A stretch of DNA of 64,000 bases, from contig OY725493.1 in NCBI GenBank assembly GCA_963281255.1, positions 3,875,857 through 3,939,856 on the forward strand, given 5' to 3'. The DNA comes from Aphrocallistes beatrix. Taxonomy: Eukaryota; Porifera; Hexactinellida; Sceptrulophora; Aphrocallistidae. The notes under the pieces are model-generated. The model was not told the DNA's origin. It did not search any database and saw nothing but the letters and a program-made list of their open reading frames with translations. Position numbers and translations under genes: made by a program. Shown piece by piece: positions 1 to 64,000 of this stretch; the stretch's first letter is position 1; every line of letters starts with the position of its first letter.

Positions 1-595
1 TTTCTCGTGCAATTTCACTCAATTCTTGCCTCCTCTTTACCGTTGTTTCGAGATACTGACTGGATGACCCTGTAACTTTTGTTGGAGTATTACCAGGCTA
101 ATGAGCATATCGATTGGTGATCTCGGCTGGCGGCCAAACGGCAACATGTGTGGGAATATTTTACTCGGTGCGTGCGTTGTCCAGATTATTGCCGTAGAAA
201 GTATCTCTTGCAACAACGACAGCCAGGAACCCTTTTCTAGGTGGCGTTCGAGCATCAAGCAACGTATCACTTGTTTGACGAAGTCGATACGTCTTTCGGC
301 CATCCCATCGGACTCCGGGTGTTACGGTGTGGTGTGACATTTAGTAATCCCTAAGTCGTGGCACAGTTCGTGCACCGCTAATCCATCCACATTCTTCCCC
401 GGATCTGTGAGCATAATATTTGGTACGCTATATCCACGATAGACCCATCTTTCCATGAATGCGTTAACGATGGATATGGTGGTCTGGTCTTTCAACGGGA
501 TTGCTTCGACGTAATGTGAAAAGAGATCAACTATGAGTAAGAAGTACGTGTAGCCGCCATTACGCAGTGTCGTATTCAGCAGATTAATAGTAATT
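1..595 (-). pseudogene. Ty3/gypsy integrase core fragment
   Basis: Minus-strand translation gives a retroelement integrase catalytic core. The first Asp lies in LLIVDLFSHYVEA, the second in MLTDPGKN and the Glu in DGMAERR, in family order. The enzyme would insert element cDNA into the chromosome. A TAA stop (322-324) falls between the second Asp and the Glu, so the copy is dead. The zinc-binding N-terminus is not seen, and the C-terminal side runs off the window edge. No LTR is visible. Two other gypsy pol pieces lie at 8666-10018 and 25640-26545. They cover other parts of pol and could derive from the same family, but I cannot show that. Confidence 0.8.
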
Positions 596-599
596 CACT

Positions 600-1510
600 T
601 CCGTTATCTGTCTGGAAGATGGGAGGTGCTCGCATACCCTCAGGCGCTCTCACAACAATAAACTTGCTAAAGCAGTCCTGGTCATCTGCAGTTCTAGGTC
701 CCATCTCTAAACTCCTCCATATCACCAGTGCCATCTCATCCAAAGCCTTGTCTTCCTCGCCGACTTGTTCGGCTGCTTTTTCAGGATGTATGACAATTGG
801 GAGTCCCAATTCACACTTAAATATGGAGGACAATTAAGAAGATTGATTGGCTTAGCATTTTCCGAAGACCAGGTTTTTTGGAAACTTTCTTCACTGTACC
901 GTCACCCTGGGGAATATCGAAGTGAAGTAGTATATCCTAGTCACAGAAATGTCTCGCACATATGAAGACTCGCCAATTTCCACGCATCATCTCTATGGAG
1001 AAACCTTCGCCATTCATCTTGCATTTCCTTGGATCAATGATTCAACATTTCAAACACTGGAACGTAATCAGTGCATCGTAATTGGAGCATAAGTTGGCTA
1101 CACTACATCTATTTGGCATACTGCTAAGAAAAATGTACTTGTGGATAATAAATTGGGAATTACTTGTAGGAAGAAAATGTATGAAATATTGTAGGTAATA
1201 GAATGTAAAAAAACTAACAATTATACTTATCCTATATTATACACTGCATTTTATCGTAGTTAAATTTATTTCAAACATTAAGGTATGTTTACAAAATAGA
1301 CTTGAAGTAATCCATGGTAAGGTAAAATTCATACCGTGAACAGGCTATAGTTACGTAGGCTGTGTAGTTCATTATATATAGGTCTTAACTTTATTAGAAG
1401 TGTATACAATGTTCTAGTTCCATAGTAGTACATGCCAAATGAATAATATTAGTACGTGTACGGGAAGGGCCAGAATAAATCTTTTAAATTTCTGCTGAGG
1501 GTGCAGATAC
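600..1510. other. No recognisable gene
   Basis: Short open frames exist on both strands at 576-965 but resemble nothing I know. Beyond about 960 the sequence is AT-rich and non-coding. It adjoins the integrase remnant and may be decayed retroelement sequence. Confidence 0.5.
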
Positions 1511-1518
1511 ATCGTTGT

Positions 1519-1670
1519 CATAGGCTTAACTCCAGGGGTGGCAGGGTAGCGTGCCACCCAGACCTAAATGTTATGTTGACTTGGGGTGGCATGCTACATT
1601 AGTTTGATATATGCTTACAAATCTCGCCACCCCAGCTAACCGTGAAAAAAACAAAATAGTTACGCCTATG
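1519..1670. mobile_element. Short hAT-like MITE with 8-bp target duplication
   Basis: The ends are imperfect inverted repeats: CATAGGCTTAACT on the left and the complement of AGTTACGCCTATG on the right. The flanks ATCGTTGT (1511-1518) and ATCGTCGT (1671-1678) match at 7 of 8 bases, as expected for a hAT target-site duplication. Inside, a GGGGTGGC/GCCACCCC pair makes the element partly self-complementary. It has no coding capacity. Confidence 0.65.
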
Positions 1671-1844
1671 ATCGTCGTTAAACAACTATTCTTCCCTACC
1701 CAATTCACATTGAACATTTTCTAAACATCATCAACGAATTTCAAGAACTCAACAGTTTAGTTCTGGTCTACACTGTTCTTATCCATCATGTAAGCTAACA
1801 GTCCGGCTGAAGTTGACTAATGGAAAATCTTAAGGGCCAAAATT

Positions 1845-1903
1845 ACATTTCGCCTTTCCAACCTGATAACCAGCAGGCTTGTCAGGTTGGAAAGGCGAAA
1901 TGT
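1845..1903. repeat. Perfect 22-bp hairpin
   Basis: Positions 1845-1866 are exactly complementary to 1882-1903 around a 15-base loop. The stem starts ACATTTCGCCTTTCC. The length suits a microRNA precursor or a tiny foldback element. The sequence alone does not show transcription or a target-site duplication. Confidence 0.7.
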
Positions 1904-2128
1904 CCCAAAGTTAATTTGGAGCACGTTTAGTTAAATTGCACTTATCCGAATTTTTAAAAAAGGTACTTATGCCCACGTTTTGTAGTAACGAGGATTGCAT
2001 TTACTAAATTTGGGGAAGGAAACACTTTTTCTTAGTCTTTTAAATTCAGTCAATTGTTTCTACCCAACTTGAGTATATATATGCATGATTCTAGAATAAT
2101 TAACGACATTACGTAAGAAATCACTCAC

Positions 2129-2381
2129 CTGGGATCTTGTTGTTCTGGTAGTATTCACACGTCTTGGAATGGCTCAATACTATTTTCACGAAGAGCACCA
2201 TCTTTGGGAAATTGAAAAACTTCATGAAGTGTTCTACTCCTCTGTAATTTGAAGTCGAGTCAGGCGCGAGACAAGACATCTCGTCCAAATAATGATTTAT
2301 GCAATTAGTGTTGTCAAGTGAGGTATTATAAATGAGTAATAGAAATAATATGCAGCAAAATAATACATTATTGTAAAACAC
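2129..2381 (-). CDS. Candidate first exon of a secreted or membrane protein
   Basis: From the ATG at 2381 the frame begins with a hydrophobic signal-peptide-like stretch (VLFCCILFLLLIY, about residues 6-18), followed by a soluble segment with several cysteines. It stays open for 84 codons. Minus-strand sequence at the end reads CCCAG then GTGAGT, a strong splice donor, so I end the exon at 2129. Further exons would lie at lower coordinates, through the gypsy remnant or outside the window. It lies just beyond the 3' end of PIGK on the same strand. I do not recognise the family. A chance ORF with a chance donor remains possible. Confidence 0.4.
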
Positions 2382-2384
2382 TAG

Positions 2385-2836
2385 TGTTGTATGTGAAGTA
2401 AATATAAATATTGTGGTTACATAATATTTTCAAAATGAATATTTAACAACCATGAACTCAAAATATGAGATAATTATATAGTTGATAATAACAGTTATTT
2501 AATTAGTGGTTTTAGGATTGAAATATTTAACCAATCCATGGTACCAATTTTTTGGTGAGTGCCATTGCCTTAGTATATATAATGCTATGGTATAATGCAT
2601 CGTCATTCAAACAATATTCAATTTTTGCCTTACTAATTGAGGAGATGAGATCTTAATATTTTGATAATAGAAAAGTTTTAAAATCTGCTCAGGTGATTAT
2701 TTGCGGTATTATGGTTCGGAAATTAATCACAATGTTTAAAACGACGTCCATGACTTCAGTAATAATTGAGTAGTAGTGTCTACAAAATTTACTAGGTCCT
2801 CAACTTGCTTCAATGCCAAAATTGTGAAGAGGTTTG
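2385..2836. other. Non-coding, probable PIGK 3' flank
   Basis: AT-rich sequence between the PIGK stop codon and the next minus-strand ORF. It must contain the PIGK 3' UTR if that is short. I see no repeat family and no clear canonical polyadenylation signal. Confidence 0.4.
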
Positions 2837-3634
2837 TTAGATCTTAATACTACACAACGGCAATAGAAAGACAAAAAACAAAATAAAGATTCCAGTTAAT
2901 GAAGGAAATTTTAAAGAAGTAGTAGAAGAAAAAGAAGACCAAATATTATCTTCAGATGATAAATCATAATTAAATAATTTGACTTCTTCGAAAAAAATAT
3001 TTATGTGTTGTCTAGGATGAATTGTGAATGATTTGATTGAGTTAGAAACAATAAAATATACAATTCTGATACTTCCAAAAAAGTCATTTAACAATGTTGA
3101 TTCGAGGGTATGTGGATAAAGATCCAATCTATAGCTTGGGGTACTTTTGAGTAGGTTCCTTTGGAATGTTGCAAAAAGAGAAATTATTGAATCATTTGAA
3201 AAATAAAAGATTTGATCTAAATATTTGACTAAATAAAAAGTCCATTTATCTATCAAATGCAACCCTATATTAGTATCAAGCTGATGTGAAAAAGAATCTT
3301 CACCCAACTTGCTACTTCCAGCTGCAAGAATATTTGGACTTACTAATGTTTGAAACATTGAACTGGCTTGGCAAGTATCAATTAACAATAATATTTCTTT
3401 ATAACGCCCCATCTGCCACATGTGTGAAAATATATCCGAAATTTCAACATTTAAAAGTTCCTCTGAGTCTTGAAATTTTATAAATCCATCTCCACCATGA
3501 CCAGATATATAAACAAGTATATTACTAAATTTATCAGATGACAAACTTTTAGAATTTGGAATCAAAATATTTTGACGCCCAGTTAACACTCTAAAGAAAT
3601 TCTCTACATTCACTTCATACCCTTTGTAATCCAC
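2837..3634 (-). CDS. PIGK: PIGK (GPI transamidase catalytic subunit), last exon
   Basis: This exon encodes the C13 cysteine-protease core and C-terminus of PIGK/GPI8. In the ER lumen that enzyme cleaves the C-terminal signal of proproteins and transfers them to GPI anchors. After the acceptor AG (3635-3636) it reads VDYKGYEVNVENFF. The catalytic His is in ISGHGGDGF (residue 149 of the joined protein) and the catalytic Cys in LLIDTCQASSM (residue 191). Their 42-residue spacing equals that of human His164 and Cys206. A conserved STPSYRLDL and DFFGS segment follows, then a C-terminal membrane helix (GIFILFFVFLLPLC) and TAA. Joined to exon 1 the protein is 368 residues, against about 395 in human. 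The first codon is spliced (GTG, Val), not a start. Confidence 0.93.
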   Translation of the reverse strand: MDYKGYEVNVENFFRVLTGRQNILIPNSKSLSSDKFSNILVYISGHGGDGFIKFQDSEELLNVEISDIFSHMWQMGRYKEILLLIDTCQASSMFQTLVSPNILAAGSSKLGEDSFSHQLDTNIGLHLIDKWTFYLVKYLDQIFYFSNDSIISLFATFQRNLLKSTPSYRLDLYPHTLESTLLNDFFGSIRIVYFIVSNSIKSFTIHPRQHINIFFEEVKLFNYDLSSEDNIWSSFSSTTSLKFPSLTGIFILFFVFLLPLCSIKI

Positions 3635-3707
3635 CTATATGTGAAATATATATAAAAGTACGTAAGATGCATTCAATATAAAAAAGTAACCAATAAAATT
3701 GAATTAT

Positions 3708-4099
3708 TTAAAATTGAAAGATTGCAAAAACTAGGATTTCGCCATGTGTTGCAAATATGAACAAATTAGCGCATAGTTTTAGAGTCATGACGCAAAAATT
3801 GTGGACTCCATTAGTTTTCAGCAGGGTATTACACAGCTCATGGGGATCTGCTCCTAATCTCAATTCAATAAAACTTTGATAAATATATTTTGATATAGTA
3901 GGTCTTATACCATATCGACTTAATATATTCTCATTCAGGTGAATATTTTTGCGCTCTAAAACATAATTTAGCATAAAATAATATGCAAAAAGCAGCGACT
4001 CGAGCTCATAGATAAATCCCTGGTTGTCAGAGTTTGAATTTTGCAAAGATGCTTTTACCGCAATTAAAATATCCTGTTGAGTTTTTGTGACTTTCAGTT
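3708..4099 (-). CDS. Unrecognised ORF inside the PIGK intron
   Basis: A stop-bounded minus-strand frame of about 130 codons lies roughly 75 bases from the PIGK acceptor. It contains TQQDILIAVKASLQNSNS, ELESLLFAYYFMLNY, RPTISKYIYQSFIELRLG and DPHELCNTLLKTNG, and looks helical and protein-like up to about residue 95. The last 25 residues look less natural. I cannot assign a family. It could be a retroposed or nested gene fragment, an unused PIGK-locus exon, or chance. PIGK proteins have no extra domain at this junction, so I do not join it to PIGK. Confidence 0.35.
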
Positions 4100-4801
4100 G
4101 GACTTAAGTCAAGTGCCATTTTATAATATTTAGCAACGCAATATAGTACAAAGCTTGACAATTGAGTTGTATCGATTACATCCATTCCTCAAACAGGGAG
4201 GGACTTGTTGGAAAATACAAACAATATTTTGGTGAGTGAAACTTTCATGCTAGGTTACAAATCATCTACACTTCTAGCACGGTTTGATATCAAAGAAATA
4301 TAACTCGCTTAAATCGACTAATAAATCTGATCGCAAGGTTGATAAAAATATTGATTTTAGAAAAAAAATAAAATCGGATTTAAAACTTAAATTTCAATAA
4401 AACAATTGTTTTCAATGATAGAATATCTTATAGCGAATTGATTGCTAGTAATATAAACTTGTAATTGTCCTAGAATCAAAAATTGATAAAAAACATAAGT
4501 ACTTAAAACAGGGTTGTTTGATTAAAATCACCATAAAAAATCAAAATGATTTTAAAAAATATATAGTACTAAGTAAATACCAATACCTTCATGTTATGTC
4601 ATTATTGGATTCGTAATTTCCCTGTTGAATAATAACATTTAGTCAGCTACACCCTAAGCAGAACAATTCCTCAATTTCATGTTTATTGTAGACACTTACT
4701 TCTGGGACTTCGACATATAACTTATTTAAATATGTACATATGTGTAGTTCTGATAAATCGCTTTACTCTCAATCTCTTCATTTGAGTATTATACTATTTT
4801 T

Positions 4802-5369
4802 CAGGGTTGAAACCGAATAGTTGATTATTCGGTTTAACCAAATATTATTTGCAAATAATTGATATTTGGTTTGTAACCAAATATCATTATTTGGTATTCG
4901 GTTGAGAACCAAATAATTTGGTCAACCGAATAATTTGGTCAACCAAATTATTTGGTCAACCGAATAATTTGGTCAACCGAATAATTTGGTCAACTGAATA
5001 TTTAGCCAAACAAATAATTTGCATGCTTTCCCAACACAATAATCACATGTTCTTACAAGAAGTGGTCCGAACACAAATAAATATAATAGGCTTACTTATA
5101 CTTGAATATATTTTTGTATAAATATTTATATAAACATTTATGCAAAAATATAATCAAGTATTATTTGGTTGACCAAATTATTCGGTTGACCAAATTATTT
5201 GGTCGACCAAATATTCGGTTGACCAAATTATTCGGTTGACCAAATATTCGGTTGACCAAATTATTTGGTTGACCAAATATTCGGTTGACCAAATTATTCG
5301 GTTTGACCATTATTTGGTCTACCCATTATTCGGTTAAATTGGTATTTGGTTGAAGCGGTTTCAACCTTG
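4802..5369. mobile_element. Minisatellite-bearing hAT-like element
   Basis: The ends are CAGGGTTGAAACCG and, inverted, CAAGGTTGAAACCG. A perfect 8-bp target duplication CTATTTTT flanks them (4794-4801 and 5370-5377). Most of the interior is a roughly 17-bp tandem unit (AACCGAATAATTTGGTC) on the left and its complement on the right, so the element can fold on itself. A unique core (about 5060-5160) is shared with the second copy at 61661-62196. It has no transposase. Confidence 0.85.
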
Positions 5370-5412
5370 CTATTTTTTCAAACCACACTTTTGATTACTT
5401 GACTGTTTCAGT

Positions 5413-7315
5413 ATGAGCGGCCGAAGGCATGACATTATTTGGTTGTATTTTCATAAGACAAAATTGCCTGGTAAAACCGGGTGTCCAGCAAAATGCAAGA
5501 GATGTGGGAAGGAAATACAAGGGCTTGTTGCTAGAATGAAGCAACATTATACAGATTGTACTGCTGCTATCAATCTGACAACATATGTTAGTAACCATCC
5601 AAACACACCCATACCTGATATCGTCAATTTGGAAGAGAGGGAACGTGCGACTTCACCGATCAGACTGGATCCACCAGCCAAGAGACACAAACCCGTTGTG
5701 TCTAGAATGGATAACTTCGTTATGCAGACATCAGGGAATGAGAAAGCCGCCATCGATCTTCAAATCGCACGTTTTGTTTGTGCTACTAACTCGCCCTTCT
5801 CCATTGTGGAACATCCCGAATTTTTGAAGCTTATAGCAATGCTTCGTCCAGGTTATCAGCCACCCAGTCGACACAAGATTAGTAATGGTCTACTCCAGCG
5901 CTGTCCAACAGGCGGCCCGCGGCCTTGCTTTGTGCGGCCCACGTTGAGGCCCGCGTTGCGTCCAAAATGCCTCTATCCATACCCATCCCGAGTGCACGCC
6001 TCTGTATTGCGGCCCGCCACTAAATGGAATGAAGTAGTTGCGGCCCGAAGTAAATATAGTTGGACAGCCCTGGTCTACTCGATGACTTATATGTTTCCAT
6101 GCAATCTGACTGCAAAGAACGACTTGCGGATCTGACTGTATCTATGATGTTAGATGGATGGAGTAATATCCACAACGAACCGATCGTCTGTGTCTCAGTG
6201 ACTACGCCTGAGGGGGAAAGCTATCTTACCGAAACTGTAGATACATCAGGTCATGCCCACACAGCTGAATATCTAGAGGAAGTAGTAATGTCTGCCGTGA
6301 CATCGACAGAACAGCGTTTCGGTTGTAAAGTGAGCACTTTTGTCACAGACAATGCATCTAATATAGTGAAAATGTGGCGACAACTGGAAGCTGACAGCAT
6401 TACTCCCGATAGTAACATCATTTCTTATGGTTGTTCAGCACACTATTTAATCTTTTAGCCAAAGATGTGTAGATACCTGGCGTGAAAGAACACATTATTC
6501 AGATTGTTAAATACTTTCGGAATACCCATCTTCCTGCAGTATGGTACAAAGTTTCTGGGGGCCAGAATCTTGTGCTACCACTTGAAGTTCGTTGGAATAC
6601 TCTCGCGGATTGTCTGCATAGTTATCTGGATAACTGGGCGACAATACTCAAAGTTTGCGATGAACACCGTGACAGTATTGATGCTATAGTCGCGAGGAAG
6701 GTGCAGGACCTTAGTATTAAGAGAAATGCTGAGGACTATCTCAAATGTATGAAGCCTATCGCTATTGCTCTAGATAAAGTGCAAAGTGACAGCTGCAAGC
6801 TGAGTGAAGCAGTTGAAGTCTGGAAAAGATTGAGCGAAGACATGGCCTCATCACAACCGTTGGTTGTTTCGCAGAAAGTGGAAAAACGCTCCAATTAGGC
6901 ATTCATCGCTGCACATTACTTAACAAATATTCTGGGTCTGCGCTTCATGAGCAGAAACTTGTCAATTGATCGGATCGATACAGCCCTAGAATTCTGTAGC
7001 ACGGATTACGAAACATGTTTGCGCACAGTTCTAAATTTCCGGGCTCAAAATGGTCCATTCAAGTCCTACATGTTCAGGGATGAACTAGTAAAATCTGTAT
7101 CGCCACTCACATGGTGGGAATCTCAGAAGAGCCATCTTGAAAGTGATGTGATGAAGTTGTGCCGCCAGGTACTTGGCGCTATTACATCTACTGCTTGGAT
7201 TGAGAGAATTTTCTCAACATTCGGGTTTGTTGACTCTAAAGTGAGGAATAGGCTTGGAACTGGTAAAGCAGGAAAGCTTGTATTTATATACAAGCTGATC
7301 AATACACATAAATGA
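5413..7315 (+). pseudogene. hAT transposase, BED finger + DUF659 + dimerisation domain, broken
   Basis: The frame opens at MSGRRHDIIWLYF with a BED zinc finger (C-x2-C in CKRCGK, then H and C in MKQHYTDC). It continues with a conserved KRHK/RMDNFV linker, a DUF659-like RNase H region (MLDGWSNIHNEPIVCVSV, FVTDNASNIVKMW) and the C-terminal hAT dimerisation region (TAWIERIFSTFGFVDSK). Such enzymes excise and reinsert hAT elements in the nucleus. It is inactivated by the 177-bp MITE at 5896-6072, a one-base frameshift near 6448, and in-frame TAG codons near 6470 and 6896. Removing the MITE and one target copy brings the reading frame back into register at GLLDDLY. Confidence 0.88.
5896..6072. mobile_element. 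GC-rich hAT MITE inserted in the hAT gene
   Basis: The termini are CAGCGCTGTCCAAC and the complement of GTTGGACAGCCCTG (13 of 14 match). An exact 8-bp duplication GTCTACTC flanks them (5888-5895 and 6073-6080). The interior is rich in GCGGCCCGC-like words, unlike the AT-rich host element. Because 177+8 is not a multiple of three, the insertion shifts the transposase frame. Confidence 0.92.
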
Positions 7316-7673
7316 ATAATCGCATCATTTTAGATTGATGGACATTTAGATACATTAGTTGATTATTTGTTGGTATTTAATCTATTACCATCATTTTTGT
7401 GATACGTCTTGAGTTTATTACCACGTTAAATATAAAAGAAAGATTCAAAACGCCATGAAATACGTACAGATATGTAAAGCAAACGTTTTGAATACAAGTA
7501 GAAAATGAATTTTAAAAGGAAAAGTTGATTAATCAAATAAATTAATAAAATCATAAAAATCTGATTTTAATCAAAAAAATCTGTTTTTTCTGATTTTTTC
7601 CAATCCTGAAATTCATTAAATAAATTAATTAACTAGTAGATGCATTGTAAATAAGTTGCATTGCAAAGATATA

Positions 7674-7861
7674 CAGTCGACTCCGCTTAATAGGGTCACA
7701 TCGGTCAGAGGACATTTTGCCCAGATTAAGCGGAGAAGCCTATTAACCGAAAATATTTTGTATTAGCTTCTATGTGTGAGAGCTATTCCGATCCTACCAA
7801 AAGTGTCCCGATTAAGCGGTTGACCCGATTAAACAGTGGCCCTATTAAGCGGAGTCGACTG
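7674..7861. mobile_element. Tc1/pogo-like MITE, TA target
   Basis: The inverted ends are CAGTCGACTCCGCTTAATAG and its complement, flanked by TA (7672-7673 and 7862-7863). The AAGCGG/CCGCTT motif is repeated internally. A 5'-truncated relative lies at 57938-58068. Confidence 0.85.
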
Positions 7862-7869
7862 TACTTAAA

Positions 7870-8620
7870 TCATGATATAGTATATTAATAAAAATAATTG
7901 ATTTAATTCATGAATATAAATGAAAAATAAAACACAGAATCTGGACATGCAACAAGCAGAGGTGTAGAAATGGTGTGAAACACGCTTCTAAGACCAAGAT
8001 TCAATAAATTTGTCCTGTACCATGGCCCCAGTCTAAAATTCAAATTATTTATTCGAATCTTGATAAAATGGACAGCATGACTAAGGATATCTTTCACATT
8101 TTATTCCACACAAAAGGTTGGAAGTAAGTTGGAAGCTCATCCCTTCGTCTGGGAGGGATGTTTTTAACATGTTTTAACAATAAAACGCCATTACACGCTA
8201 AAACGGGCTCGTACATCAATTTTAGAACCTGGCTAAGTATTGATGGTTAGTAGGATTTCTATGCAGACATTTACCAAAAGATAAGGTGAAATAATACCGG
8301 AGAGGGATTTGGGGGGTGTTGTGAGTGAACTACAAATTTTAGCATCTGTTTGGGCCAAAATAGGAATTATCATAGCCTACTACAATAAGGCCTTTTCACT
8401 GAACAATTTTCCATGGTACCAGGGATAAGATAAAGTGGATTTTATTACGCACCCATAATATGAATAAATAATTTTTGTTCCAAATCTGCTAATTCATCAT
8501 TTGTTTGATGCATAAGTATAATGAAACTAGTCTACGTTCCAATAAATTATATATCAATGTTATGGCTATTTTCTTTCTCTGCTATATGGTTCCTTTTTAC
8601 TTTTACGTTGTATTTGTTCT
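7870..8620. other. No gene seen
   Basis: AT-rich intronic sequence. A short minus-strand ORF (7903-8097) has no recognisable motif, and I see no repeat family shared with the rest of the window. Confidence 0.5.
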
Positions 8621-8665
8621 TGAATGTTAGCTCTCAACTGTTTCTATACATATAAGGATGCGCCA

Positions 8666-10018
8666 CGCAGCAAAGGGACAATGGGGAGGCGGGATGGACC
8701 TACAAGGAAGTATCCGGCAAGCCAATTCCCTAAGAAGGGTCGGTGCTTTATTTGCGACTCGGACAGGCACTTTATGGCCCAATGCCCGGAACGGCACCGT
8801 GCGAAATGTGGCGAAAGAGGACACGAGGTCCGCTATTGCCCACATACACGAAGTCGAAGAGGGGTATTTCAGGCCACGACGCAGCATAGTGTTGTACATG
8901 AGACGGCGGTTGTGGTACCAGTTAAATGGAACGGCAAACCCATCAATGTAATGATGGACACGGGGGCGGATCCTTCGGCGGTGGACAGAGGCACCGTACA
9001 AAAGATGAATATTCCTTACAGCACAAAGTACAGTCAAGTGTATGGGCTAGGGCGGACAGCGCTTGCGGTCTGTGGTACGGCCTGCGTGGCGATAGATATG
9101 GGGGATGGTCGACCACTAGAACACGAAATCGAAGTACTCGATACTAACAATAGGGTGGTTATATTGGGGCGAAGGTTCCTCGCGCGCTTCAAGAATACTA
9201 CTTTCGATTGGGAAAACATGAGAGTTAGGCTAGGTGGTTGTTGGAAAACCTCTTTAGCTGCGGCATGCGGGGATACGCGGCGACTAGAGCAGAAATTATG
9301 CAGACTGAGATGGGAAAGGAGGGAGATAACTTGGAGGCCAGGTTCGATATAAACTCGAAACTATCACCGCGAGAAGAGACAGCCATACGCAAGGTGCTGT
9401 CGAGATGGAAAGACGTTTTCGCGGAGAACCCGAAGAGCCCGCGCGAAATTGGAACCGCGGAACACGTTATCACTCTTCTGGATGAGCGGCCGATCAGAAG
9501 CCGGCCGTTGCGTATTTCTCCGGAAATTGAGGCGGAGGTATCCAAGCAGATAGATGAAATGCTCGAGAATGGGATCATACGTCCCTCTTCTTCCTCTTGG
9601 GCGAGTCGAGTGATCTTAGTGAAGAAAAAGGACGGGACCCATCGATTTGCCGTAGATTGCCGGGATCTCAACGATGTGACGAAGCGAGATGCCTATCCGA
9701 TGCCGAATACTCGAGATGTTTTCGATCGTATGGGAGGGGCAACTGTATTCTCTACACTGGATGGGGCATCCGCATACTGGAGCGTTCCTGTGAAGGAAAA
9801 GCATAGGGAGTTCACTGCGTTTGTTTCAACTCGCGGCCAGTTTGAATTCAACCGTATGCCTTTTGGATTGTCAAACTCAGGCTACCTATCAGCGAGCGGT
9901 AGACCAGGCTCTACGAGGGTATCCGAATGTACAAGCGTTTGTTGATGACACATGTGTCCACTCGCCCAGTTTCGATACGCACCTGGACATTTGGATGAGG
10001 CTCAGTTGGCTATTCTGA
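8666..10018 (+). pseudogene. Ty3/gypsy gag end, protease and reverse transcriptase fragment
   Basis: The first frame carries a CCHC zinc knuckle (CFICDSDRHFMAQC), a second knuckle lacking its first Cys (KCGERGHEVRYC), and a retropepsin active site (VMMDTGADPSA). After a frame change near 9240-9300 comes a gypsy reverse transcriptase: SSSSWASRVILVKKKDG, YPMPNTRDVFDRMG, FSTLDGASAYWSVPV and RMPFGLSNS. A frameshift near 9880 moves the YxDD-type box (AFVDDTCVHS) to another frame. Homology stops soon after, so the thumb, RNase H and integrase are missing. No LTR borders are visible. The piece is more GC-rich than its surroundings. Confidence 0.88.
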
Positions 10019-10212
10019 AAATTGAGGATGAAGAATGTGAGGATTGGGCTTTTGAGTGTACTGATTGCTGTATTGACGGAAAAGATATGCTACGTTGTAT
10101 TTTAATGACTTCAAGTAACTGTTTACTCAACAACAAGGCCAAGAATATTACTTCTACCACCTCTTGTCCCAAAGATACTCAAAGGAAGATACTTAAACTT
10201 ACCTCTAATTAA
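10009..10212 (+). other. Cysteine-rich ORF tail, origin unknown
   Basis: Beyond the reverse transcriptase homology an open frame continues with KIEDEECEDWAFECTDCCID and ends at TAA near 10210. The composition is protein-like but I do not recognise it. It could be a fragment of another element or a host exon next to the gypsy truncation point. Confidence 0.25.
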
Positions 10213-10458
10213 TATATGTATATACTATATACACCTATATATTTATGTTGTATTCCTTGTCCGTCAACTAAATTATACCAGCAGTCAGTAATATATCATT
10301 ATTGTGGGGTAGAGGATGTATAATTACACGATATTAAATATATCAAAATGATATTGTGTTAATTTAATTGTATTAAAAACTCGACTTTATCTTATCCCTG
10401 GTCTAAAGTAGTGAAACGGCCTGTATGTAGTAGGCTATGGAATTATTTAATTATTTAC

Positions 10459-10803
10459 AGCTTCCTCCCCTCAGCGGAAAGAATTTTCCCGCAGAATTTC
10501 CAGAGTATATTTGACATTGTATTTCTCAACTCCTTAGAGGTCATTATGCGCGAAGCAACCTTTTTTAATACAACAAAGTTGTACTGGTATGTATGTCGAA
10601 ATGTTTCAAGCAACCTTTCTACATCTTGTGTGTTGAATCATTCCGTGCGGCTAGCTTCTCGACATACATACCAGTACAACTTTGATACATTAAAAAAAAT
10701 TGCTTCGCGGAGGATGACCTCTAAGGAGTTGAGAGATACGATACCAAATAAACACAGTAGAAATTCTGCGGTCCAAATTTATTCCGCTGAGGGGAGGAGG
10801 CTG
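10459..10803. mobile_element. 345-bp foldback element
   Basis: Two arms of about 135 bp (10459-10597 and 10665-10803) are imperfect reverse complements. The left arm runs CAGCTTCCTCCCCTCAGCGG, then CTCAACTCCTTAGAGGTCAT and GTACTGGTATGTATGTCGA; the right arm carries the complements. The loop is about 67 bases. No matching flanks were found, so the superfamily is open. The 146-codon ORF across it is an artefact of the palindrome. Confidence 0.75.
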
Positions 10804-10859
10804 TCGTTTACTTTCATGCCTACTGTCGGTGTTATCGATTACGAGAATTAACACGAGCG

Positions 10860-11340
10860 GCGAAACTAATAGTTAATGGAAACCAGATGAATTAATTTCC
10901 TGGGTTTAAGACCCATCTACATTATGTGATTATAAGAGCATGAATTATCATAATTTAAAATATTCGAAAAAGATGTAATGTTATTGCTATATAACGCCAA
11001 ATATAACCGAAAATAATCGAGGAAACGGTAAATACGTGAACAGCGAGGGCTACCTACATAGCAAAAATGAACCATAAACTGAAAGCGAAATTACTATATC
11101 TCTGGTTATATAGTAATTACGCTATGAACAGCATCTATTGCAGTTTAGTAAGTATAGAGAACTATTCCTATTAATATTGAACGAAAATGACACCGTATAT
11201 TCAACAAAAAGTATGAAAATTAATCTTTAAAATCAATAATAATGAGCTTTAACATCAATAATAAACGCCACAGTAGATTTTCGAACCTTAGACGTTTATT
11301 TTGAATCTTAAATTATTTTTTTTGAGAAATTTCAAAAAAG
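10860..11340. other. No gene seen
   Basis: AT-rich intronic sequence with no open frame of note and no recognised repeat. Confidence 0.5.
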
Positions 11341-11379
11341 TTCCCCCTAATTTCGGCGATTTTCGGCTTTTGGCAAGGA

Positions 11380-11925
11380 CTATCTCATAATCAATATGTT
11401 TTAGCTCTAAATATAGTATTATCAAGGTATAGGAAACTACTGTTGCTGCAGGTTTTAATCAAAGCTAAGTTAAAGCTAAGCTATAACAGTTATAGCTTTA
11501 AAATTATGGTATTTCAACGGGACGCCAAAGGGTAAATTTTGATCGTACTGCATAATCATTTGGTTAAAACTTTTGAACGGATTGTCTGACTTAGAAAATC
11601 TTTTCTTCTAAGTATATCTCGAGTCCTACTCGACATTGTATTAGCAAAGAATATCTCTAATTAATTAAAATCACCAATTCTAAACAATTTCAATGAGAAA
11701 TGTAAAAGAATAGGATTTTCGGACATCGGGGGTCAAAAATTTGTGTTCCGAAATTGGACAATCTTGTACTTTTAAAATGATTTCAAAGATGCTTTTGACA
11801 ACTTCACTGATATTTTGGTCTTCTTCGGAATTTTCTTTTGCGTTTGGTCGATTACTCCTTGACTAAACACAAATTTTGAGTTAAATTCGATTTCTTCACA
11901 TTCTAATTACTCACTCTATAAGTTC
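11380..11925. repeat. Unclassified dispersed repeat, copy 1
   Basis: Segments here recur in the same order at 34670-34800, 35686-35830 and 36530-36650. Examples are TTATCAAGGTATAGGAAACT, TATGGTATTTCAACGG and CTTTTCTTCTA. Copy 2 is interrupted by other elements. I found no ORF, and its borders are not resolved because the TTAA element begins immediately to the right. Confidence 0.6.
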
Positions 11926-11929
11926 TTAA

Positions 11930-13860
11930 GGATACCGCCCGTGAAAAATCCATAGGTTTGGCTTACAGCATATATCAAGAATAGAGATATATAAGATGTT
12001 AAGCGTGGGCAGGTAGTGCAATTAAAAAATATTGTGACATGCCAAACAGTTTTTGGTTCACATTTCTAGTTTTTGAATTACAGCGTCTCAAAGTCGGTTT
12101 TTTCCGTTTTTCCCTAGCACATCTTAATGGTAAGCCCTCCTCCACTCTGTGATTTTTTTAAAGCACATGTTTGGATGAAATGCTTCGAAAATTTATTCAT
12201 AGAGGGTCTATCATATTTGCAACTTCATAGGACCAAAAGAAAGTTAAAATTTTAAAAATTGTAAATTTTATCGGTGTCCGAATAAAAAGGGCCAAAAAAC
12301 GGCGAAAAAAGCCCGATTTTCTTTGGAAATCAGCAATAAAATCACAAATTTATAAAATATCGAAAATCGAGTGGTCCTACGCTCATCGCCTAATAATATG
12401 GAACAACTCCTGAAATTTTCAAACCTCTATCTCAAAGCATTTTTGAGTTAAAATTTTTGAAAGACGGTCAATTTTGGAATTTTAAAGTCCCGAGATATAG
12501 GGATTTGAAGTTTTGGTGGTAAGAACGATGTAAAATGAGCTATTAACGAAAAATAAAAGCATCCATGGACATTTAATCACGTGTATATACTAATGAATTA
12601 GATGTATTCCAACAGATTTTGGTGAAAATAGCAAAATTATACTGAAAATTCACGAATTACCTTGGGCCCCTAACCCCGAATATTTTGAACCAATTAGGGA
12701 ATGTAAATCATATTCCTAGCAGTACAATGTATAATTCATCGGTTTAGAATGAATAAAGAGCTTCTAAAAAGTATATTAGGAAGTTAGAGCGAGAGTCTAC
12801 GACTTTTAGTTTTCAAGTTAGGATTTTCGAAAAATGCTACGTCATCACGTGATAAAAATTTTAAACTTAGCATTCCATTCCATGTAGTACATTTATTATT
12901 TAAGAATCAGATATATACCGTCTTGAAAAGTATATTAGGAATTGAGAGCTAAGAATTTGGGTCTATATTTCCCGAGATATGGAGGAATCTGTTTTTGGAC
13001 CATAAATGGGGGGGCTTTGACCGAAATTTGGAGAAAAATGCTTTGAACTTCCAAAATAATCATGTTGAGTGCTTCAAAGTTTCTCTATACATTGCTAGTG
13101 ACTATTGCATTGTTTTTTGAGTATAATAGCTACTTTTGGGAACTTATTTCATGAAAAGATTCGCCATTTTCTAATATATTCAAAGTTCTCCATAGAATTT
13201 GTATTACAATAAAATCGATGATTAGTCAAGAAATATTTACTTTTTGACAAAGAGATGTTTGAGGAACCTATATATTATCATATATATCCTTTCATTTAAG
13301 ATTATAATAGATTATATATCTTCAATAGTTTTTAAGCATTGACATCGAGCACTTTGGGGGCCATAGAGTGGTTTGATGTCCGAACTTTACCTACAATATA
13401 GTATAACTTACGAACTAATGGTCGGATCTGAACAAACTTTTTTTTAAAATGTTCAGAATTTTATTCCATACACAATAGCTAATATCACAACGGCCATTTC
13501 CCGAGCATTTTAGAAATGAAGTCTCTCATAAATATATTTTTGATTGGATTTCAGGTGCCTCTTTTTCTAAATTCATCTGTTTTATAATATTTAAAGGGGC
13601 CAAAACCATTTTGAGGTTCGTATAATTGAAAAAATATCAGATAAGTTAGAAAATAATTGATGAATGCGCCGCAAAACCACGAATATCTTTCCGATTTTGA
13701 ATACGACTGAGCTTTAGGTGCTCAGTTCTAGAATATCAAAATAAATACCGTCCAACAAGTACGATTAGATGGTAGACTACTCAATAATCCGATGGAATTG
13801 ACAATAAAAAATTCCACCATTTTTTTTAATGTTATGCGTTGTTTTTCGAGGGCGGTATCC
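11930..13860 (+). mobile_element. Non-coding TTAA-flanked element, copy 1 (1931 bp)
   Basis: The element starts GGATACCGCCCGTGAAAAA and ends TTTTTCGAGGGCGGTATCC. TTAA lies directly outside both ends (11926-11929 and 13861-13864), the target duplication of piggyBac- and Kolobok-type transposons. A near-full-length second copy (1929 bp) lies inverted at 51879-53807 and is collinear throughout. No significant ORF occurs in either copy. It is therefore a non-autonomous element that must rely on a transposase encoded elsewhere. Confidence 0.9.
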
Positions 13861-14384
13861 TTAACTTAAATACTCTCCATCAAGCATACAAATTTCAACA
13901 TTTAGTACACTGAGCAAATATCTGGAATTATTGTCACTATACAAGGTGAGCCACAAGTGCTGCAACAATTTTGGTGATGCATTATACTTACACAGGTTAA
14001 TTTAACATCTCACATTTCGTTTGACTCGAAAATTATACGGATTATACTTACTATTAAAACTCGACTAATGTTTGTATATTTACAAGCGTACCTCGCTTAC
14101 TTACGCTGCGCAGCACTTTGTGCCACTCTTCGTCATCATGTCTAATGGTAATGGGAGTGAAAAGTGGCACAAAGTTACATAGATTAATAAAAATTCAACT
14201 TATGAATGAATATAGCATTAGAATGCTTCAAACCTGAGTAATTCCAATGTGTAGAATATGAATTTGAAATCGAATTTACAGTACTATATGTTACAGTTTG
14301 ATTACATATCTCTCCACGAATAGATACACTTTATAACTAGTTATGATGGAAAATAGTAAAGATTTCAAATACTTTTTCCAGTTA

Positions 14385-14510
14385 GAGCAGTGGCGGGCAA
14401 CCTTAATCCTTAAGTGGGCCATAATTGGGACCCGCGTGGGGTCTCGCGGGCCCCAAATCTGTCAGTTCTTGTTACGGTCACATCACCATGGCCGTAGCAA
14501 GAACTGACAT
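14385..14510. repeat. GC-rich insert with 17-bp hairpin
   Basis: The segment begins CAGTGGCGGGCAACC, a hAT-like end, and includes GACCCGCG and CGCGGGCCCC words. Positions 14463-14479 (GTCAGTTCTTGTTACGG) pair with CCGTAGCAAGAACTGAC about 14 bases further on, with one G-T pair. A matching right terminus was not resolved. Confidence 0.5.
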
Positions 14511-14659
14511 TAGAAACCTATATGGAAGCAATGTAACAACTAAAATTATACTTATAAAAGTAAAATGACTAAAATAAATTGAATCGTCATATAATGATTA
14601 TAGAAAATATATTGATATTCAGCATCAATTTCATACCAAAATTAGGCGAGTCAATTGTC

Positions 14660-14911
14660 TTCACATGTCTTACAGCTATCATCAAAAAATGCTGACTGAT
14701 CACTCTGCAATGACGTAATCATTCATTACGGATCAAAAATTTTCAACTTGTCAAATTTGATGATTTTTCGAGTGATAACGATTTTTAAAAGCAATACAGA
14801 CATATTTAGAGATGTTATCTCCCTTATAATTAATCAATGTGACCCCAGGCGCCCTTTGGGCGCCTCTGGGGGATAAAAAGTGTCCGCCAGCAGCGCAGCG
14901 CAAACAAGCGA
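14660..14911 (+). repeat. CRE/AP-1 repeat, 3' part, nested in MITE
   Basis: It contains the diverged AATGACGTAATCATTCATTA region, TTATCTCCCTTATAATTAAT, a GGCGCCCTTTGGGCGCC palindrome and the GCGCAGCGCAAACAAGCG tail typical of this family. It lacks the 5' half. Confidence 0.75.
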
Positions 14912-15326
14912 AATATTTCAAAAATGTTTAAACAAATATTTTGCGTAATGAATAGTGTTCATTTCTAAACTAGAAGGGTGCTAGATTCCATAAATGCAAA
15001 TCGATTTTAAGTTAAACTAAATTATCTTAGTCAAATCAATGATGTGAAATTTATTGCTGCAGAACTTTTGGCTCACCCTATACACATATGAAGTTAGCAC
15101 AAAGTGTTAAGGATTACTTTGAAGAGAGTAATTGAGTTGAAAGAAGAATATAAAATGAAAAATTCGAGAGTGTAGAATATGAATTTTAAGCTAAATTAAA
15201 TCTAACTGTACTGATTAATTGCAATAGACTCCACAAATAGATTATGTTTATACAATTTTTATTGTAAAATATTGGGGTATACAAATACTTTTGGTAGGGC
15301 AGTGTAATTAACTCGATGACAAAGCC

Positions 15327-15635
15327 TTGGACACATTTCAAGAGTTAAATAACTTGATGACTCGAGTTGAAGTAGTAAAATCGGTAATCCTCGAGACTTT
15401 ACATTCAAGTCACCGAAACAGGACTACAATGACATCAATTAATTACCAGCTCTGTCAAATATTAGGGAGCATTTCTCTGCAAAATTTTCAAATAAAAATC
15501 CCTCAAACCATCTTAACTCCCGAGTATTCAGAATTTTTCTTTTTACAGGCTCCAATCGACGAAAAATTGTCTCCTCTCTCAGTAGCTTTGAGAACTATGG
15601 CGACTTTGGCACTAAGAGGTGACTTCCCACAATAG
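15327..15635 (+). CDS. Unrecognised plus-strand ORF with a splice-acceptor-like site
   Basis: The frame reads MTRVEVVKSVILETLHSS and ends LSVALRTMATLALRGDFPQ before TAG. A good acceptor (TTTCTTTTTACAG, ending at 15548) lies in phase, so 15549-15635 could be a terminal coding exon and the upstream part intron. I recognise no family. It ends 25 bases before the giant foldback element. Its plus-strand orientation opposes PIGK. Confidence 0.3.
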   Translation: MDTFQELNNLMTRVEVVKSVILETLHSSHRNRTTMTSINYQLCQILGSISLQNFQIKIPQTILTPEYSEFFFLQAPIDEKLSPLSVALRTMATLALRGDFPQ

Positions 15636-16994
15636 CAATTTTAATTTAAAATACTCAAACCATAGACTACTTAATATACAGATTGGCAAGTAGCCGAAAC
15701 TCAGAAAAAAAAGAGAGGCCAGTTTTGAATTTTTTCTCTCTGGTAAATAGTCGTTTTATAGCTATATATTATATACAATATGAGGTAATCAGGTATGGCG
15801 AATCTACTCGGATCATTTTTGAGGTACTTAAGAATGTGGTTTTGTGGTTTAGGCGCTATTTAATGATGACGATAGCATATATATATATGGGTCATTCCAT
15901 TCCAATTCGACCAACTGTTCCACGTCGAGCATCTCAGAAATTCTTGTAATTTTGCCTGTAAGTTTTGCATATTAGTGCATGATCATTTGTACAATATCAG
16001 CTTTCAATACCTTTTGGTTTTATAATTATAGCCATTTCAAAATTTGACGATATTCATAGTTCGGACACTTTTGTTTTAGAAGCCCCTTAATCAAATTTGA
16101 CATATATCTTTCAATTCTTAACTTAGATGTCCAGTTTTTTACTGGTTGTTAATCATATAGTTACCTAATATTCTTAGCTAAATTGGGTATTTTTATTGCC
16201 TAGTTTAGATTTAATTATTATCTAAACATATATTTTCATCAATTTATCAAAAAGATTTCAAAATAATAATTCTTCATGTCTCCAATGGTTTAGAATTTGC
16301 CCATTTACTTTTTAATTTTGCTCTATATATGTACAATCTTCCTGCTAAATTTCATGGCTTACATCAGTTCTTTTACTGTTAAATTCCGACCTATTTCAAA
16401 TCATTCCAAATTTTAATTGTTACTAAATTTTTCAAATTTTCCTGATGCCTACGAATGAAGAACTCTGAAATAATTGATATTTGTTTCTATTTTTTAGTCC
16501 TACAATTATATAGATATACTTTCTCCAGTTGTGCGAATTGTAGTTGAAATGTGTGTGTGTTTTTATCACTTGTACAATATATTAGAAGTATTTGTACAAG
16601 TACTAATAATCTTCGTTTTTTCAAATATTGTAGAACGATTATCTACTTAATTTCTTTAGTTATCAATATGCCTAGCTTTCTATTGACAAAATAATTAATA
16701 TATTGTTCTGATTATACACATAGCATGGCAACGTTTCGTTACATCCAAAACTTGTCAAATGTGGTTTCTAATTCGGGATCAAATTTCACCTGCACAACTT
16801 TGCATATAATTAAGTATTGTAATAGTAATCCATCTAAGGGTTCAGTTTATTTCGCATAGCATGGCAAGTTTATGTTGCTATGTAAACATGCCAAATACGG
16901 TTTCTATTTCGGGATCAAGTTCTGGCTGCACTACTTTGTATATAATGAAGGATTGTCATAAGTATTGTAATAACATAAATACTTTGGTATCGTC

Positions 16995-17463
16995 GTATAA
17001 TTATGCGAAAACTGTAATTATTGATAATTCAGATTTATATAATTTGTTCTTGTCTAAAGCAATTTGGATATTCCAGGGTGTTCTGTTGGTATAATTTTAG
17101 ACGAAAATTGCCACAAAACGAAATATGTTAGAAAACAAGGCCTTAAAAAAATATCTGATCTCGATAATGATGCAATACATCTTTTGGAGATCAGTGCTGG
17201 TCACATCTTTACACTAGAAATCGATGTAATCTGTCTTCATCATGAACAAGTTTATATCTCAAAGTAGTCCAGTTGGCAGTTAGCTTGCTGTGACCCGTGG
17301 CAGTTGCACAACAAAAAATAGTACAAATACCTTAAAACTCTGAATACTTCATTAGCAGACGCTCTAAACAAAATCATCCCAACAAAAAATGAGTTTACTA
17401 TAAAGCCAGGTCAAAAGTTGTGCTATCAATGCTTCGATAAATTTTCTGTGAATTTAAAAAATT
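16995..17463 (+). pseudogene. Cys/His-rich protein remnant in the foldback loop
   Basis: One frame (that of the ATG at 17064) stays protein-like across two TAG codons. Its ordered residues are C-x2-H in ICLHHEQVYIS, a CC pair in LACCDPWQLHNKK, and C-x2-C in PGQKLCYQCFDKF, ending at TAG near 17460. I recall unnamed invertebrate proteins with the same order (CxxHH, CCDP..H, PGxKLCxxC), but cannot name a domain. Because it lies in the loop between the long arms, it is the natural candidate for a gene carried by the element. Two internal stops and the short length make this copy defective. Confidence 0.55.
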
Positions 17464-18090
17464 TCACTTAGCAATGAAATTAATTGGATTGCTATAAAAA
17501 TTAATTCATTATCTGCAAAGTAGTGCAGCTGGAATTCGATCCCGAAATAGAAACCGTATTTGGCATGTTTTACATAACAACATAAACTTGCCATGCTATG
17601 CGAAATAAACTGAACCCTTAGATGGATTACTATTACAATACTTAAATATATGCAAAGTTGTGCAGGTGAAATTTGATCTCGAATTAGAAACCACATTTGA
17701 CAAGTTTTGGATGTAACGAAACGTTTCCATGCTATGTGTATAAACAGAACAATATATTAATTATTTTGTCAATAGAAAGCTAGGCATATTGATAACTAAA
17801 GAAATTAAGTAGATAATCGTTCTACAATATTTGAAAAAACGAAGATTATTAGTCTTGCACAAATACTTCTAATATATTGTACAAGTGATAAAACACACAC
17901 ACAAATTTCAACTACAATTCGCACAACTGGAGAAAGTATATCTATATAATTGTAGGACTAAGAAATAGAAACAAATATCAATTATTTCAGAGTTCTTCAT
18001 TCGTAGGCATCAGGAAAATTTGAAAAATTTAGTAACAATTAAAATTTGGAATGATTTGAAATAGGTCGGAATTTAACAGTAAAAGAACTG

Positions 18091-19981
18091 CGGCCGTATT
18101 CACTAAGAACTTAAGACCGATCTTAAGATCGATCTTAGTGCTTAAGTCTTAAGTTCGATCTCAAGTCGTATTCACTAAGAATGGTATTCACTAAGATTTA
18201 AGTTCGATCTTAAGACCGAACTTAAGACCGAACTTTAAGCAACCTAGGGAGGTGTCTTAAGTATTGGAATTGATTCGATTTTCACTAATTACTCCATAAA
18301 TGTTGTTCAAACTTACTTCTATCGAACATTTAATCTACCTTGATTGATATTATTAGACTTCAAATAAAATTTAAATATTTTAAAAACATTTCTCCTTATT
18401 GTGTGTAACATCGCATGTATCACATGCTATATTCGTGGCAAATTCTTTTTGGATTTGTATGAATAAACAAACATACATTCTTTGATCATATAATCATTCC
18501 AATATGCACAATTATAGAGACAGGCTTTATATATTGATTCACATGACTGATAATAATCACTTTGATCCTATTTTCCTATTCACAATGATTTTTTCAGCAG
18601 TCTCTGACGTTTCAATCTATAATAGTCCCTCTGCTCTTCATCAACCTGCTGTAATGGAAGTAAGTCTGCAGCCTTCAAGAGTTCGACCGAATCATCTTGC
18701 TCATCAACAGTTCGCCTTCTCTTCCGACTTTTCTTTGATGGCTTACGAGTATATATTGTCGGGATTTCAACTTCTGGAGACTCTAAAATTGGAGTATCTT
18801 CAAATTCAACAGGACCTGCAGCTGATACTGTTGATGCTATTGGAATTTCATTGTTCTCAGCTGGTGCTTTGAAAAAGATCAGCAACACCTGTAATTCCGC
18901 TAAAAGCAAGGGTGTTTTGAAACATCTCTGTTACCCGATCTGCAGAGTCAGAAATACTTCTATCTGCTGATATAATTGTATGTCCTCGTCTTCTACCTGT
19001 CCAGCAGTGTTTGTACCCCACACCAGTCTTTCTGCCTTCCTGTTTTTGTCAGCAGAATTCCTGAGCCTCTCAAAATCTCACCTGCTGATTCAATTTCATT
19101 AATGAGACTGCACTCTTCTTCTCTGGTCCAATTTGCTTTGCGGGATTTGTCCATTTGTTTTGGTATTGTTAATGCAAGTACTCAGCAGAAATTTATATAC
19201 ACGGGAGGACGCCGACTTACCATAACCACTAATGACACCAATTATTTTCGTAAAACCAAATGACGCAGAAATTTTACCGTCGATAGAGTTCAATTTATTG
19301 TACTTCTCATATCCAGTGTTTATACTTTGTTTTAGAGAGGTTTTCATGTTACAATATACAAAGACACGTCGTTTATATGTTTTGTTTAATATAATATTAT
19401 GAATCCATGAGGTATAACTTGTGCTCTTTGATAGCTCTTCCTTTGATATTGACTAGTGTAGAATAATTATAGATTGCATACATAAAACATTGAATTTTCA
19501 TAATAGAATTCAAAGTTAAAACAAAGATTTCACCACAGATATGTAAGAGACTCACTAGCAGGCATTCCAGGCGGTACAACTACATAGATAGAAGCTATGT
19601 CTTACAGGAGTGGGTTAATCAATCTTCTTTGCTCCTAATATTGACATTAATTGCCCCAATTTTGAACCAAAAGAAGAAATATAGTTTATTTTCACTAGAT
19701 CAATAATAAATGACCACTTACCATTACAAATATTATAGTTCAGTTTTGTATTTGATTAGTATAATGCTATATTCTAATCATATTAACCCTAACGTTATTT
19801 CTAAGTTCTATCTTAAGATCGATCTTAACTAAGATCAATCTTAAGATCGATCTTAATTCTTAGTGAATAGCTCTAAGTTCTATCTTAAGATCGATCTTAA
19901 CTAAGATCGATCTTAAGACTTAAGCTCGATCTTAAGACTTAAGATCGATCTTAGTGCTTAAGATCTTAGTGAATACGGCTG
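18091..19981. mobile_element. PIF/Harbinger-like element (1891 bp)
   Basis: The ends are CGGCCGTATTCACTAAG and the complement of TTAGTGAATACGGCTG. The 3-bp duplication CTG (18088-18090 and 19982-19984) fits the CWG targets known for animal Harbingers. The uninterrupted foldback left arm confirms the empty site (GAACTGATGTAAG read in this orientation). Subterminal zones (18103-18240 and 19800-19970) are arrays of CTTAAGATCGATCTTAAG-like words. Only the Myb-like gene is recognisable; no DDE transposase is seen. Confidence 0.88.
18580..19154 (-). pseudogene. Harbinger Myb/SANT-like DNA-binding protein, broken
   Basis: The minus-strand ATG at 19154 starts MDKSRKANWTREEECSLIN, the first helix of the Myb/SANT-like domain that accompanies Harbinger transposases and guides them to element ends. 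The frame is cut by a stop after GVQTLLDR and resumes from about 18909 to 18580. That part has an acidic/proline linker, a basic KKSRKRRRT nuclear-localisation-like motif, and a C-terminal EEQRDYYRLKRQRLLKKSL helix typical of these accessory proteins. The middle of the Myb domain (the WEEI-type helix) is damaged. Confidence 0.72.
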
Positions 19982-20480
19982 CTGATGTAAGCCATGAAAT
20001 TTAGCAAGAAGATTGATTGTACATATATAGAGCAAAATTAAAAAGTAAATGGGCAAATTCTAAACCATTGGAGACATGAAGAATCATTATTTTGAAATTT
20101 TTTTGATAAATTGATGAAAATATATGTTTAGATAATAATTAAATCTAAACTAGGCAATAAAAAATACCCAATTTAGCTTAGAATATTAGGTAACTATATG
20201 ATTAACAACCAGTAAAAAAACTGGACATCTAAGCTAAGAATTGAAAGATATATGTCAAATTTGATTAAGGGGCCTCTAAAACAAAAGTGTCCGAACTATG
20301 AATATCGTCAAATTTTGAAATGGCTATAATTATAAAATCAAAAGGTATTGAAAGCTGATATTGTACAAATGATCATGCACTAATATGCAAAACTTACAGG
20401 CAAAATTACAAGAATTTCTGAGATGCTCGACGTGGAACAGTTGGTCGAATTGGTCGATTTCACATGGAATGACCCATATA

Positions 20481-21073
20481 CAGGGTGTCTCAAAAGTGCT
20501 GCAACAAATGTTGCTGATACATTATACATAGATAAATAGATCGAATATCCGATACCTCTTTTTAATCAAAAAATAGGGGGGATTATCTTAATTATTTTGC
20601 ATTCCCAATGGCCTGCTTTTCTCAATTTATTTGCAATGCTGGATCATATATATCGTTGTCTAGTAAAGAATATTTTTTATCTCAATAAAAAAACTCATAT
20701 CCATGGTACATTTGACGTCTATACTTAAAATACTAGCGTTCTTATAGAATATTTCCGTTACATAAATCAAAAGTAATAATATTATATTAGTATTATGAAT
20801 CAATTACAGAATATAGAAGTGATTAATGTAATATTTCATCAGAAAAATAGTGATCTTCAAACTTGACACTTTTGAGCTCCAAATTTTGGAGTAATTGGTA
20901 TGTAATTATTTAAAATTTTATAAGAAATGTTTTTTGCGTAATGAGTTGAGCTCATTTCTATGCTAGAAGGGTGCTAGATTTCATTTATGGAGGCTAATTT
21001 GGAATACAATCAAGTGATCTTAGTCAAATTAACAAAGTAAAATTGGTTGTTGCAGAACTTTTGAGACACCCTA
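20481..21073. mobile_element. Mariner-like MITE (593 bp)
   Basis: The ends are CAGGGTGTCTCAAAAGTGCT and the complement of ACTTTTGAGACACCCTA, with TA on both sides (20479-20480 and 21074-21075). It lies within the right arm of the giant foldback; the left arm shows the empty TATATGGGTCATT site. It is related to 13942-15080. No ORF. Confidence 0.85.
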
Positions 21074-21216
21074 TATATATATACGTATATACTTAATTGG
21101 GTGACAGAATATAATATTTCAGATATTGTGTGCTAAAACTGAAGAGCTTATATCTTAGTATTTTACCACTGTTTGGCGCTTATGTTAGAGGTTAAAGAAC
21201 AATCAGATATAAATAT

Positions 21217-21405
21217 CAGGGTTTTATACAGAGGGTGGGTACTCAAGGATTTCCCCTCCCAGAATTGTTTCTCCCCCCCCCCTAAAATTTGGCCATATAC
21301 GGTATATACTTGACAGTTATTTAAACAGATATCTAAATGGTGATGTATACGGTAAATGAACTGAAGTTTCCTCCCCCCCCAGCAAAATTTCTGTATCAAA
21401 CCCTG
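21217..21405. mobile_element. G/C-run TIR element, 5-bp duplication (189 bp)
   Basis: The ends CAGGGTTTTATACAG and the complement of CTGTATCAAACCCTG are flanked by AATAT (21212-21216 and 21406-21410). It has long C runs near both ends. It is similar in design to 50975-51502 and 55356-55880, possibly hAT5-type. Confidence 0.75.
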
Positions 21406-21659
21406 AATATCATTATGCATTTTGTAAATTTAATACAACCATATTTAAATAAAATAGGTGATTTACAAGGTACTCTTTACATTCAAATTTTTATATCTGT
21501 AAATTAATAACTTAATATTCACGAGTTTCTTATTCACCTTGCCCAATGTGCTCAGATCACTTTTCCTTTAGGGAATTATGGCTTTATTATCACACATTAA
21601 ATGCTTCGTGCTCAATGGAACCCCTTTACTAATTTTCGTACATTTTTATATATTAGATA

Positions 21660-21990
21660 ATGCTTCACAAGTGTTCAGTAGTCAAGTGCCGTACTGGTTA
21701 TATTAATGGACCTGTGAAACCAATGTTTTCATTCCCTCGCAATCCTGACCTCCGACAAATATGGGTCCAATTTCTTAATCGTGAAGATTCTTATTTATCG
21801 TCTACTTGAAGCCATGTCAAACCAATGGGATACTACCTTTGCTTGTGACTCACATTATCTTAACCTCCGAAATAGAACAAACTCAATCATTGCAAACCTC
21901 TACTTAACTGGACTTTCAAAGGAAATCAGTGAAACAAGGCGTAAAGATCAGGTGGAATCATTCAAGGCTAACAAGCGGAAAAAGAATGCA
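21660..21990 (+). pseudogene. THAP-domain protein fragment
   Basis: The ATG at 21660 opens MLHKCSVVKCRTGYING, with C-x4-C spacing, then a PMFSFPRNPDLRQIWVQFL segment matching the THAP zinc-finger core (FxFP, then W). A TGA follows after DSYLSST, where the second C..H pair would be. A different frame continues to TAG at 21990 with a basic RRKDQVESFKANKRKKNA tail. THAP fingers bind DNA and occur in P-element transposases. Here only the DNA-binding start survives. Confidence 0.65.
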
Positions 21991-22494
21991 TAGTGAATTT
22001 GCGACACATTATACAAGTAGTCTTATTTTGTAGAATTGTGTTGTACCTCGTTCATAGACACTTAATATTAAGTAGTCTATGGATATATGTATCTGAATAC
22101 TCAGTTTAAACTAGCTCTAGCATACAGTATCTGAAATATTATATTCTGTAACACCCAATTAAGTATATACGTATATATATATATATATATATATATGCTA
22201 TCATCATCATTAAATAGTGCCTAAACCACAAAACCACACTCTTAAGTACCTCAAAAATGATCCGAGTAGATTCGCCATACCTGATTACCTCATATTGTAT
22301 ATAATCTATAACTATAAAAATACTATTTTACCAGAGAGAAAAGATTCAAAACTGGCCTCTCTTTTTTTTCTGAGTTTCGGCTACTTGCCAATCTGTATAT
22401 TAAGTAGTCTATGCTCAAACTTATGAATCAATGTAATCACATTGATAATACTGGCCAACAGCATTTTCTTGGCTGATAAGTTGAGACTATTTCT

Positions 22495-24591
22495 AGGGTA
22501 TATCGGGGTCACTGAGTTCGAAAATGGCACTAGTTCTGGTCAATTGGCTCTACTTTTTGTGATATTGTAAAATTATGTGTTTTTCAGTATCCGTGAATCG
22601 TGATCACTGATAGTATATTGTATGTATGTATTACCTTATAACTAGAATTGAACGTACGTACTTGTAATAAGCAGATAATTTGAGATATAATATGATCTGA
22701 ATACTTATCAATCATGAACGAACGTTCTCTTATACGATTTCCTCTTGTGAGGTTCCTGGGCGCAATCACGCATAAGGCTCCAGCAGTAATCTGACAACAT
22801 GTGAGCGTCCCATCGTCCTTGGTACCGTTCCTCCATAGTCTTGATGTCTTGGTGGAATCGCTCGCCCTGTTCTTCGCTTAAATCACCAAGATTTTCAGGG
22901 AATCTCTCTAAATGGCTATAGAGGTAGTGAAGTTTTATGCTCATTCTGGTTCCCAGACTGTGGAAGTTCTTGAGCATGCCTTCGACCATATTCTGGTAGT
23001 TAGCTACTTTGGTGTTGCCTAGAAATCCCTTTGCAACATCGACAAAGGAATAGCACGCGGCAGCCTCTACCCCAGTCATGTGTGAGGCGAAATCTTCATC
23101 TTTTATCAGTTTTCTGATTTGTGGCCCATCAAAAATTCCTGCCTTAAGTTTTTCGCAACTCAGACCAGGATATACTGAGCAGAGGTAGCTGAAACAGGTA
23201 CCATCTTTGTTCAATGCCTTTACGAATTGTTTCATCAGTCCCAACTTGATATGTAGTGGGGGTAGGATGATACGGTCACGATTAACTAGTGGCTCGTTAA
23301 CGATATTCTTTTCCCCCACGGCGAGCTCTTGACGAACGGGCCAGTTCTTCTTTTCCCAGTGCACCTCATCAGCTCTGCTGTCCCACAAACAAAGAAAGCA
23401 TGGGTATTTAGTGTAACCACTTTGCAGTCCTAACAGAATGTTTACCATTTTCAAGTCCACACACGCGATCCAGTTATGTTCATCATAACACAGCTTTTGT
23501 AGGACCATATTTACAGTTGCGTAGTGCTCTTTCAAGATTACTGAATGACCGATCGGAACACAGGCAAACTTGTTACCATTATGCAGAAACACACACTTTA
23601 AACTCCGTTTAGAGCTGTCGATAAATAAACGCCACTCATTCGGATTGTATTGGGACAGTCCCATCGCTGAGAGAAGTCCTGGGATGTTATTACAAAACAC
23701 GAAATCGCTTTCTTTACTGAAATAGCGGATAAGTTCTTCGTCTCTGCGTCGGTAATAAGTTATCATAGCTTCACTGTGGAGAACATGGTGTTCACTGAGA
23801 CGGGAAGCCAGGATCTCTGAAGCATCTTTTGACAAGCCTAAGTCTCTCACTAAGTCGTTGAGCTGCCCCTGTATGAAAGGCTCCGCTTTACTTATCTGTA
23901 ACGACTCAATACAGCTATTGCTGCTGTATGTGCTGTCCGACGATTCATCAATAGCCTGAGTAAACGCAGTATCAGGAACTATCAGGTAAGGACGTAAAAA
24001 CAGGCACCTGAATTTCGCTGGAGTGTGGAATTGGCCGTCTTGCAGAATCTATGTCAGGATATTGCCACGAATTCTTTTTCTTTCGGTTCCATCCAGACAT
24101 GTTAACCATGCAGAAGTAACAGTCATCGTGATGGTTCTTGGGCTCTCGCCAAACCATTGGTATCCCAAACTTCATGGATTTGGCTTTTCCTTGTGTCCAT
24201 AAGCGGAGGGTTTCTGTGCAATACTTGCACACTTTGTGAGGGCTCCATGACTTATTCTGATCGCCTAACTTCATACTAAAGTAAGCCTGATAAGCTTTTT
24301 TGGTGACATCTCTAACATTAAAACGATGTTCTTTTGCCATATATTCACCACAAATATAGCAAAAGACATCAGGATCATTGAGGCAACAACGTCTAATGCG
24401 CTTTGAATCCATGAAAGGTTCTAATATGCTGGAAATAGAGTGAACAAATAGATGTAAATGTTGTAATAAACCTACAAATCGCATATATTTGGATATTATC
24501 TCAAAATTTAAGATAGTGTAATATCTAGAAAACTAGAGCCAATTCAGCAAAACTAATAGTATTTTCGGATTCAGCAACCCCGATATACCCC
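22495..24591 (-). mobile_element. 2.1-kb TIR element encoding an unnamed transposase-like protein
   Basis: The ends are GGGTATATCGGGGTCACTGA on the left and the complement of TCAGCAACCCCGATATACCC on the right. Similarity continues inward for about 75 bp on each side (CGAAAATG, TTGGCTCTA). Between them is one long minus-strand gene. The right border abuts a CRE/AP-1 repeat. I could not define a target duplication. Confidence 0.75.
22708..24412 (-). pseudogene. Unnamed transposase-like zinc protein, one frameshift
   Basis: From the ATG at 24412 (MDSKRIRRCCLNDPDVFCYI) the frame has zinc-type pairs CYIC, CKYC and CYFC with nearby His. After a one-base frameshift at about 23975 it continues without stops to TGA at 22708, about 570 residues in all. 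Conserved-looking blocks are WRLFIDSSKRSLKCVFLHNG, WIACVDLKMVN, YPCFLCLWDSRADEVHW, PPLHIKLGLMKQFVKAL and LSEEQGERFHQDIKTME. I recall closely similar unnamed proteins in arthropods and cnidarians. Asp in FIDSS, Asp in CVDLK and Glu in SEEQGERFH could form an RNase H-like DDE triad with an inserted C-x2-C motif; that is inference. The frameshift could be a sequencing error. Confidence 0.75.
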
Positions 24592-25007
24592 AAAAACGCT
24601 CCAGTAAGTTCTGAGCTCAGAGCAAAATGTCGACTCATCATGGAATTATGACGTCATTGTCACGTTTTTAAAAGTTAAGCAACACAGTTATTCGGGCATA
24701 ACTCAGCCATTATAGGAGTAGAAGGCTGAAATTTTAATAGAATCTGTATAGTAACATACCTCACATATGATGAGACTATCGACAAAAAATGATGACTTAT
24801 CACTCTGTGATGACGTCATCATTACACATCAAAAATTTTAAAAATTGACAAATTGCTTTTTCGTGCGATATCGAATGGAGAGACGTATTTAGAGATATTA
24901 TCTCCCATATAATTAATCAATGGTAACCACATGCGACCGAAGGGAGCATCCGGCGGACACGAAGTGTCCGCCAGCCGCGCAGCGCAAGCAAGCAAAACGC
25001 GCTTGTA
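24592..25007 (+). repeat. CRE/AP-1 repeat, 5' end lost
   Basis: It starts inside the family consensus (GCTCCAGTAAGTTCTGAGCT) at the edge of the TIR element and runs to the GCGCTTG tail. It contains TGACGTCA twice, the ATAATTAATCAATGG block and the GCGGACAC/GTGTCCGC palindrome. Confidence 0.85.
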
Positions 25008-25160
25008 GCATATAAATGAGCTCAAAGCATTATTAAAAGACTTTTCATATAAAATTTGTCAGAACATTGGGTTTTTAGAAGTTTGAAGGTGATATTTCAC
25101 CCTTGTTACAGACATATACAGCTTCTAATATTCTATTATTAATTCAAAATACGTACAATT

Positions 25161-25345
25161 CTCACTATTAAAACTCTATTCATATTTATTTGCATCGATT
25201 TAATTGAAGAAACTGCCAGGCACAGAAAGAGGATTTCGATATGTGGGACTCTTTTGGCTATGGTTCCATAAAGTCCGGATACCAGACGAAAATATCGACT
25301 CAACATGAAATCATGACGTCATTATCACCTTTTGATAATTAGAAA
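25161..25345 (+). repeat. CRE/AP-1 repeat, 5' fragment
   Basis: It has the family head (ACTATTAAAACTC, then TTGAAGAAACTGCC and ATGTGGGACTCTTTTGGCTA) and the first TGACGTCA, then stops. It is diverged from the other copies. Confidence 0.7.
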
Positions 25346-25639
25346 TTTCAGTTTTTCGACTCTCGAACTGGGGAACACCATTGTTCAGGGCACAATCAGT
25401 TTGTCGGGAGAATTAATTAGCACAGGTTGGAGCCCTGCTCGACAACTTGAGAATCAATCAAAAATTTGAGGAAGGGAAAAAGAGCAAGCTAAAACAACTC
25501 TGTCAAATTTATATTACATCGATTTGTGGAAAATCTGAAGCGCCCGGAAGCGACGGACAAAAAGAAGCACTATATACACATAGGAAGAAGTCCACCCATA
25601 AAGGAGAGGGCTTGGAAGTACTCCTCGTCCGAGTCTCCA

Positions 25640-26545
25640 AAAGAGCCGGAGATTCCTAGGGTGTATCAACTACTACCGATGTTATATTCCCCAAATGGCC
25701 CAGATTGCTATGAATCCTTGTATGAGTTAACGGAAAAAGGGGTACAATTCGATTGGAGTGAAAGCTGTAAATCAGCTTTCAATACCTTAAGGCGTAATCT
25801 AACCGAACAAGCCGTGAAATTAAGCTACCCTAGGCGGGAAGAAGATATGTACGTAGAGACGGACTCGAGTGGGATGGACACAACCGCCATTCTATCTCAG
25901 AAGGACGACCAGACGGGGGTATTACAAACCATCAGCTATTTCTCCTCAGCACTCAACGATTCACAAAAGACTATTCGGCGGGGCAGCTCAAGGCTTGGGC
26001 CTTAGTGGCGACCTCAAGGGAATGACAACTATACCTCAAATGTGCCAGGAAGGTATATTTGATAACAGATCACAGTCCGTTGAAGTGGCTGAGGAGTCAA
26101 TGAGATCCGCGTCACACACACGCAAAGTGGTGGATGGAGCTGGAGGAATTCCCATACGAAATTCATTTGCCTTTCCGAAGATAAGATTTACCATCTGGAC
26201 GACGACAAACATGGATATCCTGTATTGCGAGATGGACCTGTGGCGTCGCATGCCGAGGAACCGGAGACATATTGCATCAAGTCGCCACAGATGATTTGGG
26301 GCGATGGACTGCAAGAATACAGTCTGAACAAAGGGAAGACAGAGTAATCCGGAAAGCTGTAAGACAGCTCGTGGACTTCCAAAGAGTCCCAAGGGGCAAC
26401 TGAAGGGAGTCACAGGACATCTTTGCCTCAGGGATGGTGTGTTGTACTTTGACGAGAGAATTGTCATCCCAGGGATCCTAAGAAGAGAAGCGATTAGTAG
26501 GAATCATGGGATGTTGCACTTCGGGCAGGGTCGTACGATTCATTG
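25640..26545 (+). pseudogene. Ty3/gypsy RNase H and integrase zinc-finger fragment
   Basis: The frame reads FDWSESCKSAFNTLRRNL, then the RNase H start YVETDSSGMDTTAILSQKDD and TISYFSSALNDSQK. After frame changes near 25980 come the ITDHSPLKWLRSQ box and a later segment ending in GVLYFDERIVIPGILRREA and the first His of the integrase zinc finger (NHGMLHFGQG). RNase H degrades the RNA strand during element replication. Frameshifts and a TGA after LRSQ kill it. The reverse transcriptase core lies in the separate piece at 8666-10018. Confidence 0.82.
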
Positions 26546-26549
26546 ATGA

Positions 26550-27285
26550 AGAGGAGAATATTGAAAAAAAGAGAATATACTATGACGAATTTTCCGATAT
26601 TCGTACAATAAGTGAATTAATAAAATGATGACAAGTGGTACTGTGGTTGTTTAGCGAGTCGAAGGAACGGACGATCTGGGAAGAACTAAAGTGTGATTTA
26701 AAGCAATAATTACATGCAGGCTATCTTTTAAGCAATTTTTTTCTTACTTTTAAAAGTTTTTTATTTCTGATTTATTGTTTTTCTAGAATTTAGATTATAA
26801 TATCAATTTTTTATATATGACGCAATCTAAAAAACCGTGCCTTTCTGTTGCGGATAAATTCGGTGGATGGAATTTTTGAATTTATATTAATAAAAATCCC
26901 AATATAATATTTTTTTTTATTCCGGGGATTATTTTTTTTATCCTAAAAAAGAGCAAAAAATTATTTTTAAATCCTTAAAAGATGCACTGATTACATGAAA
27001 TAAAAGTGGTGTAGGTATATAAAACTTATTTTTGAATATAGATTTGTCGTCCTGTATCAACCTAAATCTTGACAACTAGTAGCTACACTAACCGAACATA
27101 AGTATTTATATACTACATTAATTCCGATGCAAATAGTGCAAAATTGGATCTTTTCATGAAGGGAGAGATAGCTAAATTCTAAGAGATACTGGGAGTTTGA
27201 ATAGAACACTACACATTCAGTTTTCCAATAAATTGCTCAACCCAGTAATTTGAAAACGTTGGGAATTAATCAGTGATTATAAATA
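26550..27285. other. No gene seen
   Basis: Very AT-rich intronic sequence with T runs and A runs. No open frame or repeat family recognised. Confidence 0.5.
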
Positions 27286-27287
27286 AC

Positions 27288-27660
27288 AAGCGCGCTTCGC
27301 TAGCTTTTGCAGCGCGGCTGGTGGACATTGTGTCCACCAGAGGCGCCGTTTGGGCGCCTGGGGTCACATTGATTAATCATAAGGGAAATAACATCTCTAA
27401 ATACGTATGTCCTAATCGATATCGCACGAAAAATCTCCAAATTTATCAATTTTTAGAATTTTGATGAATAATGATGACGTCATAACAAAGTGATGAGTCA
27501 TCCTTTTTTAATGATAGTTGTATCATACTTGAGGCATGTTAGTATACAGATTTGATTAAAATTTCAGCCTTCTATCTCCAATAATGGCTGAGTTAAGCTC
27601 GAATAACTGTATTGCTTAACTTTTAAAAATGTGACAATGAAGTTATAATTCCATGATGAA
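27288..27660 (-). repeat. CRE/AP-1 repeat, inverted copy
   Basis: It reads in reverse: CAAGCGCGCTTCGCTAGC first, then the palindrome GGTGGACATTGTGTCCACC, GGCGCCGTTTGGGCGCC, ATTGATTAATCATAAGGG and GATGACGTCATAAC. It ends at the (AAT)n tract. Confidence 0.85.
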
Positions 27661-27667
27661 TTAATAA

Positions 27668-28248
<581 letters not shown>

Positions 28249-28803
28249 CCTTACTATTAAAACTCGATTAATATATATTTATTTAAATATATATATATAT
28301 ATATATCAGTACGAATTGATTGAAAAAACTGCCTGTCATAGAAAGCTAATTTTTGGCATGTGGGAGTCTTTTGGCTATGGCTCCAGTAAGTTCTGAGCTC
28401 AGAGCAAAATGTCGAATCATCGTGGAATTATGACGTCATTGTAACATTTTTAAAAGTTAAGCAATACAGTTATTCGAGCATAACTCAGCCATTATAGGAG
28501 ATAGAAGGCTGAAATTTTAATAGAATCTGTATAGTAACATACCACACATATGATGCGACTATCAACAAAAAATGATGACGCATCACTCTGTGATGACGTC
28601 ATCATTATACATCAAAATTTTAAAAATTGACAAATTCGGTGCTTTTCCGTCCGATATCGATTATAATAGTAGGAGAGACGTATTTAGAAATGTTATCTCC
28701 CATATAATTAATCAATGTTAACCACAGGCGACCGAAAGGAGCCTCCGGCGGACACAAAGTGTCCGCCTGCCGCGCAGCGCAAGCAAGCGAAGCGCGCTTG
28801 CAA
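28249..28803 (+). repeat. CRE/AP-1 repeat, full-length copy
   Basis: It runs from CCTTACTATTAAAACTCGAT to AAGCGAAGCGCGCTTG. In order: TA-rich zone, TTGAAAAAACTGCC, GGCATGTGGGAGTC, TGACGTCA, the AGATAGAAGGCTGAAATTTT block, TGATGACGTCATCA, ATAATTAATCAATG, the GGCGGACACAAAGTGTCCGC palindrome and the GC-rich tail. Confidence 0.9.
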
Positions 28804-28810
28804 TAATAAT

Positions 28811-29840
28811 CCTTACTATTAAAACTCGATTAATGTGTATATATATATGTATATATACAGTGCCCGGACAAAAGTATTCGACCACCACAGAAATCACCAT
28901 ACAAATAGTATTAAAGCGGGTCTATTCATAAAGGAATTTGTACTCAAACTGTAAGGAATACTCTATTTTTTATTTAAAAATCGTAAACTACACATTCTAA
29001 TTACTCATAATTGATAGCCTCAGCTTAATTACTGACTCCCAAGTTAATAAATAACAACATTTGAAACTTGATGCTACTTGCCCCCAATCACAGCCATTAA
29101 TATGATGGCGGTTAGTGACACAAAGTGGCATAGGTTGATAATTTTCTACATAAGAATAAGTGATTGAGTTGAAACTCTCAATTATGAGTAATTAGAATGT
29201 GTAGATTCCGAATTTGAACTAAAAAGCAGAGTAGTTTCTACTGTTTAGGGACATGTTCCTTTTTAAAAGATTTAATTTACTACTATTTGTCTGGAAGTTT
29301 TCGTGGTGGTCGAATACTTTTGTCCGGGTAGTGTATATATATATCTCTGTAACGAATTGATTGAAGAAACTGCAAGTCACAGAAAGCTGATTTTTGGCAT
29401 GTGGGAGTCTTTTGGCTATGGCTCCACTAAGTTCTGAGCTCAGAGCAAAATGTCGACTCATCATGGAATTATGACGTCATTGTCACATTTTTAAAAGTTA
29501 AGCAATACAGTTATTCGAGTTTAACTCAGCCATTATTGGAGATAGAAGGCTGAAATTTTAATAGAATCTGTACACTAAAATATCTCACATATGATGCACC
29601 TATCATCACAAAATGATGACTCATCACTTTGTTATGATGTCATCATTACTCATCAATATTTTAAAAATTGATAAATTTGGTGTTTTTTTGTGCGATATCG
29701 ATTATAACAGTAGGACAGACGTATTTAGAGATTTATCTCCCTTATAATTAATCAATGGTGACCACAGGTGCCCGAACGGCGCCTCCGGCGGACACTTTGT
29801 GTCCGACAGCCGCGCAGCACAAACAAGCGAAGCGCGCTTG
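28811..29840 (+). repeat. CRE/AP-1 repeat interrupted by a Tc1-like MITE
   Basis: The same head as the preceding copy begins at 28811. A Tc1-like MITE sits in its TA-rich zone (28858-29333), after which the body continues to the GCGCGCTTG tail. The second CRE palindrome is mutated to GATGTCATC, while TGACTCA is intact (ATGATGACTCATCAC). Confidence 0.88.
28858..29333. mobile_element. Tc1/mariner-like MITE (476 bp)
   Basis: The ends are CAGTGCCCGGACAAAAGTAT and the complement of ATACTTTTGTCCGGGTAGTG, flanked by TA on both sides. The GGTGGTCGAATAC/GTATTCGACCACC continuation is typical of Tc1 ends. It is non-coding. Confidence 0.88.
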
Positions 29841-29853
29841 TAATAATAATAAT

Positions 29854-30388
29854 CCTTACTATTAAAACTCGATTAATGTTTGTATGTTTGTGTGTATATA
29901 TATATATATCTGTAACGAATTGATTGAAGAATCTGTCATGCACAGAAAGCTGATTTTTGGCATGTGGGAGTCTTTTGGCTATGGCTCCACTAAGTTCTGA
30001 GCTCAGAGCAAAATGTCTACTCATCATGGAATTATGACGTCATTGTCACTTTTCAAAAGTTAAGCAATACAGTTATTCGAGCATAACTCAGCCATTATAG
30101 GAGTTATAAAGCTGAAATTTTAACAGAATCTGTATACTAACATACCTCACATATGATGTAACTATCATCAAAAGATTATGACTCATCACTTTGTTATGAC
30201 GTCATCATTACTCATCAAAAATTTTAAAATTTGATAAATTTGGTGATTTTTGTGCGATATCGATTATAACAGTAGGACAGACGTATTTATAGATGTTATT
30301 TCCCTTATAATTAATCAATGGTGACCACAGGCGCCCAAAGGGCGCCTCCGGCGGACACAAACTGTCCGCCAGCCACGAAGCACGCTTG
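29854..30388 (+). repeat. CRE/AP-1 repeat, full-length copy
   Basis: Head at CCTTACTATTAAAACTCGAT, body with TGACGTCA at about 30036 and 30198, TGACTCA between them, and the palindromes GGCGCCCAAAGGGCGCC and GGCGGACACAAACTGTCCGC before a shortened tail. Confidence 0.9.
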
Positions 30389-30406
30389 TAAATAAATAAA
30401 TATACA

Positions 30407-30921
30407 TTAATCGAGTTTTAATAGTAAGGATATATATATCTGTAACGAATTGATTGAAGAAACTGCCGGTCATAGAAAGCTAATTTTTGGCATGTGGGAG
30501 TCTTTCGGCTATGGCTTCAGTAAGTTCTGAGCTCAGAGTGAAATGTCGACTCATCATGGAATTATTACGTCATTGCCACTTTTTTAAAAGTTAAGCAACA
30601 CAGTTATTCGAGTATAACTCAGCCATTATAGGAGATAGAAGGCTGAAATTTTAATAGAATCTGTATACTAACATACCTCACATATGATGTAACTATCATC
30701 AAAAGATTATGACTCATCACTTTGTTATGACGTCATCATTACTCATCAAAAATTTTAAAATTTGATAAATTTGGTGATTTTCGTGCGTTATCGATTATAA
30801 CAGTAGGACAGACGTATTTAGAGATGTTATTTCCCTTATAATTAATCAATGTGACCCCATGCGCCTCCGTCGGACACAAAGTGTCCGCCAGCCGCGCAAC
30901 GCAAGCAAGCGAAGCGCGCTT
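30407..30921 (+). repeat. CRE/AP-1 repeat, copy with inverted head
   Basis: The head motif is present in inverted form (ATTAATCGAGTTTTAATAGT), followed directly by the normal body (CTGTAACGAATTGATTGAAG) and tail. The first CRE reads TTACGTCA; the second is intact. An (AAT)n tract follows the tail. Confidence 0.85.
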
Positions 30922-31587
<666 letters not shown>

Positions 31588-31638
31588 CTGCGCGGTTGGC
31601 GGGAACTATGTGTCAGCCGTAGGCGCCATTTGGGAGCT

Positions 31639-33827
31639 CAGGGCTGGATTCGGTTAACCGGTTAACCTCAACTTGAATTGAATGGAGTAGAACTCGGTTA
31701 TATGACTCCTCGGAAAGACAAAATTAAATTAATACTACTACGTACTATCCTACCGTATATTCCAATTTAAATGTCAATTGCTCTTGTGTATTCAATCTTC
31801 CGGCATATTTTAACCTACCACTTGTTTTTCTTACTATCCAAACTAGACTATTATATTATCTCAAAGACTCTATAATAGGTATTATTCCTGTTTATATCCC
31901 ATCTTCAAAAATTCATGAATTCTACTCCATCTTGGGTTTGGAGATATATGAAGAGGGCGCATCAAAATTACGAAGGAAAAAAAATGTTTGGTCCAGGATA
32001 CAGAAGGAAAACTTTGCAACAGCACCTTTGCTACAACTACTAGTACAAGTACATTAATGTTCCATCTTAAAGAAAAACATGATATTTCTGACAAAAATTT
32101 TCAAGATTCTATTGCTAAGCGGCAGAAAACGATGGATAGGTGGGTTTCCTGTAATGAGGAAGGATTTACTAAGACCGAAGAATTTTGTGTGACGTGGGCT
32201 ACTTGTGGGTTGTCTTATTGCTTAGTCGATAATCAGCGATTTCATAAAACTTAGTTTATCTTATCCATCAAGTATGAACAGAAAAACTATTAGCCTTAGT
32301 ATGATCAAGTTATCAGAAAAGTTCGACAATGCTGTAAAAGAAAAAAATTGTGGATTCCCATGCACATTGTGTTTCGATGGATGGACTAACCAACACCAAA
32401 AAATTGTCAATTTAGTGGTAATTTGTGAGGGATGTGCTTATTATCTGAATAGTGTACTAGTTGAGCATAACAACGAGGCTACACTGAAAATTCTGGATGA
32501 AGGGAAGCAGATCGTGAAAGAGATGGGTGGGATACTCGTGGCAGTGAGTGGAGATAATTTTAGCGGCGTTGTGGCAGCTATTTCTACTTTTTGTACTGAG
32601 AATCCTCAAGTCATTGGATTCCGATGTCTAGCCCATTCCATACAATTGACAATCAGCGACTTGCTAGACAAGTTCCCATTAAAAAGGGTCATTGAGACTA
32701 TCATACCCTTATTCGTAAAACATTTCAGCGATCCTGATCACAAAAAAAAGTTGAAAGATTTTTAGATTTTATCCGGGAAGTCAGAAAATGGGTGTTTAAA
32801 GCCGATTAAACCAAATGCAACCCGATGGGATTCAACATATCAATGCATCTGTAGAATAATCAAACTTAAAGAATTTCTCCCTTTAGTAGGTCTGACTATT
32901 CAAGAGACCGATTGGGAACTACTCAATTTTTCGAAAATATTTTTGGGTCGGTTTAAGGTGTGTACAGATGAAGTACAAAAGGATTCTTCAACTATAGTGG
33001 ATGGTGTGAAATTGTGGAACCAACTGGTCGATCATATCGGCACTCTTAGTAATCAATCCTCTGATAATTATGATACATTTTTTGACCAAGCTCGAGCGGT
33101 AATTATTAAGCGTACAACTAAGCATATGAGTATTTCCCTTCATATGAAAGTTATAGCATTTCTCAATCCATCCCAAAAAAGTGATTATGAAGATTTAGTG
33201 CGTATTACCGACAAATTATTATCTATGGCAGAGTATTATTTTCAGGAGTTAGGTTTGGATGCTGTTTTGGTTAAGAGCAAGATGTCTAAAATGAGTGGAC
33301 AGATGGTGGCATACGTGCTTGGAGGTGGGTTATGGGAACAAAAATCCGATGAGAACATAATCAACTATTGGATTCGAAGTATTCCGTGCACCGGAGCTGG
33401 CTCGCGTCTCTTTGTTTGCTTGCGCACCACATCCAACCGAAGCATGCGTTGAAAGAACTTTCTCACATCAAGGCCTGATTTCAAGTGATCTTCGTGGTTC
33501 ACTTTCAGAGGAGTCGGTTAGGGCTCTAATGAAGGTCAGATTCAATTATTTATCCCTCTTTACAGAACAAAGTCCAATAGAGCCTGAGATACTACTTTGA
33601 CGCTAGTAAAAATTAAGTATTACCTAGATTTATTAGTATGATAAGTTCAGCGCACTTTCCCAAGTATTATTGGTGGGATAATTATATTCATTTGTCATTT
33701 ATTATATTTTATAATAAATTCTTATAAACTACTATACATTATTTCTACACATCGGTTAACCGGTTAACCGCCAAGACATAATGGATCTTAGCCGCACCCT
33801 AAAGTTGGTTAACCAACCCCAGCCCTG
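31639..33827 (+). mobile_element. hAT transposon with clean ends (2189 bp)
   Basis: The ends are CAGGGCTGGATTCGGTTAAC and the complement of GTTGGTTAACCAACCCCAGC plus CCTG, both with GGTTAACC repeats. The right flank GGGAGCCT and left flank GGGAGCT match as an 8-bp duplication with one base lost. The interrupted CRE/AP-1 repeat reads on correctly across the site, which proves the insertion order. Confidence 0.9.
31988..33600 (+). pseudogene. hAT transposase with BED finger, three lesions
   Basis: It begins with a BED finger (CNSTFATTTSTSTLMFHLKE, then H). A frameshift near 32250 leads into MNRKTISLSMIKLSEKF and the catalytic region (CFDGWTNQHQKIVNLVV, VSGDNFSGVVAAISTF, FRCLAHSIQLTISDLLD). A TAG stop (32763-32765) interrupts an otherwise continuous frame. 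A second frameshift near 33380 precedes the C-terminal dimerisation helix (PTEACVERTFSHQGLISSDL) and TGA near 33600. With few lesions and clean ends this is probably a fairly young copy. Confidence 0.87.
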
Positions 33828-34031
33828 GGGAGCCTAAAATCACATTGGTTAATTATAAGGTGGACAACATTTCTAAATAGTACCTTTATAATCAATATCG
33901 CACGAAAAATCACCAAATTTGACAATTTTTATAATTTTGATGCGTAATGATGACGTCATAACAAAGTGATGAGTCATCATTTTTTGATGATCATATGTGA
34001 GGTATATTAATATAAGCATTCTATTAAAATT

Positions 34032-34458
34032 TTGAAATCACTAGCTGAGCGCTTTGAATTTCACTTCGCCAAAGAACAAGATCCTAGAGAAGGAAACGGT
34101 TGGATCTGTAATCCCTTTTTGCCATTCAAGGACGATTTGAATGTTAAGTTAGAAGACAAGTTATTATACCTGGCTGGGGATGAAGGACTTAAAATTATTT
34201 TTTACTGTGAAATAACACTCGCTGAACTTTGGATAAAAGTTAGACCCGAATATCCAAAACTTTGTGAGTTTGCTCTGAAAGTTATTCTCCTTTTTCCATC
34301 TACTCAACTTTGTGAGATGGGATTTTCAACAATGAGAATTATAAAAACAAAGCAAAGAAATGCTCTGGATGCCAGATCTCCAACGTGTGGCACTCTCCTC
34401 AATCGAAACAAGACTAGATAAGCTCGTCAAATCGAAGCAGGCGCACAGTTCGCATTAA
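34032..34458 (+). pseudogene. ZBED5-like hAT transposase, C-terminal fragment
   Basis: The frame contains NPFLPFKDDLNVKLEDKLL, AELWIKVRPEYPKLCEFALK and LLFPSTQLCEMGFSTMRIIK, the C-terminal region of the hAT branch from which vertebrate ZBED5/FAM200-type genes arose. A frameshift near 34370 moves the last segment (PDLQRVALSSIETRLDKLVK) to another frame ending at TAA. The rest of the gene is missing, and the fragment starts abruptly against a CRE/AP-1 repeat. A hAT right end (TTTGAGAAGCACTG, ending at 34663) lies downstream. Confidence 0.82.
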
Positions 34459-34649
34459 TATAAATAATTTAATAATATAATACACAATTGATAATTTACA
34501 AGTATTATACTTATATAAGCCTATTATATAGACTGACATAATAAAATAATAATAACAACATATATTTACTAAGGATGAGACCGCGCGCGAAAAAAACAGC
34601 GGTCCGTGGAATTGTGATAAATAAATTATTGGTCCACGATATAGACAAG

Positions 34650-34663
34650 TTTGAGAAGCACTG
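34650..34663. mobile_element. hAT right terminus
   Basis: TTTGAGAAGCACTG is the complement of the common hAT end CAGTGCTTCTCAAA. It lies about 200 bp after the ZBED5-like fragment and probably marks the end of that element. The left end is lost. Confidence 0.6.
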
Positions 34664-34822
34664 TGATAATCCATAGGTTTAAGCCCTAAATATAATATTA
34701 TCAAGGTATAGGAAACTGCTGTTTCTGCAGTTTTCATCTATTAAAGCTAATCTCTAACACTTATAGTTTAATTTTATGGTATTTCAACGGACTGCTAAAT
34801 GGGGAAATTTTGTACGTACTAA

Positions 34823-35060
34823 GTGATTTTTAGTGTGCTTCCTATATTATTATATTGGATCGATGATTCAATATAATAATATAGTAGCACAGTACTAAAA
34901 TGTGTGCTGGTGTCCGGCCGGCCGGCTGTATGTGGTGCACAAACCAGAGTTTAAAAGATATCGCCCTGAATTCTTTTGTGATGCTGCGGACATATTTGTA
35001 GATGTGCACCTACTCATAAGATTTTCAATATAGGTATACTAAATCATCATCATTACGTAG
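34823..35060. repeat. Module shared with 49193-49405, with central hairpin
   Basis: It reads TTTTTAGTGTGCTTCCTATA, then a palindrome around GGATCGATGATTC with ATATTATTATATT arms, TAGTAGCACAG and GTGTGCTGGTGTC. It continues collinearly with the second copy through TGCGGACATAT to AATATAGGTATACTAAATCATCAT. It has no ORF. This copy has a GGCCGGCCGGCCGG expansion. Confidence 0.75.
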
Positions 35061-35549
35061 CATTTTGTGATTTCATTCTTTTGCTATTGCACAAAAACTA
35101 GAAGAACTAGAAACTTGAGATTGGTAACACTGGTGAAATATGAGGCTCTCTACAACCTATTTCATTCCTAGATCCATTGGACATAGGACCTCTGAGCAAT
35201 TTGCGGTTAAAGATTTTGTCGCGTCATCATCGCCTAATTTAATGATAAATGCCTATTAGAGTTCAAATTTTAATAGTTTGAGAAAAACAATTGTTCAAAA
35301 AAATGTTCAATATAGATGTCCCAACAAAATTATCTTAATTAATTATGCTTGCGTCATCATGATGACACAGCAATAATGATGAATGGCTAATAGAAATAAA
35401 ATGATGAGATAGAAATAAACATATGTTGTAAAAAGTGTTCAGTGTAGACGACTATACAAAACTATGCTAATTAATTATGCTGACGTCATCATGATAACAC
35501 AGCCAAAATTTACATCCACAATATTAATCCTACAAACTTTATTTGATGT

Positions 35550-35670
35550 AAGAAAAGCCCTTCACAGACGGGCTAGAAGTGTGCTTCCAAATTCCTTGGA
35601 TGACATGTATTGTGTCATCATCCAAGAAATGTGGAAGCACACTTCTAGCCCGTCTGTGGGGGCTTTTCTT
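35550..35670. repeat. Long near-perfect hairpin (arms about 55 bp)
   Basis: AAGAAAAGCCCTTCACAGAC then GGGCTAGAAGTGTGCTTCC on the left pairs with GGAAGCACACTTCTAGCCC then GTCTGTGGGGGCTTTTCTT on the right. The centre (GGATGACATG/TGTCATCATCC) continues the stem to a very short loop. Either a small foldback MITE or a precursor-like hairpin; no flanking duplication was found. Confidence 0.8.
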
Positions 35671-35829
35671 TGTTATAGTAACTTTGAAAGGATTGTCCGA
35701 TTAAAAAACCTTTTCTTCTATGTATATAGCGAGTCTTACTTGACATTTAATAGCACAGAATATCTATAATTAGTTGATATCACCAATTCTAAGTAATTCC
35801 AAGGAGAAAAGTATTAAGAAGTGGCTGCA

Positions 35830-36375
35830 GTAGCGCATCGCAATAAAGCATTTTGCTCAGTTTATAGCTAACTTGAATTTCTGGATGAGTATTAATTAAT
35901 GTATTGTTATTATGGTGGTGTGTCATAGAATGTAGCAATGATTTAGTTGTTGCTCAAACCTAGCATTGGAAATATTCAACATAATAAGCATTGAGGAATA
36001 CGGAAAACCAAGAATGCGAATTATTAAGTATTAAATTTAAGATAGTTCATTCACACTCTATTATGATACTATTGATTCGCGTAACATTATTTTATTGATC
36101 AATGTGTGTGATCAAATTAACCTATAAATCTATTGTTTATTCATATACTACTTCTCCTGTCCAACAAGTCTAAGCGAGCATCCTGGAGGAGTTGCAAAGA
36201 AGATTTTCAAACGACGCGATGGACGTCATGCAAGGGATCAATTCGCTCAACCCCAAACATCGTAATGAAGGAACATTCTTATCTGTTGAATGCCTTACAA
36301 AGTTTTCAGGCAGTATGATGTTCATGTGGACGGATTGGCTCATGAATGTGCAATACTGCATATAAGATGCTTGAC
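35830..36375. other. No clear gene
   Basis: AT-rich sequence. Around 36170-36320 a weak protein-like segment may belong with the hAT fragment that follows, but the frames are broken. Confidence 0.4.
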
Positions 36376-36377
36376 AA

Positions 36378-36535
36378 TTGCGAAAAGAAAGCGGAAAGGT
36401 ACCGAAGAGTCTCTGGGAGCTGCATCAGATTATATTAGTTAATGCCGAACCGCTTCTTATTTTATACGAACTTAGTCTGATAGCTTTGGCTCTTCCGATA
36501 ACTACAGCTTCGTGTAAAAGGATTTTCAGCAAAAA
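36378..36535 (+). pseudogene. hAT transposase dimerisation-domain fragment
   Basis: The frame reads PKSLWELHQIILVNAEPLLI then SLIALALPITTASCKRIFSK. The ALPITTASCERxFS block is the hallmark of the hAT C-terminal dimerisation region; here Glu is replaced by Lys. Only this end of the gene remains. Confidence 0.7.
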
Positions 36536-36730
36536 AAATTGTCATCCGAAATTTGGACTTTTGATATGTTTTCAAGGATGCCTTTGACTAGCTTTACTAA
36601 TATTTTGTTTTTATTGTATTTTTCGATTATTCCTGGAAATGATTATGAGAGAATTAGAAAAGTGAAGAGTCATTGAATCACATCTCAACAATGGGCAGAG
36701 TTCATGTGAAATACTTTCCAATTTTTAAGC

Positions 36731-36870
36731 CCACCATACACGATGCAACTTTGTTGCATGCAACTATTGCATACAACTTTGTTGCATGCAACAAGTCAAC
36801 ATACACGATGCAAAAATGTTGCATGCAACACTATTTCCGTGCAACTTTGTTCATGAAATATTCATTCTCG
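36731..36870. repeat. Cluster of TTGTTGCATGCAACA-type palindromes
   Basis: Words such as GATGCAACTTTGTTGCATGC and ATACACGATGCAA recur in direct and inverted order. A further copy (CATGCAACTTTGTTGCATGG) lies at about 37327-37346, so the pair may be the ends of a 0.6-kb element whose interior (36870-37326) is AT-rich and non-coding. Confidence 0.5.
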
Positions 36871-37379
36871 CGCAACTTGTTGTATGGAAAATCATATTGC
36901 TGTGTACAGTATGCATATACTAATTTATTAATATACTTGTAATTGATAAATAGTTATTTTCAATCCCATATTATGATTAAAAAACGTCTTCTCGTTTCCT
37001 CATTCTTGATTACTTTACTTCATCGGAGGTTGTAAAGATAAGACCGTACTTGATACAAATCTATATATAATTCAATTTTTTGTCTGTCAGTGATAATAAG
37101 GTTTGGTTATTTTGGTTTAAAATTTGGTTATTGAATATATCGACTTTATTATATAAAGGAATTTACTACAAGTACAAGTATTATTATTGAAAGTGTTCCC
37201 CTGTTACTTACTTGATTGCTATCCTAACCTCACTTTAGTACTAAATATACCTCGATTTAACCATCTGCTATCAGTTGTGGTGTTCAATACTAAACAATTA
37301 GGAAAAACAGGTATTTTTGAAATTCCATGCAACTTTGTTGCATGGAAGTAGAGCAATGCTGTCAGAATACAGTTTCAGA

Positions 37380-37446
37380 CAATATTCCGGAATTCCCGGG
37401 ATTGAATCCGGGATTAAAGCTCCGGGATCCCGGGATTGAAAATCCT
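37380..37446. repeat. CCCGGGATT repeat cluster
   Basis: Several direct and inverted TCCCGGGATTGAA words lie within 65 bases, next to the truncated end of the hAT coding region. Probably the end of a small element; borders unresolved. Confidence 0.4.
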
Positions 37447-37448
37447 AA

Positions 37449-38699
37449 CTATAAAGCACGAGTTAACCTGGAATTGAAGTGCTCTTGCATTGTTTCCCCC
37501 AATTCCAGCTTCATCAGAGAAATCATCAAAGGCTGAGACAATTGACTGGAATGTCCTTGTAACGGAAAGAACAGCATCATGGAGACAAACCCAACTAGTA
37601 TCAGACAGACTGGGAATTTCCCAAACCCTTGAGCTGCGATAGATCGTCTTCTGAGCAGCAACAAACCTAACGTGAACCACACTTGTAGACAGAAAGTTGT
37701 GCATCCGCTGCAGTACTGCGACCATGTCACCTTCACATCCGATCGCGCCAGCCACGTCCACCACCACCAAGTTTAAACGATGTGCAAAACAATGAATGTA
37801 TATCGCCCGAGCGCAAAGCTTTTTGATGCGCTTTTGGACACCAGACAAGTGGTCGCTCATTACAGAGGCACCGTTGTAACACTGTGCAACACATTGATCC
37901 ATTGACACAGCATTGTCACGGAGGGTGTTGAGGATGGTGTTGCACAAGGTCAAGGCGGTTAAATCACTGCATACTGTGAACTTGATGAATCGTTCCTTGA
38001 TCTGGCCCACTTTTACGTACCGCAGGCACAGCGACAGCTGTTCTACTTTTGCAAATCCTTCGTTTCATCAGCTTGCAGGGAAAATACACCCGCTTCGTTG
38101 ATATCACGAACGATGTCATGGCCGGCGCCATGTTTTACTGGCAGTGGGTGTCCTAAGAGGGATTTCTCTGAAAGTGGGTGTCCATTTATGGAGGGATACA
38201 TATTGTACAATATGATAAAACAGGACGCAGTGGGTGTCTGGACACCCCCGGTGGATGTCCTCCGTAACCAGTGCTGCCGCGGAGCGCAAGATATCATCTT
38301 GAATGGAGTGATGAATGTACTAGGCTTGTTTGGGCCATCAGTGAGACGGACGTGAACAATGGGGTCATCCTCAGAAACCAGCACCAGGAATGTGAAGAAG
38401 TTGACACGGTTGAGACCGGGATCTTCTAGGTCTGCAGTTTCCTTATGGCTCCTAAGGGCTATACCCTGCTTCGCGCATATGAGAACCGTCTTCACCACAC
38501 ACCCGATATAGTGTTTGTTTTCATTCACAAGCCTTTCATGTGTATGATCCAGGTGCGTCGCGATGGTATGCCCAGTGCCTTTGGTGTGTTTGTGGTCCAT
38601 CCACCGCTGCATTGCTAAAATGTGTGCATCACTGGCGGCATGCTCCTTGATCTTGTCTGTCCCCTTTTTGAAGTTAGACATACCTCCAGCGCAAAACAC
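37449..38699 (-). pseudogene. hAT transposase (TTF/DUF4371-like), interrupted by a MITE
   Basis: The minus-strand frame starts MFCAGGMSNFKKGTDKIKEH, the tail of a TTF-type zinc finger region. It continues with SLQADETKDLQK, VAQCYNGASVMSDHLSGVQ and IYIHCFAHRLNLVVVD, which are hallmarks of the ZMYM/ZNF862-like hAT group, and VCLHDAVLSVTRTFQSIVSA. A MITE (38142-38274) has been inserted in frame and adds foreign residues between CAPRQHW and the AGHDIVRD segment. A frameshift or stop near 38010-38045 separates two ORFs. The C-terminus is lost. Sequence from 37765 upward is repeated at 42849-43783 as an assembly artefact. Confidence 0.8.
38142..38274. mobile_element. MITE inside the hAT gene
   Basis: It begins CAGTGGGTGTCCTAAGAGGG and contains TGAAAGTGGGTGTCCAT and GGACACCCCCGGTGG. 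An inverted homologue lies at 58077-58214. It reads through in the hAT frame. The right border is approximate. Confidence 0.65.
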
Positions 38700-38756
38700 A
38701 GACGAGCATGTGTGAGCGAAATGACGACATGCAAAGCAGTATATGACTTACTGCTA

Positions 38757-39301
38757 AAATCGATACGACTCGAAAAATCATCAAATTTCCAATTTTTAAA
38801 TTTTTGATGCGTAATGATGACATCATAACAGAGTAATGAGGAATCATTTTTGGATGAGAGTTGTATTATTTGTGAGATATATTAATATACACATTCTTTT
38901 AAAAGTTATAGCCGAAAAACTGAAATTAATAATTATAAAAAGGTGACAAAGACGTCATAATTCCATGAAGAGTAGACATTTTCATCTGAGCACAGAACTT
39001 GGTGGAGCCATAACCAAAAGAACATGCCAAAAATCAGCTTTCTATGCCTGGCAGTTTCTTCAATCAATTCGTTACATATATATATATACATAAATAAATA
39101 TGCAGTCAGGGTCGCTTATTGTGAGCCACCAGGGGACCAAAAAAACTGTTCATAATAGATATACTTCATATTAAGCAAACTTGATTCAATACAAATCCTA
39201 TCTAAGAAATGAAATTGGGACCAGGAGGTTAGTTGATAATAAACGAATGTTCATAATAAGCGACCCTGAATGTACACTAATCGAGTTTTAATAGTAAGGA
39301 T
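38757..39301 (-). repeat. CRE/AP-1 repeat, inverted and diverged, with nested MITE
   Basis: It contains TTTTTGATGCGTAATGATGA, AAAAGAACATGCCAAAAATC, AGTTTCTTCAATCAATTCGT and the inverted head CTAATCGAGTTTTAATAGTA. The TIR element at 39103-39272 separates head from body. The first CRE has decayed to GATGACATCAT. Confidence 0.82.
39103..39272. mobile_element. Short TIR element (170 bp)
   Basis: CAGTCAGGGTCGCTTATTGT and the complement of ATAATAAGCGACCCTGAATG are its ends. TA follows on the right; the left TA appears mutated to TG. Probably a Tc1/pogo-type MITE. Confidence 0.65.
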
Positions 39302-39304
39302 AAA

Positions 39305-40057
39305 TATTGGTTCTAGATGACTTAATTATTAATTAAGAATATCAATAAACCGAGTTGCTTAATTACTATTTATCAAACCTGAGAGATACGATGCATGTAA
39401 TTTGTAATTTGTAAAGAGTTCAAGGTGTACAAAAACACTCTCCCAATTTCTAGGTCATTTGAGTGTGAAAAATTTCAATTTGATATCAGATATTTTACTA
39501 GGTAATCTCCAAGGATTTACCCTTTCCGTACTACCATTTCAATGACACACAATAGTGAGTTGCATATACTTTTGGTCAGGCAAAGTTGGCTATTATAAAG
39601 ATTATGGTCAGCGAATAAAAATTCAACAAATTGGAAATTGAAATATAATTATAGTACACTATTGAGAAGATTCCAGATGTAGCCTGCATGTTCGAGAACT
39701 GCAATTTGAAGATCCCTTTCGAGTCACTCATATGTTCATATGCCCGACAGAGTTTGATCTATCGTATTCATAAATCTAAATTTCAAGGGGATTATTGTAT
39801 GCAAACAAAATATGTATAAGCTTATAATTTAAAATATTACTTACTGAAAGGAAAATAAAATATTTAGTCCTATTTTTTAAAGCAAGTACAACTATTTTCA
39901 AATGAGTTCTAGCAAATTCAGCACTATAAATTCAGTTTTCAGATTGCCAATGAATGAGCAAACATAAGTACAGGCTGCCATTTTTAAAAGCCTCACAGTG
40001 GAACTTGCTTATGAGTAAATGGGGTATGTTCACAAAATGGTCGCAAAATAAGGAACA
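39305..40057. other. PIGK intron, no gene seen
   Basis: AT-rich non-coding sequence with no recognised repeat. An identical stretch occurs at 44389-45141 because of the contig overlap. Confidence 0.55.
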
Positions 40058-40294
40058 CAAGCGCGCTTCGCTTGACTCCGCTGCGCGGCTGGCGGACACA
40101 AAGTGTCCGCCGGAGGCGCCCTGCAGGCGACTGGGGTCACATTGATTAATTATAAGGAAAAAAACATCTCTAAATACGTCTATCCTACTGTTATATTCGT
40201 TATCGCACGAAAAATCACCAAATTTGTCAATTATTAAAATTTTTGATGCGTAATGATGACGTCATAACAAAGTGATGAGTCATCATTTTTTGAT
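40058..40294 (-). repeat. CRE/AP-1 repeat, inverted 3' half
   Basis: It reads CAAGCGCGCTTCGCTTGAC, GGCGGACACAAAGTGTCCGC, CACATTGATTAATTATAAGG, GATGACGTCATAAC and GTGATGAGTCATC, ending at TTTTTTGAT. Close to PIGK exon 1 on its 3' (intron) side. Confidence 0.88.
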
Positions 40295-40475
40295 TCCCCA
40301 GTAAATGGCCTGGGGTAAATGGACTTTTCTCACCAGGTCAAGGGGTAAATATGCAGAAAAGGTTAAGAACCCCTGTCATAAATGAATTGTAAGGTCTCGA
40401 GTTATAATATAAGGTCACGAATTACCCCTATCTACAATAATTAATAGCATTAAGTTAGTAATTGGTACGATTTAC

Positions 40476-40784
40476 CTCGATATTATCAAAGTATAAATTA
40501 TTTTCTTTATCAGTATGGTCAAAAATATATGGAGCATAAGGATTACGAGAGTTACAGGCAATATCATCAGCCAACATCAAAATTATATGACTGTCTGGAA
40601 GTCCAAGCCGCTTCAAACAACTATATATTGAGAGTGTATTCGAAATATGTCTGTAGTTAAACCAAAATCTTGATGAAGAAACCAATACAGCCCAATTGTT
40701 TGAATGGGGTAAAACAAAATCTTCAAGTATTGTCGAGTTCGTAAGGCAAGAAAAGATGAGTATAAAACAACATACGAAAATCAT
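40476..40784 (-). CDS. PIGK: PIGK, first coding exon (left copy)
   Basis: The ATG at 40784 opens a signal peptide ([14 protein letters not shown]), as expected for an ER-lumenal enzyme. The start of the mature domain follows: [20 protein letters not shown], then [20 protein letters not shown] and NLYFDNIE. Family alignment continues directly into VDYKGYEV of the last exon. The donor (GAG then GTAAAT, GT at 40474-40475) and the acceptor at 3635-3636 are canonical, and the junction is phase 0. The exon is 103 codons. The gene thus has only two coding exons here. The identical exon at 45560-45868 belongs to the same locus seen twice. Confidence 0.92.
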
Positions 40785-40976
40785 GAAGGAATAGTAACAA
40801 AAGAAATCTAAATAATAGAAGAAAAATAGGAAATTCTGCAGAAATATAGTCTAGATGAGATTCAAAAGAAAGATGTCACATTTACTCAAGTTTAACTTTG
40901 TGAATCTTAGATTTCAATGTAAAATTCGCATTGATAAAATATGAACATTTTTAAAATATATGTTTTTAGTTTCAAA

Positions 40977-42165
40977 GGGCTGTTGCATGAAAAAATGCCC
41001 CCACCATGGATATTCATGTAATATGGGGGGGGGCAAAATTTAATGGAGTTAGCGTGAAAAATTGCCCCCCCGTGAAAAAATGCCCCCCACCATGGATATT
41101 CTAAAGTATGCCAATGCTTATACAAAACATTTAAGGCTACTGCCCTGATGCATTTTGTGGAAAATATTTTTCCCCCCATTTTTATTTTTATTCCATTTTT
41201 GGATTCTATAGACTCTAGGCTATCAATATCATCCCATTTTGTGGCTTAATTGTATTTTTATTCGCTGAAATGGGTCATTTATCATTTTTTTTTTCTATAT
41301 GGTTGATGTCCACTTCAAGAAACTTTAAATTGGACTATCTCAGAATAATTTTTTCAATATGTGTATTTATTCAATCGAGTCTAACATGAAATGAAGTCAT
41401 GCTTTACCATTGAAAATTGACATAACAGTATAATATCAACCATATTTGAGATCTATCGAAGCATAATTCAACATTTGCCTCTTTAAGATTTCAATATTGG
41501 GGTCGAAAGTTCAAAATAACCCGAAATAATCGAAAATTCGGCGGTCACTTGATTGATTCAACAATAAAATTAAAGTAAATCAAATAAGAGCTAAAAATCG
41601 ACGATAGAGCAATAAACTATGCTTGTTAGAAGTAGTATGAATACTGAAAGTGAATGATTTAACGTAGATTTTCTTGAGTTGCTGGATTTCGATTGTATTA
41701 ATTTCAATAGGAGCCAAAAATAGAAATTCAAAATAATCACGAGTTTGGAAATATGTACAAGTAAGCTGATATACTTAGAATACACTATTCATCCATCAAC
41801 TGTGGATACTAAAACTAGCTAAGCGCTATCTTGTACTGATTCAACGCTGTGCACACTGTCTAATACTAGCTATCAGTGCAGTAGCGTTGAATGCTATTTG
41901 GCTTCTATTCGTTTACTAAAGCATTGCAAATCAACAAACTAGTCGTGTGAAGTAATAACAATGACTTTCATAAATGTATCGTATACAAATAGTATCAGCA
42001 ATATTTAGTGTTAAACTCAAGAATATCCATGGTGGGGGCATTTTTTCATGGGGGGGCAATTTTTCACGCTAACTCCATTAAATTTTGCCCCCCCCCCCAT
42101 ATTACATGAATATCCATGGTGGGGGCATTTTTTCACGGGGGGGGCATTTTTTCATGCAACAGGGC
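40977..42165. mobile_element. G/C-run TIR element next to PIGK exon 1
   Basis: The left end (GCTGTTGCATGAAAAAATGC then CCCCACCATGGATATTCATG) and the right end are reverse complements over about 125 bp, each with two CCATGGATATTC blocks and G or C runs. The interior of about 0.95 kb is AT-rich without a convincing ORF. It lies upstream of the PIGK start, so it could affect the promoter or a 5' UTR intron. No target duplication resolved. Confidence 0.75.
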
Positions 42166-42169
42166 TTAT

Positions 42170-42648
42170 GCACTGGCTTTCAACATGATTTTATCACTAA
42201 CTTTACTAAAGATATATAATTTTCCTTAAATCAGGATCTCTAGAAATATATGATCACTTTACAACATCTAGTTCTATTAGAATGTACAAGTAATATTAAA
42301 TGGTAGAGCTGTAACAGATATCCGGTTCTAATCCGGTAAATGTCGGGATATGGCCAGATAGCGGAATATAACAAGATAAAAAAAGATTTAGCGAATTTAA
42401 TGATTTGGAGCGGGGGTAAATCACTGGGTTAGAGGTACCGCCCAGATTTCTTCGCCACAGACAGACAAAATAGGTGCAGAAAGTTGAAGGGGAATATATT
42501 GAACGTTTAGACGACGAATTTATATAATGTTTATTTGTACTGGGACTTTTGGGACAGCCCTTGTAGAATTTAGTTAGGGGCTATTCCAAATCACTATCTA
42601 AAATTAGACTGGGTACAATTGCAGTATCTTACACCCCCCAACTTTTTG
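42170..42648. other. No gene seen, up to the gap
   Basis: AT-rich sequence upstream of PIGK. Its last bases (CCCCCCAACTTTTTG) lie just inside the left arm of the foldback element, whose full form is seen only in the second contig (47697-49612). Confidence 0.6.
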
Positions 42649-42848
42649 NNNNNNNNNNNNNNNNNNNNNNNNNNNNNNNNNNNNNNNNNNNNNNNNNNNN
42701 NNNNNNNNNNNNNNNNNNNNNNNNNNNNNNNNNNNNNNNNNNNNNNNNNNNNNNNNNNNNNNNNNNNNNNNNNNNNNNNNNNNNNNNNNNNNNNNNNNNN
42801 NNNNNNNNNNNNNNNNNNNNNNNNNNNNNNNNNNNNNNNNNNNNNNNN
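42649..42848. other. Assembly gap of exactly 200 N
   Basis: A round-number placeholder gap. The flanking contig ends overlap by 4.88 kb, so no sequence is missing here. Confidence 0.99.
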
Positions 42849-45800
42849 CACCAAGTTTAAACGATGTGCAAAACAATGAATGTATATCGCCCGAGCGCAA
42901 AGCTTTTTGATGCGCTTTTGGACACCAGACAAGTGGTCGCTCATTACAGAGGCACCGTTGTAACACTGTGCAACACATTGATCCATTGACACAGCATTGT
43001 CACGGAGGGTGTTGAGGATGGTGTTGCACAAGGTCAAGGCGGTTAAATCACTGCATACTGTGAACTTGATGAATCGTTCCTTGATCTGGCCCACTTTTAC
43101 GTACCGCAGGCACAGCGACAGCTGTTCTACTTTTGCAAATCCTTCGTTTCATCAGCTTGCAGGGAAAATACACCCGCTTCGTTGATATCACGAACGATGT
43201 CATGGCCGGCGCCATGTTTTACTGGCAGTGGGTGTCCTAAGAGGGATTTCTCTGAAAGTGGGTGTCCATTTATGGAGGGATACATATTGTACAATATGAT
43301 AAAACAGGACGCAGTGGGTGTCTGGACACCCCCGGTGGATGTCCTCCGTAACCAGTGCTGCCGCGGAGCGCAAGATATCATCTTGAATGGAGTGATGAAT
43401 GTACTAGGCTTGTTTGGGCCATCAGTGAGACGGACGTGAACAATGGGGTCATCCTCAGAAACCAGCACCAGGAATGTGAAGAAGTTGACACGGTTGAGAC
43501 CGGGATCTTCTAGGTCTGCAGTTTCCTTATGGCTCCTAAGGGCTATACCCTGCTTCGCGCATATGAGCACCGTCTTCACCACACACCCGATATAGTGTTT
43601 GTTTTCATTCACAAGCCTTTCATGTGTATGATCCAGGTGCGTCGCGATGGTATGCCCAGTGCCTTTGGTGTGTTTGTGGTCCATCCACCGCTGCATTGCT
43701 AAAATGTGTGCATCACTGGCGGCATGCTCCTTGATCTTGTCTGTCCCCTTTTTGAAGTTAGACATACCTCCAGCGCAAAACACAGACGAGCATGTGTGAG
43801 CGAAATGACGACATGCAAAGCAGTATATGACTTACTGCTAAAATCGATACGACTCGAAAAATCATCAAATTTCCAATTTTTAAATTTTTGATGCGTAATG
43901 ATGACATCATAACAGAGTAATGAGGAATCATTTTTGGATGAGAGTTGTATTATTTGTGAGATATATTAATATACACATTCTTTTAAAAGTTATAGCCGAA
44001 AAACTGAAATTAATAATTATAAAAAGGTGACAAAGACGTCATAATTCCATGAAGAGTAGACATTTTCATCTGAGCACAGAACTTGGTGGAGCCATAACCA
44101 AAAGAACATGCCAAAAATCAGCTTTCTATGCCTGGCAGTTTCTTCAATCAATTCGTTACATATATATATATACATAAATAAATATGCAGTCAGGGTCGCT
44201 TATTGTGAGCCACCAGGGGACCAAAAAAACTGTTCATAATAGATATACTTCATATTAAGCAAACTTGATTCAATACAAATCCTATCTAAGAAATGAAATT
44301 GGGACCAGGAGGTTAGTTGATAATAAACGAATGTTCATAATAAGCGACCCTGAATGTACACTAATCGAGTTTTAATAGTAAGGATAAATATTGGTTCTAG
44401 ATGACTTAATTATTAATTAAGAATATCAATAAACCGAGTTGCTTAATTACTATTTATCAAACCTGAGAGATACGATGCATGTAATTTGTAATTTGTAAAG
44501 AGTTCAAGGTGTACAAAAACACTCTCCCAATTTCTAGGTCATTTGAGTGTGAAAAATTTCAATTTGATATCAGATATTTTACTAGGTAATCTCCAAGGAT
44601 TTACCCTTTCCGTACTACCATTTCAATGACACACAATAGTGAGTTGCATATACTTTTGGTCAGGCAAAGTTGGCTATTATAAAGATTATGGTCAGCGAAT
44701 AAAAATTCAACAAATTGGAAATTGAAATATAATTATAGTACACTATTGAGAAGATTCCAGATGTAGCCTGCATGTTCGAGAACTGCAATTTGAAGATCCC
44801 TTTCGAGTCACTCATATGTTCATATGCCCGACAGAGTTTGATCTATCGTATTCATAAATCTAAATTTCAAGGGGATTATTGTATGCAAACAAAATATGTA
44901 TAAGCTTATAATTTAAAATATTACTTACTGAAAGGAAAATAAAATATTTAGTCCTATTTTTTAAAGCAAGTACAACTATTTTCAAATGAGTTCTAGCAAA
45001 TTCAGCACTATAAATTCAGTTTTCAGATTGCCAATGAATGAGCAAACATAAGTACAGGCTGCCATTTTTAAAAGCCTCACAGTGGAACTTGCTTATGAGT
45101 AAATGGGGTATGTTCACAAAATGGTCGCAAAATAAGGAACACAAGCGCGCTTCGCTTGACTCCGCTGCGCGGCTGGCGGACACAAAGTGTCCGCCGGAGG
45201 CGCCCTGCAGGCGACTGGGGTCACATTGATTAATTATAAGGAAAAAAACATCTCTAAATACGTCTATCCTACTGTTATATTCGTTATCGCACGAAAAATC
45301 ACCAAATTTGTCAATTATTAAAATTTTTGATGCGTAATGATGACGTCATAACAAAGTGATGAGTCATCATTTTTTGATTCCCCAGTAAATGGCCTGGGGT
45401 AAATGGACTTTTCTCACCAGGTCAAGGGGTAAATATGCAGAAAAGGTTAAGAACCCCTGTCATAAATGAATTGTAAGGTCTCGAGTTATAATATAAGGTC
45501 ACGAATTACCCCTATCTACAATAATTAATAGCATTAAGTTAGTAATTGGTACGATTTACCTCGATATTATCAAAGTATAAATTATTTTCTTTATCAGTAT
45601 GGTCAAAAATATATGGAGCATAAGGATTACGAGAGTTACAGGCAATATCATCAGCCAACATCAAAATTATATGACTGTCTGGAAGTCCAAGCCGCTTCAA
45701 ACAACTATATATTGAGAGTGTATTCGAAATATGTCTGTAGTTAAACCAAAATCTTGATGAAGAAACCAATACAGCCCAATTGTTTGAATGGGGTAAAACA

Positions 45801-47733
45801 AAATCTTCAAGTATTGTCGAGTTCGTAAGGCAAGAAAAGATGAGTATAAAACAACATACGAAAATCATGAAGGAATAGTAACAAAAGAAATCTAAATAAT
45901 AGAAGAAAAATAGGAAATTCTGCAGAAATATAGTCTAGATGAGATTCAAAAGAAAGATGTCACATTTACTCAAGTTTAACTTTGTGAATCTTAGATTTCA
46001 ATGTAAAATTCGCATTGATAAAATATGAACATTTTTAAAATATATGTTTTTAGTTTCAAAGGGCTGTTGCATGAAAAAATGCCCCCACCATGGATATTCA
46101 TGTAATATGGGGGGGGGCAAAATTTAATGGAGTTAGCGTGAAAAATTGCCCCCCCGTGAAAAAATGCCCCCCACCATGGATATTCTAAAGTATGCCAATG
46201 CTTATACAAAACATTTTAAGGCTACTGCCCTGATGCATTTTGTGGAAAATATTTTTCCCCCCATTTTTATTTTTATTCCATTTTTGGATTCTATAGACTC
46301 TAGGCTATCAATATCATCCCATTTTGTGGCTTAATTGTATTTTTATTCGCTGAAATGGGTCATTTATCATTTTTTTTTTCTATATGGTTGATGTCCACTT
46401 CAAGAAACTTTAAATTGGACTATCTCAGAATAATTTTTTCAATATGTGTATTTATTCAATCGAGTCTAACATGAAATGAAGTCATGCTTTACCATTGAAA
46501 ATTGACATAACAGTATAATATCAACCATATTTGAGATCTATCGAAGCATAATTCAACATTTGCCTCTTTAAGATTTCAATATTGGGGTCGAAAGTTCAAA
46601 ATAACCCGAAATAATCGAAAATTCGGCGGTCACTTGATTGATTCAACAATAAAATTAAAGTAAATCAAATAAGAGCTAAAAATCGACGATAGAGCAATAA
46701 ACTATGCTTGTTAGAAGTAGTATGAATACTGAAAGTGAATGATTTAACGTAGATTTTCTTGAGTTGCTGGATTTCGATTGTATTAATTTCAATAGGAGCC
46801 AAAAATAGAAATTCAAAATAATCACGAGTTTGGAAATATGTACAAGTAAGCTGATATACTTAGAATACACTATTCATCCATCAACTGTGGATACTAAAAC
46901 TAGCTAAGCGCTATCTTGTACTGATTCAACGCTGTGCACACTGTCTAATACTAGCTATCAGTGCAGTAGCGTTGAATGCTATTTGGCTTCTATTCGTTTA
47001 CTAAAGCATTGCAAATCAACAAACTAGTCGTGTGAAGTAATAACAATGACTTTCATAAATGTATCGTATACAAATAGTATCAGCAATATTTAGTGTTAAA
47101 CTCAAGAATATCCATGGTGGGGGCATTTTTTCATGGGGGGGCAATTTTTCACGCTAACTCCATTAAATTTTGCCCCCCCCCCCATATTACATGAATATCC
47201 ATGGTGGGGGCATTTTTTCACGGGGGGGGCATTTTTTCATGCAACAGGGCTTATGCACTGGCTTTCAACATGATTTTATCACTAACTTTACTAAAGATAT
47301 ATAATTTTCCTTAAATCAGGATCTCTAGAAATATATGATCACTTTACAACATCTAGTTCTATTAGAATGTACAAGTAATATTAAATGGTAGAGCTGTAAC
47401 AGATATCCGGTTCTAATCCGGTAAATGTCGGGATATGGCCAGATAGCGGAATATAACAAGATAAAAAAAGATTTAGCGAATTTAATGATTTGGAGCGGGG
47501 GTAAATCACTGGGTTAGAGGTACCGCCCAGATTTCTTCGCCACAGACAGACAAAATAGGTGCAGAAAGTTGAAGGGGAATATATTGAACGTTTAGACGAC
47601 GAATTTATATAATGTTTATTTGTACTGGGACTTTTGGGACAGCCCTTGTAGAATTTAGTTAGGGGCTATTCCAAATCACTATCTAAAATTAGACTGGGTA
47701 CAATTGCAGTATCTTACACCCCCCAACTTTTTG
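42849..47733. repeat. Right copy of the falsely duplicated block
   Basis: Repeats 37765-42648. It contains second views of the hAT gene (to 43783), its MITE (43226-43358), the CRE/AP-1 copies (43841-44385 and 45142-45378), PIGK exon 1 and the G/C-run element (46061-47250). These should not be counted as independent loci. Confidence 0.96.
45560..45868 (-). CDS. PIGK: PIGK, first coding exon (right copy, duplicate view)
   Basis: Identical in sequence and splice donor to 40476-40784. I regard it as the same exon represented twice. If the duplication were real, it would be a second exon 1 and the intron to the last exon would be about 42 kb. Confidence 0.85.
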
Positions 47734-49053
47734 TACGATGGTCAAAATCGCTATGTGCACCGTTATAGAACTCGTTGAAAGAAGCTTATAGAGCAAAAGA
47801 TTTCAAAAATCGGTCCACAAACAAAAAAGTTACGACAAATTTCCTATCTAAGCCAAATCCTATAGGGAAAATTGTATTAGTCACTCCAGTCAAATTGCAT
47901 TGGTTTATGCATTGCAAACTACCATAGTAATGCGCATACTAGATGTTGAGGTTAATCACACTTCTTCAATTACGTATTCCTCTATATTGTTTATACTAGA
48001 TGCGTTTTGTTACGCAATTTATGTGCTGCTTATTTAAATGGCTGTCAGACCTAATATTCCATCAGGCCAAAATTTATCCTGTTTTTAATTCCGAGATTAT
48101 TTGAGGGTTCCACTAGGCTAAAAGGAAGAACTGTAGCACATGATGTGATCTAGACCAGAGGTTCTTAACAGGATTTTTTTAGAAATTTATTTATCAAATT
48201 GGGTAAACCTTATAATATCTGCACAAAGTAAAGTTAAATAAATATTTACAAATGGTGACCAAATATACAAGTAATATGTTCAATATCCATCGCTATTAGT
48301 TTACAATAAGCGTATCTAAAAAGTAAACCTGCAAGCCATCATTAACATATTTCACGTAATTGGCGCAAATTTATTAATTTAGAGAAGGGGGCCCTGCCCG
48401 TCTACGTGTCAGTCCCAGGTATTGCTCTCGCGGGCCTTGCACTTAAATATTGATTGCAGTTAGTTTCCAAATGGCAACCAGTAAAATTACTCAATTGGTA
48501 AATGAATGAAGCAACAAAATGAAGGAGTATAATTACTTCAGCTAATGTAGCACTCAGGGATCAAAAACTCCCTTAACCTCTCGATACGATATTCGAATTA
48601 ATCATTGAAAGTTGGTCGAAGGTCATGTTTAGACTTTTGAAGTCCACCAATTCGTTTAGGCTTAGTACGATTCCTATAAGTTGGGTGCTGTCATGCATAA
48701 ATTACAAGCTAAAATTTGCAGCAGTATTGCGTATAGACATCATAAATTGCGTAACAAAACGCATCTAGTATAAACAATATAGAGGAATACATAATTGAAG
48801 AAGTGTGATTAACCTCAACATCTAGTATGCGCATTACTATGGTAGTTTGCAATGCATAAACCAATGCAATTTGACTGGAGTGACTAATACAATTTTCCCT
48901 ATAGGATTTGGCTTAGATAGGAAATTTGTCGTAACTTTTTTGTTTGTGGACCGATTTTTGAAATATTTTGCTCTATAAGCTTCTTTCAACGAGTTCTATA
49001 ACGGTGCACATAGCGATTTTGACCATCGTACAAAAAGTTGGGGGGTGTAAGAT

Positions 49054-49590
49054 CAGGGTTGCCATCTCTTCAGTCATAAAAAAAAGGACACTCAGGGATA
49101 GATCGAAGATTTTGAAAAACGATGTAAAGAGAGAGCGTAGCGAACGACAATAATGGCTGTCTGGGTGCTAGCACCCCAAGGAATTGTTTTGAATGTTTTT
49201 AGTGTGCTTCTATATCATTATATTGGATCTCTGATCCAATATAATGTTATAGTAGCACAGTTCTAAAATGAGTGCTGGTGTCAGGCCGTATGTGGTGTAC
49301 AGACCTGAGTTTAAGAGATATTGGTTTGAATTTTTTTGTGAAGCTGCGGACATATATGTAAATTCTTACTTAGGGTTTCGATTTCCAAAATATGCTAAAT
49401 CATCATGATAGCCATTCTAGTATATAATCTACAAGTAAAACGTAAAAGGACAAGAATGAATTTATAAGAACAAAAAGGACAAAAAGCGAAAAAAAGGACA
49501 ATAAGGACAAAAAGCGAAAAAAAAGGACAAAAAGGACAGCATATTTTAAAAAGGACAGGTAGCAAAAAAGAAGGACGTATGGTAACCCTG
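49054..49590. mobile_element. hAT-like MITE with GGACAAAAAG repeats
   Basis: The ends CAGGGTTGCCAT and the complement of ATGGTAACCCTG are flanked by GTGTAAGAT on both sides (49045-49053 and 49591-49599). The foldback's other arm shows the empty site. Near both ends lie repeated AAAAGGACA words, and the middle holds the module shared with 34823-35060. The purine-rich zone yields misleading ORFs. Confidence 0.85.
49193..49405. repeat. Module shared with 34823-35060
   Basis: The same order as the first copy: TTTTTAGTGTGCTTC, a palindrome around TTGGATCTCTGATCCAA with ATTATA arms, TAGCACAGTTC, GTGCTGGTGTCAGGCCG and CTGCGGACATATATGTA. Here it lies wholly inside a hAT-like MITE. Confidence 0.75.
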
Positions 49591-49624
49591 GTGTAAGATA
49601 CTGCATTGTACCTTAGACGGTTTC

Positions 49625-50970
49625 AAAATTTCCAGATGTGAATTCTTAAAATTATTCCAAAGTGGGATGTCTGTATGTTTTAGGGTTCTTCCCACGTGAT
49701 ATATTGGCATCACACTCCTTGCACAGTACTCTCGAAGAGGCAAGTTTAGAATTTGAGAAAAAGATCAAATTTCGCTCATATGGAGTATGGAAATAAAAAG
49801 AATGAAAGATCATCCAAAATATAATGTCTTCTATACATTGAATTGTATACATATCAATGTAGACAGTGTAGCACATGAATAATCTATTGTTCCAGAAACC
49901 ATAAAGATAGCAGTGAAGATGATCGTACTGATAATAGAATTTATACACTGATAATTAATATGCTATTCTGCCCGATAAATCCTGGAGAGCCTAAATAAGT
50001 TATTAGCGTAAAAACAATGTCTTGGTCGGGTAGTTTGGAGGATCTTTTTTCTTGCTAGGTTTTATAGATTTCCAGACATTGAAGACAGGATCACTTTTAC
50101 ACATCAGTCGTAAAAAGATATCTTGAGTAATGGAGAAAATAACTTTCTTTCTGGCAAGGTGCTCTCCATACCATTGTTTGAAACCCTTATTGCTTTTTCA
50201 GTGTCTTTTAGTCCAAAATTGCCGCAAATCAGACTTACAGGAGGGTTAACAGTCATAAGTTTATTTGTTTTTCATTATGTTAATATTTCACAGAAAATTT
50301 TCGTTAAGGTTAGCCTTTCCAAAGGGCATTTTGTTTTTCATCAAAAAATTTCCAAAATCCTTTTAAGGGGAATATTCGGGGTCAAAGGTATGAATAGAAA
50401 TGGCCCACGTTTCATTTTCACTTTCACTTTCACTTCAACATTCACTTCAACATTCCTGAACGTGCCCGGGTTTTAATTAATTAATTAAAAGGCAATTGTG
50501 GTTCCGACATTATACTATTGTACATCGGTTTAAGGTAGTCCCTTTGAACGTGATTTTGGGGTTCCCTTTGTATATTTCAGTTCTGAACAAATTTAGATTA
50601 AAAATTAATGCCACCATCGAATTATTCTCATCAGCTAACATACTATATAGATTGACTTCTCAATATTCTAGTTTTAGGCTGAGGGAATAATGTGTTTTGC
50701 GGTTTACTACTACCACTTGATCTAGATCCTTTAAGTCCCACTTTTTAAGTGTCGTTAGCAACAATTAAAGTGTGTTATATGCTAGATCAATCAATTCGAT
50801 CATAAAATAACTTTTAACAATCAATTATAGATCAAAATAACTGTATTCAATCATTTATATGAAATAGAATCGAGTGAATTGTATTATAAAAGTCTGATAA
50901 TTGATTGGATCTCACATGAACAAATGAATTTCAATCACAAATAGTTCTTTTGATTGTATGCATAAGTCAC
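49625..50970. other. No gene seen
   Basis: AT-rich sequence. A short CACTTTCACTTTCAC-type simple repeat lies near 50415-50450. The open frames look like chance. Confidence 0.5.
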
Positions 50971-50974
50971 TACT

Positions 50975-51502
50975 CAGGGCCGTAGACAACTTTTGGAAAG
51001 TGGGGGGGGGCTTTAAAAATCGATGTGGAAGTTATATTTATATTTGCCATTTTATTTATTGAATATTTTAATTGTCGATTTTTTAGACTATCCTGGACAT
51101 TAACCTTTTTAAAATTACTACATTTTAATTATTCAATTGTGTTTGTTTTTATATCTAAATCGAATACATATATACATACTTAAGTTTTTGGTTTTGACAC
51201 AAGCTCTATAATTCGTGCACAATGTCAATACTCACCTGGCTTAAGAAATCTCAACTTCCGGATGTTTCTATTATGGAGGACGAGAAAACTTCCGGTATAG
51301 AATTAAATCAAGAGATTGGTTATCCAATTTCTCACCAACATCAGGCGGAGGGAATACAAATGTAATTCAAGCCAGGGGAGAACCTAATTTTTTATGGGAG
51401 GGGATAGCCCCACCAATGATGGGTTGTCTTGAAGAAACCCTAACTGATGGTAAAAAACTGGGGGGCTTAAGCCCCCTAAGCCCCCCCTTGTCTACGGCCC
51501 TG
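50975..51502. mobile_element. G/C-run TIR element, 5-bp duplication (528 bp)
   Basis: The ends are CAGGGCCGTAGACAA and its exact complement, each followed inward by G or C runs. The flanks are CTACT on both sides (50970-50974 and 51503-51507). A 5-bp duplication with CAGGG ends recalls the hAT5 group. No convincing ORF. Confidence 0.85.
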
Positions 51503-51878
51503 CTACTATTTGAGCCCAATGTATTTACATTATAAAACAATCGAATATGATTGGTCAGCACATTTTCTCACCTATCTCGGCTAGGTGTGAACATTTCGCT
51601 TTGATCTTCGAACTCCCTTCTAGTTTCATTATTACTTACCTGTGTGCCAAATTTCACGTTTCTAGCACCTCCCAGTTCCTCAACCAATTCGCACAAAAAA
51701 ACAAAAAAGAACATTGCGTTTTAATATATAAGATTAGATATTTTACAAAGATTTTGAGAGATTTTTCAAGAAATATGATAGTTTGAATAAGTTTTATGTG
51801 TAGCCCTGTATTTGTGGTTGGTTTGTCCAAATTGGTTGAGGTATTGGCAGGTTGTCGAAATTGTTTGTATTTTCTTAA

Positions 51879-53807
51879 GGATACCGCCCTCGAAAAACAT
51901 CGCAAAACATTAAAAAAAATTGTGGAATTTTTTATTGTCAATTCCATCGGATTATTGAGTAGTCTACCATCTAATCGTACTTGTTGGACGGTATTTATTT
52001 TGATATTCTAGAACTGGGCACCTAAAGCTCAGGCGTACTAAAAATCGGAAAGTTATTCGTGATTTTGCGGGGCATTCATCAATTATTTTCTAACTTATCT
52101 GATATTTTTTCAATTATACGAACCTCAAAATGGTTTTGGCCCCTTTAAATATTATAAAACAGATGAATTTAGAAAAAGAGGCACCTGAAATCCAATCAAA
52201 AATATCTTTATGAGGGACTTCATTTCTAAAATGCTCGGGAAATGGCCGTTGTGATATTAGCTATTGTGTATAGAAAAAAATTCTGAACATTGAAAAAAAA
52301 AGTTTGTTCAGATCGGACCATTAGTTCGTAAGTTATAGTATATTGTAGGTAAAGTTCGGACATCAAACCACTCTATGGCCCCCAAAGTGCTCGATGTCAA
52401 TGCCTAAAAACTATTGAAGATATATAATCTATAATAATCTTAAATGAAAGGATATATATGATAATATATAGGTTCCTCAAACATCTCTTTGTCAAAAAGT
52501 AAATATTTCTAGACTAATCATCGTTTTTGTTGTAATACAAATTCTATGGAGAACTTTGAATATATTAGAAAATGGTGAATCTTGTCATGAAATAAGTTCC
52601 CAAAAGTAGCTATTATACTCAAAAAACAATGCAATAGTCACTAGCAATGTATACAGAAACTTTGAAGCACCCAACATGATTATTTTGGAAGTTCAAATCA
52701 TTGATCTCCAAATTTTAGTCAAAGCCCCCCCATTTATGCTCCAAAAACAGATTCCTCCATATCTCGGGAAATATACACCAAAATTCTTAGCTCTCAATTC
52801 CTAATATACTTTTCAAGACGGTATATATCTGATTCTTAAATAATAAATGTACTACATGGAATGGAATGCTAAGTTTCAAATTTTTATCACGTGATGACGT
52901 AGCATTTTTCGAAAATCCTAACTTGAAAACTAAAAGTCGTAGACTCTCGCTCTAACTTCCTAATATACTTTTTGGTAGCTCTTTATTCATTCTAAACCGA
53001 TGAATTATACATTGTACTGCTAGGAATATGATTTACATTCCCTAATTGGTTCAAAATATTCGGGGTTAGGGGCCTCAAGGTAATTTGTGAATTTTCAGTA
53101 TAATTTTGCTATTTTCACCAAAATCTGTTGGAATACATCTAATTAATTAGTATACACGCGATTAAATGTCCATGGATGCTTTTATTTTTCGTTAATAGCT
53201 CATTTTACATCGTTCTTACCATCAAAACTTCAAATCCCTATATCTCGGGACTTTAAAATTCCAAAATTGACCGTCTTTCAAAAATTTTAACTCAAAATTG
53301 CTTTGAGATAGAGGTTTGAAAATTTCAGGAGTTGTTCCATATCATTAGGCGATGAGCGTAGGACCACTCAATTTTTGATATTTTATAAATTTGTGATTTT
53401 ATGCTGATTTGCAAAGAAAATCGGACTTTTTTCGCCGTTTTTTGGCCCTTTTTATTCGGACACCGATAAAATTTACAATTTTTAAAATTTTAACTTTCTT
53501 TTGGTCCTATGAAGTGGCAAATATGATAGACTATCTATGAATAAATTTTCGAAGCATTTGATCCAAACATGTGCTTTAAAAAAATCACAGAGTGCAGGAG
53601 GGCTTACCATTAAGATGTGCTAGGGAAAAACGGAAAAAACCGACTTTGAGACGCTGTAATTCAAAAACTAGAAATGTGAACCAAAAACTGTTTGGCATGT
53701 CTCAATATTTTTTAATTGCACTACCTGCCCACGCTTAACATCTTATATATCTCTATTCTTGATATATGCTGTAAGCCAAACCTATGGATTTTTCACGGGC
53801 GGTATCC
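51879..53807 (-). mobile_element. Non-coding TTAA-flanked element, copy 2 (1929 bp)
   Basis: It starts GGATACCGCCCTCGAAAAA and ends TTTTTCACGGGCGGTATCC, with TTAA directly outside (51875-51878 and 53808-53811). It is the reverse complement of 11930-13860 along its whole length with scattered substitutions and small indels. No ORF. Confidence 0.9.
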
Positions 53808-54454
53808 TTAACAAAATGATTGTATATTTTCATTCTACTCGTATAGGGCGAAAAGAGTTTCCTAATAAAACAATTGGTAACGAATGAATCAAAAGATCGC
53901 ATCTTCCAAACTGGCTAACCAGAACGAGTGTAATCTTAGCGGCGGATTCGAATTTAAACTTAATCACTCTAACTCGAAAAGTTTTTAGCCACAAATTCAG
54001 TTTTCATTGAAATCGGATTGCAATTTTAGATATTATTCACTATATTTTACTTGTTAGTAACCCAAATTTTAAGTTGATACGATGATCCTGCTATGATTTA
54101 CGTAACTTAGAGCATACATGACTTGAGTAATTCACTCTACAACACAATGAATCTTAATCGTGAGCATTTTCGTGCTATGATATAGTACGATTATAAGTCT
54201 GGGTTATCACATCGTCAGTGTCATGAACGATTGAATTCCGCTTTTGGGGAATGTGCCCCGGGATTTTCATCAGTTACCAATTGGTATCGAGAGTTTTCCC
54301 GTGGGCGGGATATGCTTGGAGACGAAGCGCGAATCGGTAGACCGGTAACTGCAACAACTGGAGATCAAGTAGATCAGGTTCGATGTAATTCAGACTACTC
54401 TAGGGATATATCATACATAAATATTTCAAACAAAGGTCAACGAAAAATTTCTCA

Positions 54455-54965
54455 TATAGATCCGAAAATATAATATTCGAAATCTACAGTACTAAAAACC
54501 CCATGTCAACCGTTGGAAGCTAGTCTCTGGTCTATTTTTGTAATTTGTTTACTTTATGTATCTATTGTAAACAAAAGTAAACAAATTGATCATCAAATTT
54601 ACTCGAAAATATGATATTCGAAATCTACACCCCTAAAACCCCATGTCAACCGTTGAAAGCAAGTTTCTAGCATATTTTTGATATTTGTTTACTTCATGTA
54701 TCTATTGTAAACAAAAGTAAACAAATTGATCACCAAATTTACTCGAAAATATTATATTCGAAATCTACACCCCTGAAAACCCCATGTCAACCGTTGAAAG
54801 CAGGTTTCTAGCATATTTTTGAGATTTGTTTACTTTATGTAACTAATGTAGACAAAAGTAAACAAATACTTTATCATATAGATCTGAAAATATGATATTC
54901 GAAATCTACACCCCTAAAAACCCCATGTCACCCGTTGGAAGCTAGTCTCTAGCATTATTTTCAAA
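54455..54965. repeat. Tandem repeat, about 140-bp unit, 3.6 copies
   Basis: CGAAATCTACA recurs at about 54479, 54619, 54759 and 54900. Each unit has ACCCCATGTCAACCGTTG, a GTTTACTTTATGTATCTA/GTAAACAAAAGTAAACAAAT dyad and TACTCGAAAATAT. The array lies inside the mariner gene, within a larger insert that ends near 55284. Confidence 0.88.
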
Positions 54966-55355
54966 ATTCATCAAATGGTGTGAAAATATGTATATAAAGG
55001 TGTGAAAATATGCAGATAATCTTTTTTATTGCCAGATACTATAATACATTTAAGATATCAAACATAAGTTGCGGCTTTGAAATATTAATAACAATGACGA
55101 TCTAATGTAGTGTCGTACAATGGTTTCTATTGTGATAGTGTAGTCATTTATTTTGTATAGAAAAGGAAAATTTGTTTTCCATTTTTTGCAGAGTTGTGAA
55201 AATTTCGCTTAGATTTTCGAACTTAATCCTAGATTCATCATTTGACACCTACATGCCAATTTTCGTCTCTCTACGACTCTCTACGACCATCATCATGGGC
55301 AGTTAGGAAGATACTACATGAAGAACTGGGTCTACACAAGTTGAGTAGTCGCTGG

Positions 55356-55880
55356 TGTAGGGTTTAATTTGGGGGGTCCTCCCCAATTCAAAAATCCTGT
55401 TATTTTATTTGGGGGGCCCTTCCAATTTTGGGGTCCTCTCCAAATCTTTTATGTGGGGTTAAAAGTTATTAAATATGAAACAAATTATATCGCTATAGTT
55501 TCATATTTCATTGAAAATATACGATTGCTAAATACGATTATCCGAAGTTGAAATGTAGCAAATTTTGCAAAATTTCCATTAAAATTCATTCAACATTGTA
55601 TAATAATGTTCTTACGCTACAAATAAGTACGTTACCACTAGCGTAAAAAGAGAACATTAATGGGAAGTCTGACTAGTTACGTTGGTGGGCTATTTAGGCT
55701 TAATACTTTGCCCTTTTACCAGTCTTGAGGCTACAAGTCTATTTTAAAATATATACTCTAAGATACCAATTCTTTTCAATATAAAATCTCTTTTGATTTT
55801 GCGGCCCTTTTTTTAGGCCCCTCCAAATATAATAACAGGATTTTTGATTTGGGGGGGGGGCCCTCAAATTAAACCCTACA
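55356..55880. mobile_element. G/C-run TIR element, 5-bp duplication (525 bp)
   Basis: The ends TGTAGGGTTTAATTTG and the complement of CAAATTAAACCCTACA extend into about 65 bp of inverted repeat (G run, then CAAAAATCCTGTTAT). GCTGG flanks both sides (55351-55355 and 55881-55885). Removing the element and one GCTGG restores the mariner reading SRWIPHLL, so the borders are exact. Confidence 0.92.
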
Positions 55881-56584
55881 GCTGGATCCCCCATCTCTTA
55901 ACTGAAGACCAGAAAAAAGCCCGCGTTGACTGGTGCAAATTAATGCTAGTCAAATTCGATATGGGTAAGTCCAATAAGGTTTCTCAGATAATTACTGGTG
56001 ATGAAACTTGGATTTATTCATATGAACCTGAAAGGAAGTCTCAATCGCAAGTTTGGGTGTTACCTGGAGAGAGCGCACCAACGAAAGTGGTCCGCGGGCG
56101 TGCAACCGGGAAGTAGATGGTCGCTACTCTTGTCGGCAAAAGGGGACATGTAGCATTAATACTGTTGAAGGAGCGAAAAACAGTTAATGCTGAATGGTAT
56201 TGTACAGTTTGTCTCCCTGAAGTGTTTAAGAATCTTTGAGAGCAACGACCAAAATCTGGACTTCGAGGCTTATTTTTGCACCATGATAATGCAAGTGCTC
56301 ACACGGCAGGTGCAACTCGAGACTTTATAGCCGATAAACCCATTCAATTGCTTAGCCATCCACCCTATTCTCCCGACCTGGCTCCCTGCGACTTTTGTGT
56401 TTCCAAAAGTGAAAGATCTCATGCGTGGAATACGTTTGTGTCTCCGGAGGCAGCGGTAGAGGTGTTCAGGAGCACCTTGAGACCTTCACCAGGTCCCAGT
56501 GGTGTAGTCTTATTGAAAAGTGGTTTGAAAGGATGAAACTTTGCATACAGGCTAGGGGAGAATACTTCGAGAAAATGTAGAAGT

Positions 56585-57640
56585 TTGATCTGAATAAACT
56601 GAATACTTTTTGATTGGCTAAAAACTTTCTGCATGCCCCTCGTACACCTGTGGAAAGAAGAGTTGGTTCATTTAAAGTTAAAATTTTGACAAAATGAGCT
56701 AGCAGTGATACATCAAATTTGGTCTCACTAATAGTAACTCATGAAATATTGACGATACAAACTTTCCCTCTAAACTACGTTTATTCCAACCTTGGTGTAT
56801 TTTGTGTATCACAGTCCAAATTAAAATATTGATTCTTGAACGAATTATTAAAATTTGAATTTTACATTAAAATAATGTGATAAACATATTAGGAGCAATC
56901 TTAGCCCGCCAGGTTAGTTGCTTTCATAATTGAAATTGTATTAATCCATAGTATTGATGAAGTTTGTTTCAGTTAAAATCTCCTTGGTTAGTAAATATAC
57001 ATGTCGACTTGAATAGCATATATCATTATATCTTCAGAATTTCACAATTCAGTATTGTCAAAATCTACGTATATTCCCCTTATAACACATTTTAGGATTT
57101 TAATATTCCAGTTGCTTTTTCAAATAGTAAACTAGATAATTTTATTATTCCCTCAGCGTATTAGTATCTTGAAGCAATCTGTCTTTCAGGAGTTAGATTT
57201 TAATGTCTTTTTCTATGTATTTCTTGGCTCTTTTGGGGAGTCTGGGGGTCTACTTTTAGACAATTGAAACTTCAGTAATCGCATGCTCATGTTTAGTATT
57301 TCAATTAATTCATAAACATTGGGGTGAGATTTTTGGCGATACGTTTAAGTTTGTTGTGCAAACTTCATATGATCCTTGGTTCTTGGACAGTTGGACCCAA
57401 TTTCATATAGACATTCCATAAGCGGAGAGAAAAAATGTTCACGAGGCATGTTTTTCGCAAAGTTGGTTATAAATTCATCAACCCTTGATAGATTTGGGCT
57501 GTGGCTTCTACTTCTTGCCGCTAAGCATACATTTGGAACAGGTACAAAAGGTAATGCTGCTGTCTGACATAAGAAACAACAGAAAAAAATACCCTTTCGA
57601 TAGACAATCTGAAGTCCAAGTTTTGTTATTTTTCGATTTA
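56585..57640. other. No gene seen
   Basis: AT-rich flank of the mariner. The plus-strand ORF at 57376-57567 shows no recognisable motif. Confidence 0.45.
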
Positions 57641-57650
57641 TTACTTGAAT

Positions 57651-57816
57651 TTACTTCTTAGTTAATTTTACAGCTACTTGGTCCAGATTATCGCTAGCTG
57701 AAACTTCTATCAATTGTTGCTGATATACTGCCGGTACGGGATCGATATTTTCCTTTATTTTGCTTTTCATTTTGTCGATAACTTTGCAAGTTGCCATTAG
57801 TGCTGCTAACTGGAAT
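57651..57816 (-). CDS. Candidate 3'-terminal exon, Lys-rich C-terminus
   Basis: After an acceptor-like TTTTAG (57817-57818) the minus strand codes FQLAALMATCKVIDKMKSK, then KENIDPVPAVYQQQLIEVSA and SDNLDQVAVKLTKK before TAA (57651-57653). AATAAA lies about 12 bases past the stop. If the internal ATG (57797) were the start, this would be a 48-residue protein. Composition and the poly(A) signal favour a real exon. The family is unknown, and upstream exons were not found. Confidence 0.4.
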
Positions 57817-57937
57817 CTAAAATTCAACTGAAATAGTGTGTATCCTTTTTTCGAACTGAAACTGAATTTTGTATACTCTGGTGGCTAATCATGACAAGTA
57901 GTATTAGTACTAGTATGGTCCTAGTAATGAAATATGC

Positions 57938-58068
57938 CGTCGGTCAGAGGACATTTTGCCCCGATTAAGCAGTGGACCCTATTAACCGAAAATATCTTGT
58001 ATCAGCTTCTAGGTGTGAGAGCTATTCCAGTCCTATGCAAATTTGGGCCGATTAAGCGGAGTCGACTG
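57938..58068. mobile_element. Tc1/pogo-like MITE, 5'-truncated
   Basis: It matches 7674-7861 from GTCGGTCAGAGGACATTTTG to the right end GCGGAGTCGACTG followed by TA. The left terminus is missing. Confidence 0.85.
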
Positions 58069-58076
58069 TATATATT

Positions 58077-58214
58077 CAGTGCCGGCACCACCGGTGGTGT
58101 TCTAGGTGTCAGGATAGGATACCTACTGTCTCACAATTTATCTATTTATACAGTATATATCCCTCCCTAGATGGACACTCACTTTCAGACAAATCCCTCT
58201 TAGGACACCGACTG
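58077..58214. mobile_element. MITE, inverted homologue of 38142-38274
   Basis: It starts CAGTGCCGGCACCACCGGTG and ends TCTTAGGACACCGACTG. The complement matches CAGTGGGTGTCCTAAGAGGG and the internal GGTGTCCAT block of the MITE in the hAT gene. Confidence 0.7.
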
Positions 58215-58431
58215 CTCATAAAAATTGGCGCGCAGGCCATGGTATTCTTCTACAACATCATTACGTATATTATATTTTATGAGGCATTTGTGGTGTAGCT
58301 CTACAAGGAGACCCTGGTATTCAACTGAAATTGAAATTGATCGATTTTAATTTCAGTTAGCAGCACTAGCTGTAATCCCAGCCTGATCAGGTGGTGGATG
58401 ACTATGCTCGTCTGCTCTGCTTGATACGATC

Positions 58432-58600
58432 TCATTGTTGATCGTTGTCGAAGCTCAACTGCAACTTCATGTGGCTTGTCTTACATCTCCAAAAGATACG
58501 GTCATCTCTACCTCGCCTATTGATGATATACCTGTACCCTAAGTGTATTTTGTTGACGAACAAACTAGCTGTTCCATCTTGAATTAACACACTAGTGAGT
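58432..58600 (-). pseudogene. FLYWCH-type zinc finger fragment
   Basis: The minus-strand frame reads GTASLFVNKIHLGYRYIINR then RGRDDRIFWRCKTSH. This follows the FLYWCH pattern (LxxxGYxYxxxRxxxxxxxWRC), but the terminal Cys-His pair is not preserved in this frame. FLYWCH fingers bind DNA and occur in Mutator-like transposons and in some host genes. No other part of such a gene is seen. Confidence 0.5.
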
Positions 58601-58649
58601 GATTGGCATGTATGTATATGAGACATACAAATCTCTATCATGAATTGCG

Positions 58650-59140
58650 TAGCTCTAAGTCTAATAATGAAGTTGAGGTAGTGTATCTGATATCGAATTA
58701 AAAGCGTGTGGAACTAAAGCCCTAGATTTATAAGACAGTGAGAAATAGGCTCACTTCAACCAACATTCCGAAATCTCATTCTCATGGGTAGCAGGGGTCA
58801 TATTAGTTGCTTTGATAGGTTTTGAATGTCAGTCGCATTTTATAATTTCTAAAAGAGCAACGGACTCGTGAATTCTATAATATACTTCTCTAACAGAAAC
58901 TCTAGAATTTCTCATTAATGGAGAATGGAAGTATATGAGTGAAGTGTTCTCCGTTCTAATAAAGCAACTTTCACTGTGTAGAATAGATTCAAATCAAATC
59001 GGGATAAAAGGTTGTATGAGTTGAGATGATAATACAGGAGTATAATTCTCGTTGTACTGTGTCATTGTGTCCGTTGTTGATTAGTCCTTTCTCAACCTTA
59101 CATGGAAAACATGGTAGTAATTCTCTGTGTAATGTACACT
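58650..59140. other. No gene seen
   Basis: Mixed intergenic sequence with no recognised family. Confidence 0.45.
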
Positions 59141-59149
59141 CATCATTAC

Positions 59150-59194
59150 ACAACAGCAGAAGATTGGAGAGGACCTCCAATCTTCTGCTGTTGT
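59150..59194. repeat. Perfect 20-bp hairpin
   Basis: ACAACAGCAGAAGATTGGAG (59150-59169) and its exact complement (59175-59194) are separated by five bases. The right arm is followed by GGGCCGAAATTTG, resembling hAT-type GC-rich ends; the region to 59460 has similar GCCCGCG words, so it may be the edge of a small element. Confidence 0.75.
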
Positions 59195-59659
59195 GGAGTT
59201 GTACGCGGGCCGAAATTTGAAAATAAGTAGACTACACTTATTAGGGAATCCTTTATGGGAGTGAGTTTCTGCAAACACAAATAAGGGGAAACAAACACAG
59301 TTCCATTTACGTAAGTATTCCTCAATTGGTAATTCGTGACAATTAAAAACATCGTCTCGGTTGCCATCGCGGGGAGTCGTGCAAAGATTTCCGGCCCGCG
59401 GAGCCCGCAAACTATTACATTCGGTCCGCACAGCCCGCGTGCAACTCTTTTTCTCCCATAAATACAAATAAATGCAAGTCTCAAATAAGAATAAATTTGT
59501 TGCAAAATTTACAGCAATAATTGTGTTACAAGTATAAACTATTTGGACTAAATATAATACGTAAATGAAAGTACGTAATGAGATATTGGACAAGAGTTGC
59601 TATAGTTACAACTAGGAAAAGAAACTGAATATAATGTGTATATTACATGTAGCTGTAAT

Positions 59660-61088
59660 CAGAGGCGTAGCTTACACCTATGTCGCCCGGGGCGGATGTA
59701 TTTAATGCCGCCCCTCAACACATATTTCTACTACGGGTGTTCAATACATACTTGCCAACTGTCCCGTTTTTGGCGGGACGTCCCGCTATTTTCACTATTT
59801 TACTGTTCTGATTTACAAGAGTGTCCCGCTTTTAAATGAATTTTCCCCATTATGTCCCGCTTTTTTTAAACTCTATGCATAATACATTTCTATTGCGTTC
59901 CGCCATGTCCCGCTTTCATCATGCCTTAAGTTGGCATGTATGCAATAAGTAGTCGCTATTGCGATATATCTTGGTTGTTCCATTTGAATCAGAATTGGGT
60001 TAATATCTAATGTAACCCTACCGATGCTCTTTCAAATGATACTTTCCTTTTTCAATTCTGAGCTCTCTGTGGTTATTCTTAGTTTGTCATTTTCAAATGT
60101 GACAAATGTGTCCTCGAGGTTTCCGAATTACTTGTATTTCATTGGTGGAGATAGCTAATGCAGTTGGGGTCTCAACGGGAACCGCTCATACCATTGTGCA
60201 TGACAATTTGGAATTTAGGAAAATCTGCGCTCGGTGGGTCCCGCAAGCACTAACACAGGCGCAGTAAACTAAGAGGGTTCAATGTGCTCAAAGGTTGCTT
60301 TCTGACTTCGATAGAACCGACTCCAGGAGTCTATTCGAGATCGTGACTGGTGATGAGACTTGGGTGCGTTATAGCGAGCCTTTTTCAAAGGAAGCTAGCA
60401 AAGTATGAGTAGCTAAAGGCCAGGACCCACCGATAATCCCCCGACATGACTTCCGGAACCCCAAGGTTATGTACTGTATTTTTTGATTCTTATGGTCCAG
60501 TGTGCCATATTTGTGTCTCCAAGAATACCACTATTACTGGATCATTTTACATGAGTGAGTGCCTATATGAGGTTGAGAAATTCTAACACAATCGACGGCC
60601 AAGGACTGGGACTCGGGAATTGAGATTATTGCGTGATAATGCCCGACCCCACAAGACCAAGCTGGTAAGGGAAAAGTTAGATCGTATGAGAGTTGTAGAG
60701 CTAGATCATCCTCCCTACTCACCAGACCTCGCTCCATGCGACTTTTAGCCCTTCCCTTAGCTGAAAAAACACCTGTCAGGGAGGGAATTCGAAAGTCGGG
60801 CTCACCTCGGATCGACGATTTTTCAGTATATGAAAGGTATACCGCGAGAAGACTTCAAAAAGTTGTATTGGATTGGATTAAGAGACTAAAATTAGTTATA
60901 CAAAATCAAGGAGAGTATTTCGAGAAATTGCAGCATTGATATTAAATAAATTACTACTAGTAGTTTTAGGGAAATTAGACTATGATAACGACTACTTATT
61001 AAAATCGGTAGTACCTCAACTTGGCAAGTGTATTTATGAAACACAAAGTCAAGTGCCGCCCCCCCGCCCCCCCCTAGCTACGCCACTG
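59660..61088. mobile_element. hAT-like element containing a mariner remnant (1429 bp)
   Basis: The ends CAGAGGCGTAGCT and the complement of AGCTACGCCACTG are flanked by GCTGTAAT on both sides (59652-59659 and 61089-61096), an 8-bp hAT-type duplication. G/C runs lie just inside (GCCCGGGGCGG and CCGCCCCCCCGCCCC). The mariner remnant 60135-60939 occupies the interior. Confidence 0.85.
60135..60939 (+). pseudogene. Second mariner transposase remnant
   Basis: It starts mid-protein with VEIANAVGVSTGTAHTIVHD and continues through FEIVTGDETWVRYSEP, RLLRDNARPHKTKLVREKL and HPPYSPDLAPCDF to GEYFEKLQH-like sequence. The three catalytic Asp positions are visible. Several stops (TAA near 60268, TAG in CDF) and frameshifts make it non-functional. 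It belongs to a different mariner lineage from the one at 54147. Confidence 0.83.
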
Positions 61089-61371
61089 GCTGTAATACAC
61101 GGATGCTACAAATATCTCATTCGTGAAGAGAAAACTTATTAAATGAGACACAAGAATAAAATATATGACAATTAGTCTTCTAGCAGGAGGGAGATAGAGC
61201 ATGTTAGTGGTTTCAACTAAATAGCATCATCATGTAGGAATAGGTGTCTGGACAAGGATAGCATCAATAAAATGTCATATTTCATTCGACTATGTATCTC
61301 GTATCCTTGTACCATAATAGAGCAGAATTAATTTGAAACTAAAGCACTCTGTCAAATTCCATAATGGATAA

Positions 61372-61660
61372 TCCTTACTATTAAAACTCGATTAATGTGT
61401 CTATATATATGTCTATAAACGTATATATATCTGTAACGATTTTATTGAAGAAACTGCCGGGCGCATAAAGTTGATTTCTGGGATGTGGGAGCATTTTGGC
61501 TGTGGCTCCAGTAAGTTCTGAGTTTAGAGCAAAATATCGACTCATCATGGAATTATGACGTCATTGTCACATTTTTAAAAGTTAAGCAACACAGTTATTC
61601 GGGCATAACCCATTATAGGAGATAGAAGGCTGAAATTTTAATATAATCTGTATACTAACA
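61372..61660 (+). repeat. CRE/AP-1 repeat, 5' half
   Basis: It has the family head (CCTTACTATTAAAACTCGAT), TTGAAGAAACTGCC, TGACGTCA at about 61556 and the GAAGGCTGAAATTTTAAT block, then is cut by the minisatellite element. Confidence 0.88.
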
Positions 61661-62196
61661 CAATTAAATATAATTGGCTTACTTATACTTGAATATATTT
61701 TTGTATAAATATTTATATAAACATTTATGCAAAAATATAATCAAGTATTATTTGGTTGACCAAATTATTCGGTTAACCAAATTATTCGGTTGACCAAATT
61801 ATTCGGTTAACCAAATTATTCGGTTGACCAAATTATTCGGTTAACCAAATTATTCGGTTGACCAAATTATTCGGTTGACCAAATTATTCGGTTAACCAAA
61901 TTATTCGGTTGACCAAATTATTCGGTTAACCAAATTATTCGGTTGACCAAATTATTCGGTTGACCAAATTATTCGGTTAACCAAATTATTCGGTTGACCA
62001 AATTATTCGGTTAACCAAATTATTCGGTTGACCAAATTATTCGGTTGACCAAATTATTCGGTTGACCAAATTATTTGGTCTGACCATTATTCGGTTAACC
62101 AAATTATTCGGTTTGACCATTATTCGGTTGACCAAATTATTTGGTCTGACCATTATTCGGTTAAAATGGTATTTGTTTGAAGCGGTTTCAACCTTG
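61661..62196. mobile_element. Minisatellite-bearing hAT-like element, left-truncated
   Basis: It shares the unique core (TTATACTTGAATATATTTTT) and right end (GAAGCGGTTTCAACCTTG) with 4802-5369. Between them the roughly 17-bp unit TTATTCGGTTGACCAAA is expanded to about 20 copies (61745-62160), alternating GGTTGACC and GGTTAACC variants. The left arm is absent. Confidence 0.88.
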
Positions 62197-62199
62197 ATT

Positions 62200-62760
62200 A
62201 TATACATATGTTAGAAACTCATAAAATATTCATATTATTACTTTCAAAGTGTCAAAATCGGAATCTATGTATTAAAAGATCCTATATTAGCCGTTGAGAA
62301 CTCGCTTTTAATTCAAAATAAGATTTTTAAAGGTGTGAAAATATGTATATATACATATGTTAGAGACTCATAAAATATTCATACTATAATTATTTAAAAA
62401 TTGGCGTAGCAATTGTTACTAGTGATTACAATTTGATCCAACCCAATCTTTGTGAAAATGTGAGAATGATTTCAAACTATTAAAATTCCCGAATAATAGA
62501 AATAGGATTCAATTTACAAGACTAGTTTACTGAAATTTAATTTTCAAAATATAAAGTAGCAGGGGGGGATATGGAGGAATGAAGAGCGGGTGAAGGAGAG
62601 TTGTTTACCTAGAGAATTAGGACAGTAACACATTGAACAATCAATCAGTGAATGAATGACAGATTTCTAAGCTAATGGATTAGTTGGGCATTCTATTTAA
62701 AGAAAGGACGAAATTGTACATATGAGGAGTATATATAAGTAGAAAGCTCTAGTAGACTGA
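62200..62760. other. No gene seen
   Basis: AT-rich sequence with a direct repeat (ACATATGTTAGARACTCATA) at about 62205 and 62355. Confidence 0.5.
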
Positions 62761-62765
62761 CCGTA

Positions 62766-62891
62766 TTAATATTTATGTCTGGGGACCTTTGGAGAAGCCT
62801 CCAAGTTTACCACTGATGGATGTGGTATCACATTTATCACTGGCTGGGTTTGTGGCTGGTGTTGAGACTGGGGTTGCTGTTGTTGTTGCGA
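62766..62891 (-). CDS. Candidate last exon of an OPA3-like gene
   Basis: After an acceptor TATATTCAAG the minus strand codes SQQQQQPQSQHQPQTQPVIN, then VIPHPSVVNLEASPKVPRHK and Y before TAA (62766-62768). The junction is phase 0 with the donor of 63032-63162. The Gln/Pro-rich, unstructured tail is consistent with the variable C-terminus of OPA3-type proteins but proves nothing by itself. Confidence 0.4.
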   Translation of the reverse strand, partial: SQQQQQPQSQHQPQTQPVINVIPHPSVVNLEASPKVPRHKY

Positions 62892-63031
62892 CTTGAATAT
62901 ACAAAAGTTCACATTACTAAATATTATATCTGGGCTGCAAAAAGACAGAATAATAGCCGCTTATTTGATTAAGAAGTAGCTACGAATATAGTAATTAGAC
63001 GAACTAAAATAACATTAAGATCAAGACTCAC

Positions 63032-63162
63032 CCTCAAATGATCTCGAATTTCCCGGACCATAGTTGTTAGATCCTCCACATCTTTTTCAAGTCGTATTCT
63101 TCGCTCCCTTTGGCGCCGAGCACATGGCGTCCTGTCAAGAAATTCCTGAACTAGTAGAGCCA
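63032..63162 (-). CDS. Candidate internal exon, OPA3-like membrane-coiled-coil segment
   Basis: A pyrimidine-rich acceptor (TTATTTTTCTCTGTAG) precedes, and a strong donor (GAGG then GTGAGT) follows. The peptide starts within a hydrophobic stretch (VALLVQEFLDR) and continues as a charged coiled coil (RRQRERRIRLEKDVEDLTTM, VREIRDHLR). OPA3, a mitochondrial or peroxisomal membrane protein, has this arrangement after its hydrophobic segment (E-Y/F-x-R, then coiled coil). The upstream exon with the conserved N-terminus was not found in the window, so the name is tentative. Confidence 0.4.
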
Positions 63163-63237
63163 CTACAGAGAAAAATAAAATAACCACAATCGATGTTTTA
63201 AAAATTTGATGAATTCATTCAATCACGCGATGCTCCA

Positions 63238-63535
63238 TGGCAGATATCGACATGCTAGGAATTCATATGACGTACCTAACACCAACAACTACTCCTTTGT
63301 TTCGCAATAAACTAAACTTGCGAAAAATTCATTACATCTATCTGGGTGGGCTAATCTAAATCAAGATGCGAATTTCAGGTTTTACACAATATTCATCAAC
63401 TGTGTGGCTACATATCAACATGCTAGGAATTCATATGACGTACCTGACACCAACAACTGCTCCTTTGTTTCGCAATAAACTAAACTTGCGAAAAATTCAT
63501 TACATCTATCTGGGTGGGCTAACCTTACCTGACAG
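63238..63535. repeat. Direct repeat of about 120 bp
   Basis: CATATGACGTACC, AACAACTACTCCTTTGTTTC and TACATCTATCTGGGTGGGCT occur at about 63247-63354 and again at about 63419-63526 with a few differences. A recent local duplication; function unknown. Confidence 0.85.
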
Positions 63536-63682
63536 TCATCATCAAGTATGATTATTCAATGGAATTAATCAATTGGCACCAAAATATCGTATTGAATCAA
63601 TTGTAGATAATCAAGGAGAGATAGTATTGCGAATTACAGAATTAATTTATTTGAGGTGATCATCGTGGGAGAAAGGCAGTGT

Positions 63683-64000
63683 GACATACCATGCGAGTTT
63701 CAGCCAACCCTCCAAAAGCAGATGCAGAATACTACATACCGATGGATGATGGGGACGTGAAAAATGCCATAAAAACCAAATCAAAGAATACAATTAATTA
63801 TCCAAATGGATTACTTGAAACAGACATCTCTATTTGACAGACGTTCAGACATTCAATGCGCGAAGATGCAAGATGTGGACAAAGTTATCATAAACGAGTC
63901 TCACATCATACTGAATGAGACAATAATTCGTCAGAATAAAGAGATTCATACTCCAAATATTAAATACATCGGGCAGTCATTAATTTTACAGTAGCAAATT
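63683..64000 (+). other. Protein-like plus-strand frames at the window end
   Basis: One frame reads MRVSANPPKADAEYYIPMDD and is preceded by an acceptor-like TTTCAG. An overlapping frame (63806-63994) runs to a TAG. Neither matches a family I know. They oppose the OPA3-like exons. They could be host exons or chance; the window ends here. Confidence 0.2.

What the first reader, a model, noticed from the sequence alone, without database searches (positions are those of the whole stretch)
37765..47733. Unmerged contig overlap presented as a tandem duplication across a 200-N gap
Bases 37765-42648 and 42849-47733 are the same sequence with one substitution and one T-run indel. The first copy ends exactly at the gap and the second begins exactly after it. 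A biological duplication would not align its borders with a scaffold gap on both sides. Any annotation here would double-count PIGK exon 1, a hAT gene and several repeats.
Basis: seen in the sequence. Interest (0 to 1): 0.8.

Follow-up and report, generated by a model that had tools for sequence, protein, structure and literature searches.

The report
Unmerged contig ends mimicking a duplication
A 4.9-kb stretch appears twice, one copy on each side of a 200-N scaffold gap, almost certainly because two overlapping pieces of one genome assembly were laid end to end without being merged; it is an ordinary assembly artefact, not a real duplication.

Summary

Sequence evidence points to one locus. 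(1) A hAT-like transposase frame runs unbroken through the left border in the left copy and is cut at the gap in the right copy; 4 of 6 non-self relatives pass the border ungapped. (2) A terminal-inverted-repeat element runs across the right border, as do 33 of 52 genome match rows to other places; the left copy has only its first ~37 bases before the Ns. (3) PIGK exon 1 occurs twice, but the rest of the gene was found once, in the left contig.

Rhie et al. [quoted passage not shown] No reads were available, so depth and spanning reads are untested, and no other gap was found for comparison. Whether the two differences are alleles or errors is undecided.

The parts
37765..42648 (+). left contig's terminal 4,884 bases (suffix of the dovetail overlap)
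42649..42848 (.). scaffold gap, 200 N, the only N run in the window
42849..47733 (+). right contig's first 4,885 bases (prefix of the dovetail overlap)
37414..38064 (-). hAT-like transposase reading frame (stop to stop) crossing the left border 37765; in the right copy it meets the gap
   Evidence: DUF4371 match below Pfam's cut-off; relatives P0002, P0003 bear PF14291
38043..38747 (-). second frame of the same hAT-like gene inside the overlap (zf-C17orf113 match below Pfam's cut-off); other copy at 43127-43831
40455..40850 (-). PIGK (GPI-anchor transamidase) exon 1 frame, left copy; likely donor site after ...DNIE (GAG|GTAAAT)
45539..45934 (-). PIGK exon 1 frame, right copy (orphan: no second set of later exons found)
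2837..3634 (-). remainder of PIGK (Peptidase_C13 positions 72-215), the only such match found in the genome; likely acceptor ATAG|GTGGAT
47697..49053 (+). terminal-inverted-repeat element crossing the right border 47733 (arms 47711-48023 and 48741-49053, 99.4% alike)
42612..42648 (+). first ~37 bases of the same element in the left copy, cut by the gap

Best explanation
The two copies are one genomic locus read twice. The left contig ends, and the right contig begins, inside the same 4.9-kb stretch. The assembler did not merge the ends; the scaffolder placed the contigs side by side and put in a fixed 200-N spacer, which cannot express a negative gap. The true order is then left flank, one copy, and the sequence from 47734 on, so the scaffold is about 5.1 kb too long here. 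Shown: the exact dovetail, continuity of a hAT-like frame and of a transposable element each in one copy only, and one PIGK gene with an orphan second exon 1. Inferred: the assembly step that failed, and why (two allelic differences or consensus errors, possibly helped by the inverted-repeat element at the left contig's end).
For: Exact suffix-prefix match on both sides of a 200-N gap. The hAT-like frame is continuous through 37765, CFAHRLNLV | VVDV, ungapped there in 4 of 6 non-self relatives. A C4 paralogue spans the border over query 1-600, while the right copy stops at query base 300, which is the gap; 3 matches in all. The element at the right border continues across it in 33 of 52 rows, not counting the place itself, its own second arm and the left copy. 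PIGK positions 72-215 were found once and 1-68 twice, 3 matches in all. Splice-like donor GAG|GTAAAT and acceptor ATAG|GTGGAT would give ...NIE-VDYKGYEV, in line with VEVDYRSY of the solved GPI-anchor transamidase 7w72_K. Published description of the same artefact.
Against: No reads, depth or Hi-C could be examined. No second gap was found as a within-assembly control: 0 of 20 random 10-kb stretches hold N. Contig lengths attached to protein hits (302,210 and 1,183,806) did not predict gap places: 0 of 4 places tested held N. The two differences are compatible with two alleles, two paralogues or two errors. The C4 hAT paralogue is 9 bases shorter right beside the left border, and one match row to the right-border element (C9:3071670-3071709) ends only two bases past the border, so a short stub of the element can occur elsewhere.
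Confidence: 0.95

Rival explanations
1. A real, very recent tandem duplication of 4.9 kb whose junction happens to coincide with an assembly gap.
For: Two near-identical head-to-tail copies on one scaffold; two differences exist.
Against: If a break falls evenly at random in a two-copy array, about 1 position in 9,769 gives a match ending at the gap on both sides (arithmetic, not a simulation). The right copy lacks the rest of its hAT-like frame and the left copy lacks the rest of its TIR element exactly at the gap. The right PIGK exon 1 has no gene. The 12 bases printed on either side of each outer border show no shared ends, and the left flank has no match at E 1e-10 or better to any right-hand sequence next to the border.
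Confidence: 0.03
2. A longer tandem array of this unit, collapsed by the assembler to one repeat node that was given to both flanking contigs.
For: Would also place both borders at the gap (inference); not excluded without depth.
Against: Queries from parts of the segment found only the two copies at full length: 249 bases, 300 of 600 bases, 250 of 500 bases, 901 bases (40 of 3,694 candidates scored); the whole segment was not queried. A 4.9-kb unit should usually be resolvable with long accurate reads (general knowledge; read type unknown).
Confidence: 0.02
3. Sub-case of the best explanation, not exclusive with it: the left end comes from one haplotype and the right end from the other, so the two differences are heterozygous sites (closer to the published heterotype class). 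The confidence given is that of this sub-case within the best explanation.
For: One A/C difference and one T3/T4 indel, neither in a long homopolymer.
Against: Only 2 differences in 4,885 columns; consensus errors or low coverage at contig ends would do as well.
Confidence: 0.5

Closest known systems
[quoted passage not shown] 2021, PMC8081667; passages seen)
   Same: Dovetailing contig ends, head-to-tail with a gap between after scaffolding; by the evidence here, the same locus twice.
   Different: Length is said to be often that of a corrected read; the read length here is unknown. Two differences are present whose origin is unknown.
False duplications on one scaffold (Ko et al. 2022, PMC9516828; passages seen)
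   Same: Gap between the duplicated pair on the same scaffold; an exon-level false gain (PIGK exon 1).
   Different: Their depth, k-mer and discordant-read criteria could not be applied here.
False segmental duplications caused by genome mis-assembly (PMC2864568; title and start of abstract seen in a search listing)
   Same: Apparent recent duplication made by assembly.
   Different: The abstract's start speaks of especially polymorphic regions of diploid genomes; here the copies are 99.96% alike.

Membership tests
Homotype false duplication at contig boundaries (Rhie et al. 2021) | the duplicated sequences lie at contig boundaries, with a gap between them after scaffolding | tested here: met
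Homotype false duplication at contig boundaries (Rhie et al. 2021) | dovetail: suffix of one contig equals prefix of the next | tested here: met
   match reaches the gap on both sides
Homotype false duplication at contig boundaries (Rhie et al. 2021) | both copies come from the same genomic locus | tested here: inconclusive
   strongly supported but only indirectly, by sequence continuity: hAT-like frame, TIR element, PIGK; direct proof needs reads
Homotype false duplication at contig boundaries (Rhie et al. 2021) | length often about that of a corrected read | tested here: inconclusive
   4,885 bases; read length unknown
Homotype false duplication at contig boundaries (Rhie et al. 2021) | k-mer copy-number excess in the assembly; consensus quality or depth anomaly | not testable with these tools
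   no reads
Heterotype false duplication (Rhie et al. 2021; Ko et al. 2022) | haplotype-specific one-copy k-mers in both copies at half depth | not testable with these tools
   two differences exist but no reads
Real tandem duplication | sequenced junction between copy 1 and copy 2 | tested here: not met
   the junction is replaced by 200 N

The most novel reading that the evidence does not exclude
A genuine, extremely young tandem duplication, or collapsed array, that doubles the first coding exon of PIGK in this individual, with the assembly gap sitting on its junction.
Probability: 0.04. Interest if true: 0.2.

Novelty: not a real feature. Interest (0 to 1): 0.08.

Why it matters
Uncorrected, the scaffold is about 5.1 kb too long here. 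Annotation would count PIGK exon 1, part of a hAT-like gene, an inverted-repeat pair (40988-41102 / 42020-42135) and a dispersed repeat twice. It is a reminder to compare the two flanks of every fixed-size gap before reading tandem duplications. There is no biological novelty.

Tried and rejected
A within-assembly control (do other gaps show overlaps?) failed. Of 60 random 10-kb stretches drawn from C1-C18 with partly assumed contig lengths, 20 were fetched and 0 of 20 held any N; the other 40 were not given. Among the 22 match loci L001-L022, N runs occur only in L002 and L014, which both cover this same gap.

Contig lengths reported with protein hits were tried as pointers to neighbouring gaps. 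P0001 (hAT-like frame across the left border): 1 contig, 302,210. P0008 (frame inside the overlap): 2 contigs, longest 1,183,806. P0014 (PIGK remainder): 1 contig, 1,183,806. They suggest that another contig set also holds the overlap segment on two contigs. But the 4 gap places predicted from them showed no N, and P0001 and P0014, which lie on one contig here, fall on contigs of different length there. I give this no weight.

Rfam on the window gave nothing at gathering scores and ARAGORN, run with the bacterial code, found no tRNA. A search for ribosomal RNA, meant to find repeat-rich gap sites, did not complete. Paper searches beyond those cited and passages of PMC12004614 gave nothing that bears on 200-N gaps between overlapping contigs.

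Considered and rejected: chance similarity; a dispersed repeat as the cause of the whole match (in the queries made, only parts of the segment match elsewhere); duplication by recombination between flanking repeats (no shared sequence at the outer borders). The C4 hAT paralogue is 9 bases shorter just beside the left border, so alone it would be a weaker witness; the protein relatives carry the full stretch.

Full report
Observation. The window holds one run of N, 42649-42848, exactly 200 long. Comparing all sequence left of it with all sequence right of it, the best match is 37765-42648 against 42849-47733: 4,885 columns, 99.959% identity, one mismatch, one gap. The differences are A/C at 38484/43568 and TTT/TTTT at about 41129/46214. 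The match runs to the last base before the gap on one side and from the first base after it on the other. So it is a full dovetail overlap. The window is C7:3875857-3939856 of a 100.5-Mb, 28-contig genome. The organism was not identified: the PIGK remainder has 778 hits, and among the 120 listed the non-self ones, from animals, plants and fungi where named, are 45-55% identical.

Left border. A minus-strand frame, 37414-38064, runs through 37765 without a stop; residue 99 ends exactly at the border, CFAHRLNLV | VVDVAGAIG. I call it hAT-like: its DUF4371 match (21.3 bits) and the zf-C17orf113 match of the neighbouring frame (21 bits) lie below Pfam's cut-offs, but relatives P0002 and P0003 bear PF14291 and so does P0008. 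That these domains and the CxxHRLNL stretch are typical of hAT transposases is recalled. Of six relatives other than the window's own protein, four (P0002, P0003, P0005, P0006) pass the border without a gap, one begins just past it (P0004) and one reads differently there (P0007). In the genome the 600 bases centred on the border have three matches: itself, a paralogue on C4 that spans query 1-600, and the right copy, which stops at query base 300, i.e. at the gap. The C4 paralogue lacks 9 bases just beside the border. So the left copy looks intact across the border, and the right copy is simply where a contig starts.

Right border. An element with 313-base terminal inverted repeats, 99.4% alike, occupies about 47697/47711-49053. 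Querying 47484-47983 gave 52 rows, 40 of 55 first-look candidates being scored. One row is the place itself, one is the left copy, which stops at query base 250 (the gap), and one is the element's own second arm. Thirty-three further rows cross the border point; they are arms, so elements are fewer than rows, and four of them are only 69-77% alike. The remaining sixteen are a piece on C9 that ends two bases past the border, a distal piece, and 14 matches to repeats inside the segment. So the left copy holds only the first ~37 bases of an element that continues in the right copy: a contig end.

PIGK. The frame 40455-40850 (minus) matches Peptidase_C13 over the cut-off and solved GPI-anchor transamidases, best 7w72_K at 6.7e-34. 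In the whole genome the family gives three matches: model positions 1-68 twice (the two copies) and 72-215 once, at 3212-3637 minus, in the left contig. A donor-like GAG|GTAAAT and an acceptor-like ATAG|GTGGATTAC lie where the protein should continue...NIE | VDYKGYEV, like VEVDYRSY in 7w72_K. No transcript was seen. One gene looks complete in the left contig; the right exon 1 has no partner.

Mechanism. Rhie et al. 2021 (PMC8081667; [quoted passage not shown] Ko et al. 2022 (PMC9516828; [quoted passage not shown] Fixed 200-N gaps occur in at least one Hi-C-scaffolded assembly (PMC12134992; passage seen) whose paper also names YaHS (search listing). That YaHS writes 200 N by default is recalled; the passages of its paper that I saw do not say it (PMC9848053). 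I infer that the two contig ends were not merged and that a fixed spacer was put between them. Whether the two differences are alleles or errors is open.

Alternatives. A real two-copy duplication would need its junction to coincide with the break (about 1 in 9,769 positions, arithmetic) and would leave unexplained why each copy's boundary-crossing feature is cut exactly at the gap. No third full-length copy was seen with queries from parts of the segment, but only the best candidates are scored there, and depth is needed.

Limits. No reads were available. No other gap was found for comparison: 0 of 20 fetched random stretches (40 of the 60 drawn could not be had) and 0 of 4 predicted places held N. 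Contig lengths attached to protein hits are unexplained and carry no weight here.

Verdict.

Noticed in passing
47697-49053: Terminal-inverted-repeat element with 313-base arms 99.4% alike; many of its match rows elsewhere in the genome are 92-99% identical, so it was probably active recently.
   Followed up: partly
40057-40294 (and 45141-45378): A ~238-base dispersed repeat, mostly about 90% alike in scored copies; the 901-base query that holds it had 3,694 first-look candidates, 40 scored. SINE-like abundance; class not tested.
   Followed up: no
11926-13864 and 51875-53811: A 1.94-kb pair in opposite orientation, 97% identical; unidentified repeat.
   Followed up: no
31952-34421: A second hAT-like transposase in several frames, one with a DUF659 match over the cut-off; the link of DUF659 with hAT is recalled.
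   Followed up: no
54186-54473: Frame with a HTH_48 (Mos1 transposase) match over the cut-off: a mariner-like remnant.
   Followed up: no
27662-28248 and 30923-31114: Long (TAA)n arrays, 195 and 64 units.
   Followed up: no
4907-5335 and 61747-62162: 17-base satellite ATTATTCGGTTGACCAA near both ends of the window, in both orientations in the first place.
   Followed up: no
2837-40850: PIGK looks like a gene with two coding exons and a ~37-kb intron, long for a 100-Mb genome.
   Followed up: partly
P0001, P0008, P0014: Protein hits identical to the window's lie on contigs of 302,210 and 1,183,806 bases that do not fit the gap places of this scaffold; possibly another assembly or haplotype of the same organism.
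   Followed up: partly
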